Shown in pieces: positions 1 through 64,000 of a DNA stretch of 64,000 bases. The stretch spans positions 1 through 64,000 of the forward strand of contig SWBL01000256.1 of NCBI GenBank assembly GCA_024195585.1, read 5' to 3'. The position numbers and the translations under genes are program-made. The notes beneath the pieces are model-generated. The model was not told the DNA's origin and ran no database searches. It worked only from the letters and a program-made list of their open reading frames with translations. Every line of letters starts with the position of its first letter. Position 1 is the stretch's first letter. This DNA comes from Aureobasidium sp. EXF-3400 (lineage: Eukaryota > Ascomycota > Dothideomycetes > Dothideales > Saccotheciaceae).

Positions 1-665
1 CTGACCACCACGACCGTGCTTCTTGGGAAGATCGACCGAGAACTTTTGGCGAATTTCACGGGTGTTTCCAGAAAGAGTACCGAAGAGGGCACCGTTACCG
101 TCCATGATGATGAAACCAAATGCCTGGTCGGACTCGAGCAGTTCACTCAGAGCCTCGGTGTGGAACTTATTGTCGCAAAGGTACAGGGAGGTGTTGATGG
201 GCTTGAAGGGCTCAAAGTCGATGTTGATCTTTCTTTCCTTTCCTTCGGCAGTGATGATTTCACCACAGTAGACAACGAGACCGTTGGTGGGGACCTTGTT
301 GTAGAGCTTGAGACGCTGCTGGGTCGAGGTAATGGCTGACAGGACGGACAGACGGTTGACGCGAGACTTGATGTTACTAGCAGTTCCGTACTCTTCAGCC
401 AACATCTTTGCGACTCGGGAGATTTGATCCTTGGGGGCTGTGAGAGCGTGTCAGCAGTTGAATAGTGGCGGTGGTGGTATCAGGACTCGAGAGGTAGCGG
501 TGGTTGGTGTCATCCTCAGGAGCATGGCGAGGGAGACGTACGGATGATGAGCGAAATCATGGAGGTTCCGTTACCACGGGCCTGTTCCAAGCGCTTGATG
601 AGCTTCTTGACCTTCCATATTTCAATGTTCTTCTCGGCCTCGTTGGCCTGCTGCTGTTCACTCAT
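1..665 (-). CDS. SUP45: Eukaryotic release factor 1 (eRF1), N-terminal part, cut by left edge
   Basis: Class-1 translation termination factor that reads all three stop codons in the ribosomal A site. Two exons are visible: 665-542 and 437-(1), joined through a 104-nt intron (donor GTACGT, acceptor CACAG) that restores the Ile-Ile-Pro-Pro-Lys-Asp junction of the family. The 187 residues seen cover the N domain with the stop-codon motifs NIKS (in [13 protein letters not shown]) and YxCxxxF (SLYLCDNKF), followed by the start of the M domain; the sequence stops shortly before the peptide-release GGQ, which is just encoded at the edge (KKHGRGGQ). The start ATG ([12 protein letters not shown]) is the usual fungal N terminus. 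The gene is divergent from AVT1. Nothing looks damaged. Identification is very secure; the missing two thirds lie left of the window. Confidence 0.96.
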
Positions 666-1839
666 TTTGGCGGGGCTTCTGTTGTGCGAGCCGTGGGTTC
701 AAGGGCTGCGGGGCGGGCTTGTCAGTCGAAATGTTCTGAACACTTTTTCCAGAGCTGCGGAAGGGCCCGAGGGACGGTCGCACCGGTGCCAGCAGGTGCA
801 GGGGCAGTGGTGATGATGCAGGACCGGTGGAGGGGTGGATTCCGCGCAATAAGTACTTACAAGCTCTGCGCCGAGAGTGGGTAGGTAGGAGGGAAAAAGG
901 ATTGACGGTGTCGCGGTCACACGTCAAGTTTGCGGTGAAAGGAAGGTGTTGAGAGGCCACAGCGGCGGTCTCAGAACTTCGCGCGAGACCGCGTTGCGTA
1001 GGCCAAGTCGCTCTTTCCCTGCCAGAATTCTCGAGTGCCTGCCAACGCGCTACGCCTTTTGGCAGAGAGCATTCTGCATCCAACAACACGTCCGTCATCT
1101 TGCAGTAATTACTGCCAACTCCAATCATACCCACAAAATTTACGCGACATATCTTGTCATGATTACATCTCAAACACAATCAAGCATATTATAAAGCTCT
1201 GCTTTGCATGCTCATCTCGCAATGCATGTGTCCATCGAGTGGTCAAAAGTCCTTTCCCGATTCCACTCGGATGCTACCTTCTCCACATCCGCCGAAACTC
1301 CCGCGCCCAGTTGCAACAAAGTTAAATACCAGTTGGCTGTTGCCATTAGGTAAAGGCCGCCATAATTGTCCAGTTGCTAGTAAACAAATCCCTTTCTCAT
1401 AGGCCCCTTTCTCACCGCAATACACCAAGTGCTCACTACCTACTGCCACTACCGCTAGGGCGTGCTTTCCTGCGCTTGACAAAATATGAAAGATTTCGAT
1501 CGCTTCGATCTAGACAGACCGACCAGTATCTAGCCGCACGGCACATTTTCTGTACAAAACCCTGACATCAGGCTTGCGCCCACTGTCTACACAAACTTGA
1601 CCACAGATAAGGGCGCCCTTCCCACTTTCTCCTATATCTATTCAAGTAGCCCATCTTTTTTACCCTCGTCAACTTTTGCCTTTTCTGCTTGTTGATCTTC
1701 CGTGCCTCGACACTGAACCGTCTCCAACCGTGCAAGCGACGGTCTGAGACTCCTAAACACATCGACTATCTTCCTGCGCCTTCGCGCACGCGACCTCTTT
1801 CCTTTCCCGCTGCCTGACAAGTCGCAATTGTAACTCAAC
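666..1839. promoter_or_regulatory. Divergent promoter region eRF1 / AVT1
   Basis: 1.17 kb between two genes that point away from each other. It holds the eRF1 leader (with a likely intron) and the AVT1 leader, which is C/T-rich from about 1560 to 1835 as is usual just upstream of fungal start codons. The open frames here are short, overlap each other on both strands and look like chance. No clear TATA box or named factor site was found. Confidence 0.5.
706..860 (-). other. Predicted 5'UTR intron of the eRF1 gene
   Basis: On the minus strand a GTAAGT donor (860-855), a CTGAC branch-like site and a CGCAG acceptor (ending 706) lie 41 nt before the eRF1 start codon. The 155-nt segment fits a leader intron, common in highly expressed fungal translation genes. 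Inference from splice consensus only; no RNA evidence. Confidence 0.45.
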
Positions 1840-3859
1840 ATGCCGGCCGAGAGAGCGCCCATCCCGTCCAACTGGACCGAGTACGAAAGAGGTGGACGCC
1901 GTGGCTCGTCAGAGACTCTGGAGAGCCATGTACAGTGGGGTGCAGACGTCCACGATGCCCCTGAGCATGCTGCCGGCTCGCCAGATGGACATCACACCCA
2001 GGGATTGCGACATAGAAGGTTCGCTAATCAGACTCTATGCGCGTACAATTCACTGACTCGAGAACCTCAGGTCGTCAATGTCGATGAAGATCAACACCCT
2101 GCGCCAGGCTGGTGGCGTCAACAGTATCGACAACTTCGCAAGATCATGGCAACGTGCAGCCGGCTTCTACGAAATCGCACCCGTCAGACCCTCGTTCCGT
2201 GTATCCGAGACAGACGAAGAGGAGGTAAGAGATGACTCGGCAGAGTACGACAGACAGGATATCGCATCGTCATTCGGAGAGCAGAGAGGACTCTTGAGAC
2301 AGGCGCTGGCAGACGGACGCAAGCTCTCGGACAACGCCATCTCGGACGCCGGAGAGCCTTCTGAAGCAGGCACCGTTCGTGCTCGTCTTCAGCAGGGCGA
2401 TGACAGCATTTTCAACATCGAGCCTCAATTGACAACCCCTTTCAGCGGCAGCTATGGAACAAACTACGGAAGTCTGTCTTCAAGAGTCAACGAGTCGTCA
2501 ATGCGCCATGCTGGACGTCTTTTCCAAAAGCAGCAGATGTCGGGCGTCAACGATCCGGACAAGGAGCGTGAGCCTCTGCTCGTCAAACAGGTCGAGGAAG
2601 ACGACGGCAAGATTGTGAACGTCGTAGTAGGTCAATCTACACTTCCTCAGACCATCTTCAACTCAGTCAACGTTTTGATCGGTGTTGGTCTTCTCGCCCT
2701 GCCGCTGGCTATGAAATACTCTGGCTGGGTTTTCGGTCTGCTTTTCTTCGCCTTCGCTGCCGCCTCCACTCGCTACACTGCAAAGCTACTGGCCAAATGC
2801 CTGGACGTCGACAACTCGCTCATCACTTTTGCCGATCTCGCCTATGTCTCCTTTGGCTCCAAGGCTCGTCTTGCGACTAGTCTTCTTTTCAGTCTGGAAT
2901 TGGTTGCCACTTGTGTTGCCCTTGTTGTCCTCTTCGCCGACAGTCTCAATGCTCTGATTCCTGGTTGGGGTCTCATGGAATGGAAGATTGTCTGCGGTTT
3001 CATCCTGATCCCTCTCTCTTTCTTGCCTTTGAGATTGTTGAGCTTCACCAGTATCCTTGGTATCGTCTCATGTTTCGGTATCGTCCTCTGCGTTGTCATC
3101 GATGGATTCATCAAGCCTCACACTCCTGGTTCCCTCCGCGAGCCTGCCAAGACCTACCTTTTCCCCGAGAACTGGGCAACACTCCCCCTGAGCTTGGGTC
3201 TCCTTATGTCACCTTGGGGTGGCCACAGTGTGTTCCCCAACATCTACCGCGATATGAGACATCCTTACAAGTACAATCGCGGTCTGAACATCACCTACGC
3301 CTTCACTGCTACCCTTGATCTTTTCATGGCAGTTGTTGGTCTTCTCATGTTCGGCGACGCTGTCAAGGACGAAATCTCTAGCAACATCCTGGCCGATGAT
3401 GGATACCCTCAATGGTTGTCTGTTATCATTGTCGTTTGCGTGGCCATGATTCCCCTGGCCAAGATTCCTTTGAACGCACGCCCCATTGTCAGTACTTTGG
3501 AGATTCTCCTTGGACTGGATGCTCGCGCTGTCAGCAACTCTACCTCGCTCCATGGCATGTCTGGTCTCAACCGCGGTATCCTCAAGGCAACAATTCGCAT
3601 TCTCTGCACTGTTGTCTTTGTGGTCCTCGGTATACTAGTCCCTGAGTTCGATCGCATCATGAGTTTGCTCGGCTCTGTTGCTTGCTTCACCATCTGCATC
3701 ATCCTCCCTCTCGCTTTCCATCTCAAGATCTTCGGCGATTCGATTTCCCGTTCTGAGAAGATCATGAACTGGGTACTGATCATCGTCTCGACCATTCTTG
3801 CGATCATCGGCACAGTGTTCAACTTTATCCCCAGATCGGTTTTGGGCATTGATGAATAG
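1840..3859 (+). CDS. AVT1: Vacuolar amino-acid transporter (AVT1-type, AAAP family)
   Basis: Proton-coupled amino-acid/auxin permease family member expected in the vacuolar membrane, where Avt1 moves neutral amino acids into the vacuole. Exons 1840-2018 and 2071-3859 (52-nt intron with acceptor CTCAG) give 655 aa; the intron length explains the frame change between the two open frames. The first 240 residues are hydrophilic, Ser/Arg/Asp-rich and cytosolic, as in Avt1 orthologues, with the typical GGVNSIDNFARSW stretch. The transporter domain starts near residue 247 (GQSTLPQTIFNSVNVLIG), with about 11 hydrophobic segments and the conserved SPWGGHSVFPNIYRDM segment in the middle. It ends shortly after the last helix. 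The intron falls between a variable extreme N terminus and the conserved part. Substrate is inferred from the family. Confidence 0.92.
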
Positions 3860-4430
3860 ATGCTGTCTATTGTATGACACAACCTCCACTTTTGGATGCA
3901 TGAAGTTATGATCCTTTTGTGTCTGTCTAGGTATTTTTGCCGTTTTCTTGTATTGTTTACAAACATCTTGTTTAATACCTCGTCGATTCATAGCAATGGC
4001 GCTTTGTTCCTTATCTCTCTGTATTATCCTTGGTTCTGCAGCTTTGTAGCGCTTTTGTACATCAAGTTTTCAGTTTCCGTCACGTTGCAATCGTTTTGAG
4101 CAATCTTTTGTGCTTGTCGTTCGTGCTTGTATGTTTTACACTCTACCTGGCTACTACACCATGGGTTCTATGCCGACGCTGCAGCCTTCAGAGCGTCGAT
4201 GCTACCAACACACACGTCGCTAATCGGGTCATCGTCGCCCTGACTCTGCCACGCTTCCTTCATATAAGCTGCTTCATACTCTATGCATACCGACAACCAC
4301 CACATCTACCATGTCTACTATGTTGCGAGTCTCCCAGGAAGGGTACGGAGTCCTTGTGCCTGCTTCACAGACAGGCAGCACCGCACAAGCACGTCTCGTT
4401 CATTCTCTCAGAACCACCCACGATCGGTAT

Positions 4431-4724
4431 TGCGTCCCTCCACGAAGTACAAATTTCCTGTCTTCGGTCCAATTGCGATTGCTAGAGTCAAAATATGTCG
4501 ATGGGAGCCCGAGAAACGAAGCGTGCGCTATGTGTTAGCCGTTTTTGAGACAGATCAAGTGATGTCGCACGGAAACATCTCTTTCGCTCTTCCAGAAAGA
4601 TATACGATCTCTCTTGCGTCCCGTCACGAAGTACAAGTTTCTCGATATCCGCATAATGCGATAGCTGGAAGTAAAGTATGTCGATGGGAGCCATAGAAGC
4701 GAAGCGTGCGCTGTGTGTCAACCG
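4431..4724. repeat. Imperfect direct repeat pair, unit about 110 bp
   Basis: Unit 1 (4431-4540) and unit 2 (4615-4724) are offset by 184 bp and share blocks such as CACGAAGTACAA, TATGTCGATGGGAGCC and GAAGCGTGCGCT, with scattered substitutions between them. No terminal inverted repeats or target-site duplication seen. Probably an old local duplication or remnant of an inserted element. Confidence 0.7.
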
Positions 4725-6516
4725 GTTCCATGTCGTTGATTATGTGGGCGATATCGTTGATGATATGAGCAATGTTGAGGTTGATGCGAGTAGTGGTCAA
4801 ACGATGAAAGATTGTCAGTGGTAGTTTGGTAGAAAAGCCTTTATACTTGGAAATAGTTTGGCTGGAAAAAACCCCTTGACAAGTACATCAGGGACAAATT
4901 CACAAGCATTCAAATAATCAAAGGCTTGATCATGGCAAGAGTGTTTTGGCATGGTTTCACAATGCTGTAATGGCAGTATAGAAGAAGCAATCGAATGTAC
5001 TCTACATCTTGCACGGAAGATCCTGTCATCTTTCACACACCATCAGAAAATCTTCCGAGCGGTGCTCGAAGAATGCGGCGGAAAATCCCATTGACGATGG
5101 CATCGAAGAAAAGGCAGAGTCGGTGTGAAGGCCACCACGACAACGGCGTCCGTGAACCCAAAGCCAGTGTGCAGAGGCCTCTACCAGCCGTCTAGTATAA
5201 AGTCATGTTCGTGCATTTGTGTCGTACCTGTTCGAACATGAAGGCGGTTGGCGTGAAAGAGATGAAGGAAGCCACATGCTGGTGACTCTTTCGGCTCGAA
5301 TGGAGATGTATCGAAATCTGAATCCCCAAATGCTATGTCTCTTGATATCAGCCTGCCGTGAGTCAAAATAGGCAAGAAAGGAGCTGGGTCCAGAAAGGGC
5401 TATACCCCGGAGATGTACAGTCAAAAGACGAGAGCCTAGACATCCTGAAGGGGAAAAGAGCAGGTTCGAGGCCCCTCGTGCCATTCGCATCTTTTTGGCA
5501 AGCCATTTGGAAGCGTTTCAGTTCTTCCTCCAAAGTTGTCGTTGACAAGGGCGAGACTGATGGATCGGCCGACCTTATCGATGCAGTGAATGTTGTCGTG
5601 ACTAAACAGGCAAGGACGATCTGACTTGGGCAATGGCGAAGCCTACCGAGAAGTATCGCGGAATGCAGCAGCAGAGCTGTCAAAACGGATCAGAATGCTA
5701 ATCTATCGTTCTCTAGCAGGAACCATGTCTATCAAATTCTCGACTCTTCTGTCTAGAACACCAGACTCCTTTCTCTGGACCGACCTGAGAGCCTCTGCTT
5801 TTGGAGGCCTATACAACTACCAAGCAATCCTGTCAACATGAGACGGGTCGGCGTGGAGCTCCTGTTTCGTCCATCTATCATGACTCTCAGCATTCATTCG
5901 TACGTTTCAGTCGAGGATGTTGCACCAAGGGACAGGGGATCCGATACCGATATTGTACGCGCAAAAAGCATGGGGGACACGCGAGATATCGCCGATCCCG
6001 CGTCAAAAGAAGAAAGTTTCAACTTCCACTACGCCGATCACCTGGACATCCCGCTTCCTCCTTCGCGCCTCCAGGACTCAATTTTACCGCTCTTCTTTCC
6101 GAACAGGTTCTCGGAAGCAACTTCTGTGCTGTCCTTCAACATTCTGGTTCAGAAGGGTGGTGAAGTGGTGTAGAGGAAAGTCATCGCGTTCCAGTCTATT
6201 CTCTAAAGACTTCAACTCATTTACCGCCATCACTGGTCGTTACAACCAAGCTCTTCTAATAAGCCTTTGGACACACGCTCGGGGCAAACTAAGGCGACGC
6301 CGAGCGCCCCCACACCTCTTGATATGTTAACCTTTTCGGATCTGGGGTGCGCGCGGGGTATGGGGATATCAAACATGCGTCGGCAGCAGTACCCAAGTAT
6401 ATTTTGGTGGCAACTGCCGATTAGGGATGATGTCGTTGGCCGATTTAAATCCTGTTGATCTGCTGTTTCTGTTGCTGGCAGCAGTTGTTCCTTTTTTCGC
6501 TGCATAGTCCTCTGAC

Positions 6517-6553
6517 CTTCAGGCTTCAGACTTCAGGCTTCAGGCTTCACGTG
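6517..6553 (+). promoter_or_regulatory. Five tandem CTTCAGG-type heptamers ending in a CACGTG E-box
   Basis: Positions 6517-6551 are five head-to-tail heptamers (CTTCAGG, CTTCAGA, CTTCAGG, CTTCAGG, CTTCACG). The last one runs into the palindrome CACGTG at 6548-6553, a bHLH binding site type, only 24 nt before the start codon of the MFS gene. It lies in the leader or core promoter. Regulatory role is inference. Confidence 0.45.
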
Positions 6554-6577
6554 TCGTTTCGATCTCACTTGTTCAAC

Positions 6578-8512
6578 ATGGCCACTCTCGAGAAGAAAGA
6601 CATCAGCGACACCAAGCTCGAGTATGCTGATGATCTCGAAAAGACCAATACCACATGGGATGACAGACCAACCCTCGACCCTGAGCTGGATAGACGCATC
6701 ACGCGAAAGTTCGATACACATGGTAAGTAGGTCCTTCGTTCTTCACCGATACATATACTGACCATTTCATCACAGTGGTTCCCTGGTTGTTCGGTCTATG
6801 GCTGCTAGCGTTCATCGATCGATCCAACATCGGTAACGCCAAGATTGATGGCCTCGTCACCGACCTCAAACTCAATGGAAATACCTTCAATGTCGCGTTG
6901 GCGGTCTTCTACGTACGTAACACGAAGGCACAAATACAAGCCTCAGATGTATCGAAGCAGCATTGATGAAATGGCGTATGGGACGCTGTTTCGTCGATGT
7001 GAGGCTCGATTAACAAGCTGGCTTGTCAAATCTGTACCGCAACCCACTCTTCCACAGTACTCTGCTAACCTTATCCTTAAATAGGTCCCATATATCTTAG
7101 TTGACGTCCCGAGCAATCTCGTACTTAAATATTTCCAAGCAGGTTACTACTTGCCTGCACTCATTATTGGCTGGGGGTTGGTCGGAATGTGCATGGGTTT
7201 CGTGAAAAGCTTCACCGGGCTTATCATTACGCGCTTCTTCCTCGGTCTCATGGAGGGCGGGCTCTTGGTACGAGCAATACCGGGCGTTATTCTGGGTCTA
7301 ATACTGACTGTTATACTATAGGGCGGCATGATCATCTACCTCGCGATGTTTTACAGGCGTCATCAGTTGATGTTCAGAATTGGTCTTTTCTATTGCGCAG
7401 CCCCATTGTAAGTCTCAAGGACCAAGAACTCGTCAAAGGCTTGCAGAGTTGAGCTAACTCTACAGGTCTGGTGCATTTGGTGGACTTCTCGCCACGGGCC
7501 TCGCCAAAATTCACACTAGCAACTACAAAGGATGGCCATTCATCTTCTTCGTTGAAGGAGGCATTACCGTACTCTTCGGCATTCTCACCATATTCTTCCT
7601 CCCCCACACGCCAGCCGAGTCAAAGTTCTTGACTGCGGAAGAGAAGGAGGGTGCTGCTTTGCGTATGCACTTGGACTCCCACGGCAGTGACGCAGCTGAT
7701 AACGTAAAGAATGAGACATTCAGTAAGTTTTGAATCCGATATCAACCCTACTCGAACGCTGAGCTAACCATTGTCAGGCTGGCACTGGGTTCGCATGGCT
7801 TTCTTGAACTGGAACACCGTCCTCCTCTCGTTGAACTTCTTCGCCATTATCACACCTATCTACTCGTACTCGTTGTTCTTGCCAACGATCATTAAGAGCT
7901 TGGGATACAAGGCAGTACACGCACAACTTCTGACTGTGCCTCCAAACCTTGGAGCATTTTTCAGTGTGCTTCTTGTCACATATCTTTCCGACAAGTATCG
8001 CGTGAGAGGTCCCTTCATGCTGGCCGGATGTACTATCGCTGTGGGCGGATACATTATGCTCATCTCCAGCAACCACCACATGATTCAATATGGCGGCACC
8101 TTCCTGGTTGCTGCTGGTATCTTCCCTTGCAGTCCGCTCGTCATGGGATGGTTGGCCAACAATCTCGCTCCGCACTACGTTCGTGCAACAGGAACGGGCG
8201 CCCAGATTATGATTGCAAACTGCGCTGCTTTCATTGCCACGTTCACTTATCTTTCCAAGGATGCGTAAGTAACCTGATTCTCTATGCTTCTCGTACTTCT
8301 AAACTGACACACCAAATAGTCCTCGTTTCATCACCGGACATGCTATCAATATTGGTATGCTGTGTCTGTCACTGATCATCACTTCTTCGTTGTTGGTCTA
8401 CTGCAGCTGGGAGAATAAGAAGAGAGCGACTGGTAAACGTGATAGCAGGCTGGCGGACGGAGATGAGTCGATGCTCGGGTACAGGCACCCATCATTCAGA
8501 TACACTTTGTAG
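6578..8512 (+). CDS. MFS transporter, Dal5/anion:cation symporter type
   Basis: Major facilitator of the allantoate/pantothenate/nicotinate permease group, plasma-membrane uptake of a small organic anion. Seven exons: 6578-6722, 6776-6912, 7085-7267, 7322-7407, 7466-7722, 7778-8264, 8320-8512, giving 495 aa; every junction keeps frame and falls on GT-AG with CTAAC/CTGAC-like branch sites. The hydrophilic N terminus (about 50 residues) leads into TM1 with the family signature FIDRSNIGNAKIDGL; the loop TAEEKEGAALRM is typical of the domain linker. Twelve transmembrane segments fit. The second intron is long for this genome (172 nt). A paralogue of the same family lies 5 kb away on the other strand. 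Substrate cannot be told from sequence. Confidence 0.9.
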
Positions 8513-9254
8513 AAGATTATGATTAGATGAACATAGATACCAACCTATCTAGTCACGACGATATTTATTGTGTCATCCCTAGCGTATATAAACTGTACAA
8601 TAAGCTAAATGCACGGCATTCCGTTATTCGATCTTTCGTCGACGTTTGTGCTTGGTGCAATCGACGCTATAATAATTGCATGTCTTTTAGTTCACAGTGC
8701 GACCCTGGCATGTATCTATCATAAATCTAATACCCCCTTCAGACCATCCATGACTTCCAAGACCGTGTCAATGTGCTTCGAGACAGTATTCTATACCACA
8801 TAGAGTCTACAGTATATCTAATAGACCCCTTGCCATCAGGGGTGGTAATTTTTGCATCGATGTTAGATTGTTGGAGGAAGGCTCCAGCTTGCGCATACAT
8901 GTACCGTCACACTTAACCAAACGCAAAATTGCAGAGCACACATACGCAGGAAGATATGACAGCCACTGTATCCTAGGTCTAAACGACTGATTCTTCATGA
9001 CTGCTCTCTCAACTGCAAACAAACACAAAGGCTGTGTGCATCTCTTTGTTGTTGGTTGGACTCGTTGTCTCCCCCAGATCAACCAGGTTTTGCCGCGGAG
9101 AAGCTTATCTCAGCCAAGCACGAGGCTCAAAATGCTGTTCGTGCAGCTGTTATCAATCCACAGAGCTCTCTTATCTTCAGACGACCTCAACTCCTGATAT
9201 ATAAGTCCTAATCCTCTCAAAACTTCTTTGCACTCCCTCCCCAACCTTTCTGAC
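8513..9254. other. 3' flank of MFS gene and upstream region of a small ORF
   Basis: AT-rich 3' flank up to about 8820, then unique sequence. I see no gene or repeat until the TATA-like site at 9198. Confidence 0.5.
9198..9205 (+). promoter_or_regulatory. TATA-box-like site TATATAAG
   Basis: A perfect TATATAAG lies 50 nt before the ATG at 9255, followed by C/T-rich sequence (CTCCCTCCCCAACC). This is what a fungal core promoter with short leader looks like and supports the small ORF downstream. Confidence 0.45.
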
Positions 9255-9554
9255 ATGTCTTTTGACATGTTTAATACCATTGAATCCGTTTTCGACGTGA
9301 GAGGTCCTCGCCGCTCTTGTCAGCCCCGGCTGCCGCGGCGCAGCGGCTGTTACGTACTAGAAAACAAACCCGCGACTGGCTTTGACAAAAACGGCCAAGT
9401 CGCCATTTCAACACATGACGAGATGACGTCCCAGAGTCCTACATCTCCGGAAGGCGCAAAGAACAGAGAACAGATTCGATCGCATTCCAGCAGCGTAAGC
9501 AGACTGGAATATGCTGGAGGCCTTGTCTTTGAAAAGAGAATAGCAGCTTCATAA
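9255..9554 (+). CDS. Possible small hypothetical protein (99 aa)
   Basis: An uninterrupted 99-codon frame starts MSFDMFNTIESVFDVRG. It is preceded at the right distance by TATATAAG and a pyrimidine-rich leader. The product is hydrophilic, Arg/Ser-rich, with no signal peptide, membrane segment or recognisable domain; residues 18-30 are Arg/Pro-rich. I recognise no family. It could be a lineage-specific gene or chance; the promoter-like context is the main argument for it. Confidence 0.35.
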   Translation: MSFDMFNTIESVFDVRGPRRSCQPRLPRRSGCYVLENKPATGFDKNGQVAISTHDEMTSQSPTSPEGAKNREQIRSHSSSVSRLEYAGGLVFEKRIAAS

Positions 9555-9809
9555 TGACGGTAGGCTTGCCTAGGAAACGCGCAGGTAGGAACGACGCAAT
9601 CACCTGGCAGACGGTTTCCTTTCACGCGATCGGATATTGCATCATGCTTTCCATTTCCAAATAGTGATTTGAAACCCCGCAAACCCATTTCTCTCGTTCC
9701 TTGCCATAACCCGAGGGAACGTCGTTAGCACAGAAGTACTTCATTGACTGTAGCTGCTCTCGCAAGGACCGGTCGCCAGCTTCTCCCCACTTCACATCCG
9801 TCTCTCATC

Positions 9810-10770
9810 ATGCACCCACGAATATTGAATGTCCTCGACTATGACATCGATACTCATCTAAATCGCGTTGTTCCTCATTCGCGCATATCTCGGCTTCCGA
9901 AGCCCATATCGAGGTTTCTGGGATATCGATCGGAAGAATACAAAGAACCGCCTCGTTTGGTCGTTGTTTTCTGGTCGTTCTTGGGATCTCTACTTGGCCT
10001 TCTGATCATAGGCGCTCTCTACAAATACGCTCCAGGCATTCGAAAATGGCATCCTCCAATTATGATTGCCAGTTTGGTATGCTACAGTGCTCTAGATGGC
10101 CAGCTATAGAAACTGATAGGAAATGCAGGGCGCTTCTGCCATCTTGGACTATAACTCGATCCGGACTCCTCTCGCTCAACCCAGGAACGCAATCTTAGGC
10201 CAGACCTTCTCTGCCTTGACTGGAGTCATCATTCACAAACTGTTCCATCTCAACTCAGACTGGGAAGATATTCAATGGGTTGCAGGTGCAGTCGCTTGTG
10301 CTGTGTCTTCTGCCATCATGGCAATGACGAACACCGTGCACCCTCCTGGTGGCGCAACTGCTGTCCTGGCCACCACCAACGCCGAGATCATCGCTATGGG
10401 CTGGATCTACATTCCTTTCGTCATCATGAGCTCAGTCATCATGTTGACCCTCGCATGCATAATCAACAACATCCAGCGAGCATACCCAGTATACTGGTGG
10501 ACACCTGCGAATTTGAGGAAGGAGAAGGACGTACAAGACCTTGAGAAGGTGCCAACCAATAACAGCGAGAAGGTGCTATCAGGCCAGCCAATGGGCAGAG
10601 CTTCGGATGTAAACCCGGACTCTGTTGTTATATCACCACATCATCTCTACATACCAGACAGCTTCGACTTGGATGGTGACGAGCTGGCTGTATTGTCACG
10701 ACTACAAGCTCGTCTCCGATGGGACGTCGCTATGGATGAACGGCCTCGAGCCCAGTCAAACGGGAGCTGA
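9810..10770 (+). CDS. HPP-family integral membrane protein
   Basis: Exons 9810-10076 and 10129-10770 (52-nt intron) give 302 aa. After about 45 cytosolic residues come four or five hydrophobic segments that form the HPP domain, including the name-giving motif TNTVHPPGGATA (His160-Pro-Pro). The C-terminal 100 residues are hydrophilic. HPP proteins are small four-helix membrane proteins; plant and cyanobacterial members have been linked to nitrite transport, but fungal ones are uncharacterised. It sits between two Dal5-type MFS genes, so a nutrient-transport role is a reasonable but unproven guess. The intron falls right before GASAILDYN, a strongly conserved part, which supports the model. Confidence 0.88.
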
Positions 10771-11830
10771 GCACGTCAATCACTCGACTACCGAACCTCA
10801 TTACACACATGGCCGTGTGAACGCATAATACACCCGGAACTCTGACGAGCACGGACAGACCCTGTCAGGTTGGACCATGGTGCTCCTTGCGACTCCCCGG
10901 TCAGCCTCACTCCTTCAACTACAACCACGCTACCAGTGTCATTGTTGTTGCCGAGTTTGGGAGACCTACTTGCGTGGCTGTCTGCCAGTTCGGTGGGTCA
11001 GTCAGAAGACACTTGATATACCCCTGATGGCTACGCTTACGACCATCCTGTCGATCATGCTGTCAGCATCACACCTGCCACTGTAGCCAGAGCGGCGAAT
11101 GATCCATGGAACAGACTCACAATTGATCAATCACGTCGTCGGTGGGATACGGCCTGCCCCGGGATGTCATCGTTGCCAGCGATACCCGACACGCATTGCC
11201 CGCACCAGGCATGAAGAATAATTTGAGCTCAAGCTTGTCATATCTGCTCTTGCGAGCAAGAATCGAGCATAATACTGGCGGCTGGAATTGCAAAATACAT
11301 AATGACCCTGATGCTAGAAACACGAATATATTGAATCATGATTGCTTTGTTTACTTTTTACTTCCCAACCCGTAGTTTTATCCCCCTGAGTCTATGCCAC
11401 CGAGAGTGCTACAAAGCCTTGCCGGCCTGTATAATGCTTGTCAAATGCGGCGGTTATTGTACAGCCTGTATCGAAATTTGTCAGTATTTTTTCCCGAGAT
11501 GTGTTGTCGTTTGTTTTGCGTACATTGATAAAATCGACTGCAGGCTATGTTATCAGATGACTTATGTAGCAACGACGATGTCGGAAGGCGTCAACCACTC
11601 TCATCGTGGTACCTTATACTCCTGGACGGCGGTGATGCATACAAGCTCATTTCTAAGCCTACATCTCACATCACAGCAGAAGCAGGGAAGCAAAAGCAGT
11701 GCCAGTTTGTCGTCAAAAATAAACGTAAACATGATCTTCGTAGTTGATATATATCACAAGCCCGCCATCACTAGACTCCAAATTCAGATCCTCATAATCG
11801 TGCAGTTGAGGCACATTGACCTTTATCTTC
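10771..11830. other. Convergent intergenic region HPP / MFS
   Basis: 1.06 kb between the 3' ends of two convergent genes. It is AT-rich from about 11220 onward. The 194-codon plus-strand frame at 11338-11922 runs into the antisense of the MFS 3' end and shows no coding character. No repeat was noticed. Confidence 0.5.
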
Positions 11831-13540
11831 TCAAGGTCTCCATCTCCAAGAGGGATGTTTCCAATCCATATCCTGTTGCTCCAGAAGCGTGGTACCAGCC
11901 AACTCCTGATCAACATCCTTAGCTTCTCTCACCTTGTTATCCCTCTTCATCCAGAAGAACAGCAAGATACAGAGACACAGGCCGGTACTGGCGACTGCCA
12001 AGTTGAGACCATTGCCGATGTGGTAGTTGGGTGCGTCGGTGGGAAGGAACGACCAGGTGGCGATCAAGCCGCCAATGTTGCCGAACATGACGTTGGTGCC
12101 GATGGCGGAACTGCGCGCTGTGTCTGAGACTACGTTCGCACTGACTTGGGCATTGCAGAGGGATCCGAATGCGAATGCGCCAGAGGCGATGATGAATGTG
12201 GCACCATATCTCACTGCACCCTGTTCGGAGGCCAAGAACATGATACTGCAGGTGGTAGTCAGTAAAGGTTTCGGAAAGGCATGAGCGGAGGCTTCGCTGG
12301 CGGTATGACTTACTATCCAATAATGATCAAAGGAGCTGAGCAGATCAGGATGGGAAGGCGGGTATCAAACTTCGTGCTGAGGAATGGGAACATCAAACAG
12401 AAGAAGCCGCCAACAATATAGGGAGGGACGGTGTGGAGCTGCTGGCTGACAACAGTGTTATGAGGGTAGATGGTGCGGACGATGGTAGGTGCAAAGAATG
12501 CGAGGCCTTGAACTGTAACGTTGTTGAGCAAGAAGATGGTGGCAGTGCCGAGGGTGACGGGTGAGAAAATGCCCTTGAAGATCTTCTTGCGGTCGAACTT
12601 GTCGAGGACTTCGGTGGCTCCAACTCTCTCAGACTTGACACGTGAAATTGCCAAATCCTTTTCTTCCTGGGAAAGCCATCTTGCAGTCGCGGGTCTGTCG
12701 GTCAATGTGAAGAAGCCGATGAGCGCTAGGCAGACGGTGACGATGCCCTCAATGGCAAAGATCATCCTCCAGGCCTTGAGTCCAGCAAAGCTGTCCAATT
12801 TCAAGATAGCTGACGCCAACAGGCCTCCAAACGCGCCGGCAAGTGGGGCCGCGACGACGTAGAGACCGAGTCTCCAGGCCAATTCGGATCTTCTATACCA
12901 ACGGGAGAGGTAGTAGGCGATACCGGGAAGCATACCAGCCTCGAAGATGCCAAGTACGAATCTGACGGCACACATTTGGCTGAAGGTATGGACGTAACCA
13001 GTGGCGATGGAACAGAGACCGAAGGCCAAGGAGATACCGGGAATGAACCATCCAGGACCGAGCCATTTGCAGCACATGTTTGCCGGAATCTCGCAGATGA
13101 TGTAGCTGATGTAGAAGACAGACAAGACAGCATTGTAGTCGAAGCCCTTGAGATGAAGACTCTTCTCGAGACCAGCAATCTTGGCGTTTCCTATGACTGG
13201 TGTCAGATGGTGTGCGTTGTAAGATGTTGGATGTGTTAACTAACCAATGTTGGCTCGATCGATGAAGCAGAAAAGATAAAGCACAAAGACTGTAGGGATG
13301 ATCATAAAGTCGATCTTTCTTCGTAGCTTTGCCTCAGCTTTGGCATCGAATTGAATAAGAGAGTTGCCATATCTAGACAATGGTCAACATGATGCTTGAA
13401 GTCGAGAAGGATCAGGGGCGGTCGACATACTGGTCAGTTGCCGTATGTCCACGCTCGGCGACCTCGTGGGTCGTTTCTCCAGCAATCTCCTTATGCATGG
13501 CAGCGTGTCCTTCTTTCTCAAGTTCCTGGGAAGCCCTCAT
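11831..13540 (-). CDS. MFS transporter, Dal5/anion:cation symporter type (second copy)
   Basis: Exons 13540-13431, 13372-13245, 13190-12314 and 12245-11831 give 509 aa; all introns are 54-68 nt with GT-AG ends and the phases match. N-terminal hydrophilic part (about 55 residues), then TM1 with FIDRANIGNAKIAGL, the hallmark of the allantoate/pantothenate permease group, and a linker (LSQEEKDLAISRVKSERVG) typical of the family; 12 TM segments. The hydrophilic tail (KEAKDVDQEL-like) ends in WRWRP. Same family as the gene at 6578 but clearly diverged and with fewer introns, so not a recent tandem duplicate. The start at 13540 was chosen because the longer frame up to 13693 encodes a non-conserved Arg/Pro-rich stretch. 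Substrate unknown. Confidence 0.9.
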
Positions 13541-16155
13541 GTTAGATACAATGATCGAATAAAGTTGCGGTTGTTGCCAACGAGATGCAGATGATCTGGG
13601 GTGATAGTGTGGGGGTCTGGGGTCCGGGGGAACGCCTCTTATATCTCTTTCTCTTTCACACTCACTCTTTACAAGTCGGCAGTTGATGGACAAGAAGGAT
13701 TGCAGTCAACAGAAAGAAGAATAGATTTTTGCGGCGGAGATCAAGGCGGGGAATGGTGCGTGGGGAATTGATTGCACGTTTCTATACGTTGTTGTTTGAC
13801 TTTTGGTTTCTACCGGATCGAGTTGTCCAGCGCGAGGTGGGCGTTCTTGGCTGTGCTTGGCTGCATTTTTTTGGCTGGCTCGAACTCGCGGAATGGTCGT
13901 TAGTCGTCTTGGCCCCCCACGAAGAAGCAGGTATCCAAGAACGAGGCCTTGGCTTGGACTTGATAATAGGAGGCTCGTTCAGTAGTATCGGAATTGTACC
14001 GTGTGCGGCTGAATATGAATCGATTCGAGATTGCTGTCCAGTACATACCCCAGACAATTTCTTGCTATGTAAGAAGAGCGTGGGTGTCTGAAATGATCGA
14101 GACTAGGCCTTGGATCGTTGTATTAGAGCTACTCATTTGGGGATTGCGAGGATGCGATATGTTGGGGGCTCAGTCGCTGAGTTCTTCGAGGTCAACAGCC
14201 GATGTTCACTGCCGTGTTCTTATACAGGTCAGATGTCGCAAGCCAACAAGGGTACGAACCGTAAAACCAGTCTCACTCCTCCCCGGAGTCCGTCCAAGGC
14301 TGGGATTGCCAATCCACTTCTAGGCAAGATCCAAACATTACTGTCCACGAACGACAGCTCGCTATCTTAGACGTTATCAGTCATCCTGCTGGTCGAACGC
14401 CATCAGAGGGAAAGGTCGGTTTAATGCTTTGCGAAACGGGGCCTAATTTTGGACGAGCAACCACAAAAGATTGGTGTCCTTTAATGGGTGAGTTTGTGAG
14501 CACCCAGAATGAGAATTGTCTTGTCGAACAACAAGTGGATGTGATACACCATAGTGATATCTTTAACTGTCTCGAGATGGCCAAACACTCTACGCAGTAA
14601 GCGCAGAGTATTGGCCGAGGTTGGAACTTCAGGTTAGGGCATTGCGAATTACATCGCCTGCAAGAACCAGATTTGCGTACATCAAATGCATCTAGATCTG
14701 CCGACTTCGATGGACAGCTCTACCGATCTCAAAAGCAATGCAGCTGGAGACATCCATGAACCAACGTCCTATGATCAGGAGATCGTGTTTCCGCGGATTT
14801 CATGTGCGCGGCAAGCGGCAATCACATAACCGAGGGCATCGGTAATCCGGTAATGGTATAAGCGCTCTGCTTCACATTGCTGTGTAAAGAGATGAGTCTT
14901 CAGACAGAGATGAAGACTGCCGACCAAAGCAGAGATGATGCAAGGACGACCAGTGCCCTTGAAGTACCACACGCTTTCTCTTCAGGTCAGGTTACCGTCA
15001 ACGATCCTCTTGTGGTTATATGATATGTTGCGAGTCGAACCAATCAAGGCGAGTAGGACAAAAGAGGCTGTCATCTCGTTGGTATCCGCGTTCTGATACT
15101 GTCAAACACCAAAAGGCAAAAGTCGTGTAGCATCTGTGTGCTTGTAGTCAACGTGCTACACTGTGTGCTCACATAACCGAGGGTATTGGCTGTCCGGTGA
15201 TGGTTTATGTGTTGCCTTGCCGTATAAAGCAGGCAGACTTATAAAGTGCTGACCAAAGCAAGGATTTGAAAGGCAAGAGCACTCTCCTTCTAGTGTCGAA
15301 TGTTTTTCCTTCGGGGATAGAGTGCCATCACTCGTTCCTGAGGCATCAATTGGTGTGGGATCTGTCGCCACTTTGTGGCCTAAAGATAGAGCGAGGTAGG
15401 TAGTAGACGTTATTGCTTCTTCTCGTCAACTTTATGACAGCGTTCTAGATCGTTAGGCTGCGGCCTCGCAGCATCCGCTTGTTCATGTTCAGCGTGTGGT
15501 CATACTGATACCTACAGTACACTTCAGGTCAATGGCAAAAGCTGCTGACTATCAACCATGCTTGGTTTCGAGGCTGTGTTTCATCGATGAACTGCTAACC
15601 TCTATCAGTGGTATGTTTGATCTCAACATGTGATCGTGTCTTTGATCATTGACGCGTGCCTGACACGCTCTGTCAGCGAGACTGCGCGTGGAAACAGCAT
15701 CCACGTCAGAGCTCGGACTTCAGAGCACTCGTCTTAGACATCATGTCAGTGGACAGAAACGTCCCTCGTGACTCAACAGCTATAGAGATATAAGATGAAA
15801 TTGAGTCCATACAGCATCAGAGGAAGTAAGGCGCAAGAGACAGGTCGGCCCGAGAAGCCCGAGTGCCAAGCGCTGATTGGCCCAGAGCAAAAGGAGATTG
15901 TGGAAGAAGGCTTAATTGTTTGACTCGTGAAATCGGGCTTGTTATTTTTTCCCTTTCTTCAGAAGTTATAGACAACCTCTCATCGAAAAGGCCGATTTTC
16001 TTGGATTGGACCGTTGTGGACTTCACAACTTTTGCAAAATTTCGTTCCAATCAGACGAAAAGGATTTTCCCCACCGAGAGACCTACCCGATATTTCGGAA
16101 CGCAAGATAGTGATAACCGACAACATCCGCAATTGGCATTGGTGATATTTTGGAT
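13541..16155. other. Long gene-poor stretch with one degenerate direct repeat
   Basis: 2.6 kb between the divergent MFS and dicarboxylate-carrier genes. It contains promoter sequence at both ends and an imperfect direct repeat pair (14822 and 15169). Open frames are short and overlap on both strands. I find no gene. Confidence 0.5.
14822..15300. repeat. Imperfect direct repeat pair, unit about 135 bp
   Basis: Unit 1 starts at 14822 and unit 2 at 15169 (offset 347 bp). Both open with the identical 15-mer TCACATAACCGAGGG, then share CCGGT-ATGGT, TGTAAAG/TATAAAG, GACCAAAGCA and related blocks with substitutions and small gaps. Looks like an old duplication; no transposon ends found. Confidence 0.65.
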
Positions 16156-17399
16156 ATGGCTGGTGAAAAGAAGAAGCAACAGCCTGTTTGGCTTGGGTAT
16201 GCGACATTGCGAAAGAAGAGATAAGATCAAATGCTGAGATGACCCCAGTGGAGCGGCTGCGTCTATGGCAGCAACATGCAGTAAGTCGATCGCGAATCAC
16301 AACGAAGATCTTTGTACTGATCGGTCTTGCAGCACATCCCTTGGATCAAACGAAATAGTGAGAATTCCATTGATCACGGACCAGGACTGCCAAACTGATT
16401 TCAACAGCCGCATGCAAGTCATGCACCAACCGAAAAACATCCTTAGGACACTAGTATCATTTGCCAGCCGCGACGGTATCCCTTCTCTCTGGACTGGTCT
16501 GACTGGATCATGGCTCCGACAATGCTCCTACTCAACCGCCCGTTTTGGTCTCTACAACTACTTTGCCAAGGAGGTCAAGCAAAGAACCGGAACCACGAAA
16601 TTGACTGCTGGCTGGGAAGTTGTGTGTTCTGGTGTGGCTGGTGGAGCAGCTGGTCTTATTGGCAACCCCACCGAGGTCGTGCTCGTCAGAATGTGTGCGG
16701 ATGGTGCCAAAACTGCTTCTGAGAGATATAACTATGGCAACTCGCTCCGTGCGCTCTATAGAATTGGAAAGGAGGAGGGTATGTCGACTTTCAGCAGAGG
16801 CTTGACGCCTAACATTGTCCGCAGTGTCATTATGAGTAAGTCATATCCTTTTGAGACCAACTCATTGCAAGTTGCTAACAATACACAGACATTTCTCAGA
16901 TCGCTACGTAAGTTATTGCTACAGTGAAAGCATGTCTCCAGAACTAACCAAAACCAGCTACTCCACCGCAAAGGACTATCTCCTCTCAAACCCCAGTCTA
17001 GGACTCAAGGACGGCATCTTCCTCCACTTCCTCGCCTCCCTGCTCGCTGGAACCGTCGCAACCACAGCATGTGCACCCGCCGACGTACTCAAAAGTCGTG
17101 TACAAAGTGCTCCCACCGTAAATGGTGTAAAACCTAGTCTCAGCAAAATCTTTGCCGAATCGTATCAGAAGGAAGGCATCAGTTTCCTCATGAGAGGATG
17201 GTCGCCCGCATGGCTCAGACTTGCGTAAGTGATACATGTTGGAGACCAAGGTGATGGTGACTGACTTTTGCTCGTGAATAGCCCTAACACTGTTTTGATG
17301 TTCGTCTTCATGGAACAGCTTCAGCGCCTCGTAGGCGTCAGCTCCGGTCAACCCAAGCCCGTTCAAGAGAAGAAAGCATCTGAAGCCATGAAAGCATAG
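16156..17399 (+). CDS. DIC1: Mitochondrial dicarboxylate carrier
   Basis: Inner-membrane exchanger of malate/succinate against phosphate. Seven exons (16156-16196, 16249-16280, 16333-16357, 16408-16835, 16889-16907, 16958-17224, 17282-17399) code for 309 aa. The three mitochondrial-carrier repeats each carry the signature: HPLDQTKYRMQ (repeat 1), NPTEVVLVRM (2) and APADVLKSRVQ (3). The short N terminus MAGEKKKQQPVWLGG matches the family. Exons 1, 2, 3 and 5 are only 41, 32, 25 and 19 nt; splice phases all fit and the repeat-1 signature itself is stitched from two exons (TK-TA|C-CGC). The 3' flank holds a minisatellite with inverted copy. Function by strong family resemblance. Confidence 0.93.
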
Positions 17400-17909
17400 G
17401 AAGCCACCACGGTATGGAGTCTAGGACATTGGTTTTGACCAGTTTGGAAATCAAGCATTCGACGAGGTAGTTCTGGTTTACGCGGATACAGTTCTTTTTC
17501 TTTTGGTTCTTATAGACACGTCAAAGATTTCTTGGTCGCAAGACAGGAAAAATAAGAATACACTTTCTTGATACAATTAAGAAGGCCCAGCTCACATAAG
17601 GTAGAGGGTTTCTCAGACAAGGTAGAAACAATATGCACGGATCAACTTTTGAGCTTCTACCTTGCCTGAACATTTCTCTACCTCGTCTGAACATTTCTCT
17701 ACCTTGTCTGAGAGATTATCCTCGCAGTTCTCTACTTTTTCTGAGCGATTCTCTACCTCATCTGAGCAATTCTCTACCTTGTCTGAACTACGTCCCTGGT
17801 CGGGAGTCAATTTGAATCTTGAACTGGTGGCGTTAACAATGCTAGCGAAGGCCAGATATTCATATGCACATTTTCTAGATAGATAATCATTACAGACACA
17901 CATAACCCC
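17400..17909. other. Convergent intergenic region with minisatellite
   Basis: 510 bp between the 3' ends of the carrier and the acyl-CoA dehydrogenase. Apart from the repeat described separately (17601-17795) I see only 3' flank sequence. Both strands stay open across the repeat because the unit is 21 bp, so the two ORFs there (96 codons minus, 74 plus) are repeat artefacts unless expressed. Confidence 0.5.
17601..17795. repeat. 21-bp minisatellite with an inverted copy
   Basis: From 17650 to 17795 units of the type CTGAACATTTCTCTACCTCGT repeat head to tail (about six, one enlarged by 12 bp). On the left, 17611-17625 is a perfect 15-bp inverted match of 17699-17713 (CTACCTTGTCTGAGA), so RNA from either strand could form a hairpin with about 73 nt in the loop. 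On the minus strand the units read as a heptad S-D-K-V-E-N-C. Confidence 0.85.
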
Positions 17910-19505
17910 TTACAGCTTGGCCTTCTCAGACATGACACGGTCCAGCTGGAGCACATCCCTAAGCTGCATACCATGCTTTGCAGCCATCTCCTCACTCTTC
18001 TTCTTCTGCCATGCTAATCTATCCAACAAGAACTGGCCCCTCTTGTTCTCGTTTCTGCCCAATTGCAACAAATGCACCTCATCAGGACCATCTACGATCC
18101 TCATGGTTCTGCCTTGAGCATACATGTTTGCTAACGGTGTGTCTTGTGAGACACCAGCACCACCGTAAGCCTGAATAGCGCGATCGATGACTGTCAAGGC
18201 CATGGTTGGGACCAGAATCTTGGCCTCGGCGATCTCCTTGAGGGCGAATTTGGCATCCTTGGTGTCGATTGTGATTGCGGCATTCAGGACTGAGAGACGG
18301 GCCGAGTCAATTTCGACACGCGATTTGGCGATGCGCTCGATCATCACGCCGTGTTCGTTCAGGAGTTTGCCGAAGGCCTTCTTGCGAGGATCGTTGACAC
18401 GGGCGACGAAGAGCTCAAGAGCTTTCTCGGCCTTGAAGATGGTCAGTGATGGACAGAAAGATGTAATAGTGCAGAACTTACAGCACCAATGCTTCTCATG
18501 GCGTGGTGAATGCGGCCAGGGCCTAGACGACCCTGGATGATCTCGAAACCACGACCCTCGCCCAGAACGATGTGATCCAGGGGTACGCGAACGTTCTTGA
18601 AGAAGATGTGACCGTGACCGTGAGGGGCATCGTCGTAGCCAAAGACACCGAGCATGCGGTGGATGGTGACTCCGGGAGTATCTGCTGGGACGAGAACGAC
18701 GCTCTGTTGCTTGTAGGGGCTGGGGTTGTTCGGGTCGGTCTTGCCCATTGTGATATAGATCTTGCAGCGAGGGTCACCAGCACCTGATGACCACCATTTC
18801 TGTAGACATGGTTAGCACATGGTCCAGACAGAGGAGCTGAAAAACTTACGGAACCATTGAGAACGTATTCGTTGCCCTCACGCTTGATGTCAAGAGTGAT
18901 GTTGGTGGCATCACTTGAGGCAACATCAGGCTCGGTCATGAGGAAAGCAGAACGGATCTCGCCTTCCAACAAGGGCTTGAGCCACTTGTCCTTCTGTGCT
19001 TGCGTACCATACTTGGCCAGCACCTCCATGTTGCCAGTGTCAGGGGCAGCACAGTTGGTGGCCTCGGAGGCGGTGCGACTCTTGCCCAAATACTCAGCCA
19101 TGAGACCGTACTCGAGGTTGCTGAAGCCAGCGCCCTCCTTGAAGTGGTTCTTTGGCAAAAACATGTTCCATAATCCTAGCTCTCTTGCACGCTTCTTGAG
19201 GTCCTCGATGATGGCTGGGTGGCCGCTGAAGCGTTCAGCTGTCGAGTCGCCAATTTGTTGTTGGAATACGGTATCGGCGGGGATACATTCTTCTTCGACG
19301 AACTTCTCGACCTGGAACCCACCTCTGTCAGTGTCTGATACTGTGGAAAATGAGGTGGCAAGCTTACAATGTCGAGGTACTTCAATGCCTTCTCGCTGAC
19401 AAAGGGTCTGGCAATCTGAGGGATCTTTTGAGATGCCTTCAGTTGGCCATCGGCGCTGATCATCAGCTTCTCTGAAAATTCGTTCTTCTTCTGTTGTTGA
19501 GACAT
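17910..19505 (-). CDS. Acyl-CoA dehydrogenase (ACAD10/11-like), peroxisome-targeted
   Basis: FAD-dependent enzyme that puts a trans-2,3 double bond into acyl-CoA. Exons 19505-19368, 19311-18850, 18799-18482, 18431-17910 give 479 aa with introns of 50-56 nt. Domain order: helical N-terminal domain (residues about 40-170), beta middle domain with FAD-binding [13 protein letters not shown] and [14 protein letters not shown]-terminal helical domain with [17 protein letters not shown] and [10 protein letters not shown]. The Asp in VDGPDEVH sits where many ACADs hold such residues. The protein ends in Ala-Lys-Leu, a canonical peroxisomal targeting signal (PTS1), and has no mitochondrial presequence, so it should act in peroxisomal oxidation of special (branched or modified) acyl-CoAs. 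Substrate is not predictable. Confidence 0.92.
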
Positions 19506-20489
19506 TGTGATATGCAGTATAGAGCGAGAATAATAGCCGACAGAAGCGGCCTGTCTTGTAACTTGATCGAGTCCATCTCTCGCCCGAGGTGGACGCTAAA
19601 CATTGCGGAGAACGGAGTGGCTTTTTGCGGGGGAGCCGAGGCATCTTTCATCAACCACCTGATTCTGCTCGGCCACCATGCCTCGTTATGGAGTGGAATA
19701 GTCGCATTTGCATACTTGGTCGCTGCAATCTTCCATCTCGACGATAGAAAGGCACTCTGTGCTGCGTATGGTTTGTTTGGTCCTGGATGCCGGCTAGTCG
19801 ACACGAACGTTCAACATACCTTGCCCGCTCAACCTCGGTTGGACTTCTGTAAATGGTTCTCATCGGATTCACTTGCCTGTAGGATTGCTCTCCTGATCCT
19901 GCAGAGGGTGTTGATGTCCCAACATAAGGTAAACCGAGGTTGTGTCTCTACCACTGATGGAACATCCCAGCTCGAGATGGACACAAACAAAACATCAGGA
20001 GATCCGAAATTGAGCCGACGAAGCTCATCCATCACACCAGCCATCACCAGATATTCTTCTCCTACAGCGGCATTCTGCAACACGATAACTACTCGCGATG
20101 CCATCCCAATGGTTTCTTTCTTCTGCCCTCTCCTGTCAGCCCCGGCCATATCTCGGATTTAACCCTGACTGTTGTCGTCGCAGCAAGAACTTTCGGCCCT
20201 TCCGGCATGCAGGCATATCAGAACGCCTGTTTGTGTGGCCCAGTCTCCCAAGATCTTCCTGTTTGGTGATACCCAGAGGACAATTTTATCACGAGGAACA
20301 ACTGGTTCCTACTATTCATAGAAGGTCACCTCATTACAACGGTGGGAATAGGTAGGCCGCAATGCTGTGATATTCTTCGCTATTACGTGCATATATAAGT
20401 ATCATGTCCATGATTCTTTCACTTGTCTCATCAAAGGTCTACTACACAAGATAACCCGTCAAGCAAGCCGACAGAATACACACACGATC
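19506..20489. other. Upstream region between ACAD and the F-box-like gene
   Basis: Nearly 1 kb between divergent genes. Two opposed frames are open (19494-20162 plus, 19829-20149 minus, the latter MAGADRRGQKKET), but neither shows a known domain and they overlap, so I leave both out. A TATA-like site stands at its right end. Confidence 0.45.
20392..20399 (+). promoter_or_regulatory. TATA-box-like site TATATAAG
   Basis: Perfect TATATAAG 91 nt before the ATG at 20490; consistent with a core promoter of the downstream gene and with the ATG at 20490, not the upstream in-frame codon at 20367, being the start. Confidence 0.45.
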
Positions 20490-21272
20490 ATGGCATGTAC
20501 ACTATCATATACCACACCTCAGCAACATTCGCTTATGGGCTTGCCACGCGAGCTTCGCGATATGGTCTATACCAACGTCTTTTCCTCTGGAAGTTCGAAA
20601 AGTGGATCAATCGCTCGACAACATGAATTGCACTGCCACATTGAGCTTCCACTCATCATCCATCTCAGCGTCATCTCATTCGATTGGCTCGACCTCATGC
20701 GAACAAACGGTCAAATTGCAGATGAGATGCGACAGCTCTACCATATGCCATCCTCTCACACCTCCACCACACGCCAAACTTGGTCTATGCAACTCAATCT
20801 CAACAACGACGAATACACACTTGTATGGACCTCATTACCGTGCCCATCATCCTGTGTACGGCACCTTTCCATCGACTTCAAGATCAACCTTACACTCTCA
20901 ATGTTTGGCCACTGGGACAATGACAGGAAAGACAAACCAGGAAGTCTCTTTGAAGCACTGTCAGAGCTACGTGGCCAAATCACTCACCACGGCCCTAACA
21001 TTGCTGTCTCTGAGGCTTTGCAACATCCGATCGTCTTCGATACTCTACGCCTGAACATCTCGTTTGCTGATGAAGAAAAGCCATACCTAATACCTTCTGG
21101 CCCTGAGAGTATCTATATACTTGGATATGGCAAGAGTCGCATTTACAACCGTTTGATTGAGGATATGGTCACTGCAGCTGGAAACCATGTGTGGGAAGAT
21201 AATGTCAAGAATGTCAAGATACAAGGACCAAAGAGCTTGGGATTGCCAAAAACAGACATCACGATGTCATAG
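20490..21272 (+). CDS. F-box/2EXR-like fungal protein of unknown function
   Basis: Single-exon gene, 260 aa, starting MACTLSYTTPQQ. Residues 17-35 (LMGLPRELRDMVYTNVF) match the short motif at the N terminus of the many fungal 2EXR/F-box-like proteins; the remainder is a weakly conserved alpha/beta region without known catalytic residues (VRHLSIDFKINL, FDTLRLNISF suggest repeated beta-turn units as in LRR-like tails). Such proteins are abundant and fast evolving in Pezizomycotina; if a true F-box, it would be a substrate adaptor of an SCF ubiquitin ligase, but that is not shown. The start was chosen because a TATA box lies between it and the longer frame start. Confidence 0.65.
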   Translation: MACTLSYTTPQQHSLMGLPRELRDMVYTNVFSSGSSKSGSIARQHELHCHIELPLIIHLSVISFDWLDLMRTNGQIADEMRQLYHMPSSHTSTTRQTWSMQLNLNNDEYTLVWTSLPCPSSCVRHLSIDFKINLTLSMFGHWDNDRKDKPGSLFEALSELRGQITHHGPNIAVSEALQHPIVFDTLRLNISFADEEKPYLIPSGPESIYILGYGKSRIYNRLIEDMVTAAGNHVWEDNVKNVKIQGPKSLGLPKTDITMS

Positions 21273-21591
21273 AGTGACGAACAGCATTGGAAAGGTGGTA
21301 CAAGCGTGAAGTCATAGGCATAGACGGCACGAGGATTATCAATGAGTCCTTCATTTACAGGCCATCAAAGAATGGAGGCAAGGATTGTAGAAAGACACAA
21401 GACACGCAGCGATTTGCAATGAAACCATGTCTCTTCCTCTTGCCGCATGTGACTTTGCGACGACTGAGCTGCATCACTCCACCACTGTGTGCAGATCCCA
21501 AGGTCGGTTTCTTGTCGTCGTCTTCATCTTGTGGTCGTGGCGATCCAAATGTGGATATTGTTTAATTTGGCGGAAAATGCCTCAACAACTC
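21273..21591. other. Short spacer before the tRNA gene
   Basis: 3' flank of the F-box-like gene and 5' flank of the tRNA gene; nothing else seen. Confidence 0.5.
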
Positions 21592-21628
21592 GGTTGTATA
21601 GTGTAGCGGTTAGCACGCGAGATTTTGA

Positions 21629-21642
21629 TTACTCATCAAATC
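21629..21642 (+). other. Canonical tRNA intron (14 nt)
   Basis: Lies between positions 37 and 38 of the tRNA. CAAA (21637-21640) is complementary to 21624-21627 (TTTG), giving the anticodon-intron pairing needed by the tRNA splicing endonuclease. Confidence 0.75.
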
Positions 21643-21653
21643 TTCTCGAGTCC

Positions 21654-21708
21654 GTAAGTTCGAACCTCAGCTTCGTCAACATCTGAACATCATTCTAACA
21701 TATTCCAG
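21654..21708 (+). other. 55-nt spliceosomal-intron-like insertion inside the tRNA gene
   Basis: Starts GTAAGT, holds TTCTAAC (CTAAC at 21695-21699) 10 nt before the end and stops in TTCCAG: exactly the donor, branch and acceptor seen in the protein-gene introns of this window, with typical length. It sits between the variable arm (AGTC) and T stem; removal joins C21653 to TGGG and yields a perfect 5-bp T stem. Its first 24 nt resemble the tRNA's own 3' end. Confidence 0.55.
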
Positions 21709-21732
21709 TGGGTTCGAGCCCCAGTACGACCT

Positions 21733-22786
21733 GAAACAACCAGGCAACTGCCTCTCTTTTTGCTTTTCCTTTGTCTGTCAAATATCTGCAAGAATAAATT
21801 GCGTCGACTGCCCTTGTATACCTTTTGCGGCTCTTTCGTGCAAGCAAACGACCTTGAGTCGCCTGTTTCTCTGGTCGGAAGTCACCTCTCCCTTCGAATG
21901 TTGACGCGCCTCACAGGAGCATGGGTGCTTTCAACCGCGTTCTTGTCGCTCCGGAGATTTGACTTGGAAGCGCGACCGAAGAGTTCATCATTCCATGTCG
22001 TGTTCGTAAGCTGTGCGAGCAGACGAGAATAGGACTTGAGCGACACGCCAACCAACATTCGGTGAAGCCATCCTACCGCGTACCTCTGGTCGGAGCTCAC
22101 AAAGACTTTTGAACAATCCTGCAATATCTTTCGCACTGGTTCTGGACCCGAATATGATATCGGACCCTCGCTGCTATGATTGCGCGTTCGTCTACCTTTT
22201 TGTGAGCGCGAGACGCGAGACCAGCGCAATACCGATGGGCCAATCAGCAAAGTACCTTTTCGCGTCATAAAGATACAAAAGACTGTGCGGTAAGCAATCA
22301 GGGACGACTTTCTGACAAAAATATCTCGTGGATTGCGTCCTCCATAATGCTACAGCCGCGGTCAGGCTGCAGGTTCTTGCTTACTTGTACCTCTGGCACC
22401 AATCCACATCCAGTCGGTGAATCGCCAAATTGTCCGATCTGACTTGTCAGACATGGGAGATATAAACCAGGATGATTTCCGTCGATGATGACCTGAGCAG
22501 CAACAGCCAAGTCGGACTCTGACAGATGTACATCAAGGTCAACCTGTACTGGACGACTAGGCAAAGAGCTAAGTAAAGAGTATGGTGAAGCTTGCACCCA
22601 TCAGCCGCGATGCCGCGACATCATTCTCCGTGTTGAACAGTAAGAGCGACGGCATTTACATTTGCGATTCCGAGTCGCTCCTTCCATGCTATATCTTTCA
22701 TATTTCCTCTTTCTTGGATCAATCGAACAACACAAAGACCATTGTCGTTTCACTCAGTCGATCTATACCAGTAACCAACAATCAAA
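21733..22786. other. Intergenic region after the tRNA
   Basis: 1.05 kb down to the NTF2-like gene. A 128-codon minus-strand frame (21882-22268) and others are without family signal. No repeat found. Confidence 0.45.
21757..21761 (+). terminator. RNA polymerase III terminator (T5)
   Basis: Run of five T 24 nt after the last tRNA base, the normal stop signal for Pol III. Confidence 0.65.
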
Positions 22787-23445
22787 ATGCGTGCCGCCAT
22801 CGCTACTGCCATCTACCCTCTCGTGGCCCTCTGTGCCGCCAAACCCTTCAACGGCTCATCGTCCAGATTCTCCAACACCACAGACAGCACATCCTGCATC
22901 TCCTCTGCTGACGCCATCTTGATCGCCGACGGCTTCGGCCAAATTCTCTCCAACTTCAGCATGTCTTGGGGCGACAATCTCATCGCAGACGGCTACGTCG
23001 ATCAATCCGACAGTGTAGCAACCTTGATGCACTCACCCAACGTTCTTGCCTCTGATGTTCGTTCCCATTCCCCTTTCTTAAACTTCGTACTAACGCAAAC
23101 CTGCAGTTGGGCAAACTCACCTTCGACACCAAAGCCTCCTTCCTCGCTGGCGAACAAGCTCAACCAGGCGTCCCCTTCAAACTCCTCAACACCTGGTCTT
23201 CATGCAATGCTGTCACTTTCCGCTACGTGCTTTCCCCTCCTGGACTAGATGTGCAAGGCATTGCTGTTGCTGAAGTCGAAGAAGCAAAGAAAAATGGTAC
23301 TGGAGTTGGTGAGGGAAACAAAAAGTGGCAGATTAAAACTTTCTATGGAGAGTTCAATTCGGCGGTTTGGTTGACCGATTTGAAGAAGAGTATTACTGGG
23401 TGTGATGTTAATGGTAGTGTTACCGGTAATGTTACTGCTGCTTGA
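22787..23445 (+). CDS. Secreted NTF2-like domain protein
   Basis: Exons 22787-23056 and 23107-23445 (50-nt intron with ACTAAC branch and CTGCAG acceptor) encode 202 aa. The first about 20 residues form a signal peptide (MRAAIATAIYPLVALCAAKP); then a Thr/Ser-rich spacer and a single NTF2-like cone-shaped domain beginning SCISSADAILIADGFGQIL, with WGDNLIADGYVDQSD and the late WQIKTFYGEFNSAVWL strand; two Cys (near residues 46 and 190s) may form a disulfide. Several Asn-x-Ser/Thr sites. This family of secreted single-domain proteins is common in plant- and surface-dwelling Dothideomycetes; no function is known. The splice joins Asp to Leu-Gly-Lys without loss. Confidence 0.85.
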
Positions 23446-23924
23446 ACGAGGGTTGAGATGGTAGCTAGAGGATGGATATAGAAATTAGGTGCCGTGATCT
23501 GGTTATGTAAGGATATATTCAATAGAAGATACGATGTGACTCGTTTTTCGTGTTGCTTGTCTTCTTTGTCACACCAGAACCTGTGCAAATTTCTAAGAGA
23601 AACTTTGTAGCAAACAAAATTTGTGTAAGCATGGCGAATGTACGAACGCGTGCTTATATACTCATCTGCAGCCATAATGTGAAAAAGCACAATAGTCAGC
23701 AGAAATAGTGTTAGAGGTATTGTAGATGGTAAATCGTAATCAGGAAATCTGGAAACTATATGGGACATCGCTCCTGCTCTTTCGATTTTTTCCTCGCCTG
23801 ACTCTGTAGTCAAAGCAGAACTCCATATTGTACCTTCGGCAGGTGTAAAGCGTGGCCAAAGGGATCTTGTTGCCGAGGTTCTTGCATCCTATAGTGCAGG
23901 AATTCAAATTTCTTTTCAATCTCC
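23446..23924. other. Convergent intergenic region
   Basis: 480 bp of AT-rich 3' flank between the NTF2-like gene and the SIM-repeat gene; nothing recognisable. Confidence 0.5.
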
Positions 23925-25400
23925 TCAATCGTCATCAAGGTCGATGACTTCCATATCTAAACCATCTTGAGAGGTATCCCAATCTTCCGTCAGATCTATC
24001 ATAGCCTCGTATCTATTGATGGTTCTTTCGGAGTTGGGAACGTTTGTGGCAGAGTCTTCGGTCAACTCGATCACCTCCATGATGCTGCTTCCGCTTCTTG
24101 TTGATTCGTCGTCTTCTGTCAAGTCGATCAGATCGTATGTACGTGTAGATCTTGTGTTTCCGATATGATTCATGACTTCTGGTTCAGGCTCGAGTTTAGG
24201 TTCGATTTTAGGTTGAACCGGGGAGTCAGGCATTGCAGGGGATCTTGTTCTGCGGGCAATGTTCTTATCGGAAATGTCGTCGAGTTCGATATCAGACATG
24301 TCATCAAGAACGTCATTTCCGGTGGCAGGATGAACGGCACCTTCGGGCGAGTTCTCCCTCGAGTGAGGTACGAAGAGAGGACTTGGTGAGCGATCATCGT
24401 AGTGATTGAATCGAGATTCGTCGGCATCGTTGGTATCGTCTTCCATGTTAACATCTTGATCAATGTCATCTGCCGGGTCAATAGGATCTTGATCGTCATT
24501 TAGCAGATCGTCCTGATTGTTCTCGGCCCCAATCTCGAGTGAGTTGCGTCTGCGCAGCAGATTCAACTCGCGCTGCCAGTTGGAACTGTCGTCGTTCTCA
24601 TCGTCGTCATCATCATCTCCGTCGTTATCTTTGTCGTCAGGGTGTGGTCCAGGATCGTCGTCATGGTTGTTTGAATCGTCGTCGTTACCACCATCGAGCC
24701 CAGTATTGTCGGGTCTGTGGTGGTCAGAACCAGGATCTGAGTCATCGTCCCCGCCGTCACTACCACTTGCTCTGGCCTCGTATCTCTGCATCCTGCACTG
24801 ATCGCACTTGCATTGCTCGAACAGCTTTTTGCGTTCGTCAATCACAGTCTGAACTCTGTTAGTCAGGTATCGAGACCGATGCGAGCCATGACATACCTGG
24901 ACTGCTCGCCAGTTCTGGTTCTCAAAAGCCTTGGAACCATCTAGCGGCTTGAGAAGATCCTTGCAATAATCGCGACGGGCCTTTCGGATAGCCCAATATG
25001 AGCGACTGTTTGTTCCGCTAGGATGTATATTGCGCTTGAATTGGAACGCTGAGCACCATGCGACATTCACAATGCCTCCTCTCGTATCGTCGAGGTCACT
25101 CATACGGAGACAGATGAGACTCTGTGCTTCAGCTGAGAGATACATTGCGACAATGCAACCCTTTTCTGTCGGATCTTCTCCTGCGACCAAAAAATGCCGA
25201 ACGTAGGACATGCGTCCTAGCCTCTCGACGTATTGGGTATGTAGGACCTCGAAAAACATGATTCCAGCCACTATCTTGTGGTTCCTGATTTGGGCTCTGA
25301 TGTTCGAGTCATCCAGCATCTGGTGTACATCTCGAATCTCGTCGGGTGCAAGGGCTTTTTCATTTTCCCCGTACACTTTCTGGGTCTGACCGCTCGGCAT
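23925..25400 (-). CDS. Acidic protein with four C-terminal SUMO-interaction motifs
   Basis: Exons 25400-24897 and 24848-23925; the 48-nt intron (GTATGT ... CTGACTAAC ... TTCAG) is a multiple of three without stop, so the raw frame runs through it. Spliced product 475 aa. Residues 1-205: a compact, conserved-looking domain of unknown family with a Cys cluster (CKCDQC near 195). Residues 215-290: extremely Asp-rich. The last 75 residues carry four hydrophobic-core/acidic motifs: LIDLT (408), VIELT (427), MIDLT (451), VIDLD (469), each followed by acidic residues, the exact form of SUMO-interaction motifs. No RING is visible, so it is not an obvious SUMO-targeted ubiquitin ligase; it may be a reader of poly-SUMO chains in chromatin or DNA repair (inference). 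Confidence 0.82.
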   Translation of the reverse strand: MPSGQTQKVYGENEKALAPDEIRDVHQMLDDSNIRAQIRNHKIVAGIMFFEVLHTQYVERLGRMSYVRHFLVAGEDPTEKGCIVAMYLSAEAQSLICLRMSDLDDTRGGIVNVAWCSAFQFKRNIHPSGTNSRSYWAIRKARRDYCKDLLKPLDGSKAFENQNWRAVQVCHGSHRSRYLTNRVQTVIDERKKLFEQCKCDQCRMQRYEARASGSDGGDDDSDPGSDHHRPDNTGLDGGNDDDSNNHDDDPGPHPDDKDNDGDDDDDDENDDSSNWQRELNLLRRRNSLEIGAENNQDDLLNDDQDPIDPADDIDQDVNMEDDTNDADESRFNHYDDRSPSPLFVPHSRENSPEGAVHPATGNDVLDDMSDIELDDISDKNIARRTRSPAMPDSPVQPKIEPKLEPEPEVMNHIGNTRSTRTYDLIDLTEDDESTRSGSSIMEVIELTEDSATNVPNSERTINRYEAMIDLTEDWDTSQDGLDMEVIDLDDD

Positions 25401-26479
25401 GGTTGTGAAGTTCCTAAGCGTCAGACTTGATAATGTCCTGGCCTGAGAGTGAAGGCTTGTTTGTCCGCGTCGTGATCGTGCCCGAGGAGCGTCAGTGACT
25501 GGTTTTGAGTTAAATAACAGGAGATTGTAGTGTGTATGACCTGTGATGAAAAGGCCTGAGATAGCAGACTCAGAGACTGAGATGCGAATTCCAAGGAGTC
25601 CTGAGCAGGTAACTGAGATTCTAGTTCGAAGAGGGCGATGTCGAGAAAAGTCTCATAGTCTGGGATAGCCGTTCAACCTCGATGGCAGTAGTTCAGCTTT
25701 GAGTGAAGCTCAGCTCAGTCAGAGACCGTGAGCGACAGTTCTCGTGCTCTGGAGTGGGCCTAGCGTGCTGGGGGACAGAGGACAGAGGACAGGGGATATG
25801 ACAGTCTGTCGAGTGAGGTGTGATTGACCGGTACAGAGGTCAAAGAGAAGAAGCATAAATGATAGAAGAAAGATGGGCGATAAGTTCGAGAGGAGTCTGC
25901 GGATAGGATGTAGGAAGTGTCGTTTAAGCCACCTGAGCTGGGGAAGACTCCGAGGGAGCAAATTCCGAAATGAAGAAGATAGAGGAAGAGAAGACTTGAG
26001 AGGATAAATGAAGGTAAAGGTTAGATCGCGGAAGGAGCGAGCGATGAACCTCGAGAGCGGAACAAGACGAAGAGACCTTGAGATGATGTTGAGCACTTTT
26101 GATCTCGAGTCTTTAAGGTTCCCTCCTTCCTAAAGTAGCCTATGCTCAATTTCACACGCTGAAGCTCACTTCACTTCAGGGTGTGCAGACTCTCCTTCCA
26201 AAGTCGTGGTTTGGAGCAAATTGGTTGTCGACGGTATGATTCGCCCTTGCCGTCATCTCTAGCTTCTGCACCCGAAGTGATAGTAGTCACTACAGCACAC
26301 TAGACGGCTCATTATTGACAGGAGAGTTGTACCTTCTTGTGGAGAAGATGTGAAACTTCGACGTAGAGCTCGAGAGCGGTACAAGGAGACACAATGCCAT
26401 GAGATGTAAAGCTTGCGAATCCAAGGCTTTGATTGTGAAATATGTACTCAATTAAGTTTTCGTAGTTCAGAGAACATGT
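25401..26479. other. Promoter region of the SIM-repeat gene
   Basis: 1.08 kb. Rich in purine runs (GAGA, AGAAGA) on the plus strand, i.e. CT-rich upstream of the minus-strand gene, as in long fungal leaders. The 125-codon minus frame at 25719-26096 is Leu/Arg/Ser-rich low complexity from these runs and is not called. Confidence 0.45.
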
Positions 26480-28012
26480 CTACCGTCCATTGTGGTGCTT
26501 TGTCAGCTCGTCGTCTTCATCACTAATCAGACCTTCCAGCTCAAACTCTTCTGCGTCTCTTATCTGGCGATCGCTTGCGTCTGGAATTGAACGTGCATGA
26601 CCGTTGGGTAGAGCGGAGCCATTGAGTCTGCTTTCGGGATCAGCAGACTTGCCCTCGGCCGAAGAGTCTGCGTAATAGGTGTAGAGACGAAGAAGCATGT
26701 TCACGACTGTAATAAATGTTAGCTGTGGTTTCGCTCAGACCCATGGAATCAAAACTTACAGAGGAACATAAGGAAGGCGAAGCTGTAGAGGATCAAGATG
26801 TAGGTGACATGGGTGACACCGGCTTGAGACAAGAGCAGCATTTGCTCTTCGGTTGCGCCCAAGAAGAGGAAGCCACTGGCGTATAGCAAGAAGGGAGGCA
26901 GGAACTGGAAGCTGTTGGTATCCTCTCCATCATCAGAGATGGAGTTGGCATCTTTCAAGACGAAACTGATTTCGATAATGCGAGTGATACCAGCAGCCAT
27001 CAGAGTGTAGCCAAAGACACTGTGTACCATAGTGCTGATGTGCAACTCTTGGGGGTGGCCACTCATGGCCCAGCCGGTAATGGCAATGACGATGGCAGGA
27101 ATCAAGTTGCGCTTGGGACGGCCACGGCGGTCGCGGCTCAGCCACATACCCAAAAGACCAGCGCACCACCAGATGACACCCATACTGGTGTGCTGCAAGT
27201 CATTGCGTACCCAGGGCCCTCCCCATCTGTGCTCGGTGAAAGTGTTGACGCAGCCCCAAGCAGCAATAACCATACTGTCGTAGAATTCCTGAGAGCGGCC
27301 GGTGCGACGCAGCCAGATCTGACCAACGAGAAGGAGGATGGTGTAGACGATGCCGTATGCGATGAAGGCAGAGCCCATGATGAAATGGGCAGCACACTGA
27401 CCGGTGTGGTCGCCCTGGCAGAAGCCCAAGGCTGTGATTCCACCAAACAACATCTGAACCCAGGCGGCCAGCGGGATGATCTTGCCGAGTATACCGTGTG
27501 CAGAGACAATCCACTTCCTGATCTTTCCCATGAAACCACGCTCGATGTGGAGCCTAAGGTAGATACCCATGACGGCCTGGGCGAAGACCATCATCATCAA
27601 CCAGGGGGCGTATTGCGCGTGTACGTTCTTGCTGAATTGACGACCTTTGTGGGCGTGGCCGAGTAGGTAGCCCAGGATAGCGAGACCAGTTGCAGTCACT
27701 TGGACGGGGACGTGCCATCGTGAGCGGACGATGCCCAGGACCATGCCAGTAGGGAACAGGATGCCCCATGCGAATATTTGAACGAGGATGTGGATCCATA
27801 ATGTCGTGTCCTGGACGAGAGTCAGTACGGTTCATGTTATGCCATGCGGAATGGAAGCGCACCAAAGGATCGGGCGAAATAGCTTCGCCTTCAGGGATCT
27901 TGTCTTCGTGATGTTCATGCGCCTGGACAGTCGAGACAAGCAAAGCAAGAACGGTGGCGGCTTGCACGCTCCTGCTTAGCACTTGCGACGACAGCTGCAT
28001 CGAACGGACCAT
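26480..28012 (-). CDS. YTP1: Ytp1-family integral membrane protein
   Basis: Exons 28012-27863, 27810-26760 and 26706-26480 give 475 aa. N-terminal signal sequence (ending near VQAHEHHED), the DUF2427 start EGEAISPDPLDTTLWIHI, then about ten transmembrane segments with the Ytp1 domain (GGPWVRNDLQHTSMGVIWW, SGHPQELHISTMVHS). Several conserved His in membrane segments recall the cytochrome b561/ferric-reductase-like fold to which this family is distantly tied; heme binding is not proven. The last 60 residues are acidic/cytosolic. The start at 28012 puts the signal sequence at the very N terminus; a longer frame to 28114 exists but adds a charged non-conserved stretch. Biological role in fungi unknown. 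Confidence 0.9.
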
Positions 28013-28610
28013 CGTGTCGGAGTGGTTACAGGCTTGTTGTCTTCGAGTCCGGATCTCGAGGTGAGACTTTGTGCATCCCCTTTGTCCTACGAGGCAGAAA
28101 CTCAAAGTTCCCACCTTGATCGATCTAGAAAGTTGCTGACCACGCGTATCCCGCCAAGCCGCCCAATCCCCTATCTCAATTCATCCATGTTTTTCTACCG
28201 ATTGCTCCTATTCTTTCAGCAATTCCTATATGTTAGGCTTCACAATGAGACTATAGAAAGCTCCAGTCAAGATGAAAAAAAACTTCTGATTCAACCTATT
28301 GTGTTTCATGTGTTTGTATTGTCCATCCAGAAGGTATTCGGGAAGGCGCGGATCAAACTTATCTCCCCTTATGTCCGCTCGGAGTACGAATCCGACCACG
28401 CCTTGTCACTACTCTTTTCCATCAGGGATACAACATCTTTCTTGCACGTTGAGTTGTCATAAAAGCTGCTTTGATGCTCGTTGTGAGTTGGAATACTCCA
28501 GCTACCCTCAGTCAACAGGCGAAGCAATCAATACGACTCTTTCCGTAAGAGCAGCAAACACGGCCGAAGATAACTTCCATTCGTCTCCCACTGCTCCATC
28601 CAAATCCAAC
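28013..28610. promoter_or_regulatory. Divergent promoter region YTP1-like / SWI5
   Basis: About 600 bp between divergent genes. The SWI5 frame is open upstream to 28299, so a longer N terminus is conceivable, but that stretch is not family-like. A short tRNA-like A box at 28016 is not part of a tRNA. Confidence 0.4.
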
Positions 28611-28955
28611 ATGTCTTTCAAAACATCATCATCTGGTAGGGATATCCAGCTTGACGCCCTAAGAGCTCGTCAAGCTGCTCTCGAGTCGACTGTCGCCGAA
28701 CTACTTTCTCAGCGTACCACTCTTGTCAATTCCATCTCCCCCATCACCAATCCTCAAGACTCTGAAGACACAGAAACCCGTGCAAAGTCTGCAGTAGATG
28801 CTGCCAATTCTAAGATCAAATCTCAAATCAGACAGCTACAGCAATACAACGACATCAAAGACATCGGCACTCAGCTGATGGGGCTCATCGCCGAGAAGCG
28901 TGGTTGCCGAATTGGTGAAGTTCAGGAGGAGTTTGGCATCAACTCTGATGATTGA
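28611..28955 (+). CDS. SWI5: Swi5/Sae3-type recombination mediator
   Basis: Small partner of Sfr1/Mei5 that stabilises Rad51/Dmc1 filaments in homologous recombination and meiosis. 114 aa, no intron. Residues 14-85 form a coiled coil (LDALRARQAALESTVAELL), and the C-terminal half carries the diagnostic block HxRxLxxYNxIKDxxxxLMGxIAxxRG, seen here as IRQLQQYNDIKDIGTQLMGL followed by IAEKRG and the final GEVQEEFGI. Length fits the family (about 85-120 aa). The ATG at 28611 is followed by a Ser/Lys-rich lead and was preferred to upstream in-frame codons. It is easily missed by gene callers because of its size. Confidence 0.88.
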   Translation: MSFKTSSSGRDIQLDALRARQAALESTVAELLSQRTTLVNSISPITNPQDSEDTETRAKSAVDAANSKIKSQIRQLQQYNDIKDIGTQLMGLIAEKRGCRIGEVQEEFGINSDD

Positions 28956-29626
28956 AAGGCAAGTTGTCTTACGAGGGAAGATACGTTCTGATCGAGTTGC
29001 CTATGTTGACATACTTCAGCACGAAATTCCACGCACGAAGTCTCCAGCATTGGGGAGGCCACTATCAGCCCTCCAGCTATTACCTATACCTGCATACTGA
29101 GTTGCTACCTTTCCTGCGCGTCGTGGTGGGATTATGTGGATGCAGGAGACTCGAAACAGTATAACTCGACGGGGACATTATTCGTCTGCGAGGGTTGCGT
29201 GTCCGCCAGTTCGACGGCTCCATTCAAAAGTGAATCCAAGACGATCGTATTTCAAGCTTGCTTCACTTGCTTCAACTGTCCAATAGCTTCCTATTGATCA
29301 GCGCTTTTCGTTTGCAATTGTCGATTCACTTATTGTCTCCTTGTTATTGTCGACTCGGCTTTTTAAAAGTTTGCTCGGCTTCCACACTCTCTCCCTTCTT
29401 CCTCAACATTACGCAAGACATCAGACCAAGACCACAACCACCATCCAAAATCTTACTTGTCTTCCATTATTACATCTCTCTTATCAAGCTACCAACAAAG
29501 CCTCCACTCTGCGCATCTTTCAAGCAACATCGCAGCAACATCGCAGCAACTTTCAAGCGCACTCTCGCAACCAAAACAACAACATCTCACTTCGCCATAC
29601 CACATCCAACCACCATCACCGCCACA
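28956..29626. other. Spacer and leader upstream of the coiled-coil gene
   Basis: 670 bp. From about 29380 it becomes C/A/T-rich with CAACATCGCAGCAAC repeated twice (29526-29555), typical of a long leader before the ATG at 29627, which lies in a good context (CCACAATGG). No gene seen. Confidence 0.45.
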
Positions 29627-31024
29627 ATGGTCAACTTCACCGCATTCATCACCCTTCTTATGGGCATCACCAGCTTCATCACCGACAACATTCCCAGCGT
29701 CCGCGTCTTCACTTCCTTGAGCCAAAGACTCCTCGCCGCCCCTCCACCACAGTCCTTCTTCGCCGACGACGGCACATTCACTGTCACATACGGCCGCTAT
29801 GAGGAGTCATTCACTGTCATCCAACCAACCACTGTCACAACAACTTTCACATTCACTGCCGGCACTACAACCACCACCGCCACTGAATTCACTACCACCA
29901 CCCAAACCGTCACTACAACCACGGCATCTCCTGGCACTGAGCTCGTTCTCTTCACCGGCACTCTCTCATCACCATCAATTCTCTCACTGGCAAAGGAATT
30001 CATCTGCGCCATGTTCACCGTTCCCGCTCCGCTCGCTGCCAATGCCGCTTCAGTGGTCACTGCCTTCCTTTTTGGAACCCTTCTCCTGGTCGCCTACACC
30101 GGCTTCCTTGCCTCCGCTCCTCCCGTCATGAAGCCCGAAGACCTCCTTTGGCTCGAGGAACAACTCCTCAAGAAGGGCGAGCTTCTTGAGGAGCTTCGTT
30201 ACGCTTATGACGTGGACCGCGCAGACCTCCGTCGCAGGCTGCAGGTCCAAGGGGAGTGGGCAAGCAAGCACCTGGCCGCTACCGTCACCCAGCACCGCTC
30301 CGACATGGCCGACAAGGATCGCGAGATCTTTGTGCTGCGTCAGAAGCTGGCTGGCGCCGACCTCCGCGAGGAGCAGGCCCGGTTCAAGAGCTCTGACGAG
30401 GTCCTCAAGATGCACAAGGAGATTGGTCACCTCCGAAGTGTTATTGACGACCTCGGTCAGGAACTCGAGGTCACCGGTGCCCTGGCTGCCCTCGCCGAGG
30501 AGGCCCAGGAGAAGGTCAAGGTTGCCGAAGAGCGCGCCCTAGCCGCTGCTCAACAGGCCCTTGAGGCAAACCAGAAGGTCGAGGCCGCCGAGAAGGCCCA
30601 CAAGGAGAAGGTCATCGCCGAGAGGGTGAATGCTCAGGCCGCCATCGACAAGGTGGTTGTCGTGGCCAACGACCTGAAGGACAAGGTCAGGGTCAAGGAG
30701 TACGAGGTCCAGGGCTTGGAGGCTGAGGTGAAGAAGCTGAAGGCAGAAGCAGTGGGGGCTGTTCCTGTCCCGACGCAACCCATCCTCAAGGGCAAGTCCT
30801 CGGCCGCCGTCGCAGAGGAGATGCGTGACCGTATCCAGACGGCCGTCAACTCTGCTTCGGATGCTCCTTCGGTGCCTGCACCTGTTTCCGCCGCCGTCGC
30901 TGCCGCCGCTCCGCCTGCTGCTGCTACTGCTCCTGAGCCCCTCGCGCCAGGACAGCAAAAGGGCATTCCTCGCCGTCCGGCTGTCGGTCCGTTCCCAGTG
31001 CGCCGTCAGGGTGCAAAGAAGTAG
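29627..31024 (+). CDS. Membrane-anchored coiled-coil protein with Thr-rich segment
   Basis: 465 aa, one exon. N-terminal hydrophobic stretch (residues 4-19, possible signal anchor), a Thr-rich region (65-100, up to 18 Thr in 30), one clear transmembrane helix (142-162, VVTAFLFGTLLLVAYTGFLA), then a long charged coiled coil (about 170-390, EEQLLKKGELLEELRYAYD ... KKLKAEAVG) and an Ala/Pro-rich basic tail ending RRQGAKK. Topology suggests an O-glycosylated lumenal or outside part and a cytosolic coiled coil, such as a tether or scaffold. Codon usage is strongly biased to C/G at third positions, a sign of high expression. I recognise no family. The start with good context at 29627 was taken; the frame is open further up but codes for leader-like sequence. 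Confidence 0.75.
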   Translation: MVNFTAFITLLMGITSFITDNIPSVRVFTSLSQRLLAAPPPQSFFADDGTFTVTYGRYEESFTVIQPTTVTTTFTFTAGTTTTTATEFTTTTQTVTTTTASPGTELVLFTGTLSSPSILSLAKEFICAMFTVPAPLAANAASVVTAFLFGTLLLVAYTGFLASAPPVMKPEDLLWLEEQLLKKGELLEELRYAYDVDRADLRRRLQVQGEWASKHLAATVTQHRSDMADKDREIFVLRQKLAGADLREEQARFKSSDEVLKMHKEIGHLRSVIDDLGQELEVTGALAALAEEAQEKVKVAEERALAAAQQALEANQKVEAAEKAHKEKVIAERVNAQAAIDKVVVVANDLKDKVRVKEYEVQGLEAEVKKLKAEAVGAVPVPTQPILKGKSSAAVAEEMRDRIQTAVNSASDAPSVPAPVSAAVAAAAPPAAATAPEPLAPGQQKGIPRRPAVGPFPVRRQGAKK

Positions 31025-31069
31025 GGGGAAGGGAGTCAGGGGAGGAGAGGAGGAGTGGAGGAGTCTGTT

Positions 31070-31190
31070 TTCGGTGCTGTTTCTTCTTGGGTTTGTTTTT
31101 CTGGGTGTTCTCTCTGGTGTTTTTTGGGTCTGTTTTCTGGCGTTTCTGGTGTTTTGGGAGTTTGTTTTCTGGCGTTTGGGGGTGCTTCGC
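31070..31190 (+). repeat. GT-rich degenerate tandem repeat in the 3' flank
   Basis: T/G-only stretches with repeated GTTTGTTTTTCTGGG / GTCTGTTTTCTGGCGTTT / GTTTGTTTTCTGGCGTTT units right after the stop codon of the coiled-coil gene; probably in its 3'UTR. Confidence 0.55.
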
Positions 31191-31401
31191 CGCTGGTCGG
31201 TTGAAAGTTTCTTTTGTCTTCTTTTTTTCCTCGTTTGAAGCAAAGCATAATGAAGACGAGCAATGAGAACAATGCAACGACATCAAAACCATTCCTTTTT
31301 CTACTCTCAATGTGATTATGTCTCCTGAAATTATCATATCAAAATGCAAGATTTAACGCTGGACATAGTCATTTCCACAGAAGGTAGCTGCGGCAACATC
31401 A

Positions 31402-31660
31402 TCTCACTGGATCAAACCATGTTCCTGTAAGCATCTTGCATTTCTATGGCTACTGTAACCAATACCCCTTGCTTTTGGATAGGTGCGATTTCAGGAGACA
31501 ACTTATCTCAAACAAACCGACCCTCTGTACCACAGCTATTAAAATGCAAAGTCTTCTTCAAATCAATACACTGTCCAGAGAGAGCTGTTGGAGTAGGCTT
31601 ATCTCAATGGATGGAGCAACGACATTACAAGGCATCTTGCATTTCTATAGCCACCATATT
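31402..31660. repeat. Imperfect direct repeat pair, unit about 55 bp
   Basis: CTCA(C/A)TGGAT...GCATCTTGCATTTCTAT(G/A)G occurs at 31405-31455 and again at 31604-31655 (offset near 200 bp). The core GCATCTTGCATTTCTAT (17 bp) is identical. No transposon ends seen. The flanking 31025-31792 holds no gene. Confidence 0.55.
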
Positions 31661-31792
31661 CACACAACGATCTTGCTAGAGGACACGTTCGGGCACGTCA
31701 CGAAGAAAAAAAGGAAGGTGCAACAGTATCGTTGAGCCGACTCGTTCCTGCCTGCAGAAACAAGTCGGTTGATCTATGAGATCATACAGTAT

Positions 31793-33029
31793 CTATACAG
31801 GCGTCTTAACCATAGAAGAAGACGACGATGGAAGCTTAGCAGGCTCAGGCTCTGCTATCGAGTCCCCCCTGAGAAACATGGGTAATTCGGTCACCGAAAG
31901 TCTCTCATCTCGCATACTGCGCTCGAACTCTTTGGGGTTTGCCGTGAGCCAGTGTAGTACACAGACTGAGAGGAAAACTGTTATGAAGGTCAGTAAATGA
32001 GTCTTGGTAGAGGGAGAGAGAGCGCGGAGAACTTACTGTCCATATTGCACTGGGTAAAGCAAAGCCAAACATGTTCTCTTCCGCCAGTAATGTAAAAGAT
32101 GGTGGAGTTGATGACACCCCAGCCCAGAATCAAGAAAGTGCCAATCAGAGACTTGTGCGCCAAACCACGAATCCTGCAAGGTCTTGTTGAGGCAGGCAAG
32201 ACGATGCCGATTGCCGTCGAGTCGACCTCGACTAACTCGGCATCGGCGATTTTCTTGGAGCTGCCGGGTCTACCAATATGACTAATCCGATTCAAGGCCT
32301 TGCCAAAGGTGACAAAGCGTTCAGGTACTGAAGGGAATAACTCTGTACGTCTTGTACGTCGGAGTATCATGATAAAGACTGCGGTGAGTACGATATAAGT
32401 CACGATCTCGTAGACTTCGAGCGGTGCCACGACTTCTCGGGGAAGGCCCTTGCGACATCTACCGTCGTTGTTGGCCATGTATGCGACGGGGTTGAGGAAC
32501 ATCCAGATGAGCAAGAAGGTAGCAAAGATGCCCACAGAAGCTGTAGATAGAATCCAGATAGGGTCATCGCGACGGCGGAGGTAGTCCAAATTGGCGATGT
32601 GTGCTCGTTCGATAAGAAAGAGTTGAGTTGTAAGTCTGCCGGTAAAGAGGAAACCGATGCAGAAGTAGATCGCTGTTTTACAGAAACCACTGGTATGGAT
32701 ACCAACACCAGAGATGGAGATAGCTGTTATGAAGAAAGCGATCGAAACAATGTAGCTGGCGTAGACGAGAAATCGTATCCAAGAGATATGACGGATGCTT
32801 TGCCAGCGAACTTCTTTGACCCGGCGCCCTGGTAGAATATTAGAGAAACGTGCTTGATTGATATACTTAACAGTTACTTACAGAACAAATAGCAAGTAAG
32901 GAGTAATGGGAGACACGACAAGGAACTGTATATTGCTATTCCCGGTAAAGAGCTTTGTTGAGGTACTTTGGGCCCAGGCTGGTCATCTTCAAAGATAGCG
33001 AACAGACGCCTTGGAAGCAGAGCCGTCAT
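31793..33029 (-). CDS. Polytopic membrane protein of unknown function
   Basis: Exons 33029-32882, 32828-32037 and 31977-31793 encode 374 aa; both introns are short (53 and 59 nt) and phases match. Seven hydrophobic segments are visible: residues about 30-50 (IAIYSSLSCLPLLLTCYLF), 68-90, 100-120, 145-165, 180-200, 275-290 and 305-325. The third segment is followed by FLIERAHIANLDYLRRRDDP; a cytosolic loop of about 65 residues contains PGSSKKIADAELVEVD. The hepta-helical layout recalls receptor-like fungal proteins, but no known signature was found. The start at 33029 was preferred to 33152, whose extra 41 residues look non-coding; this choice is uncertain. Confidence 0.75.
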
Positions 33030-34432
33030 CGTTGTGATGATATGTGATTTGAGGGGTGACCACCAGGGTTTGTGTAGCAAGGGGAGCAAGGGGAAGGATT
33101 CGACGGTCAAGAGATCGCGTGGTGCATTGCCATTTAAGCAATGCCCCTCCAAGATCTAGAAAGAGAGGTGAACGCACCTATGCCCAATGAGAGTTTTGAG
33201 TTCAGGGTGGTTTTACATATATAGGATGATTGCATCTGGCCAAGGCCGTTAGGGACGTTGTGGTAGATGTACCGTCAAAGACCGGAGTGTACGCCTGGAG
33301 TTCAACTGGGCCCACGGAGTCATGACAGAGTGTGCAGTTGCATTAGCAGAATCCAGTGATGTCCAGACCTGTCGTGTCACGATGTGCGTGTACTGCCTTG
33401 AGGCTCGGAGTGGGCACAGGGTCTCAAAGAATTTGTCGAAGATTATTCTTCGAAAAGTTCTTATCTGTAGGAGTCGACAGGGCGTGAACGTAATTCTTCA
33501 GACAATGGCCATGTACAAAGAGTACCAGCTGTGTATCCAGAGTCCACGACAGCCCTGAGCGAGCCCTAGTGGTCCAGGGCAACTTCGGCCCGTAAGCAGA
33601 ATCGACTTGAGCACGATCTCGCTTCTGTGCCTTGACGTGCTGCGATTTTGGCCATCTCCTCGGCTTTCGCAGTCTCTCCCCGCCATCTCTGGCTCATTGG
33701 TTGTGAAATCTGTAGATATTGGTATGGTCTCAGCCTTTCCAACAAACAAGCATCGTCTGGAAGAACTGCTTCTGGGAAGCAACGATCTATGTGCAGAGTC
33801 CAGATCTCCTGGGGAATCGCAGTCATGCGTCATCGTCATTGTTGTCTCAAGTACGATCGCAATCTTGGCTTGAGAATTGTAAGCAACAAGAAGACTTCAC
33901 ATGAACATGTTTGATAAAACGTGCAACCAAAACTGACTCCGGTAAGACTTGCCACCTGACCAAGGTTGCGGTCGGCTGTCGCTTCCGCCCGCTGCACCTT
34001 CAGCTTCCGTCAAATCTTTCCCGGATAGCAACCACCGATACTATTGGAGAGATTTTTATTTGTATAACGTTAAGGGGACCCAACAAATCTCAACGGCATC
34101 GCAGCGGATTTCAGCTGACTCGGAAGGCGGAGCGGTTGACTAGACCTTGGAGATGGCGCAAGATTGTCAAACGGTCAATGAACTTGACTCGTATGGCTTG
34201 CTTTATGTACATATTCAGCTCAGCGGCGTCAACCTTTCCTCGGACCCTCGAGATATGATGTCTATAGTGGTGGATGAAAAGATATGAATTGATTGTTAAA
34301 GTGTAGATGTAGATCGCTTTTGCGTACTGATGCATTCTAAAAGCGAAGATCTAGTTAAATGGGTATCCAAGAAAACAAAGTGAAAAGTCACGCATTATGT
34401 ACATGGCAAGTAGACATGTCCAAAGAGACGAA
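33030..34432. other. Gene-poor stretch between membrane protein and ABC exporter
   Basis: 1.4 kb. Contains the promoter of the membrane-protein gene and the 3' flank of the exporter. Short overlapping frames around 33500-33900 are not supported. No repeat noticed. Confidence 0.45.
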
Positions 34433-37400
34433 CTACTGCGCCTTACCCAAGCTCTGCAGATTGACGAGCTCAAAGTAGCGTCCTCTCAGGTGCAGAAGCT
34501 CAGTATGCGTACCGGCCTCCACGACTCTTCCAGCATCGAACACGTAGATCATGTCCGCACGTTGGATAGTAGACAGACGATGTGCCACAGCAATGGTGGT
34601 ACGCCCCTTTGCTGCCTTGTCCAGTGCAGCCTGCACGACTTTTTCAGATTCGCTGTCCAGTGCAGAGGTGGCTTCGTCCAGGAGCAAGATTTTGGGATCG
34701 CGCAATAATGCTCTTGCAATTGCAATACGTTGCTTTTGTCCTCCGCTCAACATCGAACCCTTGCTGCCTACGATGGTGTCGAAAGCGTCGGGCAGAGACA
34801 TAATGAAATCGTAAATGTTGGCATCCTTGCATGCCTGCTCGATGGCTTCTTGCGGAACGTTCTCTCTGTCGGCACCGAGGAGAATATTCTCCTTGACAGT
34901 GCCCTGGTAGAGCGTAGGCTCCTGGGAAACAAGAGCGATCCATGAGCGGTAGTTGTTGACGTTGAGGCTTGAAATCTCCTTTCCATCCATGTAGACTCCA
35001 CCAGCTAAGGGATCATAGAAGCGTTCCAAAAGCTGAATAGTCGTCGATTTACCACAGCCACTGGCGCCGACAAGAGCGACGTATTGACCTGGCTTGACAG
35101 TCAAGTTCAGACCTCTAAGGACAGGCTGCTCGGGGCGAGTAGGGTAGCGGAAGTGAACATCTCTGAACTCGATATGGCCTTCTACGCTCGAGAGCTTCTC
35201 ACCATCCTCGCTCCAACTGTCAATCTCAGGCTTGCGGTCGAACAAGGCCTTGAGCTCCGCAGCGGCTTGCTTGGCTTTACCCATGTCAGGAGCGAAGGAG
35301 AAGATGGTGCCGGCAGACTGGGCGCCGAAGATGACAGCACTAAAACAGAGGAAGAACTGGAACATGTTGTACTCGCGTTTGGCGATGAGGGTTCTGAACG
35401 ATAGTTAGCGAAATCCGGACTTGAAGAAACTGGCTTGAACTTACCCTCCATACCAGAATCCGAGAGCAGTGCAACAAAAGATTAGCGACTGGGAGGCAGC
35501 ATAGAGACTGGAAGAACGCAGGATCGAGATCAGAGATTTACGTTCTTGCTCGACGAGTTGGTCGTGGTAATGAAGGTGGACGTCGTCTTCTCTGGTCAAG
35601 GAAGCGACCGTACGAATAGCAGAGGTTGCCTCACAGGCATAACTGGCAGACTTCTCATAGGCCTTCTTGGCTGTGGCCTGGAAACGAGCAAGCATCCAGA
35701 AGCGGAGGAAACCGCAAGCAAGCAGAATAGGGACGGTCGAGATACAAACCAGACTGAGCTTCCAGCCAACAGCCAGGGATACAGCGAACGCGGCGATGAG
35801 GGTGACGATGACAGAAAGGAGCGTTCCCAAAGTGACACCAGACATACCAGCCAGATGTGTAGTCTCCGTCGACAAGAACGAGGTCAGGGCACCTGCGGTG
35901 TTCTCCTCTTTGTCAAAGAACGCGATATCCTGGCGAAGCATGGTCTTGAAAGCTTGCTCACGGGCTCGGTGAACGAGTCTCTCGGAGCAAATAGCGAAGA
36001 CGTATCCCTGGACGAGGAAGGCAGTGAACTGCACGAGCGCAAGCATGAAGTACATCCAGGACCAAAAGTTCGCCTCGCGGCGAATTGTGGCCTTTTGTTC
36101 AGCGGTAATGTTCAGCCCAGAGAGAGCAGTGACAGCCTTGGCGAAGAAGACGGCCTGTGTCGGATTTCCACCTCCAGTAATGACAGAACAGATGATACCA
36201 ATCGTCATGTAGAGCCACTCCTTCTTGTTGAAGCTCGCGACGAGCTTTATGAGCGTGAACAAAGAATAGCTATGTTCGACTTCGGCCTTCTTGCTTGCGA
36301 GAGCGATACTAGACTGCGACTTGCCAGTCTGAGTGCGAGCAAGTTTGAGGCCATCCTCGGATTCTTCGCCCCTCGTAGCAATACGAGTAAGGTTCTGGTC
36401 CTTCTCATCCAAAACAACAACCTCTTCCTGATCCTTGTTCTCGTTCTCAGCGGCGATTCGCTGAGCTTCGACCAAGTTGAAATAAGCTCCGCGGTTTTCG
36501 AGCAACACATCGTGAGTGCCCTGCTCTACGATACGACCCCGAGACATCACAACAATGTTATCAGCGCCCTTAATAGTAGAAAGTCTGTGAGCAATCACAA
36601 TAGTTGTTCTGCCCAGAGCAGCTTTGTCGAGAGCAGCCTGCACGACTCCCTCGGATTTGGTGTCCAGTGCTGAAGTAGCCTCATCCAGGAGAAGAATTTT
36701 AGGGTCACTAACCATAGCTCGAGCGATAGCGATCCTTTGTTTCTGGCCCCCTGAGAGGAGAAAACCACGTTCTCCTACGTTGGTCTGATAGCCTTCAGGT
36801 AAGCCAGTGATAAAGTCGTGCGCATTAGCGAATTTGGCTGCGTTTTCAACCAGTTCACGAATTCTCTCCTCGGACTCAGACTCATGAGCAGTGCCGATCA
36901 GCCCATGACGAATATTACCAAAGATAGTGGTAGCGAACAGAGTGGGTTCCTGACTGACGAGGGAGATCTGGCGACGAAGCCAACGCAGGTTGAGACCGGA
37001 GATGTCTTGACCGTCGAGATACACAGTACCACCAACTGGGTCATAGAAGCGCTCAACAAGACCAACAATGGTGGACTTTCCTGAGCCGGATTCACCAACC
37101 AAGGCAGTTGTCTTGCCAGCGGGGACGATGAGATTGACATCCTCCATGACGGTAACTTCGGGACGAGAAGGATAGATGTGACGAATGTTACGCAGCTCGA
37201 TATGGCCCTCGACACCCTTCAGAGTCTCGCCTGATTCAGAGGCGGGATCCAGAGGAGAGACACGATCGATGGTAGCAAAAATCTTGGCTGCAGCGGCGAC
37301 ACTAGTGGTAAAGGCCTGAATGTTGGGAGCAACGTTACCAAGAGCGAAGGCTCCGATCATGATAGACAAGATGATGGTCAGAACAGTACCAACATTGATA

Positions 37401-38512
37401 CGTCCGCTGACGAGGTATCGAGAGCCCATCCAGAAAGCCAGGGAGTAGTTCAAGTAGACGTAACACATCAAGAAGCCAATCATCGATCCGGTGACAGCCT
37501 TCATCTTGAAACCCCACTTCTCAGCGACAGCAAGATGCGCATCATACGCTCTAGTCAACTTGGCTTCGGTGTTGAAAGCTTTGGCGTTTCTGATAGAGCT
37601 GATGACTTCCTCAGCGACGGTACCACCTTCAGCATACGAAGACAATGATGCCTTGTTGAATTTGACAATGAAGCCACTCATGCCGCCCATGGTGAACACG
37701 ATGGCGAAAACGGTTGACATGAGGATCAAGGTAAGTTTCCAGTCCTTGATGAACGACACTACGAAGGCAGTAACGAAGGTGGCAATGGCGGTAAGTGTCA
37801 ATCCCACCTTCTCAGAGATGCCGTCCTGAACCAGGTTGGTGTCTGAAGTGATACGGGTGGTAATCTCTCCTGCGCCGAGTTGATCGAAGAAAGCGATGTT
37901 TTGGCGGAGAATGGCTCTCAAGAAGTTCTCGCGAATCTTTCCAGAAATATGCTCACCAGTATAGAGGAATCCAGCTGTAGCAATGTACACGAACACGAAC
38001 TCTCCGATAGCCAGATAGAGGAAATACAGACTGAATCTCGATAACTCGGCATTGAAGTGTTGCGTGGTAATCTCGTTCTTGAAGAACTGGTTGAATGTGG
38101 TTGTTAGTCCTCCAAACACGATTGTCATGAGCGGCAGTAGAGCACCTCCAATAATGGAGGAGACTGCACTGAGAACCATAAGAAGTTTGTCGGTGAGTGT
38201 CGCGTAGCGGAACAACATGAAGTATGTGACTTTGACGACCGGGATGTCCAGTTGACGCTTCAATACAGCCTTCTCGTGCTCGGGCAGATGGGCGAAAGGA
38301 TCTTCTTTTCCATCATCACTGTCTTTGTCTTGCTTTCCTTCCTGGCTCTTGTATCCTTTCTCGTTCATCGGTACAGCAGGTGTTGGTGCTGGCGCGAACG
38401 GCAACGGTGCCTGGCCCAGTTGTGTCTTTTCATAGTCGGCGACTTGAACGTCAACAGTGTCGTCGCTGCTCGACACGTCTGAACTATGGTGTCTATCGTT
38501 TACAGGATCCAT
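34433..38512 (-). CDS. ABCB/MDR-type ABC exporter (P-glycoprotein-like, full-length)
   Basis: ATP-driven efflux pump of the plasma membrane for hydrophobic compounds, same class as fission-yeast Pmd1 and Aspergillus AtrD/Mdr1. Exons 38512-35445 and 35393-34433 (51-nt intron) give 1342 aa, the normal full length. Layout TMD1-NBD1-TMD2-NBD2. NBD1: Walker [10 protein letters not shown] (about 475), signature LSGGQKQR (about 587), Walker [16 protein letters not shown]2: Walker [10 protein letters not shown] (about 1132), signature LSGGQKQR, Walker [13 protein letters not shown]. All catalytic elements are intact. The N-terminal 90 residues are charged and Pro-rich. A decayed fragment of a related gene lies 0.9 kb upstream. 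Substrates cannot be predicted. Confidence 0.95.
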
Positions 38513-39369
38513 ATTGTATTTTGTGTAAGGGCTATAGCCGCCCGGGGCTTGTTGACAGTGGGGAAGAGGTGGTTCAACCTGTGTGGGGCGATGGAGTCCT
38601 GACTTGTTATGTTGTATATGATCCAGTCGAGTGATAAGGCGTCACAAAAGAGCGTGTCGAAGAAAGGAAAGGTCGGAGACACCAAATGTTTGTCGTAAGA
38701 TCAGAGGAGAAATTGGTTCTAGAAAAGGAGGATGAGCTTGGGGACGTGGTGCCTAATCTACATTTCGCTTCGCCCTTATGTTTCTACTGTACTCCGTATA
38801 TTCCTCCGTCTGGAGTATTGGTACTGTGACCCACCGTTTCTTTTGCCCCTTAGTGCGGGCGAAGGTGTAAAGAACGAGCTCAGGTGTGGGCTTGAGTACC
38901 GGACCCGCCTGTCAAACGAATCCTTCGGGATGTCTATCTTCCGAATGTGCACATCGGTCTGAGATAAGCACCGGTCCTGCCTAATCGGACAGTCTCATGT
39001 GCATTATTCGTGCTGAAAGAAGTGTTCCGCTCGTATTCTGATGCATAACCTCGTATAGAGGTCATAATCGACCTCGGTCTCTCCACTCCGACACCGTTGA
39101 GGAGAGACTCGCGTACGAATTACGCGACCGAATACGAGTACGAAGTAGACTGGAACCAAAGACAAGCGCGTTACGACGAACGACATACGACAGCATAAAC
39201 CTACTCGAAGTACTGACTAAGCTTAGCAGAGAACGTCCAGCGAGGTCGCTACCTAGAAGACTCCTGGCCGAAGGCTCCAAACGCCAGGAGAATGATATAT
39301 CTTGAGCTAAGATGCCAACTACGTCCCTCCAATCTTTGTTTTGGAGTCTGGACGGCTATATCTGACCGG

Positions 39370-39485
39370 CCTCTTCATGAAGAAGGCGATGTTCTGGCGC
39401 AGCATACTGTAGTCTTAAAGACTTATTCACGAGCTCGACGAACAAGTCTCTTGCAGAAGATGGCGAGTTGTACCAGGACGAAGAG
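39370..39485 (-). pseudogene. Relic fragment of an ABCB transporter (TMD2 region)
   Basis: The minus strand reads LVQLAIFCKRLVRRARE, then a stop where the intact gene has Gln (CAA to TAA), then after a frameshift [13 protein letters not shown]. This matches the intact exporter segment [21 protein letters not shown] ... [13 protein letters not shown] (coded at 35895-36016) in order and spacing. At DNA level the two differ at many sites, so the relic comes from a diverged paralogue, not a fresh copy. Confidence 0.8.
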
Positions 39486-39599
39486 GTCTATGGATCTATT
39501 CCCGAAGACTCGAAGGCTTTAAATGCTGAAAGGATGGTATGTTCCAGGTAATAATGGTGTTTTTGGCTTTCCAAATGTTTATGGGTCTTGTGGTTTCTC

Positions 39600-40114
39600 T
39601 TAACGAGTATACCTGACCGACCTCTCGATGGCACGTCCATTCGAGGTGCGGGCATAGACCGACACACTCCAGGAACCAGGCATCTCCTCGTCGTCAGCAA
39701 CCTCATCACCTGCGACCTCATCCGCCCCCAGGTCGTCCTCTGACTCCTCATCTACATCCGAATCGTCGCGATCGGATTCAGAATTCGAGTCCTCGGAGTC
39801 AGAGTCAAACCTGACTTTGGAATCGGCTTTGGGCTTGGAGGAGCCTGGTACCCTCTTGCGAGGGAATTCGTCTTCATCTGCTTCATCGTTGTTGTCGTCG
39901 GTGGGAGCGGCAGTGCCAGGCTTGGTTTGGGCCCTTGGTCTTGCGATCGTTGGACTTGGGATTTTAGAGGAGTCAGCAAAACGGTCTGCTCACCAAACAA
40001 TGGGTAGTAGTATTCACTAAGAAGCGACGGCTCTCTCTGGAACCATCTATAATCCAGAGATCTTTGTGCCTTTTTATAGTCTCTAGAGCTTGGTAGGAAA
40101 GGGGCGGGAGACAT
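39600..40114 (-). pseudogene. Broken acidic open frame, possible gene remnant
   Basis: From 40114 a frame reads MSPAPFLPSSRDYKKAQRSL to about 39985, where a one-base shift is needed to continue in a second frame that runs to TAA at 39600. The second part is strongly acidic (EDSNSESDRDDSDVDEESED) and ends GRAIERSVRYTR. The sharp change to a long biased frame suggests a former gene with a frameshift, or a gene with a missed intron. No family recognised. Confidence 0.35.
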
Positions 40115-40723
40115 CCTCGCAGCGCTCCATGTTGCATCTCCCAGTCTCCTCCTCGAAGGTTGAAGCTATCGAATTGTATCATAATTTCTTAAGTAGACAG
40201 GAAGCATACACTGAGAGTCGTGATATCATCAGCTTCTTATAGAGTTGTCTACCATTCAGAAAGAACTATTCATTCTTACAGCTGCCTGCGTGACATGCAT
40301 TTGCACACGAAGAGGAAGAAGTTGTGATAAATACGAGTGTACATTATGGTGCATGGATATCTTAAGGTTATTTCTTTGAGATTTTGCAAACGAGCTTGGT
40401 AGACGAGGCTAGCGATAGTCGAATGAGATTGCTACGTAAAGGGCCCCAAGAAGGCCTATGAACCCATTCCCGAAGGCTCTAAAAGATCAAACACCAGTAG
40501 CTCCCTATGCAAATACCGCTCCGCCAAACTGCTGAATAGGAAAAAAATGTCAAGAATGAAAGCAAAGCCTAAGGAGGGGGAATCGTGCGATTGTAAACAT
40601 CAGAAACAAAAACAACAAAAGGAAATCAAAGCAGTTGAAGAGAGCAGCACTAATGATTTATTGGTTCGACGCAAGCAGTACAACTTTTACAATCATCGAG
40701 CAAGGACGCCTGCATGCAGTGCT

Positions 40724-43700
40724 CTATTTTGTTGGTGAGGTGAGCTCACGCAGTTTTTCGTTCTCAATCCATTGTGAGAACGGAATGGTGTTTTCGTCGG
40801 AGGTATCATGTTCGGCAACTCTAGGAGGCGATAACGGGAGTGGAAGGTTCTCAGGCTGCATGGCGTCTCTTGCGTGCGTGTCTAACGCATCCTCCAATCC
40901 CTGGGACTCGGAGAATTTATTCGAAGCACTCCGCACTTTGTCTGATCGTGGACTGTTTGCATCAAAGTAAGAATCCAGATCATCGTCGCTCGACATGACT
41001 GTTGGGGTCGTCAAATCATGTTCAAGATTGAAAGGATCGGAGAGATGTCTGTTGCCTGCAGCAGTTGGCGTTCTGTCGGAGGGGCTGGCTTGCCATTCGT
41101 GCAATGTGGGAATTTGAACATTCATCTTTCCTGTCTCGTCCGGACTGGCAGCGTTATGGAGATGAGCAGAGGTCAGAGCCTGAGTGACATGGTATTGCAG
41201 ATTAGCGTCCGGTCCACTCTCTTCTGTACTGTTTTGTGTCGATGCAGAATGCTTTCGAGCGAGTTCGCGACGCATCTTCTCCTCTGCCCAGTCCGCCCCA
41301 AAAGTGACGACAGAAGCTTGCTTGCCATGCACCATGAATCTAGCTGCCTTTCTTTCCAGTCCTGGAGTGGAGTCGGCGAGGTCGTCACCACGACTTCCGT
41401 CTGAGCGAATAGTACTGGCACTTTCCTTGCCTCTTCGGTGACGTTGGGAGGCAGAGGTATCGGAACGGCCATCCCTCAGTGTGCGATGTAGGCTTCTCCT
41501 TCCGCTCTTGATCTTGGACGCACTCTCTGGAGTCGCATTTGAGGATTCGGGGAAACCAGCGGAAGAGTGGGTGAGGGGGGTCGCTGATGGGACCGGGTCC
41601 CGCGCAAGAAGAGCTGCTTCATGATCGCGACTGTCATAGCTTCGAGTTGGTGTCAAACGGCCGGTTCGGGAAGGGGCGTCGGAGGCCGCAGACGAAAGAT
41701 GTCTGTCTCCATCGTGCACGCTAGAAGCGACCGACAAAGCAGCGACACTGTGCTTGCGGATGACAGACTGCACAGTACTGGTAGTTGAAGGTCGACGAAC
41801 CTGTTGTGGGCTGTTGAGGTCTAGTGGACTGGTAGGCATTTGCCAGGCGTCCCCGAATCTGAGAGCGTGTTCAGGCGGTGTCTTGAAAACATCCCTGTTG
41901 AAGACGCCCTCAACCTTACCCTCCCGACTTTCTAGTCGAGGCGAGTGAGCTGGCGACTGGAGGCTTGTTTGCTGGCTCACGGCAGAGTTGATGTTCGGAA
42001 CTGTCTTTTGCAGACCACTGGTCTTGCGAGTGTTGGGCATCGGCGCTGGTAACTTGCTGTCGAAGATGTCTCCATCTTCTTGCAAATCCAGCGAAAGGAT
42101 ATCTCTGTGGCACTTGGTTCGCCAAATGTCACGTCTGATCCATTTCAAGTTGGCATCCATGCGCGCAGTCGCGTGACAAACATCTTCTCTCGTCTTGGGT
42201 TGGATGGGGGCCAGGATGAGCAGGTGCCGAGCGTTGCGCATCATGTTCTCAAGGTTTCTGATCGCATCAGTCACTTCCCTCTCCGACTCTACTATGGTCT
42301 GCAACATAATCTGTCGCCGAGCAGCCAACACCTGCCTCACAAGCTGTGGGGTAAAATCCCTCTTCTCCACAGTGACTTGTCCGTCATGTGTGATGGTCGA
42401 GCCCAAGGCAGAGCCGATAGACGCATTGACTGATGAATCGACAGATGCGGTAGAGTTGAGTCTGCCACGGCTGTTAACTGTTACATCGGTGTCTGTTCCG
42501 CCAATGAATCCACGAATTCTAACACCAGCAGATCTGAAAGCTGCAGCATAGTTAATCAGGGCAATCCAGTCGTTGACTTCAGACTCGTTCTCAGCAAGCA
42601 GAACTTCCTCTTGCCCACCGTGCCGAACCAAAGTGAAGGCATCCTTGTGCTTTAGGTAGCTGCGATCAAGCAAAGCAACAGCATCGTCAGTCTTGATGAG
42701 GGCATCTGGCTTGAAATCCTGAATTGGTGGTTTGAAAATAACAGGCGTGTTGGTGCCCTCTTGCTTGAGGTGCGTGTGGTACTGCGTCATCAACCCCTTT
42801 ACCCAAGCAACGTTCTTGAAGAGATAAAGTTGAGAACCGGTCAAGAGAGCACCCCACTCCTGCCACGGAGATCGTGTCTTCTTGCGCTTAGTCGACTTAC
42901 GCCACAAAACACCAACTTTTGTGACCTTGAGATCTACCAGTCCTATAGCTGATTCACTAGGGTTGTCGCGAGTAGCTTGAGATTCGAAAGCAGCAGGCCT
43001 AGAACGAGCAGAGATGATCTGGAGGACAGCAGTATTCACGAAAGCCTTCTGCAATTTCTTCATGTCGAAGAAGTTTGCGGTGCCCAAGTAGCTATAAGGG
43101 TCCTCCATGGTGATCGAGTCTTTGATCGGAGGGCGCAAAGTATCTAGCTTGCCATCGCAAATCAATGCGTAGGGATCGATAGGTCCGCTATTCTTCCGTC
43201 CGGGATCGGGTATGCTGCCTCGGAGCTTGCTCTTCTTTGGCTTGAAGGTGAGTAGGCGCTCTCCATTGATGTCCACTTCTTCTTCGAAATGAATAAAAGG
43301 AGTGTAGCAGATATTGTCGTAGAAGCAGCCCAGCACATCGTCTGAGACATTCTGACCGCTGGTGTTTTTGATATAGTCATGTTTCTGCATCTTTCGCTTG
43401 TTGTTTTTGTTGAAAGCATCGGTGTGCAGCATCATCAGCGAGAAAGCGACAATATAAGCTTGATCAGGCGACATGAAAACTCCAGGATTACATTCGTGGT
43501 ACCGGTCGGCAAGGGCTTGTATAACTCGATCCACTTGCTGAGTTTCTTTGGGCAATTCTGCCTCTAGAAGGAACTTGCGCAACGACATGTCGATGGGCTC
43601 TCCGAAGAAAGAAAACTTGCGGCAGTAACTTCGCAGGACAGCTTGTGCAAACGGATCGGATGATTTTGACAATATGCCCGCGATAAGACTTCGGGACACA

Positions 43701-45172
43701 GCAGCTTGCAGTCGCTCCAAATATTTCCCTGGAGTGTCGCCCTCTTCGCGGTCCGGTATCACCAGAGGCTCATGAACGCTAGGAGATAATGAGTTAGATT
43801 TGGAATGAAACCCGGGAGAAGAGTTGCGATCCCGAAGGTCTGAGTTGTGTCGGAAGCGATTGAACCCGAGAAGGCCACCCAGACTAGTCCGTCCTGCAGT
43901 TGAAGTCGAATTGCGAGCGCTAGATGGCATAGGCGGCGTAGGAGGGGTGCGATCCTCTGATCTGCGTCCAAAGGAACTCACGGTTGAAGACCTATCTCGC
44001 AACCCGAATCGACGTGGAGGATGAAGTATCGGTGAAGAGCCGTTCGAATTTACAGAGTTCCTCGAGTCGTTCCGGAACAGCGGAGCACCTCCATGGACAG
44101 CAAGGGCAGCAATAGAAGATTGTGCAAGTTGAGCAGGAGCAGGAGCTGGCGAAGACGATAGGAATAATCGCGGGCGTGAAGCCTCGGTATGGCGTCGTTG
44201 CAGAGCACTTAGAGGGGGCGGTCGTCGCTGTCTTTCTGGTGACTCGATGTTGGAGTTGGTTGAGATGGCGCTGGTCGAGGGTCGAGGTGTGCCTTGAGGG
44301 GTCTCTGATCCTGGTGGAGGTTGAGGCGGGGACGAAGATTTGCTAGGCAGAGGGAACAGCGACTTTTCTTTCTTCTTGCGGCGCGGTAGTTTAAACAGGG
44401 TTGTAGTAGTGGAGATGGTATGGGTGGTGGTAGTCGTAGCGTAGGTGACATGTTCTCCGGAGCTTCGTTGTTCTCCTGACGAGTCCGACAAGCGAGTGAC
44501 AGGCAGTGCCAAAGCCGAGTTGGATTCGTCGCCGTAGGGTGGAGGGGCAGCGGCATCTGGAACGAGGCGGTCGATGTCTACAGAGCGGCCTCTGCGCCAC
44601 GGTCGATGGTCTTCAGTGGACTCTCGACGTTGTTTCGACGGGCTGAGCTTTGATATCTGGCGCTTGAAGGGACTCTTTGACTTCCTTGGGCGGTGGACAG
44701 GGTGGTTTTGTTCGTCCATGGTGGGGGCGGTAGTGATGATCTGCGGGTTTGGTACAGGAGCTGGAATATGGGTGTTAACAGGGATACGCAGCAAACGGAT
44801 ATTCATATACGTACTTTGCGATTGGTGCTCAAGCGGAACTTGAGGTACCGGAGGGGTTTTGTTAGAATCAGCATGCAGCCTTGCCTTGGCTGAGAGCTGA
44901 CCATCGGAGAAGTGCCTCCATCGTAGCATGCTAAAGCGAGCGGTGGCCGGGGTGGCAGTCTGGACAGGCGGAGATGGGGGACCAAGACTCAGGACATCTA
45001 CGGGAGAGAGGGGCTCTTGAGCACTCATGGGGCGATTGGTGTTGGGTACCGGAGTGGTATAACCCGAGGCAGGGTTTGGGGACGGCGCATTTTCCTGAGT
45101 ATTACTACGGATGTCGCTCAAGAGATTGTCCAGAGTACTGCGGCGACGCGACATGAGAGGCATGGCCGGCAA
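40724..45172 (-). CDS. Sec7-PH domain Arf guanine-nucleotide exchange factor (Syt1/Yel1-type)
   Basis: Activates Arf GTPases in membrane traffic. The raw frame is 1482 codons; a 54-nt in-frame intron (44814-44761: GTACGT ... TTCCAG) is very likely, giving 1464 aa. N-terminal 450 residues are Ser/Pro/Arg-rich and disordered. Sec7 domain about 455-640, with the catalytic glutamate finger in ELPKETQQVDRV and the hydrophobic groove motif FSLMMLHTDAFNKN. PH domain about 735-860 (VGVLWRKSTKRKK ... ENESEVNDWIALINYAAA). A coiled coil follows (RQVLAARRQIMLQTIVESE), then a long disordered tail. Length and order match the fungal Sec7-PH proteins related to Syt1. The gene is divergent from ECM14. Confidence 0.92.
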   Translation of the reverse strand: MPAMPLMSRRRSTLDNLLSDIRSNTQENAPSPNPASGYTTPVPNTNRPMSAQEPLSPVDVLSLGPPSPPVQTATPATARFSMLRWRHFSDGQLSAKARLHADSNKTPPVPQVPLEHQSQSTYMNIRLLRIPVNTHIPAPVPNPQIITTAPTMDEQNHPVHRPRKSKSPFKRQISKLSPSKQRRESTEDHRPWRRGRSVDIDRLVPDAAAPPPYGDESNSALALPVTRLSDSSGEQRSSGEHVTYATTTTTHTISTTTTLFKLPRRKKKEKSLFPLPSKSSSPPQPPPGSETPQGTPRPSTSAISTNSNIESPERQRRPPPLSALQRRHTEASRPRLFLSSSPAPAPAQLAQSSIAALAVHGGAPLFRNDSRNSVNSNGSSPILHPPRRFGLRDRSSTVSSFGRRSEDRTPPTPPMPSSARNSTSTAGRTSLGGLLGFNRFRHNSDLRDRNSSPGFHSKSNSLSPSVHEPLVIPDREEGDTPGKYLERLQAAVSRSLIAGILSKSSDPFAQAVLRSYCRKFSFFGEPIDMSLRKFLLEAELPKETQQVDRVIQALADRYHECNPGVFMSPDQAYIVAFSLMMLHTDAFNKNNKRKMQKHDYIKNTSGQNVSDDVLGCFYDNICYTPFIHFEEEVDINGERLLTFKPKKSKLRGSIPDPGRKNSGPIDPYALICDGKLDTLRPPIKDSITMEDPYSYLGTANFFDMKKLQKAFVNTAVLQIISARSRPAAFESQATRDNPSESAIGLVDLKVTKVGVLWRKSTKRKKTRSPWQEWGALLTGSQLYLFKNVAWVKGLMTQYHTHLKQEGTNTPVIFKPPIQDFKPDALIKTDDAVALLDRSYLKHKDAFTLVRHGGQEEVLLAENESEVNDWIALINYAAAFRSAGVRIRGFIGGTDTDVTVNSRGRLNSTASVDSSVNASIGSALGSTITHDGQVTVEKRDFTPQLVRQVLAARRQIMLQTIVESEREVTDAIRNLENMMRNARHLLILAPIQPKTREDVCHATARMDANLKWIRRDIWRTKCHRDILSLDLQEDGDIFDSKLPAPMPNTRKTSGLQKTVPNINSAVSQQTSLQSPAHSPRLESREGKVEGVFNRDVFKTPPEHALRFGDAWQMPTSPLDLNSPQQVRRPSTTSTVQSVIRKHSVAALSVASSVHDGDRHLSSAASDAPSRTGRLTPTRSYDSRDHEAALLARDPVPSATPLTHSSAGFPESSNATPESASKIKSGRRSLHRTLRDGRSDTSASQRHRRGKESASTIRSDGSRGDDLADSTPGLERKAARFMVHGKQASVVTFGADWAEEKMRRELARKHSASTQNSTEESGPDANLQYHVTQALTSAHLHNAASPDETGKMNVQIPTLHEWQASPSDRTPTAAGNRHLSDPFNLEHDLTTPTVMSSDDDLDSYFDANSPRSDKVRSASNKFSESQGLEDALDTHARDAMQPENLPLPLSPPRVAEHDTSDENTIPFSQWIENEKLRELTSPTK

Positions 45173-45645
45173 CTCGCGAGGAACAGATGGTCATTTGACG
45201 GCGTATCAGCAGCGCGTCAACGAGAGTACTAGGCGTGCATGTGTCGGACAGGCATGCAGATTCTAGATCTGATGGGTATTGAAGGGGTACAGGAAATTGG
45301 AGATGGCGGGTCCGGGGGTAAACGAGCGTGTGTCTCTCTCTGGCAATGAATAGCGGACTTGTCACAGGCGAACTCGGCGGGATGCAGGGATTGAGAGCAG
45401 AAAGTCGGATTGGTGGCAGTGGTATTACAGAAATCAGACTACGACTATGAAGCGTAACTGCCTCGTCAGCACGCACGCACAAGGCTTGGAAAGGTTCCAC
45501 ATCTCGATGGGCAGGGGAAGGCGCGAAGGATGTTGCCAAGCAGCCCCGGTCCTGCCTCTCCACCCCCCAAGGTCCGGGCCTCCGCTCAAGCTGCGACTTT
45601 CTTCAATTCAATTAAGTGACTGCCTACACTCAGCAACTTCCAACA
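45173..45645. promoter_or_regulatory. Divergent promoter region Sec7-PH / ECM14
   Basis: 473 bp shared by two genes pointing apart. C/T-rich before each ATG; no distinct TATA or repeat noticed. Confidence 0.45.
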
Positions 45646-47340
45646 ATGCGCGCCTCGTCGTTGCTGCTCGTCGCCGTGTCGACTCTGCTGGCTCCGACGG
45701 TTTCCGCAGTGCCCTCGCATCCCCAACCACCACCACCTTCTCAGCAAACACCACATCGCCCGGCATGGCGCTCCGTCACCGACGCCATCGTCCGCAACAT
45801 CTGGAACCCGCCAGCACACTCTCGACCTGAGCCCTCCGTTAATTCTCTTCCGCACCACAAGCACAGTGACGATGTCGTTGTTCGATTCAACATCAGCAAT
45901 GCTCAGGACGCCACAAGCCTTGCCGATGCTGCCGACACTCTCTTCCTTGACTTGTGGGAGTTCACAGACGATTGGGTCGATATCAGATTGCAGAAAGATT
46001 TGATTCCTTCCTTACTTGGCCTGTTGCCTTCTTCACTACACCAAGCCCACTCTTTGCTCATGGACGAGTTCACTCTTCGAAACGCCATCTCAGATACATA
46101 CCCTTCCTCTCGATCAACCCGTATGCTGCACCAGTCCAATGGTCCTACCCACCATAATGCCTTCGCTCCCAAGCTTGGTGTGTCTTCATCTGACAACATC
46201 TTCTTCAATGACTACCAACCTCTATCTGTCATCCTGCCCTGGATGCGCCTCATGGCTTCCCTCTTTACCACTCATGTGCGTGTTGTGAACGTTGGCACTA
46301 CTTTCGAAGACCGACAGATCCCTGCCTTGCGTATTGGCGTTCACCCGACCAACAATGATTCTCCCACACGTCGCAAGACTATCCTGATCACCGCCGGTCT
46401 ACACGCCAGAGAATGGATCTCGACCAGTACCGTCAACTACATTGCATACTCGCTCATCACCGGCTACGGAAAGAACCATGTCATTACCAGCCTTCTCGAA
46501 GAGTTCGACTGGGTTCTTGTGCCCACTGTCAACCCGGATGGTTATGCCTACACCTGGGAGACCGATCGTCTGTGGCGCAAGAACCGTCAACAGACTTCCC
46601 TGCGTTTTTGCCGTGGCCTTGATCTGGACCGAAGCTTCGACTACCACTGGGATGGTGCGGCAAACACAAAATCAAACCCTTGTAGTGAGTCTTTCTCAGG
46701 CTCCGCTCCCCTCGAAGCCATCGAGGCCAAGACCCTGGCTGGCTGGATCCGGAACGAGACTGAGCACAACAATGTCGATTTCGTGGGCCTGCTCGATCTG
46801 CACTCGTACTCACAGCAGATCTTGTACCCTTACTCGTACACCTGCGACGACATCCCTTCAAACTTGGAGAACCTACAAGAAGTCGCTGCCGGTCTATCGA
46901 AAGTCATGCGCCAATCGGGCGGCCGCTACTACCAATCTGCTCCCGCTTGTGAGGGTAATGTCGGTCTTGCCGCTACTGGCGACCGTCAAGTGTTCCCTCG
47001 CTTCGAGACAGGCGGCGGTAGTTTCCTCGACTGGTTCTATCACGACTTGAAGGTCAAGTACACATACCAACTCAAGCTACGCGATCGCGGTACCTATGGT
47101 TTCCTGCTGCCTAGGGACCACATTGTCCCTACGGGCAAGGAGGTCTTTGATGCTGTGATCTACTTTGGAAAGTTCCTTGGTGGTCAGCTTGATTTTGCTG
47201 CTGCTGGGGAGGAAGAGCACAGTGATCGCGAGCAGCCCGAGCAACATAGTCAGCAAGCCCACATCGTCGTGGATGAGACCGAGGAAGCCATGGAAGCTGT
47301 TGACGAGGATGTAATGGTCGAATTGAGGCGGCGGAGATGA
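45646..47340 (+). CDS. ECM14: Inactive metallocarboxypeptidase Ecm14 (M14 family pseudo-enzyme)
   Basis: Secreted/vacuolar M14A-like protein linked to cell-wall assembly. Single exon, 564 aa. Signal peptide ([21 protein letters not shown]), propeptide about 25-175, peptidase fold about 200-520. The zinc ligands are kept: His253 and Glu256 in GLHAREW and His386 in LDLHSYS. The general-base glutamate of active carboxypeptidases is replaced by Lys477 ([14 protein letters not shown]), the defining change of Ecm14, so peptide hydrolysis is not expected. The C-terminal 45 residues are strongly acidic ([26 protein letters not shown]) and end in four Arg. The start at 45646 gives a proper signal peptide. 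Confidence 0.93.
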
Positions 47341-47679
47341 GTCTGAGTATGTAGTCATATGTAGTCATAGCACCAGTCTAATTCTCAACCTTTCATTTTT
47401 ATAATTGATTCACTGCCCCGAATTTTCTACTCGTCTACACTTCTCTACCCTTGTGTCAAGAGTCACCATCACCGCAAAGATACACTGATCACTCGTAAAT
47501 TCGTGATGTTCATGATGTCTTGTTGAACTCATATCTTTAAGGGTATATAACGAAAGGCCTGTATAAACCTGTAATGCCAGAAACGCCATGCTGTGAATAA
47601 AACAAAGCAACCCTGCCGCCATTCTCTACGCCGCCATAAATTCATAATAACAATGCTATCTTTTTTGCACACCTGCACT
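47341..47679. other. Convergent spacer ECM14 / DUF2439 gene
   Basis: 340 bp of T/A-rich 3' flanks; nothing recognised. Confidence 0.5.
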
Positions 47680-49494
47680 TCATGTGATCTCGACATCCTT
47701 TTTCTGCATGTTCGGTGGCCGCCAATCCATCAAATCAAAAGCTTCTTTGCTCCATGGCCCAATGTCTTCGTTTTTCTTCTGTTCTACCACTATGGCTTGT
47801 GCAGCTCTTGTGGCTAGTACAGGGGCTGGTCTGACGACTGGAGGCTTGACAACGGGGGGCTTAACGACCAAAGGTTTGAATGACCTTGCATTGATCGAGC
47901 TGGTTGCTCTGCTGGCTGGTCTCGAAGGCTTCTCGACCGGTTCTTTGCCTGGTCGCACAGGGGCCTGAGGAACGGGATCATCAAAGATAGGGTCATCAAA
48001 ATCCAGTGGAGTGACATCTGCGAATTGAAAGTCGACGAGCGAAGGATCTTCAGGCGAGTCCAGTCGTGACATGACAACAGATGTTGTCTTCCTCAAACCA
48101 GTACCAGTTGTGGCCTTCTCCACGACAGGACGCTGTTCGGTCACATCTGAAGAAGTCCTTTGCAAGACGGGCTTCTTCTTTTTTCTCTCTTCGAACCTGG
48201 CAAGTCTTTCCTGAAAGCGTCTTTGAAAGACCGAGTCCTCAGGATCTTGTTCGACTACTGGTTCTGAGCCGACACTAGTTCCTAGTCTGGGACCGTGAGT
48301 CGTGCCATGCTGAACACCTTCCGTGGTAGTCTCGGAGCTTGGTGGACGAGACTGTGACTGGAAGAGTAACATCTTTCTGGGGGCTCCACCAACAAGTTTC
48401 AAAGACTTTCCACGTGATTGAGATTCGGACTCGGCCATGGAAAACCCACTTCCCGAAGGCTCTTTGGCGAGGACTTCTGTCGCTTTCTTCTTTGTTGCGA
48501 GTCGCGAGACACTAGCCTCTTTCCTTGGCCGAGTAGTGTTTAGCACGGGAGCAGGGTCGGCATGTCTCACCCGATCAGATACCCTAGCCGAAGGAGACTC
48601 TGCAACAGGTGGGTTCGCTGCTGCTGGTCGTCTGTCGACAGGTCGAAAGTGGTTGGATTGTACTTGTCGATGCGCCGGACTGTCATGTAGGCGAGCAGGA
48701 GAGGACGTCGCCAATAACTCAGCATCAATAGCACGACTTGCAGCTTGCGCTGTCGAGATGTCCTCAGTGTCAGAAGAAAGTTCAATGACTTCAGGTGCCT
48801 GGTTCAGACGAGAGATAGGGTTCGCTCGCTGTTGGCCAGGGGCTTGGTTGCGATGCTTTGCTGCCATGGGCGTTGTCTGAGCAGGAGAATCAAGTCTTTG
48901 TCGTTTAGGCTCTCTTCGGTCATGGACTTCAGTAGTCTGAAGGTCCCTGATTCGTGCTTCATAGGGAGATTCTGTGGGAAGAGAAGCCTTCCCTATGGGT
49001 CGTCTCGACCGTCCGAGCAGAGTATTGAGAGACTTGTGTTTCATTGGCGTTGTCGAAGTAGCATGGGGAGTTCTCGGGATGATAGACGGAGTGGCAGCAT
49101 GTGGTGGTGCAGGGCGCATCAACATTCTTGACGAGGCAGGGTTTTTAGCCGGAGTCTTGTCCTTCCTGTGCAACAAGTCTGAGAGATCTGTCTGTATGGT
49201 GCCTACCCTCTCAGAGACTTGGACCATGATAGCACCTTTCTCAAGGGTCATCTCATCACCCTCTTGGAGGTCATCGCCGCTTGTCCAGTGAAGGTCGCCG
49301 AGGAAATTTCTAGGAACATCGTAGACCATCACACGCTTGTTGAAAGTGTGGTAGCGCAGGAAGCCATCTTGCCATCTTTTCTGCTTTCGCCTGAGGTCGT
49401 GCGTGTACAGGCAGTTGAATTCATGGACCGGGGCAGTATTCTGAGTCTGAGGGACCGCGAGGTTTGGCGAACTACGCAGGACTGCTGCCGTCAT
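47680..49494 (-). CDS. DUF2439 (ZGRF1/Mte1/Dbl2-type) DNA-repair protein
   Basis: 604 aa from the Met at 49494 (the frame is open to 49590; the extra 32 residues are Arg-rich and not family-like). The N-terminal DUF2439 domain (residues about 22-105: PVHEFNCLYTHDLRRKQKRW, MVYDVPRNFLGDLHW) is the domain of budding-yeast Mte1, fission-yeast Dbl2 and the N terminus of human ZGRF1, which bind D-loops and direct the helicases Mph1/Fml1 in recombination. The rest is disordered and Ser/Pro/Arg-rich with a short acidic VIELSSDTEDIS motif (resembles a SUMO-interaction motif) near 240 and repeated KPLVVKPPVVKPPVV near the end. Role in D-loop control is by homology of the domain. Confidence 0.85.
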   Translation of the reverse strand: MTAAVLRSSPNLAVPQTQNTAPVHEFNCLYTHDLRRKQKRWQDGFLRYHTFNKRVMVYDVPRNFLGDLHWTSGDDLQEGDEMTLEKGAIMVQVSERVGTIQTDLSDLLHRKDKTPAKNPASSRMLMRPAPPHAATPSIIPRTPHATSTTPMKHKSLNTLLGRSRRPIGKASLPTESPYEARIRDLQTTEVHDRREPKRQRLDSPAQTTPMAAKHRNQAPGQQRANPISRLNQAPEVIELSSDTEDISTAQAASRAIDAELLATSSPARLHDSPAHRQVQSNHFRPVDRRPAAANPPVAESPSARVSDRVRHADPAPVLNTTRPRKEASVSRLATKKKATEVLAKEPSGSGFSMAESESQSRGKSLKLVGGAPRKMLLFQSQSRPPSSETTTEGVQHGTTHGPRLGTSVGSEPVVEQDPEDSVFQRRFQERLARFEERKKKKPVLQRTSSDVTEQRPVVEKATTGTGLRKTTSVVMSRLDSPEDPSLVDFQFADVTPLDFDDPIFDDPVPQAPVRPGKEPVEKPSRPASRATSSINARSFKPLVVKPPVVKPPVVRPAPVLATRAAQAIVVEQKKNEDIGPWSKEAFDLMDWRPPNMQKKDVEIT

Positions 49495-50047
49495 GATCCT
49501 CGGTGGTGGTCTGGTCGCTCGATCGTCGTATCCGTCATTGCGTAAGGAAATCGTGGGCAGTTTGGAGCTCGAGAGGCGTCGATACAACAACCAAGAATTC
49601 AGAGCAGGCAGTAATTACCTAGACCATTGCGGAAGCCGCGATCGTTGGCCGCCCCCGCGAGGAAAGTGCTCTTCTTGGCGCGTCCCTCACGCGTCACCCG
49701 GAATAAGGCAGGCTCCGCCCGTGACCTTCAATGGACATTACGCAGGGAGCCATGCCAGTTTCATAACTTTGGCCAAGAGACGAACTACATACGGGTACCT
49801 ACCTATATCTGTGCTGGAGACCAGCTCAGCACCGCGCAATCTAGATGATATATTATGGTGAGATGCATGGTATGACGAGTGAACAATGCCTTGCAAGTTA
49901 CAACCAGGTTCTGCCAGGCCGAAAGCCTTGGCCCCGCTCGCAATACACGTAGTCTCAACACCGACCATTCTCGGAATCCTTCAACTTGATTGTTCCCTCA
50001 CTCGTTCTTCTTCCTGGTTTTGAGTTCTCAGCTCTTCGTCAGTCAAG
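49495..50047. promoter_or_regulatory. Divergent promoter region DUF2439 / BAR-SH3
   Basis: 553 bp between divergent genes; short leaders with C/T runs. No named elements recognised. Confidence 0.45.
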
Positions 50048-51819
50048 ATGCAGAACGTGCAACGCAAGTTCGGTAAATTGATGAAGCGGTCTGCCGACAG
50101 ATCAGACGTCGGTGGCATTCTTAGCGAGTTCAACACCGCAGACCTAGCCCTTGGCAGTGTAAGAGGATACTGTGCTTGCAAGTGTTTATACAAAAACTGA
50201 CTGATAGTTTCAGTTCATTGACGCGACAAAGTCATGGCGCGATGCTTGGGATGAAACATTGAAAACACAGCTCTATGTTGCAGAAACGTTGAATTTGCTG
50301 TACAAGCCTATTGAAGTCGAAGATGATGCGGACAATCCCACACAGCACAAGCCTGCTCCCACTCCTCGAAGATATCTGGATAAGGCCAGTGATTTGCAGT
50401 CTATCTACTCGAATCTTGGAACGGACTTGAGCAATGAAATAAACTCGATCGAACTGAAACTTCTTAGACCTGCCATGGATGCTAAGGACTCTCTCAAAAT
50501 GCTCAAGAAAGCAATCAAACGAAGAGAAGATCTGAAGGTTGGTCGCATCAACGAGATGTGCGTGAAGTCTTCGACTAACCTTATTTGTTAGCTTGATTAT
50601 GAGCGTTACAACTCGCGTGTGGACGGCGCTCGCCGCAAGGATACAAGATCTGTCAGAGAGGAGAATGCTTTGGTGAAGCACGAGGGCGATCTCGCTCGTT
50701 CCAATGCCGTAAGTGATTACATGTCGAGTTGTGTAACATGATAACTCACACAAGTTGCAGGAATACCAAGCTGCTGATGAGCAGCTCAGAAGAATCTTGC
50801 CTCCTGTCTTGGATGGCCTATCAACACTGCTTCCTCATCTGCTTGCCATACAGATCATGATACAATACCAGCTAGTTGGTCAAATGTATACCCAACTCCA
50901 CGAATATTGTCAAACACACAGACTACCTTCACCAGCTCCATCTCTGGAGCAGGTCGTCTCGACATTTGAAACCGAGTTCACACCATTCCGAGAGGATCTT
51001 GAGCGCAACATCAGAACCATCTCGACTGGCAAAGCCATACACCAACCTATGAGTCTTCCGGACAAACAACAAGGCACTGTCACTGGGCTCGGTCTCCGCA
51101 ACACTGCCAGGGGCACCTTTGCCAGGAGAACAAGCAGCCAAGGCTCATTGCCTAAGCCTAGCGTGCCGGGACAGTTGCGCATTGGATCGAGCGCTGTGGA
51201 CGACGAAGAGGAAGCACCTGTGAAGCCTCCCCGACCTGGTCGCATATCTTCGAGTACCAGATTGCACTCTCACTATGAGAACACAGCTACACTCAACTCC
51301 CACTATGAGGACGAAGAAGCACCTCCAGTAAAGCCACCTCGACCTGGAGCGGCTCCCAATGTTGATATGGGAAGCAAACCACGGATTCCTTCTAGCTCCA
51401 AGCCTGCGGCAATAGTTACGCCGGATGGATACGCCAACGGCGGAGCAGCCCGTCCGATGTACTCTGCTCCAAGCACACCTAGCTCGACATCGACACCGTT
51501 CTTAACGCCTCCTTCCACCTCGCAGCAGGTAGACTACTTTAGCCGGGAGCGTAAGGCTTCTACGTCTTCGGGAACAATCAGTGTTGCGGGCAAAAAGAAG
51601 CCCCCACCACCTCCCCCTAAGAAGAGAACACTGTCATCTCAAGGTGAGTTCGTTACGGCTGTGTATGAATTTGCTGGCCAAGGGTCAGGAGACCTGGCTT
51701 TCAGAGAGGGTGACAGGATCAAAGTGGTGAAAAAGACAGCATCGACAGACGATTGGTGGGAAGGAGAGCTTAACGGGGTGGTGGGCAGCTTTCCTGCAAA
51801 CTATGTCAAGTTGGAATAG
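50048..51819 (+). CDS. BAR-SH3 domain protein (amphiphysin/Rvs167-like)
   Basis: Membrane-curving adaptor of endocytosis and actin patches. Exons 50048-50158, 50214-50537, 50592-50708, 50761-51819 give 536 aa. Residues about 15-250 form the BAR helices (SFIDATKSWRDAWDETLKTQ, RREDLKLDYERYNSR, LLPHLLAIQIMIQYQ). Then a disordered linker with two near-identical proline motifs (EEAPVKPPRPG and EAPPVKPPRPG) and a polyproline run (KKPPPPPPKKR), candidate SH3 ligands. The C-terminal SH3 domain (about 478-536) has AVYEF in place of ALYDY, the DDWWEGE tryptophans and GSFPANYVKLE. The BAR part differs from the classical Rvs167 N terminus, so this is a separate subfamily member. All splice phases are 0. 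Confidence 0.9.
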
Positions 51820-52241
51820 AGTTAGTCTGTTGCACAGGGGCTGCAGTGATGTAAACAGGAGCAACGAAGAAGGTGTAGAAGAGGCTTGGCTGTTATTGAT
51901 CTGCAGGGACAGAAGGCTTTGCTAGAGCCAATTCGGGCGGGAAATGGCGGGGATCGGCGTTTCGTCGTCATAAGTTTGGTTTGCTGGCGCGAGGTTGGGC
52001 ACCTTGAATCGCCCTTTGAAACCGAGCGAGAGAGATTCGCATCTTTTAACAAGGAAACGATCAACGCGTGTGAATGTCCACGTCGCAAAAGACCCAAATA
52101 TCTCCATTCTCCGCCTTTTGCGATCCACATCCGACAACCTTCTCCATACAAACCCAAGACGATTCTCCAGACAATCTCCCCCGTACAACCCCCACCATAA
52201 GGCCGGCCACGTCAACAAAAGATTCTCTCAGGCAACGGAAA
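51820..52241. other. Spacer and leader
   Basis: 420 bp between two tandem genes. The downstream gene's frame is open back to an ATG at 52074; that part is Pro/Thr-rich and may be leader or true N terminus. Confidence 0.4.
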
Positions 52242-53412
52242 ATGGACTCTGTACTCCTCGATACACCAGTGACCAAACAAGTGCCTCCTCGATCGCCCCC
52301 TTTGGCCTTCCAAATGACGTCCAACGATGCACTCTGGGCTCCCGTGTCCAATCCAATGGCCATGCAATCCTTATCGCAGGTCTCTTCGCCCTACTTCCTG
52401 GCCGCCTCTCCCACAGAAAATGATATGCAGGCTCAGCTCGACAAGCTGAATGATGCTCTACGTCTACAGAACCAAGCCTTTGTCGCCGAGCGCGAGAGCT
52501 GGCAGATGGAACGAGACAGAATGCACCGTCGCATCGTCGCCCTCGAAGCACTGCTCAAGTCTCCCAATGGCCAAAGGTAAATTCCGTCTGGCACGCCCGA
52601 GACAAAAACATGGCTGACTTTCTCATAGCCCAGCACGTAGCCCTGCTGTGTCCCCTCAGAATGGACTAAGGCCAGCTCCTTCCCAACTTCCCAGCATAGC
52701 AGAAGTCAACCCTCCTCGCTTGTCTCCAGAACTGCCTCGCGTAAAAAGAGACGCTGCTCCCGCTCACATTGACATACCCACATTACAAGATGCCTCTGTC
52801 TTTGACAGTGATGCCAACTTGGAAGAAGTCCTTCATGGCGATCTTCCCGCCTCTCCGCCGACCACTCGCAACATCCTCAGCCCTCCACCGCCTGCCAACC
52901 TAAGACATGCCGGTCATACTCCTCTCAAGGCCCCTCGGCCTGGTGAATTTAGCCCTGCCCTGAGCGTCCGCTCAGACAAGGTGACCGACACGCCAACCCG
53001 CACAAACACTCTCATGAACGAAGTCATGTCACAGGACGACGGTGCCGATGAGGATCGTGGTTTAAAGGGTCCTTTGCACATGCCTTCATTACCATGCAAT
53101 CCAGGCGCCGAGAACTTTACCATGGAAATGCTCGACGCAAAACTAAAGGATATCTCCGAACACCCAGAGGAAAACGAACCTCTAGTCTGTCGAAGCACCC
53201 TCGTCTCCCTCGACGAAGAGTCTGAGGAGCCATTCTCAGTCTCCGAGGAAAAAGTCGACTCGGCCAGCAACGAATCCAGGGACAAGGCTGAATCAACCAC
53301 GACAGAAAGCAAGGACAAGGACAAGCTCGACAATGGGGGCATCCGCCTCCGTACAAAGATGAGTTCAAATTTCGGCGCACCCCTTGGCTCCATGGGTGGA
53401 TGGAGACGTTAG
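52242..53412 (+). CDS. Conserved-looking protein with short coiled coil, unknown function
   Basis: Exons 52242-52576 and 52629-53412 (52-nt intron, acceptor CATAG) give 372 aa; with the upstream ATG at 52074 it would be 428 aa. A single amphipathic coiled coil at residues 65-110 (DMQAQLDKLNDALRLQNQAF, ESWQMERDRMHRRIVALEAL) is followed by a disordered Pro/Ser-rich region and a short regular block (NFTMEMLDAKLKDISEHPEE, LVCRSTLVSLDEESEEPFSV) that looks like the conserved part. The C-terminal end is acidic then basic (RTKMSSNFGAPLGSMGGWRR). I recognise no named family. The Met at 52242 (MDSVLLDTPVTKQ) was chosen for its context and the low-complexity nature of the extension. Confidence 0.75.
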
Positions 53413-54180
53413 GACGACTCCCTGTCTCAGAAGCATGGCTGGTTTCCATGCGTCTAACTCACGAGTCTTTTGCTCATTTCATTCTTATCAAAACCTTTGC
53501 ATCGGGAATATTTACTACACGGATTTGTTTGGCATAGAAAGGGAGAAGAGAAAAATAGATTTGCTGGATTCGGCGTTTTTTCTTTCTTTCTGTTTGGTTG
53601 ACTTTTCGGATTTCTATACTGATACCCCCTTCAAACACACCTCTTTGGCATACAAAAGAACCATTCACAAGCAGCAATGCAGATAGACAGAATCTTCTAG
53701 GTCTCTTCGGTAGAGGAATGCAAAGAATATGTTCTGGGTCTCCATGGCCCTTATCGTACATCCCTTGCTTTACCAAGCTTTTTGTTGAAGCCTTCTTTCT
53801 CCCTTCTTATCTTTTACCACGCGTTCAACGCTTTTCACATGGATGGGTCTTACATTCCTGTCGCCAGGTGGTCTCCAACACTCACGAGCCGTGTTTCTGG
53901 ACATTCAACCCTTTTCATGCAATAGTTTCCAGATCAAGACGAGAAGGCTAGACAGGCATGTAAGCTGTACAACTCTGCTGATGGAAAAGAAAGGGGATGC
54001 TGTGATGAGATATATGGCAATATGGTAGGTCCCTCTATCACTCTGCCTTTCTTTCCGGCGGGAAGAGTTTGTGGTACTATACTCGGCCAGACTCTGTTCA
54101 ATCGTTTCCAGTCAAGCCTTTTGCTATCCATCTGGCCTTTTGAATTAAAGTCCTTGACTCGAGACTTCTCAGTATTGAGG
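53413..54180. other. Spacer with T-rich 3' flank
   Basis: 770 bp; T-rich to about 53720, then the upstream region of a small secreted-protein gene. No other gene seen. Confidence 0.45.
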
Positions 54181-54709
54181 ATGAAGATGATATACCCATC
54201 ACGACTACTTCTCTTCATCACCATCTTATCGCTTTTCACATGCTATACCTCTGCAGCACCCACATCCTTTGCAGAGGTAGAGGAATCATGGCAAAGAGGT
54301 CTTTCTGAGGTATATCTCTTTCTTTCTTTTCCTTCTTTTCCTTCTTTCATTCTTGCCTTCCTCCCGTCCCTCTCTCGAATGACCCTTCCTTCTGTCCCAT
54401 CAACACTGACCCTGTACTTTATAGAGAGATATCCACAAAGAAGCAACCCAACCCCCTACACCATCCTATCACTCTCACCTCCATCTACGTTCAGAACCTG
54501 AACCCTCAAACAAACACACCGACACAGCAGAGTTCCAGGGTATGTTGGATGCACGCACCATGGCTGTGCGTAGGAAGCTTCATAACGTTATTGGAAGAAG
54601 ATGGTATGGTGTGATGTCGGCAGTGAAGATGCACAAGGAATGGGTGGAAGTGGACGGAGTGGATGTAGAGGTGTTGAGGCCGGTGAGGAATAGACGGTGG
54701 CAGTTTTAG
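54181..54709 (+). CDS. Small secreted protein (137 aa), unknown
   Basis: Two exons, 54181-54309 and 54425-54709, joined through a 115-nt pyrimidine-rich intron (donor GTATAT, branch CACTGAC, acceptor TTATAG). Exon 2 contains no suitable start Met and is invisible as a stand-alone ORF. The product starts with a clear signal peptide (MKMIYPSRLLLFITILSLF, cleavage after TSA/AP near residue 26), followed by a hydrophilic part and a Trp/Arg-rich C terminus (VIGRRWYGVMSAVKMHKEW, VRNRRWQF). It has one Cys only, within the signal peptide, so it is not a disulfide-rich effector. The exon 2 frame of 95 codons with strong coding look supports the model. No family recognised. Confidence 0.7.
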
Positions 54710-55047
54710 AAGAAGTATGTTTTTGAGGGATTGTTTCTGCTTTTTGCTCAGGCGATATGAACTATGGGTATGTGTTATGGTTATGACATTGACGGCCTGG
54801 TCTTGATGATGGTTACTCCTTGTTATACGGTAGATAGATTAACAAGAGCTTTGGAATTGGAAAGCTGGGTATCTGGAATTTGTGATAAAGAAATGTGGCT
54901 CTCTGCTTTGTTGATTATATTGATGCCGTTGATCTCGTAAACCCTGAACTCCCCTCTCGAATCATTCTACCGTTCCTAAGGTAACCACGAAAAAGAAACA
55001 AACGCCTAGTGTATGAGTGAATGAACCACAAAAAGAAACCTCTCCGT
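54710..55047. other. Convergent spacer
   Basis: 338 bp of 3' flanks between the small secreted-protein gene and ATG3; nothing recognised. Confidence 0.5.
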
Positions 55048-56155
55048 CTACATGGCCATAGTGTTGTCATGGTTAATACCAGGGGTAACACTAGCCATGA
55101 ACTTGAGGAACACGACAAGGTACTGATCGATGCGAATAGCAACCTCATCATCCTTACCCTCATCAGTCAAAACCTCCCACTCATCATTCTTCTTGTCTTC
55201 AGTCTTCTTCTTGTCGTCATCCAATCTGAGTCCACTGGTCTGATCAACCAAGCCCTCCATACCTTGACTAGAAACCTCTTGTCCGTTCTTCATTTTCTGG
55301 ATGCGCAGTTTGAGAGCGGCATCAGCACGATCGAGGAGGATCTTCATGACGCTGGCGTGGCGGCAGGGGTGGATGGAGGCGGTTTTGATGGGTGGAGAGA
55401 CGAAGTTGAAGTCTTCGAGGGTGACGGTTTTGTCTTTGTAGTCGCCGACGATGTCTTCCATCATGGCCATGGGTGGAAGAGGTTCGTTGGAGGATGAGTA
55501 GCCTGAAAGATAGAGGCGTGGTGTCATGTAGTATGTGGAGTAGGTGATGTAGATGGTGTAGTAGCGGCGGGTACTGAAGTCATGAGATTAGCAGTGCTTT
55601 GGGGAAAGTGTCAAGGTATGAATGAGCTCACTCGTTCTGGCCATCTTGAGCCTTCGGGTCACGGATGATGGCTTCAGGGTCATCGTCTTCGTCTTCAATA
55701 TCGGGAACGTCCTCTTCGTAGTCACCGCTGTCTTGCTCGACATGACCATCATCGTCGACGGTGCGGATGTCGCCTGGACGGGACTCAGGCTTATTGAGGT
55801 CACCGCCGGTTCTCAACCAGCCATCGTCGTCGTCTCCAGTAGAGCTGAAGGTCTCACCCTCCTTAACCAAGTCATCGAGGCCTTCCCTGCCAGCAAACTT
55901 GTCGTCGTTGAGGCGTCTCTTGCATTCAACACCACGAGTGACAAGGTATTGCTTGTTCTCAGGCAAGTGAGAGACACGCTGGGCAGAAGTGGCAGCTCCA
56001 GACCATGACCACGAAGTGAATTTGCTTGTGAGGAAGTCTCCAGCCAGAACGAACTCGTCGGGTGTGAGCTTGCCAGTCTCGCGGAAGTTTGAGGTGGTTG
56101 ATGGTTTGGCGTAGTCGCGTATCGTGTCAAGAGCGGTATGGATGTATGCGTACAT
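55048..56155 (-). CDS. ATG3: Atg3, E2-like enzyme of Atg8 lipidation
   Basis: Receives Atg8 from Atg7 and transfers it to phosphatidylethanolamine on the growing autophagosome. Exons 56155-55632 and 55573-55048 (58-nt intron) give 349 aa, the usual length. The N-terminal half has the conserved start [11 protein letters not shown] and [17 protein letters not shown]; the long acidic flexible region (about 100-175, DDDDGW ... EDEDDDPEA) binds Atg7. The catalytic cysteine is Cys245 in [10 protein letters not shown]. The Atg8-interaction motif WEVL lies at 307-310 in the handle region, as WEDL in yeast. The intron falls between the acidic region and [12 protein letters not shown]. All essential residues are present. 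Confidence 0.97.
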
Positions 56156-56549
56156 GGTTGTGCTTGTTGTTGTTGAGGGTCGAGGGGGGAGATCTGAAGG
56201 GGGAAGATCTGAGGTGGAAGAGGGAAACAGAGTTGGAGATGCGAGACAGACAAAGCGGTGGGTGAATCATCAGGACAACCCTGATGAGCGGGGCTCGCGG
56301 CGATAACACCTGACGCCTGATAAGTCCACCATCATTATCTACCACATCCGGTCGCATTCTCAAACATCACAAGGCTGCCATCGACACTGCGACGACAAAG
56401 AGGTGGAACTACTGCTTCATGTCTGTTTCGCTTGTTTTGGGAATGAAGTACGAGCCTGGTTATGCTCAAGCCTGTATGAGATTACTCAGTTGAAGCCTGC
56501 AGGTACCAACCATCATGATCCCCTAGTTAGGCAATGCCCCTTGTCCTTC
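56156..56549. other. Spacer between ATG3 and NUDIX gene
   Basis: 394 bp, ATG3 promoter plus 3' flank of the NUDIX gene (both on the minus strand). Purine-rich run (GAGGGGGGAGATCTGAAGGG) just upstream of ATG3, i.e. a CT-rich leader. Confidence 0.45.
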
Positions 56550-57534
56550 TCACAACTTGCCCTCACGTCTCAGGCCCTCGTACATTGCCAGAGCAGCCAA
56601 CGCCTTACTGTCTCGGCCTCCCTCACGGAACAGATTGTCCAACTTCACTACCTTCAAAGTGATCTTCTCGCCGTGATCGCGCAGTCCTGTCAGCTTGCCC
56701 TGCCAATCCTTGAGCTGTTTGCGTGGAATACGCTGCTGATGCAAGAAGACGGGCACGAATTCGTCGCATCCACCAGCACTGGGATACATTGCCTTTTGCA
56801 ACTTCTCTCCATCCTGAGTCTCGTCTTCAGTACCGAAAGTAAGCTTTGTTAGATCAATGAGTTCGTCCTCCTTGATCTTCAGACCCGTTTCCTCTTCAAT
56901 CTCTTTGGCAGCTCCGCCTGAAAAGGTACCTGCATCGTCCAACATACCTGCAGGAAGCTCCGAGAAGCACAGAGATCCAGCAGGTATACGGGGTTGTACA
57001 GTCAAAAGAACATGCTTGTCTTTCTCAGAGCCCTCCTCGACGTCATCCGGTTGTAGAATAAGCTGTGAAACCTGTCAACAAAATGTCGTGTCTTTCGTAC
57101 CTTTATGCTGTGCAACTTACCAACATAGCAACACTGCCTCCTCTCAGGAACACAGAGCCAGGAAACTTTTCTCCATCGTCGTTTGACACTTCTGCCTTGA
57201 GCTTGATAAAACCAATTCGTTCTCCACCGAAGAAGTCGACGCTTTGGATATCGATCTTTCTTAGTTTGTAGGGTGTTTCGTGGAATGTGTGATCCTTTGA
57301 TTCTTGTCGCTTGAGCGAATGCTGGAGGGTTTCTGACCATGTTTTGAAGGCTGGGAAGGACAGCAGTTGTTCTTTTGTGAGGTCGTTTGTTAGGTGGACT
57401 GGGCACTCGGGCGAGAAGCCAGGCAGTGTGAATGTGCTCATGACTCTGGTGTTGAAGTTGTGTCTTGCAGGTAGGTTACTCAGTTGTCGAGCAAGTTTGG
57501 GGTATATAGTCGAAAGAGCAGATCTGAAGAGCAT
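56550..57534 (-). CDS. NUDIX hydrolase, NUDT14/ADP-sugar diphosphatase-like
   Basis: Cleaves nucleoside-diphosphate sugars (ADP-ribose, UDP-glucose class). Exons 57534-57121 and 57071-56550 (49-nt intron) give 311 aa. The NUDIX box is present in the NUDT14 variant: ELPAGMLDDAG ... AAKEIEEETGLKI, with Lys for the usual Arg and Gly for the first Glu, as in human NUDT14. The N-terminal about 30 residues (MLFRSALSTIYPKLARQL) are basic and amphipathic and look like a mitochondrial presequence; an internal Met (MSTFTLPGF, 57441) would make a cytosolic form. The metal-binding Glu pair of EEETG is kept. Exact substrate is inferred only. Confidence 0.88.
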
Positions 57535-58058
57535 GTATGTGTGTAGTATAAAAGCAGAGATGGATCGTGTTATGGGTAGACTTGAGTATATCGATGACGT
57601 ATTCTGTACGCACTTTCCAAAAGTGATGCTTTCTCTGCTCGGTCGACAAACGAAGACAACCACAAAGTGTGCTTATATATCTATAAAGTCGAGAGTTGAG
57701 CTTGCCTGTACAGTAATCAAGCTTCACTTCGGTACGATGCTAATGTTTTTTGCTAAGTGTTCGCGACTGAGACGTGCTCGGGCTCCATGACGGTGTAGCG
57801 CAAGAACTTTGACGAGATATTATTTCTCGCTTCTATCACTCGGCACCATGTAGTGGCAACAAGAGATAGACAGCGAACGTTAATGAGGTCCAAGAGGTTC
57901 CCATAGTCTATAGTAGAATATAGCATGTTGCGGATGCCCTATAGACGCATTCGTAGAAGCTATATTGTGAGGACCGGGTCGTCCCCATAACCAGACGGAC
58001 ATGGTCAAGAAAAGAAATCTATGGATACATGAATATAATACAGCTGAAGATATCAGAT
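57535..58058. other. Spacer between NUDIX gene and MEF2
   Basis: 524 bp with the NUDIX promoter and the MEF2 3' flank; no gene seen. Confidence 0.45.
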
Positions 58059-60848
58059 CTAGAAAGCACCACTCATCTCAGAAAGTGCGAGCTTCATCCT
58101 CTGAGGGTTCATCTTCTCAAATCGGTCAACCGTCATGACAAAAGTACCCCTTCCTTGAGTCAAACTGCGCAGATGCTTCAAGTATCCTACCATCTCCTTG
58201 AGAGGCACTCTCGCCACAATCTGGCGTGTCTGATTTCCTACACTGACAGATTCTGCGCCGATACTCGACGCCGAGCCACCGAATGGATCAGGTGGTGAGT
58301 AGATTCTGGTCGGATCGATCTCCATATCGTCTTCCGAGGCACCTGTTTCATCGTCGGCACCGAGAGATACGACTTGTCCTCCTCTGGCAGAACTGATGTC
58401 GTGAACGACACCTCCAAGACTAGGTTCGTCTACTGTGATTGTGACGTTCATGACGGGCTCCATTAATGCTGTGCCGGATCCGACATCCGCTGCCTCACGC
58501 AGAGCGTTCTGCACTGCAAGACGAGCAGCTGAAGAGATGGCAGGAGCATTGGTGGTTTGGAAGAGATGTTCGGAGGGGTCGAAGGTAACGGTGATTTGTG
58601 TTGAATGAAGAGGGTAGCCGTGTGAGGGACCGCGCGCGAGGGCTGCTGTGACACCTGTCTGCATGGCTGATTGGAGCATTTGCATTGGTAGGGTGGAGGG
58701 TAGAGGGGGTAGTTCAGATTCGGTTGCAGAGCCATCTGGATAGAGGGTAGGAGTCTTGAGAACCAGATAGTTGTTATCCAGCAAGGCGAATACATGCGTA
58801 TGATCGTCGGCTGAGTCCAGCTGCGATTCCTCGAACGGCGTCACACTCGCAGTACATCCAGCCTTAGATGCCTTGCCAGCCACTTCTCTGTCGAACACTG
58901 CAGATACATCGGAAGAGGGAGCAGAGAGAGCTTCGCGATAGCCAATCTGGATATTGCCAATCCTGGCCTTCGCTTTGAGGTCGTTGATGAGCCTGTCACG
59001 AGCAATCTCCAGATGAAGTTCACCCATACCAGCCAAGTGAGTCTGTCCACTTTCGGGATCCTCTCTCACGTTCAAGCTGGGATCTTCTCGGAGTAACAGC
59101 GCCAGAGTCTCAGAGATGTGCTTCTCCTCAGCCAAGCTGTTCGGCTCTACACTTGTGAAGAAGACAGGCGGAGGAACAGTGATCGGCCTTAGCTGCAGAG
59201 TGTTTATCGGCGAGGGAGGACCGACCTTTGGGTTTACTCCGCTGTACAGAATCAGTGTATCGCCTGTGCGTGTAGATTTCAACCCGGGGATGACTCCAAT
59301 TTGACCTGCCTCAATGGAGGAGATCTCGACAGCTTCATCAGCATACATTCTCAACAGGCGAGGAGCCTTCTCGGTGATGCCAAGGTTGGTGTTGAAGAGG
59401 GGAGCGTTCTTGGTGATCGACCCCGAGTATACTCGAACGTAAACCAGAACACCTCGACGAGGATCAGTGACGACCTTGAATGCCAGAGCACAGGCTTCAA
59501 GACTCTTGATGATGGACATATTCTTGCTCGCAGCCAACGCTTTGGTCTTCTGTTGCTTCTTGGCCTCAATCGTTGCCGGCAAAGCACTCTTGCCCGAGAG
59601 GAGATCGTTCAACCCGTATTTGGAAGGACCAACACTGGCTTCAGGATCCGGTCGCTCCTGTGGTGAAGGAAGAAGGTCCACGACCGCGTCCAATAGCGGC
59701 TGGACACCAACATTTCGGAAGCTTGCACCTGAAAACACAGGTACAAGCTTTTGTGGTTGCTGTAGAGTACACATTCTTAGGCTCTCTGTGATATCGACAG
59801 AAGGGATGGCCAGATGATCTTCATCATGCTCAAGGAACTTCTCAACCATCTCATCGTCATGTTCACTCAAAAGTTCGACCAATGCTATTCTTGCTTTCTT
59901 GATCTCTTCTGCGAAAGCGGAGTTGTCGGCTTCCAGATCCTTGAGAGAATGCACTTTGAGGGTCTTGCCGTCACCACCTTCCTCGTACAGCAAACCACGA
60001 AGACCTACAGCATCACCAACGCCTTGAAGCTTGAGATCACCAGGACGCCACCATGGAATCTGACATAGCGCAGGCCAGACACGTAGGCGTGTGCCTATCT
60101 CTGATATGGTTCTCGCAAAGGCGGCGCCCTCACGATCAAGCTTGTTGACAAACAAAATCTTCGGAATCTGGTACTGCGTTGCTTGAGTCCAGACTTTTTC
60201 AGTCTGCGCCTCGACACCAGCGACACCATCGAGGATACAAACAGCACCGTCCAGAATACGCAATGATCGAAGCACCTCGAAAGTGAAATCGGCGTGGCCA
60301 GGTGTATCTATTAAATTGATGTTGTGACTTTGAGTGGAGCGTGGCAAGACAATCTTGTCCGACGAGAGATTGGTAGCTGACGAAGCAGCTGGTGGCCAGG
60401 AAAAGGTGACGGCTGCTGATTGAATGGTGATACCTCTGGCACGCTCGGCAGGCAGAAAGTCTGTCACGGTCGAGCCTTCGTCGACATCTGAGAGATACTC
60501 AGCACACGAGTTGCGACAAGACAAAGGCAAAGAGTAATCAAGGAAAAATGACAGAAAAGTAGAATGCAGGTACTAACCTCCTAATCTACGAGTGAAGCCA
60601 CTGTAATAGAGCATACGCTCCGTGGTTGTAGTTTTGCCCTTTTCACGACTCAGTACCTACTTTTTGAAGAAGTATATATCGCGACATACCGCATCAATGT
60701 GGGCTATAATGCCAATATTACGAGTCTTTGATGTAGCTAGATCGTTGCGACGGGGTGTGGAAGAGGCAAAAGATCTAGCAGTTATGGATGCAAGAGACTT
60801 AGCATTGTGATGGAGACGGCGACATGGCCATTGTGGTCTGAGCAGCAT
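58059..60848 (-). CDS. MEF2: Mitochondrial elongation factor G2 (ribosome-releasing factor 2)
   Basis: GTPase that works with the recycling factor RRF to split mitochondrial ribosomes after termination. Exons 60848-60690, 60638-60578 and 60487-58059 give 882 aa. Exon 1 carries a basic presequence ([20 protein letters not shown]) and the start of the G domain; the P-loop [13 protein letters not shown] is split by intron 1 exactly between Ala and Gly-Lys. G2: [16 protein letters not shown]3: [16 protein letters not shown]4: [10 protein letters not shown]. Domains II-V follow ([17 protein letters not shown] in domain [12 protein letters not shown] near the end). [15 protein letters not shown] is the MEF2 rather than MEF1 (EF-G1) form. 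Divergent from VPS17, 234 bp apart. Confidence 0.93.
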
Positions 60849-61082
60849 CCCAGAGTAAATGGCAGACAACAAACAGATCAATGACCTGCTTCAAAAACAA
60901 AAGATGACTTTTGGCGAGTTTGTAAAAAAGCAGGAAAGGCTGGTCTGCAGGACGGACATGTTCGCGGCCCTCGGCTCTTGGCAGGTGCTGGTCTGGGGCA
61001 GACCGATGTCATGGTCTCGAGCAGGTGCCAGCCCATCGACCATTTGCATGTACAGCAACCAGTCAGACCTTCACAACCCAAC
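60849..61082. promoter_or_regulatory. Divergent promoter MEF2 / VPS17
   Basis: Only 234 bp separate two divergent start codons, so the promoters share this space. No TATA box; consistent with two housekeeping genes. Confidence 0.5.
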
Positions 61083-62984
61083 ATGGATTATTCTTCGGCC
61101 ATAGCCAACGACGCTGGCCGTGACCCATGGGCCTCGTCGCCTCAGCACGACCGTTCTACCTTCCATCAGGCCAACAATGCCAACGACGTACCGCCTACCA
61201 ACTCGTTCTCACACCAGCCACCGGCTCCTGACGGCGACGACGACCAACACGATCAAAACTCCCAATTGCCTCCTCAGAATAACCAGTATTCATCGCAACA
61301 GCCTCAGGCGCAGTCCTACGACAACTCGACTCGCCATGAGCCTCAGCGTTACCACCATGCTCGCCCGCAACACCCCCCTCAGCAGTATAGTCACCAGCAG
61401 CAACCACCACCCCAGAGCTATCAGCAACAGCAACAACAGCAGCAGCTGCAGCCTCCACAACCGCGAAAACAGTACAAGCTTCAGGCAAAGATTACCGCTC
61501 TAGAGCGCACTGGTCGCAAGGATCCCGTCTTGCGCTTCGACGTCTATGTATGCACAAGCGATAAAGTGCTGCCTGGAATTAGCTGACACCACACCCAGAC
61601 CAACCTGCCCAAGTTCCGCACCACTCAATTCCGCGATGTACGACGCACCCATTCCGAGTTCGTCAAGTTTGCCGACCACCTCATCTCGTCCAACCCCGAC
61701 GCCTTCGTACCTGCCGTTCCTCCTCCGCTCACTGCTGCTGGTGTCGGTACCGAAGAGGATGAGATCCGAGTCAAGGCTTCAATGCAGCGCTGGTTGAACA
61801 CTGTATGCTCCAACAACGTTCTCATGCGCGATGAGGAGATGGTCTTCTTTGTCGAGAGCGATTTCGGCTACAGCCCTGTTGTCAGACGCAAGCAACCTGC
61901 TACAGGTGTTCGCCGCAAGTACATCAAGCAGTTTGCTCCTCCTCCCGATGACACACCCGAGCTTCTCGAAGCTCGTCCTATTGTCAAGTCTTTCTATCTT
62001 GGAACCATGGATCTTGGCCAGAAGGTCGACAAGGTCGTCAAGTCGCGTAGAGGTAGGCAGCATCGCCATATCTGATATTCGACTTACATGCTGACTTTCA
62101 TAGCTCTCGGTCTGGCAGAGTCCGATTTCGGTGTCAAGATGGGTCACATGCAGGTCCAGGAAACACACATAGGGTTGGCCAATGCATACAAGAAGCTAGG
62201 CAAGGTCATTCAGGCCGTTGGCGACTTCCACGCTGCTCAGGGTACTGCCGAAGCCACAACTTTGGCCGACCCCCTGCAGTACCACTCTAGCGATGCCTTC
62301 ATCGTCAAGGAGACCCTCACCAACCGTCACATCCTCCTGCGCGAGCTGATTCAAGCGCAACAAGCCACTCGCAGCAAGACAAGTGCCGTCGACCGACTAA
62401 AGTCTTCCACCTCAGTCAAGCGCGACAAAGTTGACGAAGCTCTCGCCGCTCTCGACGAAGCACGATCGCACGAGTCGCATCTCAAGGAGAAGACCGACCG
62501 CGTGACTGAGAACCTCGTCCACGAACGTCGCGCCTGGGCCGCCCGCACAACCTCTGACCTCCGCGCCGCCCTCCGCGAATACGTCGTACGCGAGATCGAA
62601 GCAGAACGCCGCACCCTGGCCACACTGGAGCAGGTCCGCCCAGACGTCCGCAACATCGACGCTTCAGGCGGTCTTTCACGCCTCGGTCGCGAAGCCCATC
62701 CCGTAGTCCGCCGCACTAGTCTTGCCAGCAGCCAGGGTCCCAAGGGCGACGCATGGAGTGGTGTCCCTCGCAGACCCGATGGCTTGAATCGTAGTATCAG
62801 TGGCAGTTTCGCTGGTACAGGAACAGTTCCTGAGGATGCAGAGGCCGAGCAAGCTGAAGAAGCCACGACGGGAAGGAAACGCGCGACTAGCAGTGCAAGC
62901 AGCCTGGGTCGTTTGGAAGAGGACGATGAAGATAGAATCGATGCGAGAAATGCTGCCAGCCGACTTGCACAGACGACGTTTTAG
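61083..62984 (+). CDS. VPS17: Retromer subunit Vps17 (PX-BAR sorting nexin)
   Basis: Membrane-bending half of the Vps5-Vps17 dimer that returns cargo receptors from endosome to Golgi. Exons 61083-61547, 61599-62052, 62104-62984 give 599 aa. N-terminal 130 residues are Gln/Pro/His-rich (polyQ of 8 near residue 120, coded by mixed CAG/CAA). PX domain about 135-265 (YKLQAKITALERTGRKDPVL, FRTTQFRDVRRTHSEF, PPLTAAGVGTEED), BAR domain about 300-520 with a long coiled coil (AVDRLKSSTSVKRDKVDEAL). The linker FAPPPDDTPELLEARPIVK is a family hallmark. The acidic/Arg tail ends RLAQTTF. Start at 61083 (MDYSSAIANDAGRDPW) fits orthologues; the frame is open to 60978 without family sequence. Confidence 0.94.
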
Positions 62985-63259
62985 ACAAGTCTGGTCTGGT
63001 ATATCTTGCGTCTCTGTCGTCCTCACTCCTTGTAGATGTAGTAAATGTTCAATTTTCCTCTCATATTTCCTCACAACACCCTCAAGATGATAGATGCACA
63101 GTGCGAGAAAATGACAGAGTATTTGATTGTTTTGCTCTGGCATTGAATTGTCCAGTCTTTCCCAAACTAATGTTGAAATTATCGTGGGTATGGTTTCATG
63201 AAAAGTGGTCATCTATCATACATAAAAAGGTTGAATCTGCATCTCTTTTCCTTCTTCTT
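62985..63259. other. Convergent spacer VPS17 / MET2
   Basis: 275 bp of T/A-rich 3' flanks; nothing recognised. Confidence 0.5.
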
Positions 63260-64000
63260 CTACCAAGCAGTAATATCACCAACCTCAGCCTCACCAAATG
63301 TCGACGTCTTCACCGCCTGATCGCCCTCAACACCTTGATTACTGACAAACTCCACCGGCTCCCTCGCCATCACATCCGGCAAAACCTCATGCAAGAAATC
63401 CAACACGAATCTATTGACCTGTTCGAATTCGAGTAAGAATGCATCATGGCCTTCAGGACTGTCGATGTTTTTTAGCACTGCATTGGGAATGGCTGCTGCT
63501 AGTTCTTTTTGCTCGGCGTAGGTGAAGAGGCCATCGGATTGGATGCCGAGGACGAGAGTTGGTTGTGTGATTAGAGCTAAAGCATCAGCGACGGGAGTCG
63601 TTGTTGTGGTATCAGCGGGAAGGCGGCCGCGGGATACATCGTGGGTGTCTAGTTTGCGGGTAATGGCAATATAGCAATTTGCATCGAAGCGCTTGATGAA
63701 TTTCTCGCCTTGGTAGCGTAAATAGGATTGTGCTGAGAAATAGGTGGGTGTGCGTTTGAGTCTCAAACTGTTTGCGGGAGGAGCATTGGTGGGTAGAGGT
63801 GTGGTGCCGTGGAATTGAGGGTCCATGATTGTCATTTGGGGAGGTGTGTTTGAGGGAGGTAGAGAGTCGATTGAAGTGCTAAGGTCGGCGGAGCTGTTGA
63901 CGCGGCTGTAGCGGGGAGAACCTGCGTTCTTGTGGCCTTCGTTGTGGATGGCGAAGTGGTCGCCTGAAGGTGTCGAGGGTCTAAAGGAGCCGTTGATGTT
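63260..64000 (-). CDS. MET2: Homoserine O-acetyltransferase, C-terminal half (cut by right edge)
   Basis: Acetylates homoserine with acetyl-CoA, first committed step of methionine/cysteine synthesis. The frame is open from the right edge to the stop at 63260; 246 residues are visible. An insert rich in Ser/Pro (SRVNSSADLSTSIDSLPP) lies between the two halves of the alpha/beta-hydrolase fold, as in fungal Met2. Catalytic Asp is in LGIQSDGLFTYAEQKEL, catalytic His in EGHDAFLLEFEQV; the nucleophile Ser lies outside. YLRYQGEKFIKRFDANCY is a strongly conserved block. The C-terminal about 35 residues (MAREPVEFVSNQG ... GDITAW) are variable. Confidence 0.93.
   Translation of the reverse strand, partial: NINGSFRPSTPSGDHFAIHNEGHKNAGSPRYSRVNSSADLSTSIDSLPPSNTPPQMTIMDPQFHGTTPLPTNAPPANSLRLKRTPTYFSAQSYLRYQGEKFIKRFDANCYIAITRKLDTHDVSRGRLPADTTTTTPVADALALITQPTLVLGIQSDGLFTYAEQKELAAAIPNAVLKNIDSPEGHDAFLLEFEQVNRFVLDFLHEVLPDVMAREPVEFVSNQGVEGDQAVKTSTFGEAEVGDITAW

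Follow-up and report, generated by a model that had tools for sequence, protein, structure and literature searches.

Introns of mRNAs are cut out by the spliceosome and those of tRNAs by a protein endonuclease. In eukaryotes, canonical tRNA introns follow position 37 and are removed by this endonuclease together with a ligase. Several introns per tRNA gene, also outside the anticodon loop, are found in archaea and algae (Cyanidioschyzon and others), where they are taken to be of the bulge-helix-bulge (BHB), endonuclease type. Spliceosomal introns occur in ascomycete rDNA, and the U6 snRNA genes of fission yeast and other fungi carry GU-AG introns with a CTAAC branch site; U6 intron insertions in fungi are reportedly the subject of one earlier paper. 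Portions of PMC8917221 and PMC10484740 describe fission-yeast U6 as a Pol III transcript spliced by the spliceosome, and in the latter its intron is thought to derive from reverse splicing.

The tRNA-Gln(UUG) gene described here lies in the window, the whole 64,000-nucleotide stretch of DNA that was analysed. It carries a canonical intron in the anticodon loop and, in addition, a 55-nt insert that differs from such introns in interrupting the T stem, in displaying mRNA splice signals and in lacking a BHB. In having more than one intron, one of them outside the anticodon loop, the gene resembles its archaeal and algal counterparts, but the signals of the additional intron are spliceosomal. With ascomycete rDNA it shares an mRNA-type intron in a structural RNA gene, the product being a tRNA and not a Pol I rRNA. 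Like the fungal U6 genes, it combines GU-AG ends and a CTAAC branch site with predicted Pol III transcription; unlike them, it has a product that would enter translation rather than splicing, a B box of its own in the third exon, and a second, tRNA-type intron. As far as our searches of the open-licence PMC literature go, mRNA-type introns in Pol III genes are already known and the tRNA host is new: no title or abstract on a spliceosomal intron in a tRNA gene was found in the open-licence full text, subscription literature lying outside this scope. The string "spliceosom" occurs nowhere in the accessible parts of PMC4090602 and PMC8450103 and once, in regard to protein genes, in those of PMC3978253.

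Anatomy and folding of the window gene

The gene (contig C256, locus L009) occupies positions 21592–21732 of the plus strand and spans 141 nt as read from the sequence. Exon 1 (21592–21628) encodes the 5′ strand of the acceptor, the D arm, the 5′ strand of the anticodon stem and the anticodon loop up to A37, and contains the A-box region. It is followed by the canonical, endonuclease-type intron of 14 nt (21629–21642), which ARAGORN reports as i(38,14) once the second insert is removed. Exon 2 (21643–21653) supplies base 38, the 3′ strand of the anticodon stem, the variable loop and the first T-stem base, a C. The mRNA-type insert (21654–21708) opens with a GTAAGT 5′ splice-site motif (21654–21659), overlapped by a B-box- or T-arm-like stretch, GTTCGAACCTCAG (21658–21670), that resembles the 5′ part of the U6 introns of this genome; it continues to a CTAAC branch-site motif (21695–21699), whose predicted branch A at 21698 is 10 nt from the 3′ end of the insert, and closes with CAG. 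Exon 3 (21709–21732) provides the remainder of the T arm, with the B box at about 21711–21721, the 3′ strand of the acceptor and the discriminator T. The coordinates of the gene and of the insert, which had been assigned from the letters alone, proved right when the sequence was re-read. A T5 run at 21757–21761 is the likely Pol III terminator.

The insert had been called indistinguishable from the mRNA introns of the window, which is a fair description: similar signals are found in a candidate intron of the form GTAAGTTC...CTAAC...CAG between two open reading frames of the window's ABC-transporter gene, and the branch A is 10–12 nt from the 3′ end in 41 of 77 background candidates. The latter were collected by a regular expression over 62 sequences (314,636 bases, some overlapping) and, being unannotated, comprise true introns as well as chance matches. 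The exon bases at the 5′ splice site of the insert are TCC, which is not the usual mRNA exon sequence at this position.

With the insert in place, no tRNA is recognized. ARAGORN in its bacterial setting found none in the whole window as it stands, and none in the 141-nt gene with its flanks when introns were allowed. Once 21654–21708 is taken out, the program returns a tRNA-Gln(ttg) whose 14-nt intron sits in the normal place in the anticodon loop, and the cloverleaf of the spliced form (−23.1 kcal/mol) comes close to the minimum free energy of −23.5 kcal/mol. The observation of a T arm broken by the insert and restored by its removal is confirmed. The same behavior extends to all insert-bearing genes of the genome described below, none of the five being detected unspliced and all five giving a full cloverleaf with a UUG anticodon after removal of the insert; the tRNA introns assigned by ARAGORN across the six UUG genes measure 11–16 nt.

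Rfam at its cut-offs found nothing in the window, and its tRNA model had no match at E ≤ 1 in the locus of the window gene, whereas the only insert-less copy, C106, scored 54.1 bits. With the insert treated as a gap, two of the five interrupted genes exceed the cut-off of 29 bits (C180, 33.9; C534, 31.1) and C182 (24.8) and C201 (24.3) fall below it; the window gene is unlisted. This is a tRNA gene family missed by ARAGORN and caught only in part by the Rfam tRNA model. The genome-wide RF00005 list scored 63 of 1936 candidates and is not a tRNA census. The best match and one other of the 63 lie on contig C432, on which a 3-kb locus (L001) contains seven ARAGORN tRNAs in AT-rich surroundings and looks like mitochondrial DNA.

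Six UUG genes in a genome with two subgenomes

The assembly comprises 53.4 Mb in 717 contigs. A mitochondrial elongation factor G2-like gene of the window (58059–60530, minus strand) encodes a protein 93% identical to one from Aureobasidium pullulans, the best among the 120 matches listed, and has a second copy elsewhere in the assembly (95%). According to the available part of PMC11905612, diploid strains of A. melanogenum have genomes of about 50 Mb and haploids of less than 30 Mb. We take the source to be a black yeast of the genus Aureobasidium whose duplicated genome consists of two diverged subgenomes.

When the genome was queried at the DNA level with the window gene, nine matches came back: the gene itself, four further insert-bearing genes, a single insert-less gene and three tRNA-Gln(CUG) genes, all three of them intronless. 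A search with the exon 1 pattern gave six tRNA-Gln(UUG) genes, on contigs C256, C534, C201, C106, C182 and C180, which flanking DNA arranges into the homeologous pairs C256/C534 (L009/L010, 77% identity over 787 bp and 67% over 740 bp), C201/C106 (L011/L014, 82% over 1185 bp and 81% over 1024 bp) and C182/C180 (L012/L013, 75% over 2452 bp). There are probably three UUG genes per subgenome, judging by these flanks. Five of the six, with representatives in all three pairs, carry an insert of 51–56 nt at the same position, and comparison of the six bears out the double interruption by a tRNA intron and an mRNA-type intron. The suggested count of other intact UUG genes came to one, C106 (L014 1515–1602), all the remaining genes being interrupted. 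C106 keeps a 16-nt tRNA intron and lacks exactly the insert of its homeolog C201; its exon junction is the splice junction predicted for the insert-bearing genes, which makes it a natural empty site. C201 and C106 form a natural pair for the loss (or gain) of a spliceosomal intron, with the tRNA intron present in both.

The inserts are 55 (C256), 53 (C534), 56 (C201), 53 (C182) and 51 nt (C180) long. All begin with GTAAGTT; the hexamer GTAAGT, present in all five as expected of a U2-type 5′ splice site, starts 30% of the 77 background candidates in exactly this form. CTAAC with its A 10 nt from the end is likewise found in all five (10–12 nt in 41 of the 77 background candidates), and the 3′ end reads CAG in three and TAG in two, with a junction that matches C106. 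Across the five inserts, 13/13 splice-signal columns are invariant vs 6/43 others (Fisher p of about 1.4e-8, for signal columns picked from the mRNA consensus and for rows that share ancestry). The interiors, in turn, have strongly diverged, four of ten pairs being similar at a shuffle p < 0.01 and the homeologous introns of C182 and C180 being dissimilar by this measure (p = 0.46); the common origin of the inserts thus rests mainly on their shared position and signals. As four further genes carry the insert at the same position with the same splice signals, chance is excluded. TTTT is absent from all seven tRNA and U6 introns and present in 26% of the 77 background candidates, which is not a significant difference (p = 0.12), and lack of Pol III stop runs was rejected as a sign of constraint.

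The exons tell a different story from the intron interiors. C256 and C534 agree at 72/72 exon positions vs 22/37 aligned columns of the intron interior, and C182 and C180 at 69/72 vs 19/38. Exon 1 of the window gene is the same in C534, C182 and C106 and differs at one position in C201 and two in C180; exon 3 is the same in all six. With the insert removed, the products of C256, C534 and C182 are identical to the 72-nt tRNA of C106 (72/72). The product of C201 has G28A together with C42T, a compensated stem pair in which G28-C42 becomes A-U, and C180 has the same A-U pair plus C16T in the D loop. A T run of at least five, as befits a Pol III terminator, starts 13–25 nt downstream of all six genes. 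The run forms part of a TTTTTGC motif that follows every UUG gene and a single CUG gene, whereas the remaining two CUG genes have TTTTGC; the motif is kept in downstream DNA that has otherwise diverged.

Probable splicing of the insert and rival explanations

Considering (i) the anatomy of the inserts, (ii) the position common to five genes, (iii) the exact presence and absence between homeologs, (iv) the same or compensated product, and (v) the selective conservation of the signals, the insert is very probably a true spliceosomal intron of the U2 type, hosted by a nuclear tRNA gene and excised from a Pol III pre-tRNA that contains two introns. The mRNA-splicing machinery would then probably have to act on this tRNA before the tRNA works. 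In the sequence of events that we propose, Pol III would make the doubly interrupted pre-tRNA, and the nuclear spliceosome would take out the GU-AG intron and so rebuild the T stem and the stack of the T arm on the acceptor; the ends would then be processed and the tRNA exported, and the tRNA endonuclease and ligase would remove the anticodon-loop intron. RNase P, RNase Z, the export receptor and the tRNA endonuclease recognize the folded tRNA body. Since the insert breaks the T stem on which this fold depends, the spliceosome should act first.

Several observations count against this interpretation: the exon bases TCC at the 5′ splice site depart from those usual in mRNAs; the intron interiors have diverged so far that few pairs are still similar; C106 is intact, so that the interrupted genes could in principle be dispensable; the insert enlarges the distance between the A and B boxes; and two of the five interrupted genes, when their insert is treated as a gap, score above the cut-off of the Rfam tRNA model. 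An intact C106 would also suit the notion that accidental insertion turned the other genes into decaying pseudogenes and that C106 alone supplies tRNA-Gln(UUG), as would the broken T stem and the failure of ARAGORN to find the five genes. We consider this quite unlikely, given that the splice signals are kept in all five genes, that the insert has the same position in genes from all three homeologous pairs, and that the exons are the same or compensated (plus one D-loop base in C180 only) in the midst of diverged flanks and intron interiors. Decay of the locus had been named by the sequence-only reading as the outcome that would speak against it; what is found contradicts decay, the mature sequence being the same (72/72) in four of the six genes and compensated in the other two, with the one further D-loop base in C180.

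The likeness of GTTCGAACCTCAG in the window insert to GTTCGAGCCCCAG in exon 3, 54 nt away, could be taken for the degenerate remains of a tandem duplication, rather than an intron, in which the tRNA gene copied its T arm and 3′ end. This likeness is largely a peculiarity of the window gene, the other four inserts having GTTTCAGCC, GTTTCACTC, GTTCGACCT and GTTACAGGC there with the splice signals kept, and a duplication leaves GTAAGT, CTAAC and AG in all five genes unexplained. Such an event is highly improbable as an account of the inserts, is disfavored by the other four, and could survive only as a distant origin of the intron sequence. A second endonuclease-type intron at a non-canonical position would have precedents in Crenarchaeota or some algae, multiple non-canonical tRNA introns being known in such lineages from part of PMC4090602. 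Here, a BHB requires a 4-bp helix between two 3-nt bulges, formed by exon positions −6 to −3 and intron positions −6 to −3. The full helix is present in none of the five genes (two of the four pairs form in C256, C534, C201 and C180, and three in C182), all of which have mRNA signals instead; we find a BHB intron barely conceivable and rejected it.

The putative spliceosomal intron is probably old in the UUG family and was precisely lost from C106, although C106 could represent the ancestral state without the intron. The retention of the tRNA intron in C106 would fit loss through a nuclear RNA copy that was half spliced. Under any phasing of the contigs, all UUG genes found that belong to the C201 subgenome bear the intron. 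CAA accounts for 38 of the 95 Gln codons in four open reading frames of the window, and under wobble rules this codon should not be read by a CUG anticodon. From these points we infer that the parent species that contributed the C201 subgenome should have relied on removal of the insert, assuming a complete assembly and no gene loss after hybridization. As an intact C106 exists, the hybrid of today does not strictly need the spliceosome for this tRNA.

Searches of the genome for other tRNA introns just before the T arm gave 21 matches with a first pattern (36 in the backward control) and 23 with a second (53 in the control); in each case five were the Gln genes, and the others were judged by the matched text alone, with their introns left in. 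Of 20 matches to 5S rRNA, 13 are full-length (120 bases) and intronless and seven are shorter or cut by contig ends. The collections of viral and of bacterial and archaeal contigs, from which records near the window genome may be absent, contained no relatives.

U6 introns and the possible origin of the insert

Two genes of the genome match the Rfam U6 model, at 53.5 and 48.8 bits, and both are interrupted after GGATG by an mRNA-type intron, GTGAGTTCGA...CTAAC...CAG, of 56 nt (C230 57311–57366, plus strand, equal to L039 1571–1626) and 54 nt (C246 43932–43985, minus strand). The precedent invoked at the outset, that fungal U6 genes can carry mRNA-type introns, is thereby met with in this very genome, besides fission yeast (parts of PMC8917221 and PMC10484740). 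The Rfam matches extend into the introns and miss the true 3′ exons. Both introns have a B-box-like stretch at the 5′ end (GTTCGATCC, GTTCGAACC). A 17-nt sequence, GTTCGATCCCCAGCATG, is common to the C230 intron (L039 1575–1591) and to the T arm and acceptor of a tRNA-Val(CAC); it is found at C156 73939 (plus strand, ARAGORN tRNA-Val(CAC)), C10 56467 (minus) and C101 56873 (minus), and the B box of the U6 intron may have come from a tRNA. About 150 bp upstream of the C230 gene, an inverted partial copy of the 3′ exon of U6 and of the DNA that follows it (57020–57092, minus strand; 73 bp, 90% identity) begins at the second base of the exon.

Four sites in 53 Mb match the pattern GTRAGTTCGANNC...CTAAC...AG (two in the backward control), namely both U6 introns, the window tRNA intron and a place on contig C1 that resembles the 3′ end of a tRNA gene. 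The interior of the window intron is 73% identical to that of the C230 U6 intron, with an alignment score reached by none of 200,000 shuffles and none of the 77 background introns; when the first seven interior bases, which belong to the B box, are left out, two of 50,000 shuffles and again none of the 77 attain it. The window intron is nearer to the U6 introns than to the intron of C534, its homeologous gene (p = 0.04). The remaining four tRNA introns resemble the two U6 introns slightly or not at all (shuffle p of 0.02–0.86). Such a pattern is consistent with the decay of a B box that is superfluous in a tRNA, but it also makes the claim of kinship weaker.

The inserts of the tRNA genes are possibly kin of the U6 intron. 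It is conceivable, and we propose it tentatively and with somewhat more doubt than conviction, that the introns of U6 and tRNA-Gln(UUG) go back to a single intron with a B box, which was copied from one Pol III gene to another and spread or was inherited within the UUG family. In at least one parent species, every UUG gene would thus have needed the spliceosome as well as the tRNA endonuclease. Nuclear reverse splicing may serve as an example of the route, because U6 and its own pre-RNA meet at the spliceosome.

For one tRNA, both splicing machineries seem to be needed. If this is true, a tRNA precursor made by Pol III can be a substrate of the spliceosome, and the decoding of CAA would be coupled to splicing capacity. 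Should the U6 and tRNA introns have one origin in the way proposed above, translation of CAA codons in at least one parent would have depended directly on the spliceosome. With C201 and C106, the genome offers a natural pair, with and without the intron at the same locus, for studying intron loss or gain, and the likeness of the window intron to U6 offers a test of the reverse-splicing origin of the U6 intron. As ARAGORN misses all five interrupted genes and the Rfam tRNA model puts three of them below its cut-off, more such genes may hide in fungal genomes.
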